Below, piece by piece: positions 1-64,000 of a stretch of 64,000 nucleotides of DNA. The notes beneath the pieces were generated by a model. That model saw nothing but the letters and a program-made list of their open reading frames with translations, ran no database searches and was not told where the DNA came from. How positions within the stretch are numbered: position 1 is the first letter of the stretch; each line of letters starts with the position of its first letter. The position numbers were made by a program, and so were the translations under genes. Source of the DNA: Geobacteraceae bacterium (lineage in GTDB: Bacteria; Desulfobacterota; Desulfuromonadia; Geobacterales; Pseudopelobacteraceae); assembly GCA_025355965.1 (NCBI GenBank), contig JANXYR010000043.1, forward strand, positions 62,001 through 126,000, in the 5' to 3' direction.

Positions 1-1437
1 ATTGTCCTGATAAACAAGAAAGGTTCTAAGATTCTCGGTTATAGGGACAATGAACTGATAGGCAAAAACTGGTTTGATGTCTGCCTTCCAGAATACATCC
101 AAGAAAAGGTGAGAGCAGTCTTTGCACTCCAACTCGCCGGTAAACTTACTCCTGTCGAGTTCTATGAAAACCCGGTTATCAACCAAAATGGCGAAGAACG
201 ACTCATCGCCTTTCACAACACGCTCCTGTATGACGAGAACGGAATTAGCGGCGTGCTGTTTTCCGGGGAAGACATTACCGAGCAACGCATGACGCAAAAC
301 GAACTCCTAAAAAATCAAAAGTTGGAATCTCTTGGTGTCCTTGCTGGCGGCATTGCACACGACTTCAACAACATCCTCACCGGCATTATGGGAAACATCT
401 CCTTTGCCCGTATGTCACTTGGAAAACCCGAAAAAGCGGAACAACTGCTTGAAAACGCCGAGATGGCATCCCTGCGAGCATCTTCGCTTGCCACCCAGCT
501 CTTGACTTTTGCAAAAGGTGGTAAGCCGATTAAGCAAAGAGTCTCTGTTGTCCATATTCTGGAAGAAACACTGTCATTGACCCTTAGGGGCGCAAACGTA
601 AAAGGAGTCGTTGAAATTCCTGAGTCCCTTCACGCCATCGAGGCGGATGAAGGGCAAATAAGTCAGGTATTCAACAATCTTATAATCAATGCCGTGCAAG
701 CTATGCCTGGAGGAGGGACACTGACTGTTAAGGCTGAAAACACCACTTTGAAGGCTAACAACAAGCTGTTACTTTCGCAAGGTGGGTACGTTATTCTGTC
801 GTTTTCCGACCAAGGCTGCGGTATTTCTAAAGAGGATCAGAAGAAGATATTTGACCCCTATTTCACCACCAAGTCAGGTGGTAATGGCTTAGGACTCGCT
901 TCTGCCAACTCTATAATAAGCAGGCACGGTGGACATATCGGTTTAGAATCAATTGTAGGAGAAGGGGCTATCTTCACAATATACCTGCCATCAATCGACG
1001 AAACAGACTCAAAATATCAAGCAACCTCCCTTACACAGACGACAGATAACCATATTGGCGGTTCCATTCTTGTCATGGATGACGAGAAGATGATCTTGGA
1101 TTTACTAACTGAAATGTTGGAATTCCTGGGATATCAGGTGACGACGTGTGAGAATGGCGCAGAGGCAGTTGCAAAGTATAAAGCAAACATGGAATCAGGA
1201 ACACCGTTTTTGGCGGTTATTATGGACCTGACCATACCAGGCGGCATGGGAGGGAAAGAAGCAGCAGAGCAGATTCTTTCCATTGAACCAAATGCGAGTC
1301 TGATCGTATCGAGCGGGTATTCAAACGACCCAATCATGTCTGACTACGGCTCCCACGGTTTTATCGGGGCGGTGACAAAACCGTACAACATTAAGCAATT
1401 AAGTCAACTTTTCAGTTCAGTACTGTGTAAATGTTAG
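1..1437 (+). CDS. Hybrid sensor histidine kinase (PAS - HisKA - HATPase - REC), 5' end truncated by window edge
   Basis: Frame is open from base 1 (IVLINKKGSKILGYRDNELIGKNWF, PAS-like). H-box GGIAHDFNNILTGI, N-box NLIINAVQAM, G-boxes DQGCGIS and GGNGLGLA, C-terminal receiver VMDDEKMIL...IMDLTIPGGMGG...TKPY. Confidence 0.9.
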   Translation: MVLINKKGSKILGYRDNELIGKNWFDVCLPEYIQEKVRAVFALQLAGKLTPVEFYENPVINQNGEERLIAFHNTLLYDENGISGVLFSGEDITEQRMTQNELLKNQKLESLGVLAGGIAHDFNNILTGIMGNISFARMSLGKPEKAEQLLENAEMASLRASSLATQLLTFAKGGKPIKQRVSVVHILEETLSLTLRGANVKGVVEIPESLHAIEADEGQISQVFNNLIINAVQAMPGGGTLTVKAENTTLKANNKLLLSQGGYVILSFSDQGCGISKEDQKKIFDPYFTTKSGGNGLGLASANSIISRHGGHIGLESIVGEGAIFTIYLPSIDETDSKYQATSLTQTTDNHIGGSILVMDDEKMILDLLTEMLEFLGYQVTTCENGAEAVAKYKANMESGTPFLAVIMDLTIPGGMGGKEAAEQILSIEPNASLIVSSGYSNDPIMSDYGSHGFIGAVTKPYNIKQLSQLFSSVLCKC

Positions 1438-1519
1438 ACATTTCAACCGGGGATACTATGTTGGCATAATAGCTACTTGGGAGAGGATGTGTAATATTAT
1501 CAGACTGTTCTGAGCAGCT

Positions 1520-1547
1520 AAAGGCGGTCATCCGGCCGCCTTTATTG
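1520..1547 (+). terminator. Intrinsic terminator after the histidine kinase
   Basis: AAAGGCGGtcatCCGGCCGCCTTT hairpin followed by TATTGTT. Confidence 0.6.
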
Positions 1548-1570
1548 TTATAAAGTCGCGCCTCACATTG

Positions 1571-2077
1571 CTAATGCCCCTGTACTCCTCCCCTCATAAC
1601 TCCTGGCGGTCTGATAAACGCCAAAAACTGTTCCTGAAGCCGCTCTGCCTCCACTATATTACCAGACAGGCGCAGAACTTCAATTACGCATTCGGCCGTA
1701 CACAACCCAAACTCTTTCTGGTTTTTCCTGAGGTTGTATACTGATTTTTCACCTGTGGACAGACAGATACGACGAATATTCTGAAGGTAGGGACTTCGTT
1801 GGTGGATCTTACGAGCTTCATGCCAAGTGCCATCAATCAGGACAACCCGGTGTATACCGGTAAAATCATCTCCAGTTTCGTCCATGGATCCTGGATAAAT
1901 CAGTGCAACACCTCCTCCAGCAATCTCCTCCAGCAACCTGTCAGGAGGATTCATCCGGTCCCAGCAAACCTGTTCGGCTGCATCTCCCAAAACATCCACC
2001 ACAAGGCGGCCGGTATTGGATCGTTTTTCGAACTCTTTGAAATGGGTCAGCAGTGTGATTTTCATATCATGATCCAT
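1571..2077 (-). CDS. DTW domain protein (tRNA-uridine aminocarboxypropyltransferase-like)
   Basis: VVLIDGTWHEARKI (DTW motif) in a 168-aa ORF. Confidence 0.8.
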   Translation of the reverse strand: MDHDMKITLLTHFKEFEKRSNTGRLVVDVLGDAAEQVCWDRMNPPDRLLEEIAGGGVALIYPGSMDETGDDFTGIHRVVLIDGTWHEARKIHQRSPYLQNIRRICLSTGEKSVYNLRKNQKEFGLCTAECVIEVLRLSGNIVEAERLQEQFLAFIRPPGVMRGGVQGH

Positions 2078-2083
2078 CTGCTA

Positions 2084-2554
2084 TCATTGGACCGCAACGA
2101 TGGTAAACGACGTTGCACCAGCCTTCACTTCATCGCCGCTCCGCAACCCCAGTAATGAGCGTCCCAGCGGTGAACCGGGTGTAATGACCACAATTTCATC
2201 ATCACTATTGCCAATTTTCATGCCTCCAGCCTGGGGACCAAGAAAAATCCGCTTGACAGCCCCAGCCAAATCTTCAAGGGTAACCAGAGCAGTCAGACGA
2301 ATCGGCGCTTCATCGTCAAAATCATGTAGCGTCAGGGTACGGTAGCTTTCCAACGCAACCCGAATCTCCTGGGCGCGGTTGGCCTGTCCCTGGGCAATAT
2401 AGGAGGCCTCAAGAGCTGTGGTATCGTACTTGTTATCGGGAAGGCATTCGGAGTGGGTGGCGGCCGCGTGGGCCGCCCTTGCAGCGGTTGAGGATACAGC
2501 AAGATCGGCAGAAAGCACTGTGATAATTTCTTGTATTATTTGCTCTTTGGACAT
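2084..2554 (-). CDS. GreA/GreB-type C-terminal domain protein
   Basis: C-terminal VITPGSPLGRSLLGLRSGDEV resembles the GreA/GreB C-terminal domain. Confidence 0.75.
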   Translation of the reverse strand: MSKEQIIQEIITVLSADLAVSSTAARAAHAAATHSECLPDNKYDTTALEASYIAQGQANRAQEIRVALESYRTLTLHDFDDEAPIRLTALVTLEDLAGAVKRIFLGPQAGGMKIGNSDDEIVVITPGSPLGRSLLGLRSGDEVKAGATSFTIVAVQ

Positions 2555-2606
2555 GCAGTTAAAATATCCTTTTGAAAAGTTTCATATCGAAAAAGCCTCT
2601 TTGATC

Positions 2607-2987
2607 TTATTCCAGCACCTTGGCATCAACAGCAAAATATTCAGATTCGCCAAAGCAGTTAGTCGGTATTCCTTTGTGCTGTTCGTAAGAAAGAGAAACC
2701 TTTTTTCCAATGGATGAATTGATTCTGTTGATCACCGCCTTGTCCCGCACAGAAAAAAGGAATTTTTCCGGCAACGCGCCAGGGACCGGCAGCATTTGCA
2801 ACTCTCCCTCCCAGGTCTTGCATAGCCACCCTTTTTCTGAAAACTTTTGAACGTAACCGACTCTATCCCCTTTGGAATAGCTCCAGTTCAGCGCCATAAG
2901 GAGATAACCACTACACAGAACAAGCACGACTACAATAAGCAGCAGAGCTATTTTAATCACCTTTTTCTTCATTTGTTCACCCGTCAT
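2607..2987 (-). CDS. Conserved hypothetical membrane-anchored protein
   Basis: Single N-terminal TM segment; no family recognised. Confidence 0.5.
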   Translation of the reverse strand: MTGEQMKKKVIKIALLLIVVVLVLCSGYLLMALNWSYSKGDRVGYVQKFSEKGWLCKTWEGELQMLPVPGALPEKFLFSVRDKAVINRINSSIGKKVSLSYEQHKGIPTNCFGESEYFAVDAKVLE

Positions 2988-3141
2988 TAGTCCCCCATGA
3001 TCTGTTTATTGTATTAAACCATGTTTTTAAATTGGAATGACATGTTCATCCCGTTCTCATCTATAAACTACAATTCAACTACGCCCTGACCATACCATGC
3101 TCCATGACAAAATGAAACCTCGCGGGCCTTGAGTTTCATAC

Positions 3142-4002
3142 TCAGTGCGCTCGGATGGACAGTGTTTCAAGACGCGCGATGCGTTCCTCCATTGGTGGGT
3201 GTGTCGAAAAGAGCGACATCAATCCGCCTCCTGTCAGCGGGTTGACGATAAACATGTGAGCTGTCGCGGGTCGGGCATCCAGCATCGGTATAGCTTGGGA
3301 AGCTGTCTGCAGTTTGCGCAGCGCACTGGCCAGCGCCAGCGGCCTACCGCAGATCTCCGCGCCGGAAGCATCTGCCAGATATTCGCGAGAGCGTGACACG
3401 GCCATCTGGATCAGCATTGCAGCGATGGGAGCGACAATCGCCATCACCAACGTAGCAACCAAGCCTCCTCCACCCTCTTCATCATCACCCCGTCCGGCGC
3501 CGAACATTGCACCCCACTGCAGCATGTGGCCGATCATAGAGATGGCACCGGCAAAGGTTGCGGCAATGCTGGAGATCAGTATGTCGCGGTTTTTGACATG
3601 AGCCAGTTCATGGGCCATGACCCCTTCCAACTCATCCGGCGTAAGAACACGCAGAATGCCTTGGGTGGCGGCAACAGCAGCATGATCCGGGTTTCGTCCT
3701 GTTGCAAAGGCATTGGGGGAGTCGTCAGGAATGATGTACACCTTGGGCATGGGGAGCCCGGCCCTACCGGCAAGTGACTCAATCATTCCGTAAAAAGATG
3801 GGTGAATCTCACTGGTAATTTCCTGGGCGTTGTACATTCTGAGGACAATCTTGTCGGAAAACCAGTAGGAACCGAAGTTCATGGCGGCCGCCATCAGGAA
3901 GGCAATCATCATACCACCCTTACCACCAATTGCGCCCCCCATAGCAACCAGTAAAAGAGTAAGCAGGGAAAGAAGAAATGTTGTTTTGATGATATTGCTC
4001 AT
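3142..4002 (-). CDS. htpX: Zinc metalloprotease HtpX (M48)
   Basis: [10 protein letters not shown] (HExxH), TM segments, [11 protein letters not shown]; preferred start at 4002 has SD GGAGGTG. Confidence 0.93.
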
Positions 4003-4032
4003 TTTTATCACCTCCGACGATTTGATTTGGCG

Positions 4033-6708
4033 TTACTGCGCCATCCGTTTTAAAACCTGCTCCAGTTTGCGCAACTCCTCGCCGTAACCGCCCCAGTTAC
4101 CCTGACGTTGCAGATTGATTGCCTTTTCATAAATGCTCATCGCCTCTTTGGCTAGCGCAGATGGTGATGCTTTAGAATCCGTTGCAACCGTCGTAGCGGC
4201 AGTAGCAGCAGCTTTTTTAGCTCCGAATAATCTTTGCAGGGCGAGTTCCAGGTTTTCTTCCATGACGACCTGATCGCCGAAGGCGACAATTACCCGTTTC
4301 AACTCAGGTAGACCGGCTTTATCAGCTGCAAGGAACAGTGGTTGGACGTAGAGCAACGATTTTTCAATCGGAATTACCAGTAAACTTCCACGGATAACTT
4401 CTGATCCTCGCTGGTTCCAGAGCGTCAACTGTTGAGAAATAAAAGAATCCTGGTTGATGCGGGCGTCGATCTGTTTCGGGCCATAAATCAGGCGGTCACG
4501 CGGGAATGTATAGGCACGGATCTTACCGTAATTGGGTCCATCACAACGGGCCGTCAGCCAAGCCGCCAGATTGTCACGCTTGGAGGGGGTAAACGGCAGC
4601 AGCAGGATGTACTCTTCCACTTTTTCACCCGGCAGCTTCATGATAGTGTAGTAGGGCTCCATCGGCTTTTCGCCAAGAGCTGGGACCTGCCAGAGATTCT
4701 CCTTGTTGTAGAAGACCTTCGGGTCGGTCATGTGGTATGCGGCAAACATGGCAGCCTGCAGTTGAAGAAACTGATGCGGGTAGCGGACATGTTTACGCAG
4801 ATCATCCGGCATTGCGGTCATCGGCTTCAGCAGCTCAGGAAACATCTTGGCATAGGCCTTCACCAGTATATCGTTCGGGTCGCTGATGTAGAAGCTGACT
4901 GACCCGTTGTAAGCGTCAATAACCGCCTTTACCGAGTTTCTCATATAGTTGATGCCACCCTGAATCGGTTTTGAATAGGGGAGCCTGTCCGAATAGGTAT
5001 AGGCATCGATGATCCATTTGAGCGCGCCCTTCTCGTCAACAACCATGTAGGGGTCACCATCGAAACGGAGGAAGGGCGCAATTGCTCTGACCCGCTCATT
5101 GATATTGCGGTTATAGACAATCCGGCTCTCGGGGGTTATATCTGACGAAAGCAGGATTTTTTCTGTTTTGAATTTGGCCGCAAAAAGGGCTTTTTTAAGA
5201 AGAGAATCGATCGGCACCCCACCGTTACCGGCATAGGTCGTGTTGATATTTCCTGTAGCGGTTGGATAGCTGAATTCCGGCACCTTTGTCTTAACTACAA
5301 CATAGTCGTTAGACAGCTCACCGAAATAGATTTCCGGTCTGGTCACTTTTATATCGGCCAGGCTGACGGCCGGGATGTCTTTTACGAAAAACTCGGGGAG
5401 TCCTTCCTTGCTGATACGACTGACCGGACCGAAGGTAATGCCGTTACCGTGGGTAAAGATGAGACGCTCATTAATCCAGTTTTTACTCGGAAGATCGGCG
5501 TAGGAAAGCTCTCGCGGCGATAGCATGACCTGTGTGTACTGGCCGTTCACCTTATAACGGTCGTTATCTACATCAAAAAATTTGTAATAGGTCCTAATCT
5601 GCTGCAGCTGGCTGTACGTCTTAAGCAGCGGTTCATGGTCCCAAAGCCGGATGTTTTTGATGGTGGCATCATTGTTGGCTATATCAGCAGCCGAAAGCTT
5701 CGTGTCAACATCGAATGGTACGGTTTCAATCTTTTCCAGATCGTAGCCAAAACGGGTAAACTTAAGATTGTTCTCGATGTAAGGTGTCTCAAGGGCCAGT
5801 TCGTTTGGTGCAACCTTGAATTTCTGCAGTACACCCGGATAGAGCCTTATGCCGATTACGTACAGTGCAACCACTACCAGCGGCGGCAGCAGCGCCATGC
5901 GCCATGCACCTTTCCAGATTCCGATCGCCAGTATGCCACCCGCCAGTGGCGTCAGGAAAGTCAAAATTTCATAGGTCAGCAGGCGGGAATTGATATCCAC
6001 ATATCCCGCGCCATAAAAAGCGCCGTTATTCGAATACAGCAGCCTGAAACTATCTAGATAGAAACCGGCCGCGAGCACGCAGGCAAAAACCCAGGCCAAG
6101 ACCGCCAAGTGGCGCCGAACCTTTTCGTCAACCGCTGCACCGCGCTCGGTCAGGGTGATACCGCCATGGACATAATAAACCAACCCGGTGATGACTACTG
6201 CTGCCAACAGCGCGAATCCGGCAAATCCTTGAAGTATTTCCCAGAACGGCAAACTGAACAGGTAGAAACCGATATCCTTGCCGATGACCGGATCAACTGT
6301 TCCGACGTTCACTCTGTTACTAAAAAGCAGTACCTCTTCCCAGCGTAAAGCACCCCAATTGCCTGCAAATAGCGCAAGTAGCATGCCGGCCAGCATACTT
6401 ATCGGCTTTACAAGGCGAGCGGCTTCATCTCTGTTTATCCGGAGATTGCCACCTCCTAAAATGAATATGCCGGACATTGAAAATTGTGCTCTGTTCGCAT
6501 ATAGAAGATTAATCACTATAACTGCAAACAGAACAACTCCGAAGAGCAGCCCGATCCCTGTTTTTGCGTACAGGGTGGTCATGAATACCGATGAGAAACC
6601 TGTCTCAATAAAAAAGAGCCAATCCGTATAGTAATTAAGCAGAGATGACACAAAGGGGAGTATCACCGAAATGAGAATCAGAAGCAGAATGAACTTGTTT
6701 TTAAGCAT
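4033..6708 (-). CDS. UPF0182 family membrane protein
   Basis: 891-aa protein with N-terminal TMs and UPF0182-type sequence (THGNGITFGPVSRISKEGLPEFFVKDIP). Confidence 0.9.
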   Translation of the reverse strand: MLKNKFILLLILISVILPFVSSLLNYYTDWLFFIETGFSSVFMTTLYAKTGIGLLFGVVLFAVIVINLLYANRAQFSMSGIFILGGGNLRINRDEAARLVKPISMLAGMLLALFAGNWGALRWEEVLLFSNRVNVGTVDPVIGKDIGFYLFSLPFWEILQGFAGFALLAAVVITGLVYYVHGGITLTERGAAVDEKVRRHLAVLAWVFACVLAAGFYLDSFRLLYSNNGAFYGAGYVDINSRLLTYEILTFLTPLAGGILAIGIWKGAWRMALLPPLVVVALYVIGIRLYPGVLQKFKVAPNELALETPYIENNLKFTRFGYDLEKIETVPFDVDTKLSAADIANNDATIKNIRLWDHEPLLKTYSQLQQIRTYYKFFDVDNDRYKVNGQYTQVMLSPRELSYADLPSKNWINERLIFTHGNGITFGPVSRISKEGLPEFFVKDIPAVSLADIKVTRPEIYFGELSNDYVVVKTKVPEFSYPTATGNINTTYAGNGGVPIDSLLKKALFAAKFKTEKILLSSDITPESRIVYNRNINERVRAIAPFLRFDGDPYMVVDEKGALKWIIDAYTYSDRLPYSKPIQGGINYMRNSVKAVIDAYNGSVSFYISDPNDILVKAYAKMFPELLKPMTAMPDDLRKHVRYPHQFLQLQAAMFAAYHMTDPKVFYNKENLWQVPALGEKPMEPYYTIMKLPGEKVEEYILLLPFTPSKRDNLAAWLTARCDGPNYGKIRAYTFPRDRLIYGPKQIDARINQDSFISQQLTLWNQRGSEVIRGSLLVIPIEKSLLYVQPLFLAADKAGLPELKRVIVAFGDQVVMEENLELALQRLFGAKKAAATAATTVATDSKASPSALAKEAMSIYEKAINLQRQGNWGGYGEELRKLEQVLKRMAQ

Positions 6709-6747
6709 GAGGGTCTCCTTGGTTCGAGGTTTGAAACGGTTATAGCC

Positions 6748-7485
6748 TTAATCTGCCAGATGTGGTTGATGAAGTTTGACCGGCGTACTCCGCCGGAGTC
6801 TCAGGTTAAGCATCTCAACCAACACCGAGAAAGCCATGGCGAAATAGATGTATCCCTTAGGTATGTGCATGTCGAATCCATCACCGATAAGAGCTACGCC
6901 GATCAAGAGTAGAAAACTGAGCGCCAGCATCTTGATGGTCGGGTGTTTCTCAACAAATGCGCTGATCTTTCCGGAAAAGAGCATCATGAACCCGACTGCT
7001 ATGACTACCGCTGCAATCATTATAGCAAGCTGACTAGCCATCCCCAGGGCGGTGATGATTGAATCAAGGGAGAATACAATATCGAGGAGGAGGATTTGAA
7101 CAATAACCGCACCAAATGTTGTCCCGACACTGGCAGATGAGATTTCCTCCTCACCTTCAAGCTTCTCGTGTATTTCCATGGTGCTTTTCCAGAGCAGAAA
7201 AAGTCCACCGGAAATCAGGATCAGGTCGCGTCCGGAAATTTCGTTGCCCAGCACTGTAAACAGTGGTGCAGTGAGTCCCATCAGCCATGTCAGTGAAAAA
7301 AGCAACCCAATGCGGATAAACATCGCCAAACCGAGACCAACAAGCCTGGCTTTCTCCTGCTGATGCACGGGGAGCTTGCTCGCTTGAATAGAGACAAAAA
7401 TAATATTGTCAATCCCGAGTACAATCTCCAATGCGCTGAGTGTCACCAGTGCCATCCAAACCTGCGGATCAGTAAACCATTCCAT
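6748..7485 (-). CDS. TerC family integral membrane protein
   Basis: LEIVLGIDNIIFVSI and LDIVFSLDSIITALGM TerC signature repeats. Confidence 0.9.
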   Translation of the reverse strand: MEWFTDPQVWMALVTLSALEIVLGIDNIIFVSIQASKLPVHQQEKARLVGLGLAMFIRIGLLFSLTWLMGLTAPLFTVLGNEISGRDLILISGGLFLLWKSTMEIHEKLEGEEEISSASVGTTFGAVIVQILLLDIVFSLDSIITALGMASQLAIMIAAVVIAVGFMMLFSGKISAFVEKHPTIKMLALSFLLLIGVALIGDGFDMHIPKGYIYFAMAFSVLVEMLNLRLRRSTPVKLHQPHLAD

Positions 7486-7525
7486 CGTTGTTCCCTCCTA
7501 AATTTCTTCAACCCTCACATTATAC

Positions 7526-7577
7526 CAAAAAAAAGACCTTTACCCACGGCGTAAAAAACGCATTGGATAAAGGTCTT
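7526..7577 (-). terminator. Riboswitch-controlled intrinsic terminator upstream of terC
   Basis: Minus strand AAGACCTTTATCCA...TGGGTAAAGGTCTTTTTTTTT; the 5' arm is the 3' end of the yybP-ykoY aptamer. Confidence 0.8.
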
Positions 7578-7702
7578 GCTTGCGATAATCATCGTTCCCG
7601 GCCCGAGTCTTGCGACTGTGTTGACGAACGCGGGATCAGCCATGTCTCCGGCTGATAGCTACTCCCCTTCATTGAAGCTGTTACTCTAGAGGTACAGCTT
7701 CA
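7560..7702 (-). ncRNA. yybP-ykoY (Mn2+) riboswitch aptamer upstream of terC
   Basis: Minus strand contains GGGGAGUAGCUaucagccggagacauggcugau...CGUCAACA...GGCCGGGA...GCAAGACCUUUAUCC, matching conserved yybP-ykoY elements. Confidence 0.85.
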
Positions 7703-7721
7703 CATCTGTCAAGCAGTTTTA

Positions 7722-8576
7722 TCATTTACCTCCACCATAGCTATGCAGTCCTGACAGAAAAAGGTTGACCCCTAAGTAGCAGAAGATTGTAGCTGCAAAG
7801 CCGATGATCGAAAGCCAGGCGGCACGCTTGCCAACCCACCCCTTCGTAATACGTGCGTGCAGGAAGGCCGCGTACACGAACCAGACGATTAGCGACCACG
7901 TTTCTTTCGGATCCCAGCTCCAGTAGGTTCCCCAAGCGTAATTGGCCCAGGCTGCACCGGTAATTATGCCCAGCGTAAGCAGAGGGAAGCCGACCATGAT
8001 TGCCTGATAATTGAGGTCGTCAAGCACCCTGATGGGAGGAAACATACTCATAACACTAGCTTCGCCAGTTTTTTGATCGTTTGCATCATGATTTGCCTTG
8101 ATCAGATACATGATTGAAATACCACAGGCCACGGCAAAAGCGGCGTAACCAAGGAAGCAGGTGACAACGTGATATAGCAGCCAGTTACTCTGCAGGGCAG
8201 GAACGAGCGGTTCTATTCCTGTGTTTAGTCCGAGTTGCGCCCATGCCATGCCAAGCAGGGCAAAGGGCATGACAAAGGCGCCGATCACACGGTACTTGTA
8301 CTTAATGTCGAGCAGGGCATAAATCAGTACGATCGTCCAGGCAAAGAAGACTACCGACTCGTAAAGGTTTGAGAGCGGAGCATGTCCCACGCCCATGTCA
8401 TATGATTCCTTCCAGCGCAGGGCTATTGCAACGGACTGGGCAAGGAGACCTAAGTATGCCGTTATCATGGCTGCTGTGCCAAGCGTCTTGGCACGCGAAG
8501 CAAGAAAAATAAAAAAGAGAATCATTGATGTTAGGTAAGCAAAGGTTGTTATGTTGAAAAGCAGTGAACTGGTCAT
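7722..8576 (-). CDS. ccsA: Cytochrome c biogenesis protein CcsA/CcsB-type
   Basis: WGTYWSWDPKETWSLIVWFVYAAFLHAR tryptophan-rich WWD-type motif. Confidence 0.9.
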   Translation of the reverse strand: MTSSLLFNITTFAYLTSMILFFIFLASRAKTLGTAAMITAYLGLLAQSVAIALRWKESYDMGVGHAPLSNLYESVVFFAWTIVLIYALLDIKYKYRVIGAFVMPFALLGMAWAQLGLNTGIEPLVPALQSNWLLYHVVTCFLGYAAFAVACGISIMYLIKANHDANDQKTGEASVMSMFPPIRVLDDLNYQAIMVGFPLLTLGIITGAAWANYAWGTYWSWDPKETWSLIVWFVYAAFLHARITKGWVGKRAAWLSIIGFAATIFCYLGVNLFLSGLHSYGGGK

Positions 8577-8578
8577 GA

Positions 8579-9955
8579 CTATTTCTCCTTGGTGAGATCT
8601 GATTTAAGCCGATCTACAAGCCCCTCGAATGTCTGCTGGAAGGCGCCCTGGTTTTTGCTGGCATTACCGCCGATGGTGACGGATCCATTCTGAATACGCA
8701 CCCAGATGCGGCGGTGTGACATGAAAAAAGCGGCATAAATACCGATCACCATCAGGAAACAACCCAACCATACAACCTCTACACCCGGATCTTTGGCCAC
8801 CTGCAGACCGGTGTACATCAACTCTTCAGCACCCTTGAAGTGGATGACCGGCCCTGTACCATGCTGCCGGGCGTGCTGGATGTTCAACTCCGGATGGTTG
8901 GCATAGACGACAAAACTTTCCGCTTTCCCATCTGCGGTATGCAGCTCTACTTGAGCAGCCGGTCCGGAAAGCCCAGGGGAGAATTGAGATACATCTTTCG
9001 TTGCCTCCATAACATGCATGCTGCTGCCATCAGGAAGGTTAACAGACGACTGACCTGCAATGGACAGTGACACAGGATTCTTACCATCCAGATCGCTAAC
9101 TGTGAAAAAATAGTTACCTGCATTGCCATAACTGGATTGATAGAAGGTAATCCCCTTGTAAGTAAGCGGGTCGTTAACTATGACACGAACATTTGTGTAA
9201 CCGGGTACAGGCTTGCCATTCTCCAGCACCGTCAGGATACTCTTAAACTCCTTAGGTGCGCCGTTCGCATATTTGGCCACGCTAAACTTCTCCAAGCGCA
9301 GCGAGAAACCAAGGTCAAGCTCCTTTTCAGAGCGTAACATGATTTTGGAAACACTCCCTCCTTCGGGAATATTTACAAAGCTCTTGAACCCAATAAGCGA
9401 ACCGATCATGGCACCGATAAAGATAATGATGACACTCAGATGGACGAAATAGACTGACAGCCTGCACCAAGGAGTTTTCTGGGCAAAGAGGTGCCAAGTG
9501 CCATCGACCTCAGTCACTACCGGTTCGGCAAATTCTGCACTTAGAAAGGCAACAACCCGTTCCTTGACTGGCGTCGACTCATTCGAACTCTTGATCGTTG
9601 CCTGGTTGGCAAGTGACTTTTCCAAACCGTCACTCATTATCGTTACCGGGAGGGTGATAATTTTCCAGATATGGGGTAGCCGCTTGATGGAACAGGATAT
9701 CAGGTTCGAGGTCAGCAGATATAGCAGCAGGATGAACCACCACGAATGGTACATATCGAAAAAGCCAAGTGTCTTGTAGAGCTTGATTTTGGCAGGGCTG
9801 ATTTGGGCAAGATATTCCTCCGGAGGTACCCCTTGTGGGATTACCGTCCCAATGATCGAGAGTATAGCCAGAGAGATCAACAGAAACATGGTCAGTTTAA
9901 GTGAACAGAAAAAATCCCAGAGGGAATGCAGAAAATTACGTTTAGGGGTTGTCAC
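8579..9955 (-). CDS. resB: ResB/Ccs1-like cytochrome c biogenesis protein
   Basis: Four-TM protein with ResB-type sequence directly upstream of ccsA. Confidence 0.88.
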   Translation of the reverse strand: MTTPKRNFLHSLWDFFCSLKLTMFLLISLAILSIIGTVIPQGVPPEEYLAQISPAKIKLYKTLGFFDMYHSWWFILLLYLLTSNLISCSIKRLPHIWKIITLPVTIMSDGLEKSLANQATIKSSNESTPVKERVVAFLSAEFAEPVVTEVDGTWHLFAQKTPWCRLSVYFVHLSVIIIFIGAMIGSLIGFKSFVNIPEGGSVSKIMLRSEKELDLGFSLRLEKFSVAKYANGAPKEFKSILTVLENGKPVPGYTNVRVIVNDPLTYKGITFYQSSYGNAGNYFFTVSDLDGKNPVSLSIAGQSSVNLPDGSSMHVMEATKDVSQFSPGLSGPAAQVELHTADGKAESFVVYANHPELNIQHARQHGTGPVIHFKGAEELMYTGLQVAKDPGVEVVWLGCFLMVIGIYAAFFMSHRRIWVRIQNGSVTIGGNASKNQGAFQQTFEGLVDRLKSDLTKEK

Positions 9956-10108
9956 GAGTTAGTTCTCCTTAAAAAAGTATACCGACATCCCTGTTAGTCA
10001 TGGGATTTATCGGAGTGTCTCCTGGTGCGGTAGCTGGTTAGTAGCCGTATTTCAAGAGCTGAATATTGATCTGACCAGCCAGATGTACATCTGTTGATAT
10101 AAAGTGTG

Positions 10109-10504
10109 TCATGTGAGATTTTGCGGGGGTACAAAAATAGGTCGGTAAACCCTGGGTAATGACCAAGATGGTTCTCGAAAGCTTTGTAAAGAAACCACCG
10201 GTGCATAGCTGAGCAATAAACTCTGACTAAGCGGGGCATGGCACGCGCAGCTGCAGAAGATCTTGCCGCAACAGCCTGAACCTTGTTCGCCGGTGCAGGG
10301 GCAATCGTCATCAGAAACATTAATTGTAGTACTGTAGGACAACTGTGCCGAGGCCAGGCCCGAATCCAGAGTGACGGTGCTGGCAAAGTTAGTTGCCGGC
10401 AGGGTTAGATAGATGGCAACTAGTAGAGTGGCGACCAGATATTTGTATGCTCGTGCGAAGTTCATTAGGTAACCCGAAATAGACATGACCGTTATCCTAT
10501 GCAA
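10109..10504 (-). CDS. Cys-rich secreted hypothetical protein
   Basis: Signal-like N-terminus; DDDCPCTGEQGSGCCGKIFCSCACHAP; no family recognised. Confidence 0.5.
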   Translation of the reverse strand: MHRITVMSISGYLMNFARAYKYLVATLLVAIYLTLPATNFASTVTLDSGLASAQLSYSTTINVSDDDCPCTGEQGSGCCGKIFCSCACHAPLSQSLLLSYAPVVSLQSFREPSWSLPRVYRPIFVPPQNLT

Positions 10505-10635
10505 TTAGTCGAAAAACGTCAACCATGTTAGTTGACACTACATCTCTTTTTTATTGAATATTTTGATCTGTCACAGAACGTGGTATAGTTGCGCCATGTT
10601 TTGTGGCATAGAGCGGATGGAACGAAGGAGCAATC

Positions 10636-12516
10636 ATGAAAGCAGTAATGACAGCGGTTTTAGTACTGATGGCAATTGCTACAGCCTGGGGATTTGATGT
10701 CGGATCGAGCTGTGTGACCTGCCACGGGGACCTGAGCAGAATGAAAGCGCTGGGCGCAGAATCGATGTATCTTGACCCAGCCAAGGTTGACCGTGAGGTT
10801 GCCATGAAGGGCAAGCCCACATGCGTTGACTGTCACCAAGGTAATCCTGCAGCGTTGGAAACAAAGGACGCCCATGCTGGCCTGCAACGCCCTTTTCTTG
10901 TTGGTGCCGGCAAAAAATTAAAGGGGGAAGCTATTTCCCGTGAAGACGCCGGTGCCATGCAGCCGATCGTGCCGAGAGGAAAAGGTATGAGTAGCCTGAT
11001 TCCCAAGGGAGATCCTAAAAAGCTTGAGTCTGCCGGGGTTAACAAGATTGTCGGCATTCAATGGCATGATCGTGATCGTGAAACTATGGCCTATTCCCCC
11101 AAGGTGGCAGAGCAGACCTGTGGGCGCTGCCACAGCAAAGAGGTCAAAGATTACAATACTTCGGCCAAGGGGCTGATGAAAAATCAACGTTCCTACCGCA
11201 GTTGGGCAGAGAAGCTGCCTGGACCACAGAACTGCGGGATGTGGTTTGGACAAAATGAGGAGAGGATCAAAGCAGAAACTTCGGTCCCATATACGAAAGC
11301 TCAAAACAGTGCCTCGGATCGCGCCTGCAATATGTGCCATGCCAGCTGCAACGACTGTCACTATAAACCGGTTGCAAACAAAGGAAGCCATTCTTTTGGA
11401 CAGCCGGACACACCAAGTTGCTATGGGGGCGGTCGCGCCAGCATCTGTCATGCTGGCCCAATGGATCGTCGTCGTGGGGCCGGTTACGTACGGGGAGAAT
11501 ATTCTTTCCCTGCAAATCTGCCAGAGGATACCCATTCCAAATCAGGCCTTCAATGCACAGATTGCCACAAACCGGCCAACCATCAGTTCGGACACCTTTC
11601 TGCCGAAGATGCCCGTAAATCATGTGCCACCTGTCACGGTGACATTGCCAAGGCAGTGGACAGTTCCGCTCATGGCAAGGTTGACTGTACCTCCTGCCAC
11701 GTCACAGTATCTGGCGCCTACCAGTACACCTTCTGGGGCCAGGGAAATACTCTCGGCGTCGAAACACCTTACGGCAAGCATAAAGAATATTACGGCACCC
11801 GTGATCTGCCGACTATCATCAAGAACGCTTCCGGTCGTTGGATTCCGGTTAAGCCCTATCCGATGGCGGTCATGAATCAGACAACAGAAATTGGTCCCTC
11901 GGGTCTCCTGTTCCGATCCATCCCCAAGCGTACCATTCCTGGGAACCCATCAATCGGTGAGCCGCTAACCTTTGAGGTAGCCCGCGCCGTAACCGACGTG
12001 AATGATGCCTTCATCATCGTCGGAACACGTAATGATCTGCCATCCGGCAACAAAGCGATTCTCTGGGTGCAGATGGACAAGCTCAGCCACGCTATCGGCA
12101 AACCGCGCAGTTGCGGCAGTTGCCATGATTCACATGATCAGGTGGGAAAATCAGAGTGGAGTTACTTTGAGGACAAGGATGTGACAAAGCCATTCAAGGG
12201 GAGTTATACCGTGGTGGCCGGCAAAAACGGCATCCACTTCACAAACCTTGTCTGGGAGCAACCTACACTGGCCGCAAAACGCAAACTGGAGGATATCGCC
12301 CCGTTTGCCGTGTTACCTCCAACCGCCTGGGATGTAAAAGGAGTCGATCTCTCCCTCCCTTTCCGTGACAATAAAACCTCTACAGCCCGCAAGGAGCTGG
12401 ATAGCTTTTTGGCCGTACTTGACAAGTGGCCGAAGGATACACGCACAAATGAAATTCGGGTAATTGCCCACCACAACCTGACCATGGCCAAAAAGATGAT
12501 GAGCGGGAAAAAATAG
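10636..12516 (+). CDS. Multiheme c-type cytochrome (nine CXXCH plus one CX8CH)
   Basis: Signal peptide MKAVMTAVLVLMAIATAWG; CVTCH, CVDCH, CGRCH, CNMCH, CNDCH, CTDCH, CATCH, CTSCH, CGSCH, and CYGGGRASICH. Confidence 0.92.
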   Translation: MKAVMTAVLVLMAIATAWGFDVGSSCVTCHGDLSRMKALGAESMYLDPAKVDREVAMKGKPTCVDCHQGNPAALETKDAHAGLQRPFLVGAGKKLKGEAISREDAGAMQPIVPRGKGMSSLIPKGDPKKLESAGVNKIVGIQWHDRDRETMAYSPKVAEQTCGRCHSKEVKDYNTSAKGLMKNQRSYRSWAEKLPGPQNCGMWFGQNEERIKAETSVPYTKAQNSASDRACNMCHASCNDCHYKPVANKGSHSFGQPDTPSCYGGGRASICHAGPMDRRRGAGYVRGEYSFPANLPEDTHSKSGLQCTDCHKPANHQFGHLSAEDARKSCATCHGDIAKAVDSSAHGKVDCTSCHVTVSGAYQYTFWGQGNTLGVETPYGKHKEYYGTRDLPTIIKNASGRWIPVKPYPMAVMNQTTEIGPSGLLFRSIPKRTIPGNPSIGEPLTFEVARAVTDVNDAFIIVGTRNDLPSGNKAILWVQMDKLSHAIGKPRSCGSCHDSHDQVGKSEWSYFEDKDVTKPFKGSYTVVAGKNGIHFTNLVWEQPTLAAKRKLEDIAPFAVLPPTAWDVKGVDLSLPFRDNKTSTARKELDSFLAVLDKWPKDTRTNEIRVIAHHNLTMAKKMMSGKK

Positions 12517-12534
12517 CTGAACTGACGTACGCTG

Positions 12535-12562
12535 GTGGACCGTCATTACGAGGGCGGTCCAC
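12535..12562 (+). terminator. Hairpin after the cytochrome gene
   Basis: GTGGACCG...CGGTCCAC stem-loop; weak T tract. Confidence 0.4.
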
Positions 12563-12652
12563 TTCGTGTACATTGGGCTAATTAGAATATTCCGTGTAAG
12601 GACTAAATATTGTGATACGCTAGCTATGTGATTGTAAATTAATTGGCAACAG

Positions 12653-13882
12653 GTGTTGAGAATGGGAGATAACTGCATAATCGGTCGGCAACCAATTCTG
12701 GACAGGAATGAGCGTATTTACGGATACGAACTTCTCTTCCGTTCCACTGATGTTAATGCAGCAGACATACAGAATGCAGGCAAAGCTACAGCCAATGTAA
12801 TTATCAATACTATTACATCGTTCGGAATTACAGAGCTCCTTGGTGAACACAAGGGCTTCATAAATGTCGATTTAGATATGCTGATGGACGAAGTCCTGGA
12901 AGTATTACCCTGTGAGAATATCGTCATAGAACTGCTGGAATCTATTGAACCGTCACAAGCCTTGACGGAGCGCTGTCTGACACTCAAGGAAGCCGGATTC
13001 AGTCTGGCCCTGGATGACCACGAATACAGCCCGAACTTTGCCGAACTATATGCCATAGTGGACATTATCAAGATTGACCTTCTCCTGACACCACTTGAAT
13101 CATTGCCTGAAATAATTGATCACCTGCGCCATTTTCCCTGCAAGCTGCTGGCCGAAAAAGTCGAGAACATCGAGCTGTTCACAGCCTGTCACGCTCTCGG
13201 TTTCGACTACTTTCAAGGATATTATTTTGCGCGTCCGGACATACTCAAAAAGAAGAAAATGGACGCCAATACAGCATCTCTTCTCAAGCTGGTACGCCTT
13301 TTGGCAGAAGACGCCGACATCGAGGACATTGAACAGGCATTCCGAATAAGTCCGACTCTGGCATACAAATTATTGATGATTGTCAACTCAGTGGGATTCG
13401 GAAATCGCAGTAAAATCCAGGGAGTGCGCCATGCTATCGCAATGACAGGGCGAGTACAGATCAAACGCTGGTTACAATTGGCACTATTTGCCACAGATGG
13501 CGATGATGCTTTTGAACACCCTCTGCTTGATATGGCCGCGACCAGAGCCGGCCTTATGGAACAGCTGGCTATGGTTCATCCTGAACTGCAGGGCGACCGT
13601 GAATCTTCTGAACGGGCATTTATGACAGGAATCCTCTCGCTGATGGAGAGGATCTATAATATTTCCATCGAAGAGCTCATCGTAAACCTCAACCTCAACG
13701 AAGAAGTTGCCTCCGCACTGATGGACCGCACAGGGCACTATGGCAAACTACTTCAAATAATGGAAGATATTGAAGAGCTTGATATGTGGTCAGCGTCAGT
13801 GGAACTCACGTCAATAGGCATCAGCCCCGACTCCATACTTGATCTTCAAATGCGCGCATTTAACTGGCGTAAAGCCGGATAA
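12653..13882 (+). CDS. YuxH-type EAL/HDOD domain protein
   Basis: IIGRQPILDRNERIYGYELLFRS N-terminal degenerate EAL followed by HDOD. GTG/TTG start or ATG at 12662. Confidence 0.88.
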   Translation: MLRMGDNCIIGRQPILDRNERIYGYELLFRSTDVNAADIQNAGKATANVIINTITSFGITELLGEHKGFINVDLDMLMDEVLEVLPCENIVIELLESIEPSQALTERCLTLKEAGFSLALDDHEYSPNFAELYAIVDIIKIDLLLTPLESLPEIIDHLRHFPCKLLAEKVENIELFTACHALGFDYFQGYYFARPDILKKKKMDANTASLLKLVRLLAEDADIEDIEQAFRISPTLAYKLLMIVNSVGFGNRSKIQGVRHAIAMTGRVQIKRWLQLALFATDGDDAFEHPLLDMAATRAGLMEQLAMVHPELQGDRESSERAFMTGILSLMERIYNISIEELIVNLNLNEEVASALMDRTGHYGKLLQIMEDIEELDMWSASVELTSIGISPDSILDLQMRAFNWRKAG

Positions 13883-13933
13883 CCCAAAAGCGTCAGTAGC
13901 CCCCTCAAGCCGGCTTCTTGAATTTTCAACGCA

Positions 13934-16003
13934 TTATTCCCTACTCTTTTCAGTTTTTTCCGCACCTTTTTCGACATTTTCAGGCTGTTGTCCACCAGTA
14001 TTAGGCGGTAACATGGTTGGCAATGTCTTTTTGTGATCATCTCCACCATGTTTGGGGCAATATTCACTAGGTTCAGTCCCAACGATGTAGAATTCATCCC
14101 GTTTTACCGGACAGTTCTCTGTTGCCAGATAGCCGGTTGCAGGATCTATGGAAACGGAAACAACCGTATCCGGCATAGGAAAATCTACAACCGGTTTTAC
14201 GGCAACAGTCTTGCGCATGAAACGTTCCCAAATAGGGGCTGCAATAGCCCCACCTGTAAAACTTTTCCCGCCTGGCCGTGGTTTGTCATATCCAACCCAG
14301 ACCCCGATTATGACGTTCGGAGTATAGCCGACAAACCAGGCATCTCGACCATCATCGGTGGTGCCGGTCTTGCCGGCAGATGGGTGCAGCTGGCTAAATT
14401 TTTTTAGACTCTTGGCAGTACCATAAGTCAGTACGTCTTTCAGCATCTGGGTGGTAACGTAGGCAACTGCCGGTGAAACCACCGGCGTAATCACTGGAGG
14501 ATTCTCCGTCCATATACGACGTTTACTGTCATATATACGGATAATGGTTCGGGCTTCAGGCCGCATTCCTCCGTTAGCCAGGGGGATGTAAGCCAGCGCC
14601 AGATCATTCAACGTCACCTCATCCGTCCCCAGAGCCAGGGACAAACCATTCTCCCTCCGTAACGGCAGCCCCATCTTACCTGCAAAATCAGTAAAATACT
14701 GGACTCCTAACGTCTCCAGCAGTTTTACCGAAATAATATTGTTCGAATAGGCCAGGGCCTGTCTGAGGGAAAGATTTCCATATAGCTCCCGACCATAGTT
14801 TAGCGGCTTCCAGATTTCACCATTTCCTCGATTGTAGGTTGCCGGCGTATCGTCCCAGATGCTGCCGGCCGTAATCCCCTTTTCCACGGCTGCAGCATAG
14901 ATGATCGGTTTTATGGCCGAGCCTGGCTGACGCTTGGCAGAGTAAGCACGATTATAGCCGCCAGGGATAACGTCAACGCCACCAACCGCCGCCAGAACAT
15001 CACCCGTATTGGTGTCCAAACAGAGAAGAGCACCCTGCAGCTCTGGGGAAACTCGTTTAACCCCTTCGCGCAAAGTCTGCTCTGCTTGTTTTTGCAGCTT
15101 AAGATCCAGGGCAGCAGTCACCTCCAAACCACCTTGTTCAATAACTTCAGCTCCATAGCGTTCGAGCAGCTTACTGCGTATATGGGCCAAATATTGCGGA
15201 GCCTGTCCCGGCTTGACAACAGAGGGCGGATTAGCTCGCAACGTTTTTCTTTGCCGGATAGAGATCATGCCCAGGTCGAGCATACGTTTGAGCACAATAT
15301 CTCGCCGCCCGGTTACTTGGGCAGATTTCCCCAAGGGGTTGTAGCGGGACGGATTTTTTTGCACACCTGCCAGCATGGCACACTCGGCATCAGTCAACTC
15401 CTCCGGACTTTTATCAAAATAGAGCCTGGCCGCCTGGGCTATGCCCCAGGCACCGTTCCCGTAATAAATTTCGTTAAAATACATCTCCAATATTCGCTGT
15501 TTGCTGTATTTATTCTCAAATTCCATAGCCATGCGGGCTTCATCGAATTTTCTCTCTAATGTTTTTGCTCCGGTCAAATACCTGTTCTTGATAAGCTGCT
15601 GGGTTATGGTCGACCCACCTTCGGCCAATCGCCCCTTAACAACATCCTTCACCAGTGCCCTGGCAATCCCGCGCACATCAATACCGCCATGCTGATAAAA
15701 ACGAGCGTCTTCAACAGCCACCACAGCCTTTTGCAAAAACGCGGGGATGCGATCTATGGAGACCCAGTATCGTTTCTCCGGCAGAATTCGGCCGACAAAT
15801 TGTCTCTGATTGTCGAATACCTTGATAGAGGTGTAACCAGATGGAAGTTGGGGATAGGTGGCAAAATTATCCTGGGCAGGCACCGAAGTGGCAATGATCA
15901 AAACAAGCACCGCCACCAGCAAAACAGAATAGAACAATCTACAGCGTAGGGGACATATCGTGTAACTCAAGGTATATACAACTCCTTCATGAAAATTTGG
16001 CAC
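13934..16003 (-). CDS. Penicillin-binding protein 1A (transglycosylase/transpeptidase)
   Basis: VEDARFYQHGGID, GGSTITQQLIKN, KRQPGSAIKPIIY (SxxK), SNNI, GKTGTTDDGRDAWFVGYTP. Confidence 0.95.
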   Translation of the reverse strand: MPNFHEGVVYTLSYTICPLRCRLFYSVLLVAVLVLIIATSVPAQDNFATYPQLPSGYTSIKVFDNQRQFVGRILPEKRYWVSIDRIPAFLQKAVVAVEDARFYQHGGIDVRGIARALVKDVVKGRLAEGGSTITQQLIKNRYLTGAKTLERKFDEARMAMEFENKYSKQRILEMYFNEIYYGNGAWGIAQAARLYFDKSPEELTDAECAMLAGVQKNPSRYNPLGKSAQVTGRRDIVLKRMLDLGMISIRQRKTLRANPPSVVKPGQAPQYLAHIRSKLLERYGAEVIEQGGLEVTAALDLKLQKQAEQTLREGVKRVSPELQGALLCLDTNTGDVLAAVGGVDVIPGGYNRAYSAKRQPGSAIKPIIYAAAVEKGITAGSIWDDTPATYNRGNGEIWKPLNYGRELYGNLSLRQALAYSNNIISVKLLETLGVQYFTDFAGKMGLPLRRENGLSLALGTDEVTLNDLALAYIPLANGGMRPEARTIIRIYDSKRRIWTENPPVITPVVSPAVAYVTTQMLKDVLTYGTAKSLKKFSQLHPSAGKTGTTDDGRDAWFVGYTPNVIIGVWVGYDKPRPGGKSFTGGAIAAPIWERFMRKTVAVKPVVDFPMPDTVVSVSIDPATGYLATENCPVKRDEFYIVGTEPSEYCPKHGGDDHKKTLPTMLPPNTGGQQPENVEKGAEKTEKSRE

Positions 16004-16276
16004 CGGTCAGTGGCAGGTTCCACCTTGCAATATCCTGCACCTTACCCCTATTCCACTCGGAGCACAACAGCACTGACGACATACCGGCGGCGGTCAATAG
16101 CACATCGCATTTTCTCATCATACAGACTCAAGCCCAGCGCATCCGGTGCGGCATAATTGAGCCGGTTAATCGATGGCACTTACAAAACAAGGTCATTATG
16201 AAGCGGTATAACGCTGTATAATTTGGCCGTGCCCCCAGCGGGTATCTAAAAAACTGATCCAGGTCTATTACCTTAC

Positions 16277-16320
16277 AACAGCAAAGGCAGCCAAGTGGCC
16301 CCCTTTGCTGTCCCTTTTTA
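16277..16320 (+). terminator. Terminator-like hairpin, possibly a decayed copy of the dispersed repeat
   Basis: ACAGCAAAGGcagccaagtggccccCTTTGCTGT followed by CCCTTTTT. Confidence 0.5.
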
Positions 16321-16429
16321 GTCTCCCACTCATATTCTATTTCCTTCTACCCCTTTTTATCAGCAGCCATTTGTTGTAAATTTGTGATCTCCAGTAATCA
16401 GTGGTGTCCCCTAGATTATTAAATATTTC

Positions 16430-16457
16430 TTGACAAGCCTCCCCGTTGGGGTAAGAT
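16430..16457 (+). promoter_or_regulatory. Sigma70-type promoter upstream of the GEMM-Ib riboswitch
   Basis: TTGACA - 16 nt - TAAGAT. Confidence 0.6.
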
Positions 16458-16483
16458 GCCCGCGAACAAAGCATGGTTCTATA

Positions 16484-16575
16484 CATTGGTTAAACGATAA
16501 TACTAAACCATTCGTGAGAATGGGACGGAAAGCCTACAGGGTCTCACAGAGACAGCCGGGTCGCCGAAATATCCA
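16484..16575 (+). ncRNA. GEMM-Ib riboswitch (3',3'-cGAMP type)
   Basis: cgataatactaaaccattcgtgagaatgggacggaaagcctacagggtctcacagagacagccgggtcgccgaaatatc matches the Geobacter GEMM-Ib layout, including AUACUAAACC in place of the c-di-GMP-type GGGCAAACC. Confidence 0.88.
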
Positions 16576-16604
16576 GAAGATATTCGGTGACCCGGCTTTT
16601 TTTG
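16555..16604 (+). terminator. Riboswitch expression-platform terminator
   Basis: GCCGGGTCGCCGAAATATCcagaaGATATTCGGTGACCCGGCTTTTTTT; the 5' arm overlaps the 3' side of the aptamer. Confidence 0.88.
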
Positions 16605-16717
16605 TGCCATCATATTGGATCAGGGCAAGTGTGCCGGACGCACGATAATTGTCAGGAAAGAGTAGAGCTGCGGTGAGGCTCGGCGTAACGATCCGGGTAG
16701 AAGAGAGGAATACAATA

Positions 16718-18076
16718 TTGAAAGGACCTTATTTACCCATGTGCCGAATCATTGAGCTGTTACCCTTATCCAATACACTTCGTCTTATAGCTCTTTTTGT
16801 CGTTATATTATCTCTTCAGGGATGTACGACAATGACAAGAGCTCATGAGGAAGAGCAGCTTATTCCAAGATATATGGAAGAAAATATCGAACGAAATGAG
16901 TTTTCTGTTGCAAAAGGAGATGATGTCATTGGTCGATTGAGTTTCATTCGTCTTGAGAAGGGAGATACGCTACCGGATATTGCAAGACACTTCAGCTTGG
17001 GACTTAATGGAGTCAGCGCATCTAATCCTGGAGTAGATATATGGGTGCCTAAAGCTGGAGAACGTATCATGTTGCCTCTGAGTTTTATCCTGCCGGACGC
17101 CCCTAGAAAAGGCATTGTGATCAACTTGGCCGCAATGAGGCTTTTTGAATTTAAAGGAAATAGTGAGCCACTGGCAGTGTTGACCTACCCGGTCGGTGTC
17201 GGTACCGAAGAGCGCCCCACGCCCAGAGGTATAATGCGTGTGGAGCGCAAGGTAACCAGGCCGACCTGGCATGTACCGGCCTCAATTGCCAAGGATCATC
17301 TGAAAAAAGGAGATCCTTTGCCCGCTGCAGTTCTGCCGGGACCTCTTAATCCCTTGGGAGAATACGCGCTCTATTTAAGTGCGCCGAGTTACTTGATCCA
17401 TGGCACTAACAAACCGGCCAGCATTGGTCTTAGGGCATCCAATGGATGCATAAGACTCTTTCCGGAAAGCGTGAAAAAGCTCTATGAGAACACTCCGGTT
17501 AAAACCCCTGTAAACATTGTTAACCAGCCATATCTCTTAGGTCTTAGCAATGGAGTGGTTTACATGGAAGTTCATGCGTCCACGGACAACTTGGACGCCG
17601 CTGAGTTTGATAAGGTATATGCAAAATTGAAAGCTATTGAAAAGGAATCAGGACGCATGTTTGACTGGAGTAAAGTTAAGAACGTATTGGCCGAGGCTCG
17701 CGGGATTCCTGTCCCCATATTCGAGATCAGGCAAGGAAGTGGAAAAGAGGTTGCGGAACCCATAGAGGTTAAGCACCCAGGCAAATTATTTGGCAGCCCA
17801 GAAATACCGGAGCTGAAAACAGATGCGTGGTCTGTTTTGGCTGCTGATGTGCGTGACGAGATTGATGCAGTGAGGCTTTCCGCCATTATCAACCACCAGG
17901 GCCCACAAATCCCGGCAAGCGTGATAGCAGAGAACGATAGCTACCGTGTTGTCGCTGGTCCTTTCAATGATATCAGAGAGGCCAAAGATGCAATCAAACG
18001 TTTGAAAATTGATTTGGAACTGGATGGTAAATTGATTGAACCTATCAAGCGAGAGAGAGGAGGTGAAAAACTATGA
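16718..18076 (+). CDS. L,D-transpeptidase (YkuD) lipoprotein with LysM-like and SPOR-like regions
   Basis: YLIHGTNKPASIGLRASNGCIRLFPE (HxGT...SxGCIR); lipobox LSLQGC. TTG start at 16718 has an upstream AGAGAGG; ATG alternative at 16739. Confidence 0.88.
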   Translation: MKGPYLPMCRIIELLPLSNTLRLIALFVVILSLQGCTTMTRAHEEEQLIPRYMEENIERNEFSVAKGDDVIGRLSFIRLEKGDTLPDIARHFSLGLNGVSASNPGVDIWVPKAGERIMLPLSFILPDAPRKGIVINLAAMRLFEFKGNSEPLAVLTYPVGVGTEERPTPRGIMRVERKVTRPTWHVPASIAKDHLKKGDPLPAAVLPGPLNPLGEYALYLSAPSYLIHGTNKPASIGLRASNGCIRLFPESVKKLYENTPVKTPVNIVNQPYLLGLSNGVVYMEVHASTDNLDAAEFDKVYAKLKAIEKESGRMFDWSKVKNVLAEARGIPVPIFEIRQGSGKEVAEPIEVKHPGKLFGSPEIPELKTDAWSVLAADVRDEIDAVRLSAIINHQGPQIPASVIAENDSYRVVAGPFNDIREAKDAIKRLKIDLELDGKLIEPIKRERGGEKL

Positions 18077-18417
18077 AGAAGAATCTTTTAGTGATCTCAA
18101 TGATGCTTGTTCTTGCAACTACTTTGGGTGGTTGTGCAACAACGGGTGACCTTGCGAAAGTTCAGTCGCAGCAAATGGCGACTGGTGCAAAAGCTGATCA
18201 GGCAGCGCAGGATGCGCAGGCTGCCAAGGCGGCAGCTGATGCGGCCACGATAAAGGCAGAGGCTGCCGCAACCCGAGCAGAAAATGCTCTAAAGCTGGCA
18301 GAAGAAAGGTCTAAAATTGCAGATGAAAAGGCAAAGATTGCAGATGAAAAAGCGAAGATCGCAGATGAAAAGGCGCAGAAGGCTGACGAGACTTTCCGCA
18401 AATCAATGAGGAAGTAA
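18073..18417 (+). CDS. Braun-like (Lpp-type) alanine-rich coiled-coil lipoprotein
   Basis: Lipobox TLGGCAT; Ala/Lys/Glu coiled coil with KIADEKA repeats; C-terminus FRKSMRK; ATGA overlap with the upstream L,D-transpeptidase gene. Confidence 0.8.
   Translation: MKKNLLVISMMLVLATTLGGCATTGDLAKVQSQQMATGAKADQAAQDAQAAKAAADAATIKAEAAATRAENALKLAEERSKIADEKAKIADEKAKIADEKAQKADETFRKSMRK
18313..18375 (+). repeat. Three in-frame tandem 21-bp repeats (KIADEKA)
   Basis: aaaattgcagatgaaaaggca / aagattgcagatgaaaaagcg / aagatcgcagatgaaaaggcg. Confidence 0.9.
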
Positions 18418-18462
18418 GTCGATTTATGTGGAACTGTTAACTTTTCTGTTAGTGCTCCGGAA

Positions 18463-18498
18463 AGGAAGTGGCAGGGTTTTGATACTCTGCCACTTCCT
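18463..18498. terminator. Hairpin between the lipoprotein and second L,D-transpeptidase genes
   Basis: AGGAAGTGGCAG...CTGCCACTTCCT, 12-bp arms, no strong T tract. Confidence 0.5.
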
Positions 18499-18588
18499 TA
18501 TGCTTCCACCGTTCGATAAATGTCAGGAAGAGGAAGAAGAATGGTTCTGCGATCATCAAACATATTACTAACTAACACGAAGTCGAAT

Positions 18589-19575
18589 ATGGGTAAAAAG
18601 CTACGTATATTGGGTAAACATCTAAGTTTATTATTTGCCTGCATCTTAATGACACCAATGCTGATATGCGGATGCAGCCACTTTAATGGGGGATTTGAGA
18701 CCAAGTCATCCTTTATAGAAGCAAATGATTTTTTCAGCCAGGGAAACTACAAGGCCTCTCTGAGCAAATATCAGCAGATTATTGAAAAATATCCCACGGC
18801 GGGAGAGAGGGCTCTTTTCGAGATGGGTATTATTTATGCGCATCCTGGCAATGGGCAGAAGGATTATCAGAAATCTCTCGAATGTTTTCATAAACTCATA
18901 AAGGATTACCCGGGGAGTGAATATAAGAAGGACAGTGAGTTGATGATATTTAATGTCAATAATGTCATTGTCAAAGATCAGACGATTGCTACGCAGCAGG
19001 CACAGATCGAGGCTCTCCGACAAGATGTTCAACGTAGAGGGAATGAGAATATTACCCTGCAAAAAAAGATTGAAGCGCTTGAACAAGAGGTTAGGAGTAA
19101 AGAGAATGAACATATTAAACTGCAAAAAGAGATTTTTGTAATCCCGAAGGAACCGGCAGACAAGATTCTGATAGAAAAGAAAGAACGACTATTGACCTTG
19201 ATTTCAAAGGGCAAGGTACTCAAAACCTACAAAATAGCCTTGGGTGGGAACCCTAATGGTCCAAAAGAAAGACAAGGTGATAACAAAACCCCGGAGGGAA
19301 CATACGTTATCGATTCAAGAAATAGGGACAGCAATTATCACCAGTCTCTTCATATCTCCTATCCAAACGAGAAAGACAAAAAACGAGCAAAACAACTTGG
19401 TGTTTCTCCGGGCGGAGACATCATGGTCCACGGTCTTAAGAATGGATTTTCGTGGGTTGGTAATCTCCACACAGAGGTTGACTGGACGAAAGGGTGTATT
19501 GCCGTTACCGACGAAGAAATAGAGGAAATTGACAGGTTGGCGCCAAATGGCACGATAGTTGAGATAAGGCCATGA
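18589..19575 (+). CDS. L,D-transpeptidase (YkuD) lipoprotein with N-terminal TPR/coiled-coil region
   Basis: Lipobox MLICGCSH; TPR-like repeats; DIMVHG...VDWTKGCIAVTDEEI active-site motif. Confidence 0.88.
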   Translation: MGKKLRILGKHLSLLFACILMTPMLICGCSHFNGGFETKSSFIEANDFFSQGNYKASLSKYQQIIEKYPTAGERALFEMGIIYAHPGNGQKDYQKSLECFHKLIKDYPGSEYKKDSELMIFNVNNVIVKDQTIATQQAQIEALRQDVQRRGNENITLQKKIEALEQEVRSKENEHIKLQKEIFVIPKEPADKILIEKKERLLTLISKGKVLKTYKIALGGNPNGPKERQGDNKTPEGTYVIDSRNRDSNYHQSLHISYPNEKDKKRAKQLGVSPGGDIMVHGLKNGFSWVGNLHTEVDWTKGCIAVTDEEIEEIDRLAPNGTIVEIRP

Positions 19576-19610
19576 AGACATAGTGGGGCGAAGTTGATTG
19601 GGATAGAAAA

Positions 19611-19644
19611 CGAGGCCCCTGATTGAATTCAGGGGCCTCGCTAT
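19611..19644. terminator. Bidirectional terminator between convergent genes
   Basis: CGAGGCCCCTgattgaattcAGGGGCCTCG; TTTTC tail on the minus strand. Confidence 0.75.
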
Positions 19645-19682
19645 TTAAATAAATCCTATTTCACGAACCGGGGAACACCTCA

Positions 19683-20486
19683 CTACTGACCAGGTTTCGC
19701 CTCTGGGACCTTCTCCTGAACCGGTTTCAACGCTGGAACCTGCCCCGGAACTTGAGTCGCAGGAGCCGTTTCAAGTATGGTTTCGCTGGTCTTTTTCTCT
19801 TTGCTTGGGTCATCCTTAACTTTCAGTTTGGTTATTGGAGGTGGCGCAGGTTTTTTCTTGCGCTCCTTGCCAAAGTAATAGCTTACACCAACGCCGATTT
19901 CAAAATTGTTTCTGGGGTAACTACTAGTGTTGTAGACCATCAGATGTCGTCCATCGATTCTGACTGCCAGGTAGTTTTCAAAGAAATATTTTAGGCCAAT
20001 TCCATAATTTATCAGAGGCTTTTTTTCAGAATCAGTGCCAGTATCAATGGCAATACCGCCAGCACCAACCGCCAGAAATGGCATCCATTTCACACCTTGG
20101 ACAAAGGGGTAAATTGCGTCAAGACGTATAAGGTAACCGGTGGTTTTGTCTACAACGGATTTAGATTTGGCAGAGAAGTAGTTAAATGTTGCTTCAACGC
20201 CAAGGCTGTCCTCAAGAGAGCTGCCAATTTTATCATAGCCGACTTTGAGCCCATACATCAAAGCCGGATTTAGCTGTTCCGGTTTTGCAAACGAATAACC
20301 ACTTACTGTAGGAGTAAGAGAGAAACCACCCAAGGCACCAACAGGTGCAGGTTTTGAAACAGGCGCAGGTTTTGCTTTAGGTTCAGGTTTTTCATCAGGT
20401 TCAGTAGCGGCAAAGGCAGCCACTGAAACCAACACTGATATGACAAGGGTGAGTATGAGAACAAAGAGGGATTTCGCCACGGACAT
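19683..20486 (-). CDS. Outer-membrane beta-barrel protein with Pro/Lys-rich tail
   Basis: Signal peptide; OmpA-like barrel strands (GIGLKYFFENYLAVRIDGRHLM...NFEIGVGVSYYFGK). Confidence 0.7.
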   Translation of the reverse strand: MSVAKSLFVLILTLVISVLVSVAAFAATEPDEKPEPKAKPAPVSKPAPVGALGGFSLTPTVSGYSFAKPEQLNPALMYGLKVGYDKIGSSLEDSLGVEATFNYFSAKSKSVVDKTTGYLIRLDAIYPFVQGVKWMPFLAVGAGGIAIDTGTDSEKKPLINYGIGLKYFFENYLAVRIDGRHLMVYNTSSYPRNNFEIGVGVSYYFGKERKKKPAPPPITKLKVKDDPSKEKKTSETILETAPATQVPGQVPALKPVQEKVPEAKPGQ

Positions 20487-20713
20487 CTCCGGATATGTTC
20501 AGGTATTAGCGATCAATAACTGGCTATGATCTTAAAAAAACAGGAATTTGTTTTTTGCGAGTGGGAACAATATCACTCGAATGAGCAGGTCGTCAATTCA
20601 ATTTCGGGAGATTGAAGGTGGAACTTCCAAACATAATAGTGTAATGTCGTCACATAAGCCGGAACGCGACCCCGGCGCAAGAAGCACATATTAACTCTGC
20701 TGGAGAGCATCGT

Positions 20714-20929
20714 ATGAACGTAGACGTGACCTTACTGAAAAACCTGATAAGCAAACGAGGTGATGAGATTGAAAATAAAGTTGCCGGGACCGGCTATATT
20801 GCAAAAACAGTCATAGGTGTTGGCACGTTTTTACTCGACAACGAAGGGGACATAGATTTAATGACCGCCAAGCAAAAGGTTATCTATGAAAAGTTTCTTT
20901 TGCCGCTGCTTGTTGCGCCACGCCGGTAG
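20714..20929 (+). CDS. Small conserved hypothetical protein
   Basis: 71-aa ORF with GGAG-type SD; no domain recognised. Confidence 0.5.
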   Translation: MNVDVTLLKNLISKRGDEIENKVAGTGYIAKTVIGVGTFLLDNEGDIDLMTAKQKVIYEKFLLPLLVAPRR

Positions 20930-20950
20930 GGCAATTCAAAACAGAGCAAA

Positions 20951-21014
20951 CCTTACAACAAAAGAGGCAGCCACTTGGCCGCCTTTTGAATTAAGTGAAC
21001 TGTCCCGGTAATTC
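20951..21014 (+). repeat. Dispersed hairpin/REP-like repeat, copy B
   Basis: aaaagaGGCAGCCACTTGGCCGCCTTTTGAATTAAgtgaaCTGTCCCggtaatt. Confidence 0.65.
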
Positions 21015-21972
21015 AGCACAGCCCGTGCAGAGCTGCCTCAAACGCCCGCACGGTTTTGGCCCGCCGCAGCTCCTTGAGCGGTTTTGCCAGTTCCGGATCA
21101 TCCAGGTACGCGATGATCTCCTTGATCTTGTTCAGCACCTGCGTATCACCGCAGAACAGCTGGCCATAGCGACTCAGCATCTCCCTCAGGTAGCGGCCAA
21201 GTTCTGGTCTCCGCTCTTCCCGGCCCGGCTCGGGGTTCACCACTCCCCGCAGGCGCCGGAACAGCTGCGGATCGGCAATCGCCCCCCGCCCCAGCATCAG
21301 CCCGGCAGCGCCGGTCTCGCCCAGCACCCGTCCGCCATCGGCAACGTTCCGGATATCCCCGTTGGCAATCACCGGCAGCCGGGTTTCCCGCACCACCCGG
21401 GCGGTCACCCCATGGTCAGCAACTCCGTCGTACTTCTGGACCACGGTACGAGGGTGCAGCACCAGGAAATCCACCCCGCTCGACTCGAAGAGCGGCAGCA
21501 GCGACAGGATCTGGTCAGGATCGTCATACCCGGTCCGGATCTTGACGGAGAAGGAGCCGTCGATGGCCTCCCGCAAAGCGGGGATGATCTCCGCAAGATT
21601 GTCCGGACATCGGAGCATTCCCCCACCGGTCAGGCCGCCGCCCATCCGGCCATAGGGGCACCCCATATTGAGGTTAATATGTACAGCACCGGCCTCCTGC
21701 GCGACCCGGGCCGCCAAGACCAGCGCCTCCCGCTCATGACCCACCAACTGCACCACCAGCGGCACACCCTCCTGCTCAGTGGCAACGTCCCGAAGATCAG
21801 CAGCTGTGAGCCCCGCTCCCACCGGCGCAGTATTGACGCGCATGAACTCCGTAAAGATAACGTCAGGGCGGACATGCTCAATAAAATAGGCGCGCAAGGC
21901 CCGGTTGGTCAACCCCTGCATCGGCGCCAACATTAACGGCGTAGTTCCAGGTTGCCACGGGAGCACCGTCAT
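21013..21972 (-). CDS. dus: tRNA-dihydrouridine synthase
   Basis: LAPMQGLTNRALR, HINLNMGCPYGRM, FSVKIRTGYDD, PVIANGDIRN, GLMLGRGAIADP. Confidence 0.93.
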   Translation of the reverse strand: MTVLPWQPGTTPLMLAPMQGLTNRALRAYFIEHVRPDVIFTEFMRVNTAPVGAGLTAADLRDVATEQEGVPLVVQLVGHEREALVLAARVAQEAGAVHINLNMGCPYGRMGGGLTGGGMLRCPDNLAEIIPALREAIDGSFSVKIRTGYDDPDQILSLLPLFESSGVDFLVLHPRTVVQKYDGVADHGVTARVVRETRLPVIANGDIRNVADGGRVLGETGAAGLMLGRGAIADPQLFRRLRGVVNPEPGREERRPELGRYLREMLSRYGQLFCGDTQVLNKIKEIIAYLDDPELAKPLKELRRAKTVRAFEAALHGLC

Positions 21973-22093
21973 GTCGTGCTCACCGTTTCCGGCGTGTTCT
22001 GAAAGGCGCAGCGGACGGTCGCGTCGTTATGGAAGAAAAAGGTATGCATGCGGCCTATTGTTGCTCAGCTGGTAGGGAAATTACAAGCATGGA

Positions 22094-22141
22094 AATAGCA
22101 CACTGGCCGATTGGCCATCTCTTGAATTAAGCAGACTGTCA
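22094..22141 (+). repeat. Dispersed hairpin/REP-like repeat, copy C
   Basis: ggaaatagcacaCTGGCCGATTGGCCatctCTTGAATTAAgcagACTGTC. Confidence 0.55.
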
Positions 22142-22287
22142 CCATAACCCCATCTCTCTGCAACAAACTTCCAGAGAGATGTTGCGCCGCACCGGTCTAA
22201 AATGCTACATAGATGGATAATCCTCTTTACTTACCCCTGATGGGATCGGGGAATGCGGGGTCATATCAAATTTGTGAGGTTGAAAGA

Positions 22288-23607
22288 ATGACAATGAAAC
22301 ACTTTGGTCCGACAAAACTCGACGCAACGCTAATCCCGAAAATAGCTCAGCAGTGGGGAACACCGGTATATCTGCATGATAAAGAATATATAGAAAAAAG
22401 CTGCGAACAGTTGTTGAATATGCCAAATGCCTACGGTCTGCATGTCCGCTACGCCATGAAGGCAAACTCGGATCGCACCGTACTGCGTATTGTCACCAAT
22501 AAAGGACTGGATCTGGATTGCTCGTCACTTGAGGAAGCGGCCCGTGCTTTTGCCGCCGGGGTGCCGTATTCCCGGATGATGCTGACAACCCAGGAGGTTG
22601 CGTCCGGTCAGGAGCGCACCGAACTTGAGGAGATGATCAAAGCGGGCCTGAAGTACAACGTCTGCTCCATGACGCAGTTTCAACTGATTGCCAACTTTGC
22701 CAAAAGCATCAACCTGGACCTGTCCATGAGGGTCCACCCGGGAGCCACCGGCGGCGGTGAAAGCACCACCCGCGATACCGGCAGTGAATATTCCTGCTTC
22801 GGCGTACACTTAAACGATGTCCCCACGGTCAAGGCCCAGGCGGACAATCTGGGGCTGCGTTTTACCCAGGTCCATGTCCATATCGGTTCCGGAGGCGACC
22901 CGGAAAAATGGCGCCAGAACATCGACCGTGAACTGGGCTTTGTGAAGAGCTATTTCCCAGATGCCACCACCGTCAGCTTCGGCGGCGGGCTCAAGGTTGC
23001 CAGGATGCCGGGTGAAAAACAGGCCGACATCGCGGCGCTGGGCGCTTATGCGAAGCAGCGGATCGAGGAGTTCAAGGTGGCCACCGGACGCGAACTACAG
23101 ATGGAAATAGAGCCGGGAACCTTTGTGGTGGCCAACTCGGGCCATATCATTACCCGAATTATCGACAAAAAGCTGACCAACGAACTGAACTTCCTAATCG
23201 TTGACGGCGGCATGGAACTGCTGACACGCCCACTGCTGTACGGCTCCGAACATCCCATTGCTATCGTGCGCCAGGATGGCACACTGCTCTCCAGCGAGTA
23301 TGAAGGCATTCCGGCGACCGGGCTGAACTCGTTCGGGATCGTGGGGCGCTGCTGCGAAAGTGGCGATTCAGTCCGCCTGGACAATGACGGCAACATCGTG
23401 CCGGTGCTGATTGCCGAGCCGGAAATCGGTGACTATGTTGTAATCGGCGGCACGGGAGCCTATTCCGAGAGTATGTCGCCGGAAAACTACAACTCCCACC
23501 GCAAACCAGGCGCGGTCATGAAGTCCAAGAGCGGCGAGCTGGTGCAGATCAGGAAGAAACAGGTGCGTGAGCAGATCTACCAGAACGAGCTGGATGTGAA
23601 ACTGTAA
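22288..23607 (+). CDS. lysA: Diaminopimelate decarboxylase-like PLP fold-type III decarboxylase (divergent LysA)
   Basis: RYAMKANSD (PLP Lys), HVHIGSGGDP, EIEPGTFVVANSG, RCCESGD, GAYSESMSPENYNSH; preferred ATG at 22288. Confidence 0.8.
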   Translation: MTMKHFGPTKLDATLIPKIAQQWGTPVYLHDKEYIEKSCEQLLNMPNAYGLHVRYAMKANSDRTVLRIVTNKGLDLDCSSLEEAARAFAAGVPYSRMMLTTQEVASGQERTELEEMIKAGLKYNVCSMTQFQLIANFAKSINLDLSMRVHPGATGGGESTTRDTGSEYSCFGVHLNDVPTVKAQADNLGLRFTQVHVHIGSGGDPEKWRQNIDRELGFVKSYFPDATTVSFGGGLKVARMPGEKQADIAALGAYAKQRIEEFKVATGRELQMEIEPGTFVVANSGHIITRIIDKKLTNELNFLIVDGGMELLTRPLLYGSEHPIAIVRQDGTLLSSEYEGIPATGLNSFGIVGRCCESGDSVRLDNDGNIVPVLIAEPEIGDYVVIGGTGAYSESMSPENYNSHRKPGAVMKSKSGELVQIRKKQVREQIYQNELDVKL

Positions 23608-23630
23608 TGGATCAAGCAGTTATACATGGT

Positions 23631-23666
23631 GAGAGGCCAAGGGATACGCTCCCTTGGCCTCTTTTA
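23631..23666 (+). terminator. Intrinsic terminator after the lysA-like gene
   Basis: GAGAGGCCAAGGGatacgCTCCCTTGGCCTCTTTTAT. Confidence 0.85.
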
Positions 23667-23698
23667 TATGAGACAGGCTGACAACAGGAAGGGGTTTC

Positions 23699-24172
23699 CT
23701 AATTCCAGTTATCAATTTTCAGATCATGGGGCGAGGGCTTCCCTTTACCGGTTTCCACATATTCACGCAGGCTTAACAGGAATGTCGCCCACTTCATACT
23801 ACAGTGATAAGTCGCCTCAACCGCCTCGCGCCAGTTTCTGTGGCCGAAGAGGACAATTGTCTGACCATCCTGCTCTGACAATTGAAAAGTTATGTCAGTG
23901 CCGAGCCATTCAGCGGGCCCCTCTACGCAGCGCCAGTGAACTGCTTCATCTTCAACCAGCTCCTGCACTTCCATCACAGCTCCGCCCAGAAGCTCGCCTG
24001 TTTTCGTGCGAAAACTGAAGTCAATCTTGCCTCCGATCTGAGTATCTCCTGTTACTCCCTCGGTCCACCAGTGGGCCAGACCATCCAAAGTTGTCAATGC
24101 GCTATATACTTGAGCTACCGGGGATTTGATCCCGATTCGATGAAGAATATCTACCATCTCAACCACCTCCAA
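23699..24172 (-). CDS. SRPBCC/AHSA1-type START-like domain protein
   Basis: VDILHRIGIKSPVAQVYSALTTLDGLAHWWTEGVTGD...HWRCVEGPAEWLGTDITFQL. Confidence 0.85.
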   Translation of the reverse strand: MEVVEMVDILHRIGIKSPVAQVYSALTTLDGLAHWWTEGVTGDTQIGGKIDFSFRTKTGELLGGAVMEVQELVEDEAVHWRCVEGPAEWLGTDITFQLSEQDGQTIVLFGHRNWREAVEATYHCSMKWATFLLSLREYVETGKGKPSPHDLKIDNWN

Positions 24173-24229
24173 TACTATGTAGCCGTGATTTATTGTAATC
24201 CTGTAGCTGGGAAAATGCGAGGATGATGA

Positions 24230-24290
24230 AACAGCAAAGGTGACCGATTGGCCGCCTTTTGAATTATGTATGCTGTCCCTGGAATTCCCC
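24230..24290 (+). repeat. Dispersed hairpin/REP-like repeat, copy D
   Basis: acagcaAAGGTGACCGATTGGCCGCCTTTTGAATTATgtatgCTGTCCCtGGAATTC. Confidence 0.65.
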
Positions 24291-24502
24291 TTTTTGTTTG
24301 GCTGACTATTTGCTGAACAGACCGAAAGTAATCAGCACAAGTTTCCAGCACCAGCCACACCAATCTGGCAGCCCCGCAAAAGCTATTACCTTGTAATTAC
24401 AGACAAATCACACAACAACTTATTGGCACAATATAAGCAGTGTCCAGATCAGGATGTACAACACAGCCGGTAGGCAACGGGGCCTGCCTACGGAGGTAGG
24501 CC

Positions 24503-24799
24503 ATGCAACAGATTGAAGCCGTTATTGATCAGTTCAAGCTGCAGGAGGTACGAAGCGCCCTTGAGGAGATGGGCATAAATGATTTTATGGAGAGCGCCAT
24601 CATGTGCCACAAGAAGGGACAGGTGATGATGTTTCGCGGCGCCACGTTCATGTCTAACATCGTCGAAAAGGTTAAACTGGAGATCATTGCGGCAGACGAT
24701 TCGGTGTCCAGGATTGTCGAGGCGATCGGCGCCATTGCCAGGACCGGGCGCAAGGAAGATTGCCGCATTGCCATTCTTCCCTATCTGGAATTGAGCTGA
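24503..24799 (+). CDS. P-II family nitrogen regulatory-like protein, divergent T-loop
   Basis: EAVIDQFKLQEVRSALEEMGI...GQVMMFRGATFMSNIVEKVKLEIIAADD...IGAIARTGRKEDCRIAILP. Confidence 0.88.
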   Translation: MQQIEAVIDQFKLQEVRSALEEMGINDFMESAIMCHKKGQVMMFRGATFMSNIVEKVKLEIIAADDSVSRIVEAIGAIARTGRKEDCRIAILPYLELS

Positions 24800-24845
24800 A
24801 TTCCTGAGCATCACCCGGTGTCAGCAGATCGTATGGGTGAATACA

Positions 24846-24899
24846 GCTAAGGCGGCCAATTGATTGGCCGCCTTAGAATTAAATATGTCCCCGGAATTC
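24846..24899. repeat. Dispersed hairpin/REP-like repeat, copy E
   Basis: gctaAGGCGGCCAATtgATTGGCCGCCTTAGAATTAAatATGTCCCCGGAATTC. Confidence 0.7.
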
Positions 24900-24904
24900 G
24901 TCCT

Positions 24905-26170
24905 CTATTTCCTCAGAACAAAGAAGGTATAGCCATAGCAGGTCGAGTTCCTCCTGAACATATCGATCTCGGCCTCGCACCTGGCGTAAACTTCTTCCGC
25001 TTCAGCCATGCCGGCGTTGTGCCGTTTGAGTTCCCGTATCCGTTCGAGCATCGGTATGTAGTAATCATCCCACCAGGCGCTGTCAGGCAGGTTAAAACGG
25101 TCAATCACCCGGTAGCCGCTGTCGGCAGCCATCTGACAGACTTCAGGTATGGTTTTCATATCCGGATAAGCGTCAGCAAAAAAAGCTTTCACCTCAGCAG
25201 GAGGATCATCGACAAACCAGCACATCTCGGTAAAGGCAAGATAGCCGCCCGGCTTGAGATAGTGCGCGAAGTCCCGCAGACCGCGCAACAGGCCGATGAT
25301 AAATATGGAGCCTTCGGCCCAGAGCAGATCGAAACTCTCCTGAGCAAAGGGCATCTCCACCATGGACAGCTCACGGGTTTCAATATCCAGGCCTGCCTGC
25401 ATGGCGGACAGATTCAGGGCATCCAGCAGCGGACGGTGGTTGTCGAGCGCTACTATTTTTGTCTTCAACTCCTCGGCAAGCACCAGTGTCTGCATGCCGG
25501 ACCCGCAGCCGATATCCAACACCACAGGATGTGCCGGCAGATCAGCCAAAAGCCCCAGAGCACGCTGGGTTGCCTCCCGGCAGCCCGGTCCCTGCCGGGG
25601 CAGTTTTTCAAACAGTTCGTAAAAGTATTCCATGGTCATACTATTCTCCATGGCCGCTGACCATTTGCGGATCAGCAGCGCTTCTTTTTCTGATATGCCG
25701 AGGGAAAGCAAAAAAGCGTGGTGGGCCTCCGGCTCCCGCCGTTCAAACTCCACATGCAACTTCTTCATGGCGGCGTCATCCATACCGGCAGCACGAAGCA
25801 TGGCGACGAACATCTCCTTGTTCACGGCAGCGCCCGGGCCACCCGCACCCTGCACCTTCAACATCCCGGCCAGCAGATGCTGCTTGGTGCGCAACGCCTC
25901 GATCTCCGCGCCGATCTCATCCAAACGCCGCCGCAGCACCGTGGTCGTATCGTCACCGGCAGTAGCGAGGATCGCCCTGATCCCGTCGATATCCATACCG
26001 GCCCGGCGCAGGGAGCAGATCGATTCCAACCGGTCCCGATCAGCGGAAGAGTAGTGGCGATAGCCGGCCTCGCTGCGCCCCGATGGCGACAACAGCCCGA
26101 TCCGGTCGTAGTAGAGCAGCGTACTGCGGGACAGGCCGAACTGTCGGGCCAGTTGGGTAATGCGGTACAT
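24905..26170 (-). CDS. MerR-family regulator fused to a SAM-dependent methyltransferase
   Basis: N-terminal MYRITQLARQFGLSRSTLLYYDRIGLLSPSGRSEAGYRHY (MerR HTH); C-terminal VVLDIGCGSGMQTLVLAEEL (SAM motif I). Confidence 0.88.
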   Translation of the reverse strand: MYRITQLARQFGLSRSTLLYYDRIGLLSPSGRSEAGYRHYSSADRDRLESICSLRRAGMDIDGIRAILATAGDDTTTVLRRRLDEIGAEIEALRTKQHLLAGMLKVQGAGGPGAAVNKEMFVAMLRAAGMDDAAMKKLHVEFERREPEAHHAFLLSLGISEKEALLIRKWSAAMENSMTMEYFYELFEKLPRQGPGCREATQRALGLLADLPAHPVVLDIGCGSGMQTLVLAEELKTKIVALDNHRPLLDALNLSAMQAGLDIETRELSMVEMPFAQESFDLLWAEGSIFIIGLLRGLRDFAHYLKPGGYLAFTEMCWFVDDPPAEVKAFFADAYPDMKTIPEVCQMAADSGYRVIDRFNLPDSAWWDDYYIPMLERIRELKRHNAGMAEAEEVYARCEAEIDMFRRNSTCYGYTFFVLRK

Positions 26171-26221
26171 ACAGCACCTCCATAAGAAATGCCCCCGGCG
26201 CGCAGCCGGGGGCGAGTCATT

Positions 26222-26407
26222 TCAAGCAGATTTTGTTCTGATGTCGCTGATCTTTTCTGCCGACAGCCCCAGCCACTCCAGGAAGCTCTGGTGACCGACC
26301 GGATTCTCCTGCTCTAACAGGCGGTGCCACTTCTCCATTGCCGCCTGATCCAGGCCGATGGCCTTGAAGCGGGTCACCCACTCCTCTACGGTTACTTTTG
26401 CGTTCAT
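26222..26407 (-). CDS. Small protein homologous to the linker domain of the adjacent MerR-methyltransferase
   Basis: VEEWVTRFKAIGLDQAAMEKWHRLLEQENPVGHQSFLEWLGLS aligns with FVAMLRAAGMDDAAMKKLHVEFERREPEAHHAFLLSLGIS; SD AAGGAG before ATG 26407. Confidence 0.75.
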   Translation of the reverse strand: MNAKVTVEEWVTRFKAIGLDQAAMEKWHRLLEQENPVGHQSFLEWLGLSAEKISDIRTKSA

Positions 26408-26509
26408 TGTTTTTCTCCTTTTCATGTCGTTTGTAATTATATCATGGCCATGACAAGGATAATGCTAAACTGTGAAGTAGTAGACGGGTCAAGAGGAATT
26501 TTTGAAATG

Positions 26510-26560
26510 TTACAGAAACAACAAAGCGGCCGATTAGGCACCTTATGAAATATATCTTCT
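26510..26560 (+). repeat. Dispersed hairpin/REP-like repeat, copy F (degenerate)
   Basis: acagaaacaacaaaGCGGCCGATTAGGCACCTTATGAAaTATAT. Confidence 0.45.
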
Positions 26561-26716
26561 GCCCCCGCCCGCAGCCACCTCACTGGAATTTTTTTATAAA
26601 ATATTTTCGCCAAAGAGAATAAAATGAGGGTGACAAATAAATCGTAATGGGCCCGGCTCACTGACCGCTCACTACCGGCACAATTTAAGAGCGGCGCATC
26701 ATGAAGGAGAAGTGAT

Positions 26717-27202
26717 ATGAAATCGCATGCTAAGAACACAATCTGCCTTTGGTACGACCGCGACGCCGAGGAGGCGGCGCGGTTTTATGCTGCAACCTTT
26801 CCCGATTCATCCGTTGACGCTGTACACCTGGCACCGGGGGACTACCCGTCCGGCAAACAGGGGGATGTGCTGACAGTCGAGTTTACCGTGATGGGGATTC
26901 CCTGCCTCGGGCTTAATGGCGGCCCCGAGGTCACGCAGAATATGTCATTCTCGTTTCAGGTGGCAACCGTTGATCAGGAAGAAACGGATCGTTACTGGGA
27001 AGCCATCGTCGGCAACGGCGGCGAGGAGAGTGAGTGCGGCTGGTGCAGGGACAAATGGGGCCTGTCGTGGCAGATTACTCCGATTGCACTGATCCAGGCG
27101 ATAAACAATCCCGATCCCGCCGCCGCCAAGCGAGCGTTCGATGCGATGATGCAGATGAAAAAGATCGACATCGCGGCAATAGAGGCGGCGCGCCGCGGTT
27201 GA
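26717..27202 (+). CDS. VOC family (PhnB-like) protein
   Basis: NTICLWYDRDAEEAARFYAATFPDSSVDAV...ITPIALIQAINNPDPAAAKRAFDAMMQMKKIDIAAIEAA. Confidence 0.88.
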   Translation: MKSHAKNTICLWYDRDAEEAARFYAATFPDSSVDAVHLAPGDYPSGKQGDVLTVEFTVMGIPCLGLNGGPEVTQNMSFSFQVATVDQEETDRYWEAIVGNGGEESECGWCRDKWGLSWQITPIALIQAINNPDPAAAKRAFDAMMQMKKIDIAAIEAARRG

Positions 27203-27243
27203 AGCTGCGGAAACAGCAATCGGGGCCAGGCCATAAAATATCT

Positions 27244-27402
27244 GCCTGGGTGTAGACGCCGGTCAAATTGCGCATGCCAGAGGATAGGTTACCTTCCGGA
27301 GTTTAAATGAGGAGGTGATAGTGATTGTCCATCAGGCAGTAGGCGTGACAGAGGCAGTTGTAGCGTTTTACAGTCTGGCCGAGGGTTGTGAGGAACGTCT
27401 GA
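27244..27402 (-). pseudogene. Remnant of REP-associated tyrosine transposase (RAYT, Y1_Tnp)
   Basis: Minus-strand frame reads FLTTLGQTVKRYNCLCHAYCLMDNHYHLLI*TPEGNLSSGMRNLTGVYTQ; in-frame stop at 27303-27305; truncated at both ends. Confidence 0.85.
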
Positions 27403-27417
27403 TAATTCCGGGGACGG

Positions 27418-27532
27418 ATAATTCCGGGGACAGTTTACTTAATTACCCGATAATTCCGTGATAATTCCGGGGACAGTTTACTTAATTACCCCACGGATAA
27501 TTCCGGGGACAGTTTACTTAATTACCCCACGG
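27418..27532. repeat. Tandem REP-like units associated with the RAYT remnant
   Basis: Two perfect 36-bp tandem units ATAATTCCGGGGACAGTTTACTTAATTACCCCACGG at 27461-27496 and 27497-27532, plus a partial unit at 27418-27450. Confidence 0.9.
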
Positions 27533-27940
27533 ATTACTTACCCGCACCCCGCATCTCTCAATATCCTTAACATTCCGCGTAACCACAATCAACCCATGCG
27601 CCGCAGCGGTAGCGGCGATAAGCGAATCCATTACCGGCAACTTCTCGCCCGCCTGTTGCGCCTCTCCCTGGAGCCTTCCCCAACAGAGTGCTGTTTCCAG
27701 ATCTATCTCAAGAATCCGGCCTGTAAAACGTTCAACCAGATCAAGCGCAACCCACGCCTGTAGTTCGTCTTTTCTTGTGCCGTCCGGAAGCTTGCTGATT
27801 CCCTTCTGCAACTCACCCAGATTAAGGACACTCAGAAACAGTGTCTGCTCATCCTGTTCGTCCAGCCAGTTCACCACCGACGGATTCGGCTCTTTCTTTA
27901 CCAGTTCGGAAATCAGACAGGTATCGAGCAGATACTTCAC
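27518..27940 (-). CDS. vapC: VapC-like PIN-domain toxin
   Basis: MKYLLDTCLISELVKK...FLSVLNLGELQKGI...LPVMDSLIAATAAAHGLIVVTRNVKDIE. Confidence 0.92.
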   Translation of the reverse strand: MKYLLDTCLISELVKKEPNPSVVNWLDEQDEQTLFLSVLNLGELQKGISKLPDGTRKDELQAWVALDLVERFTGRILEIDLETALCWGRLQGEAQQAGEKLPVMDSLIAATAAAHGLIVVTRNVKDIERCGVRVSNPWGN

Positions 27941-28218
27941 AACTCCACCTCTCGGGAGAGATCGGCACTACGGCTAAGGTCAAGTTCAACGTCACGCAGA
28001 GGAGATTGCCTGAAAAACTGCGATAAACCGGTGCGCGGCTGAGTGAGCCTCCGGTATTCATCGAAAGAAACAACCACCGCGGAAGGCTTGCCCCGCAAGG
28101 TTATGGTCTGTGGGCCGTCATGCAGGGCCAGATCAACCACCCGGCTCAAACGGTTCTTGGCTTCCTGAAGCTGCCATTCCCGGTCATGCGATAAACGATC
28201 CGCTTTATTTACTTTCAT
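27937..28218 (-). CDS. Phd/YefM family antitoxin
   Basis: WQLQEAKNRLSRVVDLALHDGPQTITLRGKPSAVVVSFDEYRRL; 4-nt overlap with the toxin gene. Confidence 0.9.
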   Translation of the reverse strand: MKVNKADRLSHDREWQLQEAKNRLSRVVDLALHDGPQTITLRGKPSAVVVSFDEYRRLTQPRTGLSQFFRQSPLRDVELDLSRSADLSREVEL

Positions 28219-28302
28219 ACTCCCTCCTCAAGCTAGACAGTCTAGCTATCCAAGAATAGCACGGCACAGATGTAAATCAAATATAAATTATGACACCAAA
28301 AC

Positions 28303-28327
28303 AAAGGGCGCCTCGGTGGGCGCCCTT
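28303..28327 (-). terminator. Terminator of the dap cluster
   Basis: Minus strand AAGGGCGCCCaccgaGGCGCCCTTTGTTTTGG. Confidence 0.75.
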
Positions 28328-28332
28328 CTAAT

Positions 28333-29565
28333 CTACTTCAAATTCTTCTTTATCCTCTCCACCGCCTCAATCACATTATCCCGATTCCCAAAGGCCGACA
28401 ACCGGAAGTACCCTTCCCCGCTCGGCCCAAAACCTGAACCCGGCGTCCCGACCACATTGCATTCGGTCAGCAGCTTGTCGAAGAAGTCCCAACTGGTCAG
28501 GTTGCCCGGGGTCTTGAGCCAGATGTACGGGGCGTTGACGCCGCCGAAGATCGTCACACCGACTTCCGTCAGGCCTTCACGGATTATGCGGGCGTTCTCC
28601 ATGTAATAGTCGATAATCTCCTTGGTCTGCTTCCAACCTTCGTCGCTATAAACCGCAGCAGCGGCCTTCTGCACCGGGTAGGAGGCGCCGTTGAACTTGG
28701 TGGTGGTGCGGCGCAGCCAGAGCTTGTTGAAACTGTACTTCTCACCGCTGGTCGTGGTGCCCATAACCTCTTCCGGTACTACTACCAAGCCGCAACGGAC
28801 ACCGGTGAAACCGGCTGTCTTGGAAAACGAACGGAATTCTATGGCGCACTTCTTAGCTCCTTCGATCTCGTAGATGGAATGCGGGATGGAGGGGTCGGTG
28901 ATGAACGCCTCGTAGGCGGCGTCGAAGAAGATCACCGCGTCGTTGGCGTTGGCGTAATCGACCCACTTTTTCAGCTCGGCCTTGCTGGCCACCACGCCGG
29001 TCGGGTTGTTGGGGAAGCAGAGATAGATGATGTCCACCTTCCCGGTCGGCAGGGCCGGAATGAAGCCGTTGGCCTCGTTGCACGGCATGTAGACGACGCC
29101 CTTGTAATACCCCTTGTCATCGGCATCGCCGGTGCGTCCGATCATGACGTTGGTGTCGTTGTAAACCGGATAGACCGGATCACCAATGGCAACGATGTTG
29201 TCCAGAGCGAAGATGTCGAGGATGTTGGCGCAGTCGCACTTGGAACCGTCGGAGATGAACATCTCTTCGGTTTTGAGGCTGACGCCCAGCGGCTTGTAGG
29301 ATTTCTCGATGATGGCGTTTATCAGCCAGTCATAGCCCTGCTCCGGGCCGTAGCCGGCAAAGTGGTCGGTGGTACCCAGATCGTCTACGGCATCGTGAAA
29401 TGCTTTCAGCACAGCCGGTGCCAACGGACGGGTTACATCGCCAATGCCAAGACGAATGACCTTGGCAGTTGGGTTGGCTGCAGCAAATTCACGTACTCGT
29501 CGACCGATCTCGGGAAACAGGTAGCCTGCTTTCAGTTTCAGATAATTATCATTGATTTTTGCCAT
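28333..29565 (-). CDS. dapL: LL-diaminopimelate aminotransferase
   Basis: [59 protein letters not shown]; start at 29565. Confidence 0.95.
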
Positions 29566-29628
29566 GTTCGGTAAATCCTCCAAAATGTAATGTATAAAGT
29601 TAGGGCGGCCTAAGCCGCCCATTTCAAT

Positions 29629-30432
29629 TTATTTCAGACCTAAAACATCCTGCATATCATACAACCCAGGCGACTTACCGACCACCCATTTGGCGGCGCG
29701 AACGGAGCCCCGCGAGAACATGTCGCGGGTCATGGCACGGTGGGAGATCTCGATCCGCTCTCCCTGGCCGATGAAGTAGACAGTATGTTCGCCGACGATA
29801 TCGCCGCCACGCACAGTCTGCATGCCGATCTCTTCCTTGGTGCGCTCACCGCAGATTCCCTCGCGGTGATAGTTGGCCACCTTGTTGTAGTCCCGCCCCA
29901 GCGCTTCAGCGACGATTTCCCCCATCCGCACGGCGGTTCCTGACGGTGAGTCTTTTTTCTTGTTGTGGTGCAGTTCGACTATTTCGACGTCGAAATCATC
30001 GCCAAGCGTCTTGGCGACATCCTTCAACACCTTGAAGCAGACGTTGACACCGACAGACATGTTCGGAGCCAGCACCGCCGGAATATCTTTGGCAAGTTCG
30101 GCTGCCAGCGCCCGTTCCTCGGGGGTGAAGCCGGTGGAACCGATAACGATGGACTTCTTGAGCAGCGCGCAGACCTCAAGGTTTTTCAGTGACACCTTTG
30201 GAGAGGTAAAATCGATCAGTACATCGCAGGCGGCAACGACGGCATTGAGATTGTCGGTTATACGGACATCCGTCTTACCGCAGCCAGCCAACTGTCCGGC
30301 GTCTTCGCCGATCTGTGGATGCCCCGGGCGCTCCAGCGCGCCGCAAAACTGGGCACCTTCTGTTTCAATTATGGAAGTAATAATGCGCTGGCCCATCCGT
30401 CCTGCAGCGCCGCAAACGGCTACTTTTATCAT
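29629..30432 (-). CDS. dapB: 4-hydroxy-tetrahydrodipicolinate reductase
   Basis: VAVCGAAGRMGQRI, VGSTGF, APNMSVGVNV, ELHHNKKKDSPSGTA. Confidence 0.96.
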   Translation of the reverse strand: MIKVAVCGAAGRMGQRIITSIIETEGAQFCGALERPGHPQIGEDAGQLAGCGKTDVRITDNLNAVVAACDVLIDFTSPKVSLKNLEVCALLKKSIVIGSTGFTPEERALAAELAKDIPAVLAPNMSVGVNVCFKVLKDVAKTLGDDFDVEIVELHHNKKKDSPSGTAVRMGEIVAEALGRDYNKVANYHREGICGERTKEEIGMQTVRGGDIVGEHTVYFIGQGERIEISHRAMTRDMFSRGSVRAAKWVVGKSPGLYDMQDVLGLK

Positions 30433-30461
30433 GGTGAACCTCTCTCAATAGTCTCTACAGC

Positions 30462-31043
30462 TTACTCTTCATACATCTTGTCAAACAGTTCGTCTGCAAC
30501 ATCGTCAATAACATTTAGGACTTTGCCTATAGCGCCGTCCTTCTTAACCCGACCCACAATTATTATTTTTCTATCGGCCACCCGAATCAGATAGAACAGT
30601 GCCGATACAACGGTTTTGTTATCCGCTTCTCCCAGATAGAGCAGGTCGCCGGCAACGACATATTCAAGACCCAACTTGTCCGCATCGTGAAGCACCTGCT
30701 TTGCCTTAAACGATTTGTCCGTTTTGACCAAGGCAAGTTTGCTGCCGAGCTTTTCTTCCAGCCGTAGCCGCAACCTTTGAGAAAACGTCTGCGGATGACC
30801 CAGATCCGTGCACTTGTGGTAGAAAATTGCTTTCGCGTCCTGCGCGTGATAATCGAGGTTCAGCTTGTCCAGATAGCTCCCACCGCAGATAGTAAATTCA
30901 GTCATACCGATCCGGGCTTTCTTTGGCAGCGCCCCGACATCGTCCAGGCGGTGCAACGTTACCGAACTAACTGGGCCTATGGCGCAGCCGCATATCAGTA
31001 GCAGAGCAACCAGCAGGCCAACCCAGCCGGAATACTTTTTCAC
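30462..31043 (-). CDS. Hypothetical lipoprotein between dapB and dapA
   Basis: Lipobox LLICGCAIG; no domain recognised. Confidence 0.6.
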   Translation of the reverse strand: MKKYSGWVGLLVALLLICGCAIGPVSSVTLHRLDDVGALPKKARIGMTEFTICGGSYLDKLNLDYHAQDAKAIFYHKCTDLGHPQTFSQRLRLRLEEKLGSKLALVKTDKSFKAKQVLHDADKLGLEYVVAGDLLYLGEADNKTVVSALFYLIRVADRKIIIVGRVKKDGAIGKVLNVIDDVADELFDKMYEE

Positions 31044-31104
31044 AAGCGATCCTTAGTGAACCAGAGGAAATAGTATTTCTGGCTCTGACTCCGACATTCT
31101 TTAT

Positions 31105-31977
31105 TTAAATCAGTTTGTACTCTTTCATGATCGCCGCAAGCTTGGCCTTGTTCGCCGCGCCCATTTCGCAAAGTGGCAGTCTGACTTCGTCGGAGCATTT
31201 GCCCATCAGCCCCAGGGCGCTCTTGACCGGGATCGGGTTGCTCTCGATAAACATGGCATTACCTATTTTCAGAGTATCCAGATGCAGTTGACGGGCCTTT
31301 TTCAGGTCACCGGCAAAGAAAGCGTCGGTCAGATCGCCGACAGTTTTCGGCATGATGTTGGCCAATACGGATATAACCCCTACGGCGCCGCAGGCCATCA
31401 TCGGAAAGGTTATGAAGTCGTCGCCGGAGAAGACGTCGATCTGGCCACCGCAGAGAGCGATCACTTCTGATGCCTGCTGCAAGGAACCGGTTGCCTCCTT
31501 GATCGCGACGATATTTTTATGGGGCGCCAGACGGGCCACAGTCTCTGGGAGCAGGTTGACGCCGGTGCGACCCGGTACATTGTAGAGAATCTGGGGGATA
31601 TCGACCGCATCGGCAATGGCGGTGTAGTGACGATAGAGCCCTTCCTGAGTCGGCTTATTGTAGTAGGGAGTCACCAGCAGCACGCCAGCAACGCCCATCT
31701 CTTTCGCTTCGCGGGTAAGGTTGATGGCTTCGGCGGTGGAGTTGGAGCCGGTGCCGGCAATAACCGGGACACGCCCTTTGGCCTGTTCGAAGACAATCCT
31801 GATGACGTCAAGATGTTCTTCGTTATCAAGCGTGGATGACTCGCCGGTGGTGCCGCAGGCAACGATGGCGTCGGTGCCGTTGTCGATCTGGAAATCCACC
31901 AGTTCACGCAGCTTCTGCTCGTCAACCGCGCCGTTTATAAATGGCGTCACTATTGCTACAATACTTCCTTTAAACAT
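31105..31977 (-). CDS. dapA: 4-hydroxy-tetrahydrodipicolinate synthase
   Basis: GSIVAIVTPF, ACGTTGESSTL, LLVTPYYNKPTQEGLYRHY, YNVPGRTGVN, IKEATGS. Confidence 0.96.
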   Translation of the reverse strand: MFKGSIVAIVTPFINGAVDEQKLRELVDFQIDNGTDAIVACGTTGESSTLDNEEHLDVIRIVFEQAKGRVPVIAGTGSNSTAEAINLTREAKEMGVAGVLLVTPYYNKPTQEGLYRHYTAIADAVDIPQILYNVPGRTGVNLLPETVARLAPHKNIVAIKEATGSLQQASEVIALCGGQIDVFSGDDFITFPMMACGAVGVISVLANIMPKTVGDLTDAFFAGDLKKARQLHLDTLKIGNAMFIESNPIPVKSALGLMGKCSDEVRLPLCEMGAANKAKLAAIMKEYKLI

Positions 31978-32044
31978 AACCTTTTCCTCCTTGTGGAGTT
32001 GTATTTTAAATTACACGCCATGATAAACATGATAAGTGCGTTAA

Positions 32045-32232
32045 CGAAGTGTTTTCTGCCAGGGTGTACTCGATCTCATCATCCTTTTTTACCAACCCCG
32101 GAATAAACAACTTTCCGGGGGTCTGCTCCTATTCCAGGACACGGTAAAGGGGTGCCGACTGTGCCGGCTATCTCTTTGAGGGCAACGTCCTCCGCGTAAA
32201 GTTCGCTGTCCTTGAACTGAAAATGATTCATA
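32045..32232 (-). pseudogene. Degraded lysA (diaminopimelate decarboxylase) remnant upstream of dapA
   Basis: Minus strand reads [28 protein letters not shown] then, after an internal deletion, [15 protein letters not shown] and, with a frameshift, [13 protein letters not shown]; all resemble LysA segments. Confidence 0.75.
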
Positions 32233-32396
32233 CATGCCTTCTATTTAAAATATAGTTCATCATAGGAAGATTGAAAAAAAGTGGATACTTATAGCACAGG
32301 AGGCGGCTGTAAGTCAAAAAATAAGGAGAATTATTAACAATCAGTGGCGGCAAACAAAACCGTCCGGTTATGGTTCTTACATCAACATTTCAGCCA

Positions 32397-33404
32397 TCAA
32401 GGCAGCGTATCGGCAACCGAGACACCGTTACGTCCGCCTGCTTTAGCCTTGTACAGAGCAGCATCGGCTCGCTTCAGCAATGTTTCGTCGTCATCATCAC
32501 CGCAAGCTTCGGCAACCCCGATTGAAAGCGTCATAGAAAGCGTAGCAGCATCAAGAAAAAAGCGGCTTGCCCTCACCTCCTCGCAAAGTTTCCAGGCAAC
32601 TTCCGTAGCCGCCTTAGCATCGGTCTTGATCAGAATAATCGCATATTCATCACCACCAAAACGGGCAAGAAAGTCACTTCCGCGTAAGGAAGCTTTGATC
32701 TTCAGGGCAACCCCTTTTAAAACTCGATCACCAGCCGGATGCCCGTACGAATCATTAATAGTCTTAAAATCATCGAGATCGATCATCATAAGAGAGAACG
32801 GATCACCATGCCGCTTACGTAAAGCTAACATCTCATTCAGTTTTTCATCAAAATAGGTTCGATTCGCAAGTTGGGTCAACCCGTCAATCCGCACTGCCGT
32901 GCGCAGATCATCAATCTGCAGTTGCTGTTCTGTTAATACCGCTTGGGACACTGCCAACTCACTCTTCAAAACAGCATTACTTAATATCACACGATCAATT
33001 TCCGTCATTAAAAGGGAGTGCGCATCTCTTAAATCCATCGGCAACTCTAAAGTGTTTATTGTGCTTTTCACATCCCCGAGCACAAGAGAAGAGTCGCTGG
33101 CAGCTTTGTCGGTCCGCTGGATATTCGTCGCCATAATCAGCATAATATTCCTGATTGCTTGTGCAGAATCGTACAGACTCTGTTCGCGGGGATCAACCGG
33201 CGGCAGATTAGTCTCACTCTCATCCGTCTCTTCTCCCACTTCTGACGACCTGCGAAGAACTCTTGGCAACATCGAAAACAATCGCCCTACTCCACTAAAG
33301 AAATTAAACTCTTCTCCGGAGTTGATTTTACCGACTACAAAAAGAATCATCATGCCGGCTATCAGGCCAGATCCAAACACCAGAAGATATGCTGTAATAC
33401 TCAC
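32397..33404 (-). CDS. GGDEF diguanylate cyclase, membrane anchored
   Basis: MMIDLDDFKTINDSYGHPAGDRVL, RGSDFLARFGGDEYAIIL (RxxD I-site plus GGDEY). Confidence 0.92.
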   Translation of the reverse strand: MSITAYLLVFGSGLIAGMMILFVVGKINSGEEFNFFSGVGRLFSMLPRVLRRSSEVGEETDESETNLPPVDPREQSLYDSAQAIRNIMLIMATNIQRTDKAASDSSLVLGDVKSTINTLELPMDLRDAHSLLMTEIDRVILSNAVLKSELAVSQAVLTEQQLQIDDLRTAVRIDGLTQLANRTYFDEKLNEMLALRKRHGDPFSLMMIDLDDFKTINDSYGHPAGDRVLKGVALKIKASLRGSDFLARFGGDEYAIILIKTDAKAATEVAWKLCEEVRASRFFLDAATLSMTLSIGVAEACGDDDDETLLKRADAALYKAKAGGRNGVSVADTLP

Positions 33405-33511
33405 GGAAAATCCTCCAGAAAGGAAATAATAGTCACTGCAGTATTGTAATCGTTCTTGTCAGAGTATCAAGAACTTTGTACAACACGAGTATTAAGATAA
33501 AGGAGTAACTG

Positions 33512-34084
33512 ATGACAGAAGCTCTGTACCGTTGCCCATGGTGTGGCAATGATCCGCTTTACCAGGACTATCACGATCACGAATGGGGAGTGCCGCTTCA
33601 TGACGACACACGCCTGTTCGAGATGCTGACTCTGGAGGGGGCACAGGCCGGCTTGTCCTGGATTACAATTTTGCGAAAACGGGATGGTTACCGCCGTGCC
33701 TTTGCAGGATTTGACATTCAAAAAGTCGCAATTTTTAACGATGATGACTTCGCTAGGCTTATGGTCGATTCCAGCATTGTCCGCAACCGTCTCAAAATAG
33801 CTTCAACCATAACCAATGCCCGTGCGGCACTGGAGGTGCAGGCCAGCCACGGAAGCTTTGACAGCTACCTCTGGAGTTTTGTGGACGGTGTACCAATCCG
33901 CAACGGCTGGAAGACAATGTCCGAAATCCCTGCCAGCACGCCACTTTCAGACACCATGAGCATAGAGCTGAAGCGGCTTGGCTTCCGCTTTGTCGGGACA
34001 ACGATCTGTTATGCTTTTATGCAGGCAACCGGCATGGTAAACGACCACCTTACCGGTTGTTTCTGCTATGACAGAAACAAATGA
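33512..34084 (+). CDS. tag: DNA-3-methyladenine glycosylase I
   Basis: [55 protein letters not shown]. Confidence 0.95.
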
Positions 34085-34148
34085 TAAATCACTCCCATCA
34101 GTCCGCAAGACATGCTACAGTTATACAATTTTCAATAGAGGATCGTTC

Positions 34149-34763
34149 ATGCTTATCCCTAACACATCCCCCACTTTCCTCCCCTGGGAGGATAATGACC
34201 CTGCCCCGTCGTGGAGCGAAATATTTGGCAACGACAATCCCATAGCGTTGGAAATAGGTTGTGGCGTAGGTGATTTTGTCGTGCAGATGGCTGTTCTGCA
34301 CCCTGACCTCAATTTTATTGCACTTGATTTCTATAACAAAGGGTGCATAAAAACGTGCAAACGGGTCGACAAGATTGGACTCGCCAATGTGCGTGTGCTG
34401 CGGGCCGAAGCACGTAGCTTCATCGAAGCCTGCATACCGGCTGAGGCACTGCAAATGGTTGTCATCAACTGCCCCGACCCATGGCCAAAACTGCGCCACA
34501 GGAAAAGGCGCCTGGTCAACGCCGGGTTTGTTGCCTACCTGTCACGCTTCATGGAGCCCGAAGCCGATTTTTACTTTGCAACCGATTTTGTTGACTACGG
34601 GCAGGATGTCGCCGAGTTCATGGCCGTACAAACCGGATTCGCCAACCAGCTCGCTCCTGACACCTTTCGTCACCACCTGGAAAGATATCCGGTTTCAAAA
34701 TATATGCGCCGGTTTCTGGATATGGGACAACCGATTTATTACGTTCATTACCGAAAAGATTAG
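34149..34763 (+). CDS. trmB: tRNA (guanine-N7)-methyltransferase
   Basis: [35 protein letters not shown]; preferred start at 34149. Confidence 0.9.
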
Positions 34764-34784
34764 AATCACGGGTTGGGGGAAATC

Positions 34785-35132
34785 ATGAACGAACATACCG
34801 ACTGCAAGGGACTCAGTTTTTTCAAACCGCGTGGAGCAACCATGCGGAGCGAAGTTCGCGTTATCAAGCTGATTTTGTCAGGATGGCTAATTACAATTGT
34901 CGGATTTCAACTCTTTGCGTATTTCCTGGAAGCGGGATACTCCGAACTGCTCCTTACGGATCTTGTTTTTTTTAACCTGCCGATTCAATTTTGGCTGAGC
35001 GGCCAACTTCTGCCACTCTGGTTCATCATTCTCTGCGGGCTTTTTAATTTCTGGATGGACCGCCACACCCCGCAATCCACGGAAGGCTCTCTCCGTTTTC
35101 GCTTAAAACCGCTCAAAAAGGAGGACAACTAG
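34785..35132 (+). CDS. Small membrane subunit (DUF4212-like) of a sodium/substrate symporter
   Basis: Two TMs; directly upstream of a VC_2705-type symporter; FNLPIQFWLSGQLLPLWFIILCGLFNFWMDR. Confidence 0.75.
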   Translation: MNEHTDCKGLSFFKPRGATMRSEVRVIKLILSGWLITIVGFQLFAYFLEAGYSELLLTDLVFFNLPIQFWLSGQLLPLWFIILCGLFNFWMDRHTPQSTEGSLRFRLKPLKKEDN

Positions 35133-36662
35133 ATGGCATACGGTATGATACAGTTTGTGCCAATAGCGATTGTAGCGGGCATGTTTTTACTCTTTATTTT
35201 TTCAGGGTTGCGCAATCGCAGCAAACAAAATACGGAATACGGTTTCAGAGGCAACTATTATGGCCGTGTAGGCATCGGAGCCGGCATTGCCAGTAACTGG
35301 ATGAGCGCCGCCAGCTTTCTGGGTCTGGCCGGCGTGTTTTATCTGAAGGGCTATTTTGCCATGGCCTACGTAGTCGGATGGACCGGAGGATATGTTCTGC
35401 TGCTGGTGCTGATGGCTACTCAAATCAGACGTTTTGGTAAATTTACAGCACCGGATTTTGTCGGTTTCCGCTATGAATCGGACGCAGCCCGCACCTTGGC
35501 AGCCATGATTTCAATCATCATCACGATCATTTACTGTGTCGCCCAATTTCGCGGCATCGCTCTTCTGGTATCCTGGCTATTCGGTATAGACTATATCCCC
35601 GCAGTTATCATCGGGGCTTCACTGCTTGTGTCACATGTTGTCGTATCAGGCGCCATGGGGGTAGCCCGCAATCAAAAACTGCAATATTTCGTATTGATCA
35701 TCACCTTTATCCTGCCGTTGATGCTTCTGACCCGCAAGCTGGGATATTTCTGGATACTGCCCCAGTTTGGCTACGGGGCGGCCATTGGAGAGTTGCGGCA
35801 GCAGTTCGGTTTTAACTGGTCAGAGCCATTTGCCAATACATCCCTGTTCGAGTGGCTTGCACTCTGCTTTACGTTGATGTTTGGTACCGCTGGACTACCG
35901 CACGTACTTTCCCGTTTCTACATGGTCCCAGGGATTCGGGATGCACGCTGGGGGGTAGTATGGGGGTTATTCTTTATTGCTCTGATCTACTGGTCGGCAC
36001 CGGCTTACGGCGTACTGGCCAGGCTTTTTGAAGCTCGCAACGGCCTGACACTCAATACTGGCAGTTACAATGCCGCCGACATGATCGTACTCACTGCAGC
36101 TGGTCTGGGTGGGCTGCCTCTCTGGGCGGTCGGTCTCCTGGCCGCCGGCGGTATGAGCGCCGCTTTTTCAACAGCAGCCGGACTATTGATGACCGGCTCT
36201 GCTTCATTTTCCTATGATATTTACCCCCGCCTGATCAGACCGAGTGCCTCTGAGCGTGACAAAGTCTTTGCCGCGAAAGGTTTTTTCCTGATTTTGGCTG
36301 CGGTAGTTATGGTACTAACCTTTCAGCCGTTGGGGATGATCGCAGAGATTGCCGCCTTTGCCTTTGCATTGGCCGGCAACACTATATTTCCTGCCTTTCT
36401 GCTAGGAATATGGTGGCCTCGGGCCAATGCTGCCGGAGTCATCTGTGGCATGCTGACAGGGCTGTTTATCAGTTTTGCATCTCTTTTGTTGGGTGACATT
36501 CTGCCATATATTTCACACCTGTTCCCACTAACATCATCCGCTTTTATCGGTGCACCAATAGTCATAATCGTCATGATTGCAATTTCATCGATGACCGCCC
36601 CACCATCTGACGCCATTCGGCTTTTTATAAGCCATGATGTGCATGACTGTATGGAAGATTAA
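35133..36662 (+). CDS. Sodium:solute symporter family protein (VC_2705/ActP-like)
   Basis: NYYGRVGIGAGIASNWMSAASFLGLAG...GTAGLPHVLSRFY...GMSAAFSTAAGLLM. Confidence 0.9.
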   Translation: MAYGMIQFVPIAIVAGMFLLFIFSGLRNRSKQNTEYGFRGNYYGRVGIGAGIASNWMSAASFLGLAGVFYLKGYFAMAYVVGWTGGYVLLLVLMATQIRRFGKFTAPDFVGFRYESDAARTLAAMISIIITIIYCVAQFRGIALLVSWLFGIDYIPAVIIGASLLVSHVVVSGAMGVARNQKLQYFVLIITFILPLMLLTRKLGYFWILPQFGYGAAIGELRQQFGFNWSEPFANTSLFEWLALCFTLMFGTAGLPHVLSRFYMVPGIRDARWGVVWGLFFIALIYWSAPAYGVLARLFEARNGLTLNTGSYNAADMIVLTAAGLGGLPLWAVGLLAAGGMSAAFSTAAGLLMTGSASFSYDIYPRLIRPSASERDKVFAAKGFFLILAAVVMVLTFQPLGMIAEIAAFAFALAGNTIFPAFLLGIWWPRANAAGVICGMLTGLFISFASLLLGDILPYISHLFPLTSSAFIGAPIVIIVMIAISSMTAPPSDAIRLFISHDVHDCMED

Positions 36663-37894
36663 TGGATATCCTTTTATCTACAAAAGGTGGTGATATCACC
36701 GCCAGGCGGGTGGTTGAAGATTTTGCCGCTGCATATCGGCAATCCCTGCTGAATCGTACAGCTTCAGATCACAGCGGCAGCGCTGAAACCGTTTTTGAAG
36801 AGACATATGCCGCCGTGGAAACCGCCATAACCACACACCGAAATCTCTTGAAAAACATGAACCGTCTCATTGAAAAAGTTGCAGCAGCGACTCCTGATTT
36901 GCTAAAAGAATTAACCGGTGCTTTCTATAGTGAGCTGTATCGCCATTTTGGGCACTTCAGTTCGGCTCCGGCATTCTACCAACTGAGCATGGCCTTTCTG
37001 CACCAACTAAGCGCCACCATCATTACCCATGCAAAGGATCAGCTCGGGCTGCTTGCCCACCATCTGCCGGAGATCACGCTGATAGCGATAGGCCCGGCCG
37101 GACGCTGCGAATACTCACCATTCTGCCCGCTGCAGCTCCTGCTTGTCCATAGAGAAGTTTCAGAGTCACAACTCCAGACTATCAGCCTGTTCTGCCATAC
37201 GCTTCATACAGGATTTGAAGAGACCGGACTATTTATTGATCCGATAGTCACCCCGCATAACCCAAACTGGCGAGGAACGCTGATACAGTGGAAGCAACGC
37301 TGTGAAGATGGTTTGCGGCCACGGGCGGATGAAGAATTAATCAATCTGTGCCGCCTTGTTGACCAATACCCGCTCCACCCTGTTGAGGGTTTCGCCACAG
37401 AGCTGAAGAAAATCAGCACTGATGCCCTGAACGGAAGCCGCCCGGCACAGGCAAATCTGATAGAACGAATGAAATCACTTTCAAACGGCCTTGGCCTCAT
37501 GGGAAGGCTGAAGCTGGAGCGTAGCGGAAGCGGAAGTGGCCAGTTCAGGCTGCTGGATCATGGTCTGCTGCCGCTTTCTGCTGCTTTATCAGCCCTGGCT
37601 CTGATAAAGGAAAGCGCAGCCATCTCCAGCTGCGAAAGAATTCATGACCTTCTTAAGCGGCGCGAGCTCGACGTTGAACTCGCGGAGCGGATGATGACAA
37701 CCTGGCATAGCCTGCATGGCTTAAGGCTGCGGCGGGAGCAATCTTTTCAAATTGAACACCACACTAACCAGCCTTTATTTCTGGACCCGAACGAGCTGAC
37801 TTTTGAACAGCGACAGTCACTTGAAAAATCCCTTGAATCAGTAGCAATCATTCAGCGACATGTTGAAATTATTTTCTTCGGTATGAGGGAATAG
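36662..37894 (+). CDS. DUF294 nucleotidyltransferase-like protein
   Basis: LIAIGPAGRCEYSPFCPLQLLLVHRE; RxxxL-rich C-terminal substrate-binding-like region; adjoins the symporter. Confidence 0.75.
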   Translation: MDILLSTKGGDITARRVVEDFAAAYRQSLLNRTASDHSGSAETVFEETYAAVETAITTHRNLLKNMNRLIEKVAAATPDLLKELTGAFYSELYRHFGHFSSAPAFYQLSMAFLHQLSATIITHAKDQLGLLAHHLPEITLIAIGPAGRCEYSPFCPLQLLLVHREVSESQLQTISLFCHTLHTGFEETGLFIDPIVTPHNPNWRGTLIQWKQRCEDGLRPRADEELINLCRLVDQYPLHPVEGFATELKKISTDALNGSRPAQANLIERMKSLSNGLGLMGRLKLERSGSGSGQFRLLDHGLLPLSAALSALALIKESAAISSCERIHDLLKRRELDVELAERMMTTWHSLHGLRLRREQSFQIEHHTNQPLFLDPNELTFEQRQSLEKSLESVAIIQRHVEIIFFGMRE

Positions 37895-37900
37895 GTCACC

Positions 37901-38746
37901 ATGATTCTATCGCTTTCAAGTGGGACTCTGTTTACCCTGCCGCTGCAAAGGGTATTCGAACTGGCGACCGAGTCCGGTTTCGATGGGCTTGAGCTCATCA
38001 TTAACCAGGATTTTCAGCGGGTCAACTCCGTAAAGCTGGTACGTTCACTTCAGGAGATCGCAACGATCCATTCCATCCATGCCCCGTTTATGGAACTGGA
38101 TGGCTGGGGTGGCCCTATTGAATCTCTTAAGCTTTCAATTGAACTGGCGGCTGAATGTGACATCCCACTGGTTAATTTCCATCCTCCTTCCTGGATGGGA
38201 TTTGAACTCGGCTTCTGGCGCTGGCTCTACAGCATACATGACTATCAAAAAGAGCTTGGGCTGGGCGGGAAAGTGGCCATTGCCATGGAGAACATGCCGT
38301 GGGTTGGAAAGTGGAAGGTCAACCCTAATATCCTCTCAAACATACAACGGATGGTAGATTTCATCCGGGATCACAATCTGTACATGACATTCGACTGCAC
38401 CCACATAGGTTCAGGAAAAACAGATTTTATCAACGACTTCTTTCTCTGTTACGACTCGGACCGCATTCTTAATATCCATTTTTCGGACTATGGTCATGGT
38501 CGCGAGCACCTGCTTCCAGGGCATGGAATCCTGCCACTTACCCGATTCCTTAATCATCTGCGCAACACAGAGTACCAGAACACCGTCACTCTTGAACTAG
38601 ATCCAAGGGAGCTCCCCAAAGCGGAACACAATATTCTTGAAAGCCTGAAAGATATACTATCCTTCCTGCGCAAGGAGACAACTCTCCAGGCCGATTTCCA
38701 CCGCCAGTATACGCAGGAAACGATTCAGGTGTCTTCAACTCCATGA
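37901..38746 (+). CDS. Sugar phosphate isomerase/epimerase-like TIM barrel (AP endonuclease 2 family)
   Basis: FDGLELIINQDF...ATIHSIHAPF...FDCTHIGSGKTDF...NIHFSDYGHGREHLLPGHG. Confidence 0.85.
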   Translation: MILSLSSGTLFTLPLQRVFELATESGFDGLELIINQDFQRVNSVKLVRSLQEIATIHSIHAPFMELDGWGGPIESLKLSIELAAECDIPLVNFHPPSWMGFELGFWRWLYSIHDYQKELGLGGKVAIAMENMPWVGKWKVNPNILSNIQRMVDFIRDHNLYMTFDCTHIGSGKTDFINDFFLCYDSDRILNIHFSDYGHGREHLLPGHGILPLTRFLNHLRNTEYQNTVTLELDPRELPKAEHNILESLKDILSFLRKETTLQADFHRQYTQETIQVSSTP

Positions 38747-38803
38747 GTTATATAATTACATGACCTTGGCAACAACACCGCAGATGGAAACGAACTAAAT
38801 TAT

Positions 38804-39595
38804 ATGTCCAATCAATATATTGAAAAAAAGTTTCTCTATTTAGTTTTTATCTCTCTCCTTCTGCACCTGGGAGTGTTTGCAGGGCTTTATTATTTTCCTC
38901 CGTCGCAACAAGAGCCTCCAAAAGAACCGGTTTTTATCGATTTACAACAGATGCCTGAACCAAAGCAACCGCCTGAACCGCGCCAGCAAGACACTAAGCG
39001 GCGTTCTGAACAGCGCATCAGAGTCCCCAGGGAGAGTGCCCCTCACGGTGATGCGCCACAAGATGTACAGGCTATTGAAAAACAGACCGTATCAAGACAG
39101 CCTCCGATCACTCCCGGCTCTTCAGCAGCAAGCCTATTGAAACCAAAACAACAGGCGGTGCAGCAACCACCGCCCACACAGAATCTGTTCCCAGGAGCCA
39201 GCCGTTTGGCTAAACTGGAAGAAAGCTATCGGCGCAAGTTTGAAGACAACATCGCCGATGGCGACACCCGCTTTTTGAACAGCGATGATATCGTGTTCGG
39301 CTCTTTCCTGCGCCGCTTCGAAGGAGCTGTATATGGAGTATGGCGCTACCCGCAGGAAGCCGCCATGAAGGGGATAGAAGGGATCACACCGGTTCGGATC
39401 ACCTTCAATCGGCAAGGTGAGATCACTAAAATACAGCAACTTGAAAGCTCCGGCGCCCGTATACTGGACGAAGAGGTGCTACGCACCCTGCGGGCCATCG
39501 GACCGGTGGGTGGCTTTCCCAAAGGTTATGACAAGGACGAGTTCCACTTGATTGCTTTTTTTCAGTATGGCGGAGCGAGAAGGTCGCTGAGATGA
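38804..39595 (+). CDS. TonB-like energy transducer
   Basis: N-terminal TM, Pro-rich middle, C-terminal TonB-like domain. Confidence 0.82.
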
Positions 39596-40965
39596 ACAAA
39601 GCCAATGGTTTCCTGATATCAGCACCGCAAAGCGGCAGCGGCAAGACAACGGTCAGCCTGGCGATAATGGCGGCACTCGTGCGGCGGGGTCTGGACGTGT
39701 CGCCCTTCAAGTGCGGACCAGATTTTATTGACCCAAGTTATCACCGTTTGGTGACAGGCCGCCCTTCGGTTAACCTTGATGGCTGGATGTGCGGCGAGGC
39801 ATTTGTAAGTGAGACTTTTCTTACCAACCTCGTAGGACAGACAATCGCTGTCATTGAAGGAGTCATGGGGCTTTTTGACGGCATCGGCGCATCTTCCAGA
39901 GAAGGGAGCAGCGCCCAGATTGCCGCCATGACAGGAGCGCCGGTTATTTTAGTCGTTAATGCACGCGGCATGGCGGCCAGCGCTGCGGCCCTAGTCAAAG
40001 GTTTTGCCGGTTTTGATCCGCGGGTCAGGCTGGCGGGCGTCATCTTCAATAACGTCGGCAGCGAAAACCATTCAGCACTTCTCAAGGAAGCACTTGCCTG
40101 CCATTGCCCCGAAATTTTCTGTTTTGGCTGCATCCCCCGCGATGAGTCGCTGGTTATCCCTTCGCGCCACCTGGGGCTGATAACAGCGGAAGATAACCCG
40201 CTTTCTGCCGATTTTATCGGGCGGCTGGCAGATAGTGCTGAACGTTTTCTGGATCTTGATCGACTGGCCGGACTGGGCTTCGACTCCACTCAGCCTGCAG
40301 ATAGTATACGGTTGGTGAGCGGAGTCGAGCCAGTCCGAATCGCCGTTGCCCGCGATTCAGCGTTCTGTTTCATGTACGAGGACAATATGCGCCTGCTGCG
40401 AGAAGCAGGAGCAGAGCTCGTCTTTTTCTCGCCGCTTAATGATACCACCCTGCCAACCGATATCCATGGCATCTATCTGCCGGGTGGCTATCCCGAGCTG
40501 CATGCCGTGGAACTGGCTAAAAATGTAAGCATGAAAGAGTCTCTCCGGGCAGCAGTCGCTAAGGATATGCCGGTTTATGCAGAGTGTGGCGGATTTGTCT
40601 ATCTCACCGAGGGGATTGATGCTTCTGACAATCAGTTGCCGGCAGATTTTGTGGGAATTTTTCCGGTACGCTGCCGGATGCTGCCACGCCGGAAGTCGCT
40701 AGGCTATAGGCAGGTAGAGCTGACTGAAGATGTCAGCATCGGCACTGCAGGAACTGTGGTCCGGGGCCATGAATTTCATTACTCGGAGATCGGCAAGATG
40801 CCGGAAGAGATCAAGCACTGTTACAGAGTGTCAAGAAAGGGAGTTATGTTAGGGGTTGAGGGATTCCGAATCCAGAACTGTCTTGCTTCATATATTCATT
40901 TGCACTTTGGCAGTAACCGGGAAATCGCCGGAACGTTTGTGGCCGCATGTAAAGGACCGATATAA
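39592..40965 (+). CDS. cbiA: Cobyrinate a,c-diamide synthase
   Basis: [62 protein letters not shown]. Confidence 0.92.
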
Positions 40966-40974
40966 GCTGACTTA

Positions 40975-41883
40975 CTAAAGCGTGGTCATGGTATTGAACA
41001 GAACATCAACCTCACGGCTGATGACTTCATATTCCTCGTCCAGATCGGATAGAAAATTCTCCAGGCACGTAGCCAGCGGATTTGCTGAAGACTCCGTCAG
41101 AACGTTCCAGGCATTTTCTTCTGACGGCCCCGGAATACTGGCCTGTGCCACACTGTTGGCTGTGACATGAGATAGACAGTAAAAATCAGCCAACGCAATA
41201 ATTGCCGCCAGCAGTGGGTCCTCAGTGGCCATTTCCGAAGAGTGGTGGTGAGAGATAACATCACAGTACACGGAAGGGAAATTCCAGCGTTGCGCCAGGC
41301 AGAGCCCCACCTCGCAGTGCGTGGTTCCGAAAGAATCATATTCCGCTTCGTAGGTGGTACGACTTGTATTACTGATGCTGGTCAACATCAGGCCGTATTC
41401 TTCTTTGCAGTAGTGCCCCAGAAAAACCTTGCCAATATCGTGTAGGATCCCCACCAGATAGGCCTTTTCTGAGTCCATATAGTTTACCATGCTCGATATC
41501 CGCCTGGAGATGGCGCCAACACTGAAGGAATGTATCCAGAACATCTTCATATCGAATGGCTGCTCCTTCTGCTTGAAGCCATCCACAAAATAACTGGTCA
41601 AAATCATCTCACGCACGCTTTTAAAGCCGAGAAACAACAGGGCGCGTTTGACTGATACAATGGCATTGTTTGTGCGGTACAAAGGTGAATTAACAACTCT
41701 GATAACCCTGGCAGCCAGTACCTGATCGGACAGAATCAAGTCGGCAATGTCATCCGGGGCGGCATCCGGGTCGTCAAGCAGTGCGACAACTTTGGAAACA
41801 ATGGCGGGGATGGTCGGCAGATCGCTGATATCCTTGAAAAGCTTTCGGGCTTTTATCATCATTGCTACTTTATCCACAAACAT
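40975..41883 (-). CDS. HDOD domain protein
   Basis: ISDLPTIPAIVSKVVALLDDPDAAPDDIADLILSDQVLAARVIRVVNSPLY; LVGILHDIGKVFL. Confidence 0.92.
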   Translation of the reverse strand: MFVDKVAMMIKARKLFKDISDLPTIPAIVSKVVALLDDPDAAPDDIADLILSDQVLAARVIRVVNSPLYRTNNAIVSVKRALLFLGFKSVREMILTSYFVDGFKQKEQPFDMKMFWIHSFSVGAISRRISSMVNYMDSEKAYLVGILHDIGKVFLGHYCKEEYGLMLTSISNTSRTTYEAEYDSFGTTHCEVGLCLAQRWNFPSVYCDVISHHHSSEMATEDPLLAAIIALADFYCLSHVTANSVAQASIPGPSEENAWNVLTESSANPLATCLENFLSDLDEEYEVISREVDVLFNTMTTL

Positions 41884-41892
41884 TACCTCCAG

Positions 41893-44797
<2,905 letters not shown>

Positions 44798-44850
44798 CAT
44801 ATCCGAGTTAGCTTTACACAATGCCGTCCTTAATTTATTTATAGGAGTCC

Positions 44851-47289
44851 TTGATGTCTGACCGTTACCTTATACCTGCTGATAAACTACGTTGGAACTG
44901 CGATCCGGACCTTCTCGGCTTTGAAACGACTGCAGAACTTCCCGATTTCAATGATGCCATCGGGCAGAAGCGGGCACTGCGTTCCATTGAATTCGGCCTG
45001 GGAGTTGATGGTTCCGGCTTCAATCTGTATATATCCGGCGAAACCGGCACCGGTCGCACATCTACTATCGCCAGCATTCTCAGCAAACGCGCAAAAAACG
45101 AGCCACAGCCACACGACTGGGTATATGTCAATAATTTCAAGGACTCGGATTCTGCAATTTCGCTCGATCTTCCTGCCGGAAAAGGGAGTGAACTAGCCGT
45201 AGATATGAAGGAGTTGATCGAAGCTTTTCGAAAGGACATCCCTAAAGCACTTGAAAGCAGCGAATATGAAAGCAAACGGGCCGAACTGCTTGAGGGCTAC
45301 CAGACCGCTTCAAACGATCTTTTTCAAGAGCTGGAAAAAGGTGCTGAAAAGCTGGGATTCTCACTACAGAGAACTGTCTCCGGCCTGGTGATCGTACCCC
45401 AGAAGACTGGTCGCAACTATACCCAGGAAGAATATGATGCCCTTAACGATAAAAAACGCCTGAAGCTTGAAAAACTTGGCAAGGAACTGACTGAGCAGCT
45501 AAATGAGGTGCTGCGCCAAGTACGTGAGCAGGAAAAGATAACAAAAGACGCTCTCGCTCAGGCCGATCGTGATCTTGGTATGTCCTGCCTTGGACACCGC
45601 CTTGATCCGCTGAGAGAAAAGTATGGTGAACTTGAAAAAATACTCGGTTACCTGGACTCTGTCCAAGAGGACATCTTGATCACTCTGGACGATTTTAAAC
45701 CGCAATCGACGCAACCACAGATTCCCGGCATCAAGATGCCACGTCAGGAGCCCTCTTTTGACCGCTATCAGGTCAATGTTCTGGTTGACAACAAGGATAC
45801 TGATGGTGCTCCTGTGGTATTTGAGTCTAACCCGACTTATAACAACCTTTTCGGGCGAATTGAGCACGTAATGCAGTACGGCGGTGTGGCTGTTACCGAT
45901 TTCACCATGATTCGTTCCGGTGCACTGCATCGTGCCAACGGCGGATATCTGGTAATAGATGCCCGCGAAGTACTGATAAATCCTTTTGTCTGGGATTCAT
46001 TGAAGCGTTGCATCCGCAATAATGAGATCAGGATAGAGGATGTGCTGGAGCAGTACCGTTTCATGACCATGGTTTCACTCAAACCGGAACCGGTCCAGAT
46101 GAGAGCCAAAATTGTCCTAATCGGTACTCCATGGATTTATTACCTGCTGTTCCATCTTGACCCTGATTATCGCAAGTTTTTCAAAGTAAAAGCAGAGTTT
46201 GATAGCCGTGTATCCCGAACACCTGAAATTATGCACGATTATTCTCTTTTTGTTGCCAGCCATTGCCGTACCGAAGGATTGCTTCCATTTCACAATAGTG
46301 GTGTTGCTGCTCTGCTGGAACATACCGCACGTATGGCCGACGACCAGTCAAAGCTTTCCTCCCAGTTTATGGAGATTGCAGATTTTATCCGTGAAATCAG
46401 TTTTTGGGCTAATAAAGCTGGCCGTACTATAATCAGCGGTGACGATGTCCGCGCGGCGGCTGAAGAGAGTCTTTATCGCGTTAACCGTATTGAAGAGCGG
46501 ATGCAGGAACTGTACGATGATGGCATTATCATGGTTGACACCTCTGGTGCCGTTGCAGGACAGATCAACGGCCTGTCCGTCATTTCCCTCGGAGATCATA
46601 CCTTCGGTCGCCCGACCCGCATTACTGCTACTGTCTATACCGGGCAGGACGGAATGATCAACATCGAACGCGAAGTAAAACTTTCCGGGCCAATTCATGA
46701 CAAGGGGGTCCTGATCCTGACCGGCTATCTGGGAGGAACTTTTGCTTCAGAACGTCCGCTGTCATTGTCAGCTTCAATCTGCTTCGAACAGTCCTACGAT
46801 GGCATAGAGGGGGACAGCGCCTCTTCTACTGAACTCTACGCACTTCTGTCGGCTCTTTCAGGCATTGCCATCAAACAGGGCATTGCGGTAACCGGCAGCG
46901 TCAACCAGCGCGGCATGGTTCAACCGATAGGCGGTGTTAATCACAAGATCGAAGGGTTCTTCGCGGTCTGCCGCTCTCAGGGACTGACTGGAGAGCAAGG
47001 GGTCATGATTCCTAAATCTAACGAACGTCATCTTATGCTGCACGAAGATGTAGTTAAGGCGGTCGATGCCGGACAGTTTCATATCTGGAGTGTAGAAACG
47101 ATTGAGCAGGGGATTGAAATCCTGACCGACGCCAAAGCTGGGCAGCGCGGCAAAAACGGTCGGTTTCCCAAAGGTTCAATTTACCAGTTGGTTGATGCAC
47201 GCTTGCTAGCCATGGCAAATCGGCTGAAAGAGCAAAAGCAGAAACCGAAAGTCAAAAAACGGGCAGTCTCAAAAACAAAAGAAAACTGA
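44851..47289 (+). CDS. Lon-like (LonB-type) ATP-dependent protease
   Basis: GETGTGRTSTIASIL Walker A; EGDSASSTELYALLSALSGIAIKQGIAVTGSVNQRG protease domain. Confidence 0.93.
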   Translation: MMSDRYLIPADKLRWNCDPDLLGFETTAELPDFNDAIGQKRALRSIEFGLGVDGSGFNLYISGETGTGRTSTIASILSKRAKNEPQPHDWVYVNNFKDSDSAISLDLPAGKGSELAVDMKELIEAFRKDIPKALESSEYESKRAELLEGYQTASNDLFQELEKGAEKLGFSLQRTVSGLVIVPQKTGRNYTQEEYDALNDKKRLKLEKLGKELTEQLNEVLRQVREQEKITKDALAQADRDLGMSCLGHRLDPLREKYGELEKILGYLDSVQEDILITLDDFKPQSTQPQIPGIKMPRQEPSFDRYQVNVLVDNKDTDGAPVVFESNPTYNNLFGRIEHVMQYGGVAVTDFTMIRSGALHRANGGYLVIDAREVLINPFVWDSLKRCIRNNEIRIEDVLEQYRFMTMVSLKPEPVQMRAKIVLIGTPWIYYLLFHLDPDYRKFFKVKAEFDSRVSRTPEIMHDYSLFVASHCRTEGLLPFHNSGVAALLEHTARMADDQSKLSSQFMEIADFIREISFWANKAGRTIISGDDVRAAAEESLYRVNRIEERMQELYDDGIIMVDTSGAVAGQINGLSVISLGDHTFGRPTRITATVYTGQDGMINIEREVKLSGPIHDKGVLILTGYLGGTFASERPLSLSASICFEQSYDGIEGDSASSTELYALLSALSGIAIKQGIAVTGSVNQRGMVQPIGGVNHKIEGFFAVCRSQGLTGEQGVMIPKSNERHLMLHEDVVKAVDAGQFHIWSVETIEQGIEILTDAKAGQRGKNGRFPKGSIYQLVDARLLAMANRLKEQKQKPKVKKRAVSKTKEN

Positions 47290-47312
47290 ATTCGACGAGA
47301 AGGGAGTTTATC

Positions 47313-47720
47313 ATGAGCATACAGTGGAGAGAATCTTTAGCGATCGGCGTAGAAGCAATTGACAATCAACACAAGGAGCTTTTGCTTCGTTTTGACAGGT
47401 TATTGAACGCATGCCAAGCAGGTCAAGGAATTGAAGAGCTCAAAAAACTGCTGGTGTTTCTTGGTGAGTACGTGCATACCCATTTCAATGATGAAGAAGC
47501 ACTTCAGCGCCTGCACCGTTATCCCGAATATGAAACCCATCGGGCAGAACACCTCTATTTTATTGAGCAACTTAATATACTTAATTCTGAAACAGAGGCA
47601 GAGGGCGTTTCCACTCATCATGTCATAGGGACCAACAACATGCTACTAAAATGGTTGCTTAACCACATCTCCAAATCAGATAAGGATTTAGGGGATTTTA
47701 TCAAATCGGGCACTCACTGA
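47313..47720 (+). CDS. Bacteriohemerythrin
   Basis: GVEAIDNQHKELLLRFD...HTHFNDEEALQRLHRYPEYETHRAEH...LLKWLLNHISKSDKDLG. Confidence 0.95.
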   Translation: MSIQWRESLAIGVEAIDNQHKELLLRFDRLLNACQAGQGIEELKKLLVFLGEYVHTHFNDEEALQRLHRYPEYETHRAEHLYFIEQLNILNSETEAEGVSTHHVIGTNNMLLKWLLNHISKSDKDLGDFIKSGTH

Positions 47721-47787
47721 CAAACAAAGCACGGGGGCCCAAACTCTGCGCCCCTGTGCTGGGTAAACATTTATAATCCATCCACAA

Positions 47788-47967
47788 TCAGACGCAGTCT
47801 GCTCGCCAGAGGCACTCTGCCTGACCACATTCAGAAACCTGCCCGGTTTCAAAACAGATGGCGTTACCTTCTGCCAACTGTATGGCTCGCACCAATTCAG
47901 CCTTTTTCAGCTTGCCAACCTTGATATCATGTTGCTTTGCAATCTTTTTGATTTCTTCAAGATTCAT
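47788..47967 (-). CDS. SAP/Rho-N-like domain mini-protein (59 aa)
   Basis: MNLEEIKKIAKQHDIKVGKLKKAELVRAIQLAEGNAICFETGQVSECGQAECLWRADCV; below the ORF-track length cutoff. Confidence 0.75.
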   Translation of the reverse strand: MNLEEIKKIAKQHDIKVGKLKKAELVRAIQLAEGNAICFETGQVSECGQAECLWRADCV

Positions 47968-48056
47968 TTTTAAATTCTCCTACTCATGTGGTGGGTAACA
48001 ATTGGCGGTATTCTACCGTACTATTTTTCATAGTCAAGCTCTTGATACAAAAAAAA

Positions 48057-48090
48057 AGGCGGAACAGCAACTGTCCGCCTCTTTTTTTAT
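48057..48090. terminator. Bidirectional intrinsic terminator
   Basis: AGGCGGAACAGcaaCTGTCCGCCT flanked by A-run and T-run. Confidence 0.9.
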
Positions 48091-48104
48091 TTTTGGGTCT
48101 AAAT

Positions 48105-48995
48105 CTATACTGAAATTCCGGCAATTCTCTGCAACGCTTCGCGATATTTATCAGCTGTCTTATCCAAAATCTCCTGCGGCAGCACTGGTGCCGGAGCACA
48201 CTTTCCCCAGTCAAGGGTTTCCAGGTAATCACGCAAGAATTGCTTATCGAAACTCGGTTGCTGTCCACCCGGCTTATATGCTTCCTTCAGCCAGAACCGG
48301 CTTGAATCGGGGGTCATGCATTCATCAATAATAATCAGTTCACCATTATAAACACCAAACTCGAACTTCGTATCGGCAATAATAATTCCCTTTTTATCAG
48401 CCAGATCACGCGCACGGATATAAATCTTAAGGGTGTAATCACGCGCTTTTTCCGCAAGATCACGACCACAGAGTTCCACCATCTTTTCAAAGGAAATTGT
48501 TTCATCGTGAGCGCCTAGATCGGCCTTGGTAGAAGGGGTGAAGATCGGCTCCGGCAGGCGATCTGACTCTTTCAGACCAGTCGGCAATTTAATGCCACTG
48601 ATTTCACCTGTTGTCTTGTAATCCTTCCAGCCAGAACCGGAGACATAACCACGCACGATACATTCTACCGGCAGCGGAGTTGCCTTTTTGACCAACATCG
48701 AACGCCCTTTGAGAATTTCAGCGTAAGGCTGGCATTCAGCGGGGTAGTCAGCGACATCAATAGATATAATGTGGTTAGGAACGATGTCTTCCATCTGGCG
48801 GAACCAGAAGGCAGATATCTGGGTCAGAACAAATCCCTTATCCGGAATTGGCTCATTCATGATCACATCAAAAGCCGAAATTCGGTCAGATGTCACCAGC
48901 AAAAGAGTCTCGCCCAGATCATAAATATCGCGCACCTTACCTCGAGCTATCAGGTTCAAACCGGGAAAATCAGTTTGCAGAACAAGTGTTGACAT
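48105..48995 (-). CDS. purC: Phosphoribosylaminoimidazole-succinocarboxamide synthase
   Basis: [61 protein letters not shown]. Confidence 0.96.
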
Positions 48996-49004
48996 ATCAG
49001 CCTC

Positions 49005-50591
49005 CTATTTATCGGTAATCAGTGCCTGATTTATCTCTATTTTTGCTTTTCCCCGCAACCCTTTGACCCATTCGGCCAAGATATTTTCCTGTTTTTTAGG
49101 GAGCATCGTCTTCTTTAGCGTTTCCTTTACTGAATCAAACTGTTCTTTTGGCGCGTCCGTACGGCTCTTTACTCGAACAGCGTACCAGCGATTTGCGACT
49201 TTAAAGGGAGTGGCAGGTACCTGTGATGCCGAGAGTTTAAAAACTGCTTCTACTATTTCGGGAGAGGTGCCTATGACTGGGATATCACCTTTGGCAGAGT
49301 AACCGAAGCTTCCAGTAGTTTGGGTTTTGAGTGCGACTTTAGTCGACAACTGTTTTGCCGCATTTTCAGCTTTTGCCTTAGCCAGCTCGACCGCTTTGGC
49401 CGCCTTGGCTTTTTCCTCAACAGCTCCTCTTATTTCGGCCAGCGCCGGGACAGTTGAAGCTTTACGTTCTTTAGCCTTGAGAATATATATTCCCTTTGCT
49501 GTTTCAACCGGTCCGCCAAGCTCACCCTGCTTAAGCTCAAGAGCTTTTTTGATCACTGCTGTTTCGCCAATGAGTGAGGCAGGAGGTGCGCTCGCAGGAA
49601 ACAGAGTCGTTTCCTGAACCTTTTGTTTCAACTCACCGGCAATCAGGCTCAAATCACCTGACTTGATATTTTTATACAATGTGTCGGCAGCCAGTTCAAA
49701 CATTTGCTTGGCCGTCTTCTGTTTAGTCGCTTCAACCTTAACCTTTTCCTTAACTTCAGTTAAAGGCTGAATACCGTCCTTTCCTTGCCAACGGTCAATA
49801 TTTTTCTGATAAAATGTCTGAATTTCCTCTTCCGACACGGATGTTTTTGCGGCCTGTGAAGCCGGGTCGAGCAGAATATACGAAAGCGCCACTTTTTCAG
49901 CAGTTTTAAAATCATTTGGATTTTTCTGCAGATGCTCGTTCAAGTCGGCATCACCAAGCTTTACCTCCGCGACCACATCTGAGGGGGCATAGGCAATATA
50001 CTCAAGATCCAGTTTGTCATTCTCTTTTTTATACTGTGCCAGGGCATCGGCATCAGTAACAACGGCCTTATTCTTGATTGATTGTTGAACTTTTCTGAGC
50101 ATAACTTCAGCTTCATGCCCTTCCTCAAAATCCTTTGCAGTCATACGGTTTGACCTTAAAATTTGCTGATATTGGTCAAAACTGAATTTGCCACCTCTCT
50201 GGAACATCGGCATGGATTCTATTGAGGCAGAAACCTCCGCTTTTGAAACCTTGATTCCGAGTGATTTGGCCTCCTTCATCGCTAGCAGATTATCAATCAA
50301 ACCATCGAGTGCAACTTTTCTTAATCCCAGCATTTTTTCCATCTCGGGCGGAATCGACTGGCCATAGATTTGCTGGTACATACTTCTGATACGCTGGTAG
50401 GCAGTCTGGTACTCTTCGAGAGAAATCTTTGTGCCGTTCACCTTGGCGGCATACCCCCCTTTCCCCCCACCCATTCCATCACTACCCTTCCCCCACACGA
50501 GAAAGATAGTTCCCACAAAGGAAAGGACAATGATAACAAAGACAATCTTGATGACAATTGAATCTTTCTGCTTACGCATGGTACTCAGCAT
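49005..50591 (-). CDS. SurA/PpiD-like periplasmic peptidyl-prolyl isomerase
   Basis: N-terminal TM, SurA-N region VNGTKISLEEYQTAYQRIR, parvulin-like region; preferred start at 50591. Confidence 0.88.
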   Translation of the reverse strand: MLSTMRKQKDSIVIKIVFVIIVLSFVGTIFLVWGKGSDGMGGGKGGYAAKVNGTKISLEEYQTAYQRIRSMYQQIYGQSIPPEMEKMLGLRKVALDGLIDNLLAMKEAKSLGIKVSKAEVSASIESMPMFQRGGKFSFDQYQQILRSNRMTAKDFEEGHEAEVMLRKVQQSIKNKAVVTDADALAQYKKENDKLDLEYIAYAPSDVVAEVKLGDADLNEHLQKNPNDFKTAEKVALSYILLDPASQAAKTSVSEEEIQTFYQKNIDRWQGKDGIQPLTEVKEKVKVEATKQKTAKQMFELAADTLYKNIKSGDLSLIAGELKQKVQETTLFPASAPPASLIGETAVIKKALELKQGELGGPVETAKGIYILKAKERKASTVPALAEIRGAVEEKAKAAKAVELAKAKAENAAKQLSTKVALKTQTTGSFGYSAKGDIPVIGTSPEIVEAVFKLSASQVPATPFKVANRWYAVRVKSRTDAPKEQFDSVKETLKKTMLPKKQENILAEWVKGLRGKAKIEINQALITDK

Positions 50592-50900
50592 AAATGGTGC
50601 TCCTTGGCATATTGAAAGTACGTAAAACGCCGCCAAGAGCGGCGGGAGCGAATACTACTATACGTACACACTGATTGCAAGCGCTTGTTTATAGTGTCCT
50701 CACCCCGCCAAACTGGATAAGTACTTTAACAACGTTGTTTTTTGTCCAAAAACAACTTTTAACTTACTAATATTGCATATACATGTTGAGGCGATTTTAT
50801 TTAGTCTGAATATATTCTTGAGTTTACGCAGCCATTCAGGTACGATTTTTAGTTCGGGAGCAATTTATCTATCATCACTGAAAAATGGTACGGGAGCCTT

Positions 50901-51977
50901 ATGAGTACAGAATATGTTCCGAAATGGATAGCATGGGAAACCACGCAAAAATGCAACCTACACTGTGTACACTGCCGTTGTTCATCTGATCTGACCTCTT
51001 CAGAAGGTGACTTTACTACTGCAGAAGGAAAGAAACTCCTTAAGGATATTGCCGATTTTTCCAAACCGGTTGTCGTTCTTTCCGGTGGAGAGCCGCTGTT
51101 ACGCCCCGACATCTTTGAACTTGCAGAGTACGGCACATCCCTTGGCCTACGGATGTGCATGGCGACCAATGGTTCATTAGTTACTGACGAAATCTGTCAA
51201 AAAATGAAACTGGCCGATATAAAAATGGTTTCTCTGTCGCTTGATGGATCTACAGCCGAAGTACACGACAATTTCCGCCAGTCCCCCGGTTCATTTGAAG
51301 GAGTAGTACGGGCAGCAGAAATATTCCGAAGAAATGGCCAAAAGTTTTTGATTAATTCTTCTTTCACCAAACGGAATCAAACAGACATTGCCGCCACCTT
51401 CAAGACGGCAAAAGGACTGGGTGCTACCGCTTGGTATATGTTCATGATCGTCCCGACCGGGCGCGGCGAAGAGATTATGAGTGAACTTATCTCAAAAGAA
51501 GATTACGAAGAGATTCTGGACTGGCACTACCAGCAGGAAAAGATGGAGGACGATATCCTGATGCGCCCGACCTGCGCTCCTCACTACTACAGAATCGTAC
51601 CACAGAAAGCGAAAGCAGAAGGAACCACGTTCGAACGTCGCTCCCTGACCTTTTCCACCGGAGGCGGAAAGGGTTGCATCGCCGCACAATCCATCTGTTT
51701 GATTGACTGCTTTGGCAACGTAAAGCCTTGCTCCTATTTTCACAGAACAGCCGGCAACATAAAGCAGACCCCTTTCCGTGAAATTTGGGAAAGTTCCGAA
51801 CTATTTAAAGATCTGCGAGATTTTAAATCTTATAAAGGGAAGTGCGGCCAGTGCGAATATATCAACGTCTGTGGTGGGTGTCGTGCCAGGGCCGATGCTG
51901 TATATGGCGACTATATGGAAGAGGAACCATTCTGTAACTATGTTCCGATTAAAATGCAGCGGGAAAATGCCAAATAG
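50901..51977 (+). CDS. Radical SAM/SPASM protein (AhbC/AhbD/NirJ-like)
   Basis: [13 protein letters not shown] (CxxxCxxC); [22 protein letters not shown]. Confidence 0.88.
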
Positions 51978-52030
51978 CACATTTTCCTATTGACAGCAGC
52001 GACCTGAGACGTTATAAGAGAAATCCTTTT

Positions 52031-52106
52031 GCCCAGGTAGCTCAGTCGGTAGAGCAGAGGATTGAAAATCCTCGTGTCGGCGGTTCGATTCCGTCCCTGG
52101 GCACCA
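52031..52106 (+). tRNA. tRNA-Phe (GAA) with encoded CCA
   Basis: GCCCAGG...CTC...GGATTGAAAATCC anticodon arm...GGCGGTTCGATTCCGTCCCTGGGCACCA cloverleaf. Confidence 0.96.
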
Positions 52107-52108
52107 CT
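52088..52108 (+). repeat. Attachment-site direct repeat, copy at tRNA-Phe
   Basis: ATTCCGTCCCTGGGCACCACT, identical at 60475-60495. Confidence 0.93.
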
Positions 52109-52151
52109 TAGTTTTGTTTGGTAATGATTTCACTATGTTACAGCTTTTTTG

Positions 52152-52209
52152 AAAGCCTCCAAGTCATGACGGTACACAACCGGCACACAGACTTCTGGAG
52201 GCTTTTTTT
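52152..52209 (+). terminator. Terminator hairpin whose 3' arm contains the int Shine-Dalgarno
   Basis: AAAGCCTCCA...TGGAGGCTTTTTTT, ending at the base before ATG 52210. Confidence 0.85.
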
Positions 52210-53637
52210 ATGCAGAATTTGCTCTGTACACCGCACGGTTATTATTTTAGAATGCGAGTCCCGCAACGGTATCGTGACCACTTCAAACGTCGTGAGTTTA
52301 AAAAGTCCCTGAAAACAGTCGATTTGCAAGAAGCACAAAAGAAGGCGTTATGTCTTGCCGCCCAGATTGAAGACTGCATTCAACGACTGGATGTACTTAA
52401 AGGATATCGTATGGCAAGACTGCCGTTATTCACAGACATAAAAGTCGCAGAAGTTGCCGTGACACGGGACGGTTACAGAATCATCGGCCTTGAGACAGAT
52501 CCACTTCATGCGGAAACTGAAGCAGCGCAAGCCAGAGAACTATATGCAGCAGCTGAAGCAGCTCATTTGAAATTCGTCAATGATACACCGCCCGTACCAG
52601 TGCCTGTACAAGATGACAGTGCCGCACCAGTAAAACTGTTTGCGCAATTGATCGAAGATTTCGTAGCCGAGAAAATGATCTCCGGCTCATGGAAGAATGC
52701 CCGGACTAAAGGCAGAAAACAGCAGCTACTGCGATGCCTTGAGTATTTCGGAAATTGCAACATAGCGACAATCACACGCGATGACGCGATGCAATTCATG
52801 CAGACGGTTATGAAACTGCCGCTGAACATAAAGAAAAACAAACGATTTGACGGCATGACATTAACCGAGATCGCGACAAAGAACAAAGGCCCAACACTAT
52901 CGCCAAAATCGATCAACATGCTGATGACAGATATCGCATCGCTGTTCAAGTGGTGTAAGCGATTCGGGTATATCGAAAATAACAATTTTGAAGGACTATC
53001 AGTAAAAGAAACAGCACAGGAAATTACGCAGCGTCTACCATACACGACAGCAGAACTGAAACTGCTATTTAACGACACCATATTCCAGCACCAAAAGTGT
53101 GAAGCGTCAGAAGTCTTCATACCGCTAATCGGACTGTTCACCGGTGCTCGTCTCAACGAAATATGCCAGCTGCATACCGACGATATCCAAGAGATCGGCG
53201 GAATCTGGACAATTGACATAAACACCAACGACGAGCAAAAATCGGTAAAGACAAAAGACAGTCGGAGAATAATACCATTGCACCCAGATATTATTACCGC
53301 CGGGTTCATAAAATACGTGCAGAAACTTAAACCGGGTAGAGTGTTCCCAAACTTGAAACACAAAGACGGCACATTCTCAGCGGACTACACCAAGAGATTT
53401 AAAACCGTGCGTGACCGTGCAGGCATCGCTAAAGCAGACTTCCACTCATTCCGGCACCTTTTCTCGTCAGAAATGGAAAAACGAAACATACCTGAGCATC
53501 TGGTAGCGATGCTCTTAGGACATCATCACCAGCAGATAACTTTCAGCCGATACGGAGGCCCAAAAGATATCGAGCGGCTTGCAGAAATTGTGAATAGCCT
53601 AACGTTTCCGATTACCATTCCAGCATGGAACAACTAG
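52210..53637 (+). CDS. Tyrosine recombinase / phage-type integrase
   Basis: GLFTGARLNEICQLHTDDI, DFHSFRHLFSSEM, LLGHHHQQITFSRYGG (R..HxxR..H..Y). Confidence 0.93.
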   Translation: MQNLLCTPHGYYFRMRVPQRYRDHFKRREFKKSLKTVDLQEAQKKALCLAAQIEDCIQRLDVLKGYRMARLPLFTDIKVAEVAVTRDGYRIIGLETDPLHAETEAAQARELYAAAEAAHLKFVNDTPPVPVPVQDDSAAPVKLFAQLIEDFVAEKMISGSWKNARTKGRKQQLLRCLEYFGNCNIATITRDDAMQFMQTVMKLPLNIKKNKRFDGMTLTEIATKNKGPTLSPKSINMLMTDIASLFKWCKRFGYIENNNFEGLSVKETAQEITQRLPYTTAELKLLFNDTIFQHQKCEASEVFIPLIGLFTGARLNEICQLHTDDIQEIGGIWTIDINTNDEQKSVKTKDSRRIIPLHPDIITAGFIKYVQKLKPGRVFPNLKHKDGTFSADYTKRFKTVRDRAGIAKADFHSFRHLFSSEMEKRNIPEHLVAMLLGHHHQQITFSRYGGPKDIERLAEIVNSLTFPITIPAWNN

Positions 53638-53782
53638 AATCAACCCTGATGCCTCAGGAACCATCAGAATATTTGAGATAATAGTAACTATCCAGTTACA
53701 AATTGAAACACCCTGAGAAACTACAGGTTCCCCCTGTCTGTGCGCCTACCCGCTCAAATATCTGCAAATAATTCTGAATATT

Positions 53783-53818
53783 GCTGAAAGTGTGTTTCTG
53801 AGCGCACTTTCAGCTTTC
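53783..53818 (+). terminator. Hairpin downstream of int
   Basis: GCTGAAAGTG...CACTTTCAGC (10-bp arms) followed by TTTCC. Confidence 0.5.
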
Positions 53819-54277
53819 CAATCTTTTCGATGTAGTCACCCATCTTCCCATTTTTTAGCGTAATCCGTGATATTTTCAGCCTTGATATAGTCTCCCCAGT
53901 ACCCAACGCCCAGAAACATTAAAAATTACCAAAACAACCTACTGGCGCCTTAACATGAATACACCCTAAAGGGCGTATTCATTCAGGAACCTACAGTACC
54001 CTGTAGTCTGTTGGGTCATGGAAAAATATTTATTTTTCGTACCCAACATGGGTTCGTTGGACTATCCGGCTGGTTCTGGCCGGACTGGCTGGCCGAAGAC
54101 AACACTACCGGCAGAAACAGGATATGATAGAAAAATCAGAAAATAGTACGGACGCCAGCAACAGGCAGAACCTGTTCCGGCGTGTTTGTATCGCGTTGAA
54201 CTCTTCTCTCTGCGGCTTTTCTTGATAATTCAATCATGCAGCATATTTCTGAATTTTCTAAGTAAGGAGGCAAAGCG

Positions 54278-54970
54278 ATGAACCCAGAGTTTTTAAGTAA
54301 ACTGCGGACAACTGGTGGCACTGTAAAAGCAAACGAACAGAGACGTGGGCGACCTACATCAGGAGCCATGCGCTACAACGGCACAGATATGACGTGGTTG
54401 TGGGCGATGGTTGCAATTGAGAAACAGGATGCGGCAGATTTGACAGCTACCGCAGTCGAAGATGGAGCCAATGAAACCGCACTTGTTACGTTGCTAATTG
54501 AGCGATTCTTACGGGCGCAATCGGATCGAGTAGTCTACTCCGGCGGTCTTGGCTCTGAAAGCAAGACCAACTGCCGGAAGTTTAAATCAGGTGGAGCGAA
54601 CGGCAAAGTATATATGCCGGTCGGTTTAAAAGAAGGGCTTGCTGGCGATCTTCGGAAATTTAAAGATAAAACGCCAGAACTCACCGGAATGACAGATTAT
54701 CAGGTGCTCTCCTATGTTCTCAAGCGCACGTTGGCAGACGCGCGTAAGGGAATTATTCCAGCAGTAACTCAGCCACAATTGATACAAGCAACACAACCAG
54801 AACCAATAAAACCGGCAGCAATACAGAAACCTAAACCGGAATATGTACCAAGACCAGAACCAATAGCAAAACCAGCACCAGCAGATACGCCGAAACCAGA
54901 GACACCAGCAACACCATATCGACGAGATCAAGCAATGGACAATGTCTTGAAAACGATGCTAAATCGATAA
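54278..54970 (+). CDS. Hypothetical island protein with Pro/Lys/Glu-rich C-terminal tail
   Basis: SD GTAAGGAGG before ATG; QPEPIKPAAIQKPKPEYVPRPEPIAKPAPADTPKPETPATP low-complexity tail. Confidence 0.7.
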   Translation: MNPEFLSKLRTTGGTVKANEQRRGRPTSGAMRYNGTDMTWLWAMVAIEKQDAADLTATAVEDGANETALVTLLIERFLRAQSDRVVYSGGLGSESKTNCRKFKSGGANGKVYMPVGLKEGLAGDLRKFKDKTPELTGMTDYQVLSYVLKRTLADARKGIIPAVTQPQLIQATQPEPIKPAAIQKPKPEYVPRPEPIAKPAPADTPKPETPATPYRRDQAMDNVLKTMLNR

Positions 54971-55057
54971 TCTGGAACCGACCACTAAAAAGAATGTCGG
55001 ACTTTTTGCACAATGGAAAAAGGTCTCCGGGCGCGCAGATATTCCGATTCTTAACGT

Positions 55058-55231
55058 CCCCCTTGACCATGATTACTGTGTGACCACGGAAGGTCACCCT
55101 AACATTTATTCGCCGTGGTAGCGGCCCCGGAGTCTGTCCAGTGGTCAAGGGAGGGTTCTAAGGTTCTGCCTCCCCCTTGTCCACTGGACGGGCCACCACC
55201 ACGGCGAATTCATGAAATCATGGTCAAGGGG
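55058..55231. repeat. Long imperfect palindrome (~174 bp) in the island
   Basis: CCCCTTGACCATGATT...ATTCGCCGTGGTAGCGGCCC...GTCCAGTGGTCAAGGGAGG / CCTCCCCCTTGTCCACTGGAC.GGGCCACCACCACGGCGAATT...AATCATGGTCAAGGGG. Confidence 0.88.
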
Positions 55232-55601
55232 TTTTGAAGTTAGGAAGTGACAACAATCTGACCCCTAAGAAACAGTTTGTAAGTGATGATATTTCGTTTG
55301 CCCCTCGGCAGACGTGCCGTGACCCGTGGAAGTGCAGACATCAAAAGCCTCGCGGACACTGCGTGTCACCGTGGCTATTTGGGTCGAGAGTATGGATGGT
55401 GATGATCTAAAATGGTGGTTATCGGTGGCGCGAGCAGCAGAAATGTTTCGTCGGCAGGCAAGACAGCAACCTTCACCATCAGTCCGCCTTTTCTGGCTTA
55501 ACATGGCACAGGGCACATACAGGGTGCGAAGTACTGCCAGAATAGGCCGCCTTATCACCCCGACCACTCTTTTTGGTGGATGTTCCGCGCATCGTGACAG
55601 A

Positions 55602-55689
55602 CGAAACCGCCCGTAGCTCCCGGCGCAGTTTCATGTGGGCACGAGTCATGACGCAGGCGAAACCGGCTACGGAGCTGCGGGTGGTTTCG
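55602..55689. repeat. Second imperfect inverted repeat in the island
   Basis: CGAAACCGCCCGTAGCTCCcg...cGGAGCTGCGGGTGGTTTCG. Confidence 0.75.
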
Positions 55690-55782
55690 GTCAGGTAATC
55701 ATGCAGGCGGTGAGTAAACTCTGTACAGATTTTTCCAGAAATAATGTATAGTCATGAGATAACGGAATCAGGAGGAATATGA

Positions 55783-56700
55783 ATGGTTGCAGTCACTGCA
55801 AAAACAATTCTTGGAGATTGTCGGGAAGCCTTATGTGATCTGCGCGAAAACTCAGTTGATTTGATTTTCACTTCACCGCCGTACGCTGACCAACGGTCAC
55901 AAACTTACGGCGGCATCAAGCCAGATCAGTATGTCGAATGGTTCATGCCCATAGCGGCAGAGTTGCTCAGAGTCCTCAAACCAGACGGAACCTTTGTACT
56001 CAACATCAAAGAAAAAGCACAGAATGGAGAGCGGCACACCTACGTGCTGGAACTGATCCTTGCCATGCGGAAAATGGGCTGGTTCTGGACAGAAGAAATG
56101 ATCTGGCACAAGAAAAACTGTTATCCAGGGAAATGGCCTAACCGGTTCAGGGATTCATGGGAGCGGTTACTTCAATTCAATAAGTCCAGACACTTCAACA
56201 TGTACCAGGAAGAAGTGATGGTGCCTATGGGAAGTTGGGCAGAGAAAAGACTACAGAACCTTAGCGACACTGATAAAATACGAGATAATTCGAAAGTCGG
56301 TAGCGGATTCGGGAAAAACATATCTAACTGGATCGGCAAAGAAAAAGCATATCCTACAAACGTCCTGCAGCTGGCGACAGAATGCTCCAACAAAAATCAT
56401 AGCGCAGCATTCCCAGAATCCTTGCCAGAATGGTTCATCAAGCTGTTCACTAAGGAAGGTAACACGGTACTCGATCCATTCATGGGATCAGGTACCACAC
56501 TTAAAGTCGCGCAGCGAATGAAGCGAAACGTAGTCGGCATAGAAATTCTGCCGCAGTATTATGACATGGTAAACCAAGCAATCAGGCCAACTGAATGTTA
56601 TCTTTTCGAAAAGAAAGAAGAATATGCCGCCAATCACAAACAACGAAGTGGAACAGTACGTAAGAGAAAACATATCGACATTTCACAACAAACGGCTTGA
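55783..56700 (+). CDS. Type II DNA methyltransferase (beta-class order, SPPY motif)
   Basis: VDLIFTSPPYADQRS (motif IV) N-terminal; VLDPFMGSGTTLKVA (motif I) C-terminal; SD AGGAGG. Confidence 0.92.
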   Translation: MVAVTAKTILGDCREALCDLRENSVDLIFTSPPYADQRSQTYGGIKPDQYVEWFMPIAAELLRVLKPDGTFVLNIKEKAQNGERHTYVLELILAMRKMGWFWTEEMIWHKKNCYPGKWPNRFRDSWERLLQFNKSRHFNMYQEEVMVPMGSWAEKRLQNLSDTDKIRDNSKVGSGFGKNISNWIGKEKAYPTNVLQLATECSNKNHSAAFPESLPEWFIKLFTKEGNTVLDPFMGSGTTLKVAQRMKRNVVGIEILPQYYDMVNQAIRPTECYLFEKKEEYAANHKQRSGTVRKRKHIDISQQTA

Positions 56701-57358
56701 AAGCATCAACAGAATCAAGCTGGGACAAATTCTCAAGCGCAAAAATCCTTACCTGTTCAGAGCAAAAAACATCATTGCGGCTCCGGATCTTATCAAGACC
56801 CTGCTGGATGCACACCTATCGTCACAGGAAGAAACCATTTTCGGTGATTTTCTCGAAGGCCTGGCTATCCATATAAACAAGACAGTCTACCACGGCCATA
56901 AATCAGCCGCTGAAGGTATCGACTTAGAATTTGATACAGACAACATCAAGTACATTGTGTCAATCAAATCCGGCCCCAACTGGGGCAACAGCTCACAAAT
57001 CAAGAAAATGAAAGACAACTTCAACAAAGCCATGCGGATTCTGAGAACTTCAAATTCCACCATGAATATTATAGCAGTCAACGGATGCTGTTACGGTGTC
57101 GATAATCAGCCAGACAAAGGCGAATACAGAAAACTTTGCGGACAAGGTTTCTGGCACTTCATCTCAGGTGATGAATCCCTGTTTACGCAAATCATTGAAC
57201 CACTCGGGCATGAAGCGCGCGAGCGCAACGACGAATTTTTAGAACGCTATGCGCAGATCATCACTAAATTTACGTGTGAATTTGCAGACCAATTTTGCGA
57301 CGACGGCAAGATAGACTGGGAACGGCTGGTCATATTCAATTCTGGAACCAAGAAGTAA
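56624..57358 (+). CDS. PmeII-like type II restriction endonuclease
   Basis: IFGDFLEGLAIHINKTVYHGHKSAAEGIDLEFDTDNIKYIVSIKSGPNWGNSSQIKKM; overlaps the MTase 3' end by 77 nt. Confidence 0.78.
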   Translation: MPPITNNEVEQYVRENISTFHNKRLESINRIKLGQILKRKNPYLFRAKNIIAAPDLIKTLLDAHLSSQEETIFGDFLEGLAIHINKTVYHGHKSAAEGIDLEFDTDNIKYIVSIKSGPNWGNSSQIKKMKDNFNKAMRILRTSNSTMNIIAVNGCCYGVDNQPDKGEYRKLCGQGFWHFISGDESLFTQIIEPLGHEARERNDEFLERYAQIITKFTCEFADQFCDDGKIDWERLVIFNSGTKK

Positions 57359-57970
57359 TAAGAATCCATTATCAAAAGGTACCCCTATATATAACTCTAT
57401 ATCGAAGGTTTAAGGCACTTGAGGGGGGTAAGGTTTAAAAGTGCTTCAACTGACTCCGGGGCCAAGTATTCCGGGACTCCGGTTCTAGCTTCTACATAAA
57501 TGTGTCGAAGGGTTCCGGTATCGAATGGGAGCAAGAAGCTTGATAATTGGCTACTGCTCGTCTTGCTCCTCTGTACCTCGCGAGAGCGTTGGAACAACGA
57601 TCTTGTGCGGCAGCTTCCATACGGTATTACAAAAAACCAGACCAGAATCTAAATACCACCAGCACATGCTTCCCGTGGTTCAGCCCACCATATCACCAAG
57701 TCAAAGTCTCGCTCGAAAACCTCCTTGGAGAATGTGCGTTGTTCACCAGCACATAATCCAAGTGTGATATGTGGGATGAATCACACTACCCAACCGAAAA
57801 GATTCATCTCACTAACACCATTACCAAACATAGAGGCTCCAGAATCATCCTAGAACGCCTTAAATCCACTTACCTATAAGCTACTATAGACAATTTTTCC
57901 CGTATGCCCCTAGGACACCTTACGCATACTCCTGCACCCTTGCGCGGCGGCGGCACCACGGCATGAATAG

Positions 57971-59416
57971 CTACAGGCCACGATCATTTAAAAACCGACA
58001 AGCATTCGGCTTTGCTACACCATTCTGCGTCAGCATTTGATACACATTTTTCCGGCCTACTTCTTCGATGCACTCATCAAGAGTCAAGGCCTGGCCGAGA
58101 TTGTCCTTAAGAACGGCAACATCCTCAAAAGATTTAAATGACGGTCGAAGCTGGTCGGACAGCTGAATAGCCTTAGAAAAACCATCTGGCCGGAAATTAT
58201 GCTCCCGTGTCCAAAGTCCCAACTGTTCAACTCGCTCTGTATGCTTAAAGTAATTGTTTTTATGATGCTGAGAACCTGGCCGGCTGCAAAAATCTTGTAA
58301 CTTTGCATGGTGCACATTCAGCCGCATCTTCCCGCGAACATTGAAGTACGCCAGCACATTGCAGAGATACTTAAACAGCGGAATATTGCCGCCGCAATTC
58401 TGGGCAACTGTCACCATATCCGCCTCGGTGAGATACCCATAATGACAATTATGCGCGGACGCTGGTAAGATCGCATATTTCTCAAAGTCAGCGTAGACAT
58501 GCTCAACCATGCTAGCAATCTCCTTCTGAACCTGCGCAATCTCCCTGTATGAATCCCGGCCACCACCATTGATAATCTCGGCTGACTTAGAGTAACCATT
58601 AGTACGCTCAAGAACCCAGGTATAAGCTAAGACATTATTCAGCTCCGGCGGTGTATTGCGGTGCCAGAGATACTGCACAACCTTACGGGTCGAAAAAAAT
58701 CGGCTCTCAGAATCGGCTTGCATACCATATTCAAAAAGGTCTTGGCCTTCTTTCATAACGCCTTTGGTCGGTTTTGGGATAACTGGGGCTGACGTGGGAG
58801 TCGTCCGGATCATCGGCTTATAGGATTTCATATCCACAAAATCCAAGCCGTCGTAGGCCATCATTTTACGCTCTAGGCTATCAAGTACCGGCAACGACGG
58901 GTCACGGTGTGTAATCGGACAAGCTGGCGGAAAAGGTGCCCTAATGACATGGCTGAACTTCGGGAATAGCTCAACATCTTTTTGAGTACGGAGAACATCC
59001 TTACAGATCAGCTGAACAAGGTTAACTGAAACCGGCTTGCCATTGTACTGCGGCTTAAAAATTGTATGACATGAACCAGGCGAAGTTTCGTAGGTAATAG
59101 AATTATCGCTATCAAGACCAAAGACTTTGTGAACATTTTCAACATCTGCATAAGTTCTTGCTCTCTTATGACCATCGATATCAAGAATCGCATACTGGCT
59201 ATAGTGCTGCGCAAAAGTCCCATAAACCTTGATACCATCATTATGCTCCATGACCTTATCGTCAGTAAACGGTCCGGCAGGATACCACCCAGTATCAGTT
59301 TTGACGTTGCAGTGCGGAAGACGCTGGATAAAACGGCTGGCGTAATTTAGATAAATTGTGTGCGGATTATAAGTGGACTCACACCCACCTGGACTTCTCA
59401 GTATATCTTCAATCAT
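57971..59416 (-). CDS. Putative archaeo-eukaryotic primase (AEP)-like protein
   Basis: YAILDIDGHKR (hhhDxD), ETSPGSCHTIFKP (SxH), KDVELFPKFSHVIRAPFPPACP (EhFPk..hR.P). Confidence 0.5.
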   Translation of the reverse strand: MIEDILRSPGGCESTYNPHTIYLNYASRFIQRLPHCNVKTDTGWYPAGPFTDDKVMEHNDGIKVYGTFAQHYSQYAILDIDGHKRARTYADVENVHKVFGLDSDNSITYETSPGSCHTIFKPQYNGKPVSVNLVQLICKDVLRTQKDVELFPKFSHVIRAPFPPACPITHRDPSLPVLDSLERKMMAYDGLDFVDMKSYKPMIRTTPTSAPVIPKPTKGVMKEGQDLFEYGMQADSESRFFSTRKVVQYLWHRNTPPELNNVLAYTWVLERTNGYSKSAEIINGGGRDSYREIAQVQKEIASMVEHVYADFEKYAILPASAHNCHYGYLTEADMVTVAQNCGGNIPLFKYLCNVLAYFNVRGKMRLNVHHAKLQDFCSRPGSQHHKNNYFKHTERVEQLGLWTREHNFRPDGFSKAIQLSDQLRPSFKSFEDVAVLKDNLGQALTLDECIEEVGRKNVYQMLTQNGVAKPNACRFLNDRGL

Positions 59417-59603
59417 AACGCGACTCCTTCTCAGTCGTGATACGCTTCATCGAAGACACGGCTCTCAACCCGTGTCTTTGACTTTTTCAAATCTAATAAG
59501 AAAGTATATGCGATGCTCCACCTGAAGACGAAAAAAATGCCGCCCGCACCCAAATCAATAAGACCGGAAACAGGCGGCACAGTAAATCAACGATCAGCCG
59601 AAG

Positions 59604-60095
59604 TTACAGCTTGCCAGCTGACGACGGCGTTGCAGCCGATTGTGAAGCTGCAAGTGTCAGCGAAACGCATTTGAACGGCGGATAGCCTTTCAAGCCTTTG
59701 TTATCCGCCAGATCCTGAGACAGTTGTTCAGTGACAACTTCAACATCAACAAGATCCCCGTCCATAATTTCTTCACCGAATTCTTCGAGAAAAACAGCGG
59801 TGGCGGACTTTGTCAGGATAAAAGAACGCAACGGACGGTAGCCTTTGGCGTTTTTGGGTTGAGTCTCCCCATCCAAAAGCAAACACAGATAGATCATGCC
59901 GTGCTTTGCTTCATCAGCCACAAACTTCAGAAGACCCCTCAAACTTTCGGTAGCCATATACTTTTCAACTTTCTGGGAACAATACCCGGTTGTTACAAAT
60001 GGGAGCACACTTGCCCGAGGCCACATGGCGTCCTGCGCGACAGACCAATTTTCGATTCCGGCAACCACCACCTTTCGTTCAGATCTATTTGACAT
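59604..60095 (-). CDS. Hypothetical island protein
   Basis: 163-aa ORF; no motif recognised. Confidence 0.55.
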   Translation of the reverse strand: MSNRSERKVVVAGIENWSVAQDAMWPRASVLPFVTTGYCSQKVEKYMATESLRGLLKFVADEAKHGMIYLCLLLDGETQPKNAKGYRPLRSFILTKSATAVFLEEFGEEIMDGDLVDVEVVTEQLSQDLADNKGLKGYPPFKCVSLTLAASQSAATPSSAGKL

Positions 60096-60428
60096 ATTTA
60101 TATATGTAGCACTAACCGTGCCAATAACTCAAGCCAGTGAAACAGCCAAAAACGGGTCAAGAAAATAAAAAATATTTTACTTATTCAATTTTTTTTGCAA
60201 TTCGGAGAGTACTCAGGAATATGCACTGACGTTATTGAGCCGAATGACATGACAAAATTCGTCAATAGACCGCTTGCAGCGCATATTCAGGAATCGAACC
60301 TGCTGCACAATCAGGAATCTAATTACTGTACTAAAGCTCTCGCCCCATATATACTTGATTCCGGTACTCATTGGTACTCAGGTTGGTACTCAAAAATCAT
60401 GGATTCGAGTACTTTCATTAAGCGAAAT

Positions 60429-60447
60429 AGTGTTGTTTAACAACACT
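60429..60447. promoter_or_regulatory. Perfect palindrome near attR
   Basis: AGTGTTGTT t AACAACACT. Confidence 0.5.
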
Positions 60448-60474
60448 TTACAAAACTTCAGAACGGTTACCCCT

Positions 60475-60495
60475 ATTCCGTCCCTGGGCACCACT
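60475..60495 (+). repeat. Attachment-site direct repeat, distal copy
   Basis: ATTCCGTCCCTGGGCACCACT. Confidence 0.93.
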
Positions 60496-60503
60496 ACTCA
60501 TTA

Positions 60504-60543
60504 AAACGCTAAGTATTTAAAATACTTGGCGTTTTTCTTTTTA
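60504..60543 (+). terminator. Probable original tRNA-Phe terminator displaced by the island
   Basis: AACGCTAAGTATTTaaAATACTTGGCGTTTTTCTTTTT just outside attR. Confidence 0.75.
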
Positions 60544-60843
60544 AGGCACTTCCCCTCCGAAGTACACCGCCGGTACACCGATTTTAAATTATCCGCAATT
60601 TCAGGTAGTTATAGCTTTTTTCTACATGGAACCGATTTTACAAAAACACCAACAAAAACCCAGCATTTTCAGCATGTTACATACAATTTTCGAAAAAAAT
60701 CGGTTCCAGAAACACGCTCGGCACCATGCTTTTTAAGTAAAATGAATAATATCGAATGTTTATGGTTTACCAGCAGTATATCGCACGCATTTTTTAATTA
60801 ATACATTTATCCCCACTTGAACATACTCTATGCCGCAATACTT

Positions 60844-61122
60844 TCAGCCCCTGCCAATCGTTGCACACAGAATGCGGACACCATCTAAAACAAGCGGAAC
60901 ATTTTTTTTGATTTCACACTCCCAGGCTATGAAGACATTCCAACCAAGCTTTACCAAATCATCGTGATTTTTTTTATCTCTCTGGACATTAGCATCAATC
61001 TTACTCTCCCAGAACTCGACATTAGTTTTCGGAAGAGTCGATTTCCTGCATCCTTCGTGGTGATGCCAGAAACAACCATGAACAAAGACGACACATTTGT
61101 ATTTGGGGATATCCAGAATGAA
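60844..61122 (-). pseudogene. Vsr (very short patch repair) endonuclease C-terminal fragment
   Basis: Minus frame reads FILDIPKYKCVVFVHGCFWHHHEGCRKSTLPKTNVEFWESKIDANVQRDKKNHDDLVKLGWNVFIAWECEIKKNVPLVLDGVRILCATIGRG*; no Vsr N-terminus present. Confidence 0.88.
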
Positions 61123-61442
61123 TCATGTAGCTTCATAAGCACCGTTGAGTGTCCAAGGCGATAGACCGTATTATTCGGCGCGTCGATCAACTGCTGCCTG
61201 GATAACGCTTGAACAGGTATGTCTCCAATAGGCCGAGTGTTCTCAGGCTTATTGAAAAGGAAATCCCATATAACGCCCGCTTGTTCAAGCTTCCCACCTT
61301 TGGTCACCATGACCGGAGTTTTTAGGTTGTTTTCGGGTGACGGCGCTGAATGGTTCTGGGCAGCGCCGGTTTTATTAAGCAGTATGGTTGCCATGATAAT
61401 CACAACTCCTAGTATCAGACTATAGAATATGATTCGTTTCAT
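61116..61442 (-). pseudogene. Truncated MBL-fold hydrolase N-terminal fragment
   Basis: RPIGDIPVQALSRQQLIDAPNNTVYRLGHSTVLMKLHDSFWI then loss of homology at the Vsr junction. Confidence 0.75.
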
Positions 61443-61451
61443 AGTCTTTGA

Positions 61452-62354
61452 TTAGCAATGATATTGAACATTCGTCAGACGCACCGACTCATCCCAAAGA
61501 GATGAATTGAGTGTTGCATCTTGAGCTTTTTCAGGCAGAGAAACTTCAACGGGAGTGCCCCACAACTGTAGACAACTCGGGCCATAGTATCTGCCGGACT
61601 TGACTGAATCTGTTGCTGCACGGATTGTTGGCTGAGCTCCTTTTGATGCATGCTGCCCAATGAATTTCATCAGGTATTTGTACTTGTGTTTTTGGAGATT
61701 TGTTGTTGCTCCCCCTGGGTGGGCAGCAACCGAAGTCAACCAGCCATATCTGCGTCCAAGCTCAAGCATAAAGGCCAGGTTTGCGAGTTTGGATTGAGCG
61801 TATGTCTCCATCGGTTCATATGACTTCTCGCTTTGCAGATTGTTCAAATCAATTTTTGCCATCTTCATGTTTGCTACTCCACTTGATACCGTTATTACCC
61901 TCGGTGAATCACTACGTTTTAAGGCTGGCAGCAACAAGCCTGTAAGAGCAAAATGACCGAGATGGTTGGTACCGAATTGCGCTTCAAATCCGTCAGAAGT
62001 CAGTTCACGTTGTGGCAACGCCATAATCCCCGCATTGTTGATAAGAATATCAAGCGGATGGTTTGTTCTTAGGTATCTCTCTGCGAACATACGAATCGAA
62101 ATGAGATCTGTTAAGTCGAGTAACTCAAGTTCAAAGGATGCATGCGGTGCCTGACTCTGTAGCTGGGTCAATGCAGATTTAGCTCGTGCCAAATCTCGGC
62201 AAGCGATGATTACAAGAGCTCCTGCCCGTCCGAGCTCTAACGCAGCATGGAAACCGATCCCACTATTTCCTCCTGTTATCACCACATTTTTCCCAATCAA
62301 GTTCCCAATCTTGTCAGCAGTCCATTTTTCTGATTTGCAGCAGTTACATTTCAT
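61452..62354 (-). CDS. SDR family oxidoreductase
   Basis: NVVITGGNSGIGFHAALELG, INNAGIM, YAQSKLANLAF; start at 62354 (SD GGAGG). Confidence 0.93.
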   Translation of the reverse strand: MKCNCCKSEKWTADKIGNLIGKNVVITGGNSGIGFHAALELGRAGALVIIACRDLARAKSALTQLQSQAPHASFELELLDLTDLISIRMFAERYLRTNHPLDILINNAGIMALPQRELTSDGFEAQFGTNHLGHFALTGLLLPALKRSDSPRVITVSSGVANMKMAKIDLNNLQSEKSYEPMETYAQSKLANLAFMLELGRRYGWLTSVAAHPGGATTNLQKHKYKYLMKFIGQHASKGAQPTIRAATDSVKSGRYYGPSCLQLWGTPVEVSLPEKAQDATLNSSLWDESVRLTNVQYHC

Positions 62355-62380
62355 GACCGACCTCCGTTTGATAATTTCAC

Positions 62381-62400
62381 AATTCGACATATATCGAATT
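62381..62400. promoter_or_regulatory. Candidate ArsR-type operator upstream of the SDR gene
   Basis: AATTCGACATATATCGAATT near-perfect palindrome. Confidence 0.75.
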
Positions 62401-62455
62401 ATTCTGGTAAATAAAAAGCCTTCGAGAAGGCTTTAAAACTCCCTTTGGGCTACGT

Positions 62456-62746
62456 TTATTGAGGAAGAACCTTTCTAACCTCTTCCCATGTTCCTAATAT
62501 CGGTTTGGCAATAAGGAATTTACCTTGTCTCTCCGTAGTAATCAGACCGGCATTGGTTAACTCTTTCAGATGGTGCGAAACCGTAGGCGCGCCAATTTTC
62601 AGCGAAGCCATTATCTCGGAAACACAGCATTCACACTCTGCCGCCTGGAATCCACCTTGATCACCTTTGACAATGCTCAGGTAAATCTCCAAGCGGTTAG
62701 GATGAGAAAGTGCTTTAAGTATTTTTGCCGCTTGCTTGATATCCAT
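62456..62746 (-). CDS. ArsR family transcriptional regulator
   Basis: ILKALSHPNRLEIYLSI, CECCVSEIMASLKIGAPTVSHHLKELTNAGLI. Confidence 0.93.
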   Translation of the reverse strand: MDIKQAAKILKALSHPNRLEIYLSIVKGDQGGFQAAECECCVSEIMASLKIGAPTVSHHLKELTNAGLITTERQGKFLIAKPILGTWEEVRKVLPQ

Positions 62747-62760
62747 AGTCACTCTCAAAG

Positions 62761-62776
62761 TTCGATAACTATCGAA
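62761..62776. promoter_or_regulatory. Candidate ArsR-type operator upstream of arsR
   Basis: TTCGATAACTATCGAA near-perfect palindrome. Confidence 0.75.
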
Positions 62777-62890
62777 ATGATATAGTCACCCCAAATGATT
62801 GTCAAGCAATTTAAAAAATGGACGCAATTTGCCTGCTGGGTACAATATTTTATGATTATTCCCACAACAAACCGACGGAGAGCACGTGAT

Positions 62891-64000
62891 ATGAGCTTTG
62901 AATGGGTACGAATTGAGAGAGAAGAACTGTATGAGATGGTTTGGAAGAAACCGATTACCGCGCTGGCAAAAGAGTATGGGCTCTCATATGGCGAGCTGCG
63001 TACGCTCTGCACACGGATGAATATACCCAGGCCACCAAATGGATATCATAGCCGGACAGTGAAAGAAGAGAAAACGCCGCTGCCACCTGCTGGCGACCAT
63101 GATCTGTTTTTCAACGTCAATCTTGGAAAAAAGTACCTTTCCGAAATTGATGGGGTGATTAACACAAAGAACATGCCCGAGATTGAGTTTGAGAAAAAGC
63201 TGAGGGACAGGATCGTCGTGGCCAAGCGCCTTATATCGCCGCATCCGTTGGTTCAGTCAATGGCTGAAAAAATTTACGGCGAGAAAAAGAATCGTACAGC
63301 AGGCCCTGACAGTTCGGTGGACAGTGGATCATTCGTATATGTCACTGTGAAAAATATCAATCGCGCGTTGAAAATAGCTGATGCACTGCTTAAAGCATTA
63401 GAGACGCGCGGATACCAGGTGAGCAAAGAACTTGGTTTCCAGTACTACGTCACGGTGCTCAATGTGAAGATCCATATTTCCCTTAAGGAACACAGCAAAC
63501 AAGTTCCGCATATACCGACCGATGAAGAATTACGCCGGCACCGACAATACAGCTGGCTGACATTCCCGAAATATGACTACGTGAATTCCGGTGAGCTGTA
63601 CATCAAACTGGATGGCCGCAGGAGTCAGGCCATTATTTCGGACAAAACCGACACCCCGTTAGAGGCACAGCTAAACACTGTCATGATGCGGATGCAGCGA
63701 CTTGCCGTTCGGCTCCATAATGATAAGGTCGAAGCGGAGCAGAGAAAAAGGGAGTGCATTGAGAGAAATGCGCGACGGGAACAGTTCGCCAAACGCCAGG
63801 AGCAGGAAAAGGCGAAACTTGAAAAACTCCACACAGATTCGGAGCAATGGCATACAAGTCAGCGGTTGCGAGCGTATATCGAAGCAGCGCGGCAAAAAGC
63901 CATCCAAACTGATGGTGGTTTCTATTCAGGAAGTGGGCTGGCGGATTGGGTCGCCTGGGCTCACCGGCAAGCTGACCGGATTGATCCTCTCGTGGAAAGT
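62891..64000 (+). CDS. Mobilome-associated hypothetical protein, 3' end truncated by window
   Basis: 370 codons without a stop: MSFEWVRIEREELYEMVWKKPITALAKEYGLSYGELRTLCTRMNIPRPPNGYH... with coiled coil; absent from ORF track because it is open-ended. Confidence 0.85.
   Translation, partial: MSFEWVRIEREELYEMVWKKPITALAKEYGLSYGELRTLCTRMNIPRPPNGYHSRTVKEEKTPLPPAGDHDLFFNVNLGKKYLSEIDGVINTKNMPEIEFEKKLRDRIVVAKRLISPHPLVQSMAEKIYGEKKNRTAGPDSSVDSGSFVYVTVKNINRALKIADALLKALETRGYQVSKELGFQYYVTVLNVKIHISLKEHSKQVPHIPTDEELRRHRQYSWLTFPKYDYVNSGELYIKLDGRRSQAIISDKTDTPLEAQLNTVMMRMQRLAVRLHNDKVEAEQRKRECIERNARREQFAKRQEQEKAKLEKLHTDSEQWHTSQRLRAYIEAARQKAIQTDGGFYSGSGLADWVAWAHRQADRIDPLVES

What the first reader, a model, noticed from the sequence alone, without database searches (positions are those of the whole stretch)
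16430..16604. GEMM-Ib (3',3'-cGAMP-type) riboswitch with terminator platform upstream of an L,D-transpeptidase/lipoprotein operon
Seen: a consensus-like promoter, then GATAATACTAAACCATTCGTGAGAATGGGACGGAAAGCC...GACAGCCGGGTCGCCGAAATATC, then a long hairpin plus T7 whose 5' arm overlaps the aptamer 3' side. Established: GEMM-I aptamers bind c-di-GMP; the Geobacter GEMM-Ib variant (A at the position equivalent to Vc2 G20, as in AUACUAAACC) prefers 3',3'-cGAMP and is known upstream of extracellular electron-transfer genes. Inference: cGAMP would raise expression of cell-wall L,D-crosslinking or OM-tethering functions, a less expected output.
Basis: partly seen in the sequence, partly recalled or inferred. 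Interest (0 to 1): 0.75.

Follow-up and report, generated by a model that had tools for sequence, protein, structure and literature searches.

The report
cGAMP riboswitch controlling outer-membrane tethering genes
A genuine RNA switch of the kind Geobacter uses to sense the signal molecule cGAMP sits in front of three cell-envelope genes that probably tie the outer membrane to the cell wall; the same switch-and-operon pair is already published for Geobacter sulfurreducens, so this is a well-conserved new copy rather than a new system.

Summary
Window 16492-16568 (+) is a GEMM-I aptamer (RF01051, 46.1 bits, gathering cut-off 35). It has A at the Vc2-G20 position (A16502), which marks GEMM-Ib. 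A conserved promoter precedes it. It is followed by a terminator whose 5' arm uses up P1, part of P3 and the ligand-pairing C, the anatomy of the published cGAMP ON-switch pilM. The operon behind it is a YkuD+SPOR L,D-transpeptidase, an Lpp/OprI-type alanine-zipper lipoprotein ending in Lys, and a second YkuD protein.

The pairing is not accidental: all 59 Geobacterales genomes checked with a near-full-length orthologue carry GEMM-I upstream (40 in tandem), with A at the key position in all but two copies. Thirty-one of 32 homologous operons from other lineages lack it. The genome also encodes a Hypr-type GGDEF enzyme (Ser at the signature site) closest to GacA.

In G. sulfurreducens the 'lipoprotein transpeptidase' operon GSU0181-0183, whose GSU0182 is annotated murein lipoprotein, is GEMM-Ib-controlled and falls 16-fold when gacA is deleted (PMC6456294). 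What remains open is function: whether cGAMP tunes Braun-type tethering. Ligand binding was inferred, not measured.

The parts
16430..16457 (+). sigma-70-type promoter TTGACA-16-TAAGAT
   Evidence: 10 of 12 consensus matches; TTGACA at about -62 from the aptamer conserved in most of 23 aligned orthologous leaders, with a recognisable -10
16492..16568 (+). GEMM-I (c-di-GMP-I) aptamer core of the GEMM-Ib / 3',3'-cGAMP subtype
   Evidence: RF01051 46.1 bits, gathering 35; covarying P2 in the 18-sequence alignment
16502..16502 (+). A at the position equal to Vc2 G20 (A14 of the crystallised cGAMP riboswitch, the latter equivalence by my own reading): ligand-specificity position
   Evidence: model position 11 in the cmscan alignment; A in the Ldt-linked aptamers except L176 and one copy of L192; G in 13 of 14 top-scoring GEMM-I of the same family
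16496..16499 (+). 5' strand of P1 (GAUA), pairs with 16570-16573 (UAUC)
   Evidence: constrained fold; conserved CGATAAT...ATATC in relatives
16555..16603 (+). intrinsic terminator: 5' arm 16555-16573 overlaps P3/P1 and the ligand-pairing C16564; 3' arm 16579-16596; T7 16597-16603
   Evidence: hairpin -32.3 kcal/mol; leader MFE forms it, excluding P1
16739..18076 (+). lipoprotein L,D-transpeptidase: lipobox LQGC, YkuD domain with HG...SNGCIR, C-terminal SPOR domain
   Evidence: PF03734 2e-22, PF05036 2.1e-8; LdtE-family hit 172 bits, below the equivalog cut-off 480; PDB 9TYW and 4LZH
18073..18417 (+). Lpp/OprI-family alanine-zipper (murein-type) lipoprotein, lipobox LGGC, C-terminal Lys
   Evidence: NF040598 64.7 bits, cut-off 43; PF11839; C-terminal Lys conserved
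18520..19575 (+). second YkuD protein, N-terminal lipobox-like Cys and TPR-like region, motif HG...DWTKGCIA
   Evidence: PF03734 2.4e-17; weak LdtF/DpaA/YafK similarity, 44.1 bits against cut-off 365; conserved in operon
19614..19641 (.). palindromic hairpin between the operon and the convergent OMP gene, probable bidirectional terminator
   Evidence: sequence GAGGCCCCTGA..TCAGGGGCCTC read directly

Best explanation
A 3',3'-cGAMP-responsive GEMM-Ib transcriptional ON-switch. RNA polymerase starts at about 16464 and makes the aptamer first. If cGAMP, made by the genome's GacA-like Hypr GGDEF enzyme, binds at the three-way junction and locks P1 (GAUA/UAUC) and the pairing of C16564 to the ligand, the 5' arm of the terminator is not free and transcription runs on. 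Without ligand the longer and more stable terminator forms and the transcript ends at the T7 run. The product of read-through is an envelope operon: an L,D-transpeptidase lipoprotein, an alanine-zipper murein lipoprotein with C-terminal Lys, and a second YkuD enzyme. It is predicted to attach the outer membrane to peptidoglycan Braun-style when cGAMP is high. Shown here: aptamer, specificity base, terminator overlap, operon content, conservation, presence of a Hypr-type enzyme. Shown by others in G. sulfurreducens: gacA dependence of the corresponding operon. Inferred: ligand binding by this copy, the ON direction here, and the tethering function.
For: RF01051 hit. A16502. Mutually exclusive folds, -32.3 kcal/mol terminator hairpin against about -20 kcal/mol for the P1-formed aptamer. 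C16564 is paired in the terminator, as PMC9262584 describes for C75 of the pilM cGAMP ON-switch. 59/59 Geobacterales operons have the element. GacA-like REC-GGDEF protein with Ser at the signature site (GHLVGS), best PDB match 6D9M, a fusion construct that I take to be the GmGacA structure of PMC6456294. The only other aptamer above the Rfam cut-off in the genome is also A-type and precedes a multihaem cytochrome. GSU0181-0183 down 16-fold in a gacA deletion and listed as GEMM-Ib-controlled; GSU0182 is murein lipoprotein.
Against: No ligand-binding data for this RNA. PMC6456294 reports that the OmcST riboswitch responds to both cGAMP and c-di-GMP, so membership of this group does not guarantee exclusivity. 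No biochemical evidence that the lipoprotein is attached to peptidoglycan.
Confidence: 0.88

Rival explanations
1. The aptamer is dual-specificity or mainly a c-di-GMP sensor in this organism, so the operon follows c-di-GMP.
For: The genome encodes about 30 GGDEF domains, nearly all of the usual type. One G. sulfurreducens GEMM-I (OmcST) answers both ligands.
Against: A at the specificity position with the full GEMM-Ib signature AAUACUAAACC; the GEMM-Ia sequences of the same family read AAUGGCAAAC. The corresponding operon in G. sulfurreducens depends on gacA.
Confidence: 0.09
2. The element is a decayed aptamer and only the constitutive terminator remains.
For: Only two GEMM-I above the Rfam cut-off remain in this genome while most relatives have several, so loss may be going on in this lineage.
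Against: All invariant junction positions are intact, P1 complement and P2/P3 pairing kept, R1 score 106 bits, among the best of all copies (this copy was in the training set).
Confidence: 0.03

Closest known systems
GEMM-Ib / 3',3'-cGAMP riboswitches of Geobacter (Kellenberger 2015, Nelson 2015; cited in PMC6456294)
   Same: aptamer fold, A at Vc2-G20 position, terminator platform, Geobacterales host with Hypr GGDEF
G. sulfurreducens GEMM-Ib operon GSU0181-0183 (lipoprotein transpeptidases, GSU0182 murein lipoprotein; PMC6456294, PMC7962754)
   Same: same kind of switch before transpeptidase-lipoprotein genes, consistent three-gene order; gacA-dependent there
pilM cGAMP ON-switch of G. metallireducens (PMC9262584)
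   Same: terminator 5' arm takes up P1 strand and the ligand-pairing C
   Different: controls pilM genes, not an envelope-tethering operon
E. coli Lpp with LdtA/B/C and DpaA (PMC10653827)
   Same: alanine-zipper lipoprotein with C-terminal Lys next to YkuD enzymes
   Different: in E. coli no cyclic-dinucleotide riboswitch is involved (my knowledge); here the enzymes are in one operon, are themselves lipoprotein-like, and the first has a SPOR domain

Membership tests
GEMM-I (RF01051) | covariance-model match above gathering score | tested here: met
   46.1 vs 35 bits
GEMM-I (RF01051) | conserved P2/P3 and junction with covariation | tested here: met
   98.8% of cells paired, five pairs with double changes, none of 500 shuffles as high in covariation score
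GEMM-Ib (cGAMP subtype) | A instead of G at Vc2 position 20 | tested here: met
   A16502 = model position 11
GEMM-Ib (cGAMP subtype) | selective binding of 3',3'-cGAMP | not testable with these tools
   needs in-line probing or ITC
GEMM-Ib transcriptional ON-switch | terminator mutually exclusive with P1 and the ligand-pairing C | tested here: met
   C16564 pairs G16587 in the terminator
GEMM-Ib transcriptional ON-switch | ligand raises expression | not testable with these tools
   shown for the G. sulfurreducens operon by gacA deletion RNA-seq (PMC6456294), not for this copy
Hypr GGDEF (GacA) | Ser at the signature position that is Asp in canonical GGDEF | tested here: met
   GHLVGSRVL in the 454-aa REC-GGDEF protein of L025; best PDB match 6D9M
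Hypr GGDEF (GacA) | cGAMP synthesis | not testable with these tools
   enzyme assay needed
Lpp/OprI alanine-zipper lipoprotein | family model, lipobox and C-terminal Lys | tested here: met
   NF040598 64.7 vs cut-off 43; LGGC; ends KSMRK
Lpp/OprI alanine-zipper lipoprotein | covalent attachment to peptidoglycan | not testable with these tools
   needs sacculus analysis
YkuD L,D-transpeptidase | YkuD domain with catalytic HG...S[HN]GC[IV]R | tested here: met
   PF03734 2e-22; HGTNKPASIGLRASNGCIR
LdtE (NF047955 equivalog) | score above curated cut-off | tested here: not met
   172 vs 480 bits
DpaA/YafK amidase (gene 3) | score above curated cut-off | tested here: not met
   44.1 vs 365 bits; only a distant resemblance

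The most novel reading that the evidence does not exclude
In Geobacterales cGAMP acts, through this riboswitch, as a dial for outer-membrane-to-peptidoglycan tethering: gene 1 attaches the murein lipoprotein and gene 3, a DpaA/YafK-like YkuD protein, edits or removes the links, so that the envelope is remodelled together with the outer-surface cytochromes when the cell reduces solid iron. Homologous operons elsewhere exist without the switch, so control by cGAMP would have been added in this order.
Probability: 0.3. Interest if true: 0.6.

Novelty: new member of a known kind. Interest (0 to 1): 0.32.

Why it matters
It adds an order-wide conservation result to a published but uncharacterised target: all 59 Geobacterales genomes examined that carry this operon keep the riboswitch, so envelope tethering looks like a core output of cGAMP signalling and not a side effect of the cytochrome regulon. 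That makes a simple question testable in laboratory G. sulfurreducens: does deleting the lipoprotein operon impair iron-oxide reduction in the way that deleting gacA does?

Tried and rejected
A third weak GEMM-like match in the own genome (C78:32502-32575, R1 32.9 bits) was rejected: no Rfam match even at E = 1. A strict regex for Hypr GGDEF domains missed most domains and was replaced by an alignment. Motif-based detection of the orthologous transpeptidases lost most loci and was replaced by tblastn. The two founding papers (PNAS 2015) are not held, so their target lists could not be read; the eLife 2019 paper was used instead. A search for a solved relative of the lipoprotein found none. A tally of GacA presence against riboswitch presence across the order was considered and not run.

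Full report
CHECK OF THE OBSERVATION. Rfam's c-di-GMP-I model (RF01051, the GEMM-I family) matches 16492-16568 on the + strand with 46.1 bits against a gathering score of 35, and it is the only riboswitch in the 64-kb window. Model position 11, which is the Vc2 G20 position (the unpaired base just 5' of the P2 closing pairs; this equivalence is my reading of the model), is A16502. Upstream lies TTGACA-16-TAAGAT (16430-16457), conserved at the same spacing before most of 23 orthologous aptamers. Downstream is a 19-pair hairpin (16554/5-16573 with 16579-16596/7) followed by seven T.

FOLDING. The isolated terminator is worth -32.3 kcal/mol. The aptamer with P1 enforced (GAUA 16496-16499 with UAUC 16570-16573) is worth about -20 kcal/mol on the shortened transcript, and the two cannot coexist. 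The natural leader folds far below its shuffles (z = -7.1). In the terminator C16564 pairs with G16587. C16564 corresponds, by position in GCCGAA, to the C that pairs with the ligand (C75 in PMC6274999 and PMC9262584). PMC9262584 describes exactly this sequestration for the pilM cGAMP ON-switch, so the direction is most probably ON. These energies ignore pseudoknots, tertiary contacts and ligand.

THE OPERON. The first gene most likely starts at ATG 16739 (lipobox LQGC, conserved mostly as L-x-G-C in orthologues). It carries a YkuD domain with the catalytic motif HGTN...SNGCIR and a C-terminal SPOR domain; it is related to LdtE-type enzymes but below the equivalog cut-off. The second gene (18073-18417, overlapping the first by 4 nt) is an Lpp/OprI-family alanine-zipper lipoprotein above NCBIfam's cut-off, ending in KSMRK. 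The third (18520-19575) is another YkuD protein with a TPR-like N-terminal part, distantly like DpaA/YafK (44 bits against a cut-off of 365). A palindrome at 19614-19641 probably ends the unit. In E. coli LdtA-C attach Lpp to peptidoglycan through its C-terminal Lys and DpaA removes it (PMC10653827). By analogy the operon looks like an outer-membrane tether with its own enzymes; this is inference.

CONSERVATION. In the order to which the genome belongs, 141 genomes were searched. I call it Geobacterales from the titles of the nearest named records and the riboswitch content; the genome itself is unnamed. All 59 loci examined (58 relatives plus the window) with an orthologue of the first gene carry a GEMM-I aptamer 115-515 nt upstream of the start; 40 have two in tandem. 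The specificity base is A in all copies except two (the one copy found in L176, whose upstream DNA is short, and the proximal copy of L192). Among high-scoring GEMM-I elements of the same family that are not selected by this operon, 13 of 14 have G there (this sample is biased toward high scores of the Rfam model), so the A is a property of these elements and not of the clade. The three-gene operon is nearly always complete, and the lipoprotein ends in Lys in 56 of 58 cases; the two exceptions are one truncated contig and one apparently broken frame. Homologous operons also occur in records titled Nitrospirae, Syntrophaceae, Desulfobacterales and others. Of 32 non-matching loci with at least 450 nt upstream none has a full GEMM-Ib by motif, and the covariance model finds only one degenerate match (L135, 46 bits). 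Rfam finds no GEMM in twelve Nitrospirae- or Nitrospira-type loci. Titles are those of metagenome-assembled genomes and may contain binning errors.

THE SIGNAL. The genome has 32 GGDEF matches. One, a 454-aa REC-GGDEF protein beside a histidyl-tRNA-synthetase-like gene, has Ser at the position that is Asp in canonical enzymes (GHLVGSRVL). PMC6456294 gives this Ser as a signature of Hypr GGDEFs. Its closest PDB chain is 6D9M, a lysozyme fusion of a response-receiver diguanylate cyclase, which I take to be the GmGacA structure described in that paper. The only other GEMM-I above the Rfam cut-off in the genome is also A-type and precedes a 728-aa multihaem cytochrome, the classical kind of target.

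WHAT IS ALREADY KNOWN. PMC6456294 (eLife 2019) reports for G. [quoted passage not shown] GSU0182 is annotated murein lipoprotein in two other papers; in one of them it is listed as down together with pgcA and GSU1945. The gene order and content agree with the window. I could not compare sequences with the named strain directly.

VERDICT. A new copy of a known kind: a cGAMP (GEMM-Ib) ON-switch before a Braun-lipoprotein-type tethering operon. The added value here is the order-wide conservation, the absence of the switch from most homologous operons elsewhere, and the conserved C-terminal Lys, which together point to envelope tethering as a core cGAMP output. Ligand binding and tethering remain to be shown.

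Noticed in passing
L192 (same operon as L145, record titled Geobacter sp. GAC1), upstream of the transpeptidase gene: Tandem aptamers in which the distal one has A and the proximal one G at the specificity position (TACT and TGCT): a possible two-signal (cGAMP plus c-di-GMP) leader. L176 has a single G-type copy next to a contig end.
   Followed up: partly
L105, L106, L110-L114, L116, L119-L121, L123, L124: Operons 72-82% identical in the first gene in records titled Nitrospirae or similar, with no GEMM riboswitch: suggests transfer of the operon between phyla and separate gain or loss of the switch.
   Followed up: partly
L135:4829-4913: Degenerate GEMM-like element: P3 half and terminator intact, 5' half strongly changed; below the Rfam gathering score.
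   Followed up: partly
G000 (whole genome): Only two GEMM-I aptamers above the Rfam cut-off, both GEMM-Ib, while many relatives carry 10-20: a strongly reduced riboswitch regulon.
   Followed up: partly
L025:637-2001 and L030:1435-2547: The GacA-like enzyme has GGDEY in place of GGDEF; a second GGDEF protein (L030) has Thr at the Hypr signature position (GHFAGTKLI).
   Followed up: no
window 13934-16003 (-): Bifunctional penicillin-binding protein (transglycosylase plus transpeptidase) transcribed divergently from the riboswitch operon: a second peptidoglycan gene side by side.
   Followed up: no
window 12653-13882 (+): EAL-HDOD protein, possibly a degenerate cyclic-dinucleotide-related protein, close to the operon.
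   Followed up: no
window 10636-12516 (+): Multihaem cytochrome-like protein with many CxxCH motifs a few kilobases upstream.
   Followed up: no
L098:5922-5998 and L100:9514-9590: A further GEMM-Ib aptamer (GATAAGACTAAACC type) some 3 kb downstream of the operon's first gene in two relatives.
   Followed up: no
L111:53-888: CRISPR array (DR7-type repeats) about 4 kb upstream of the operon in a Nitrospirae-titled contig.
   Followed up: no
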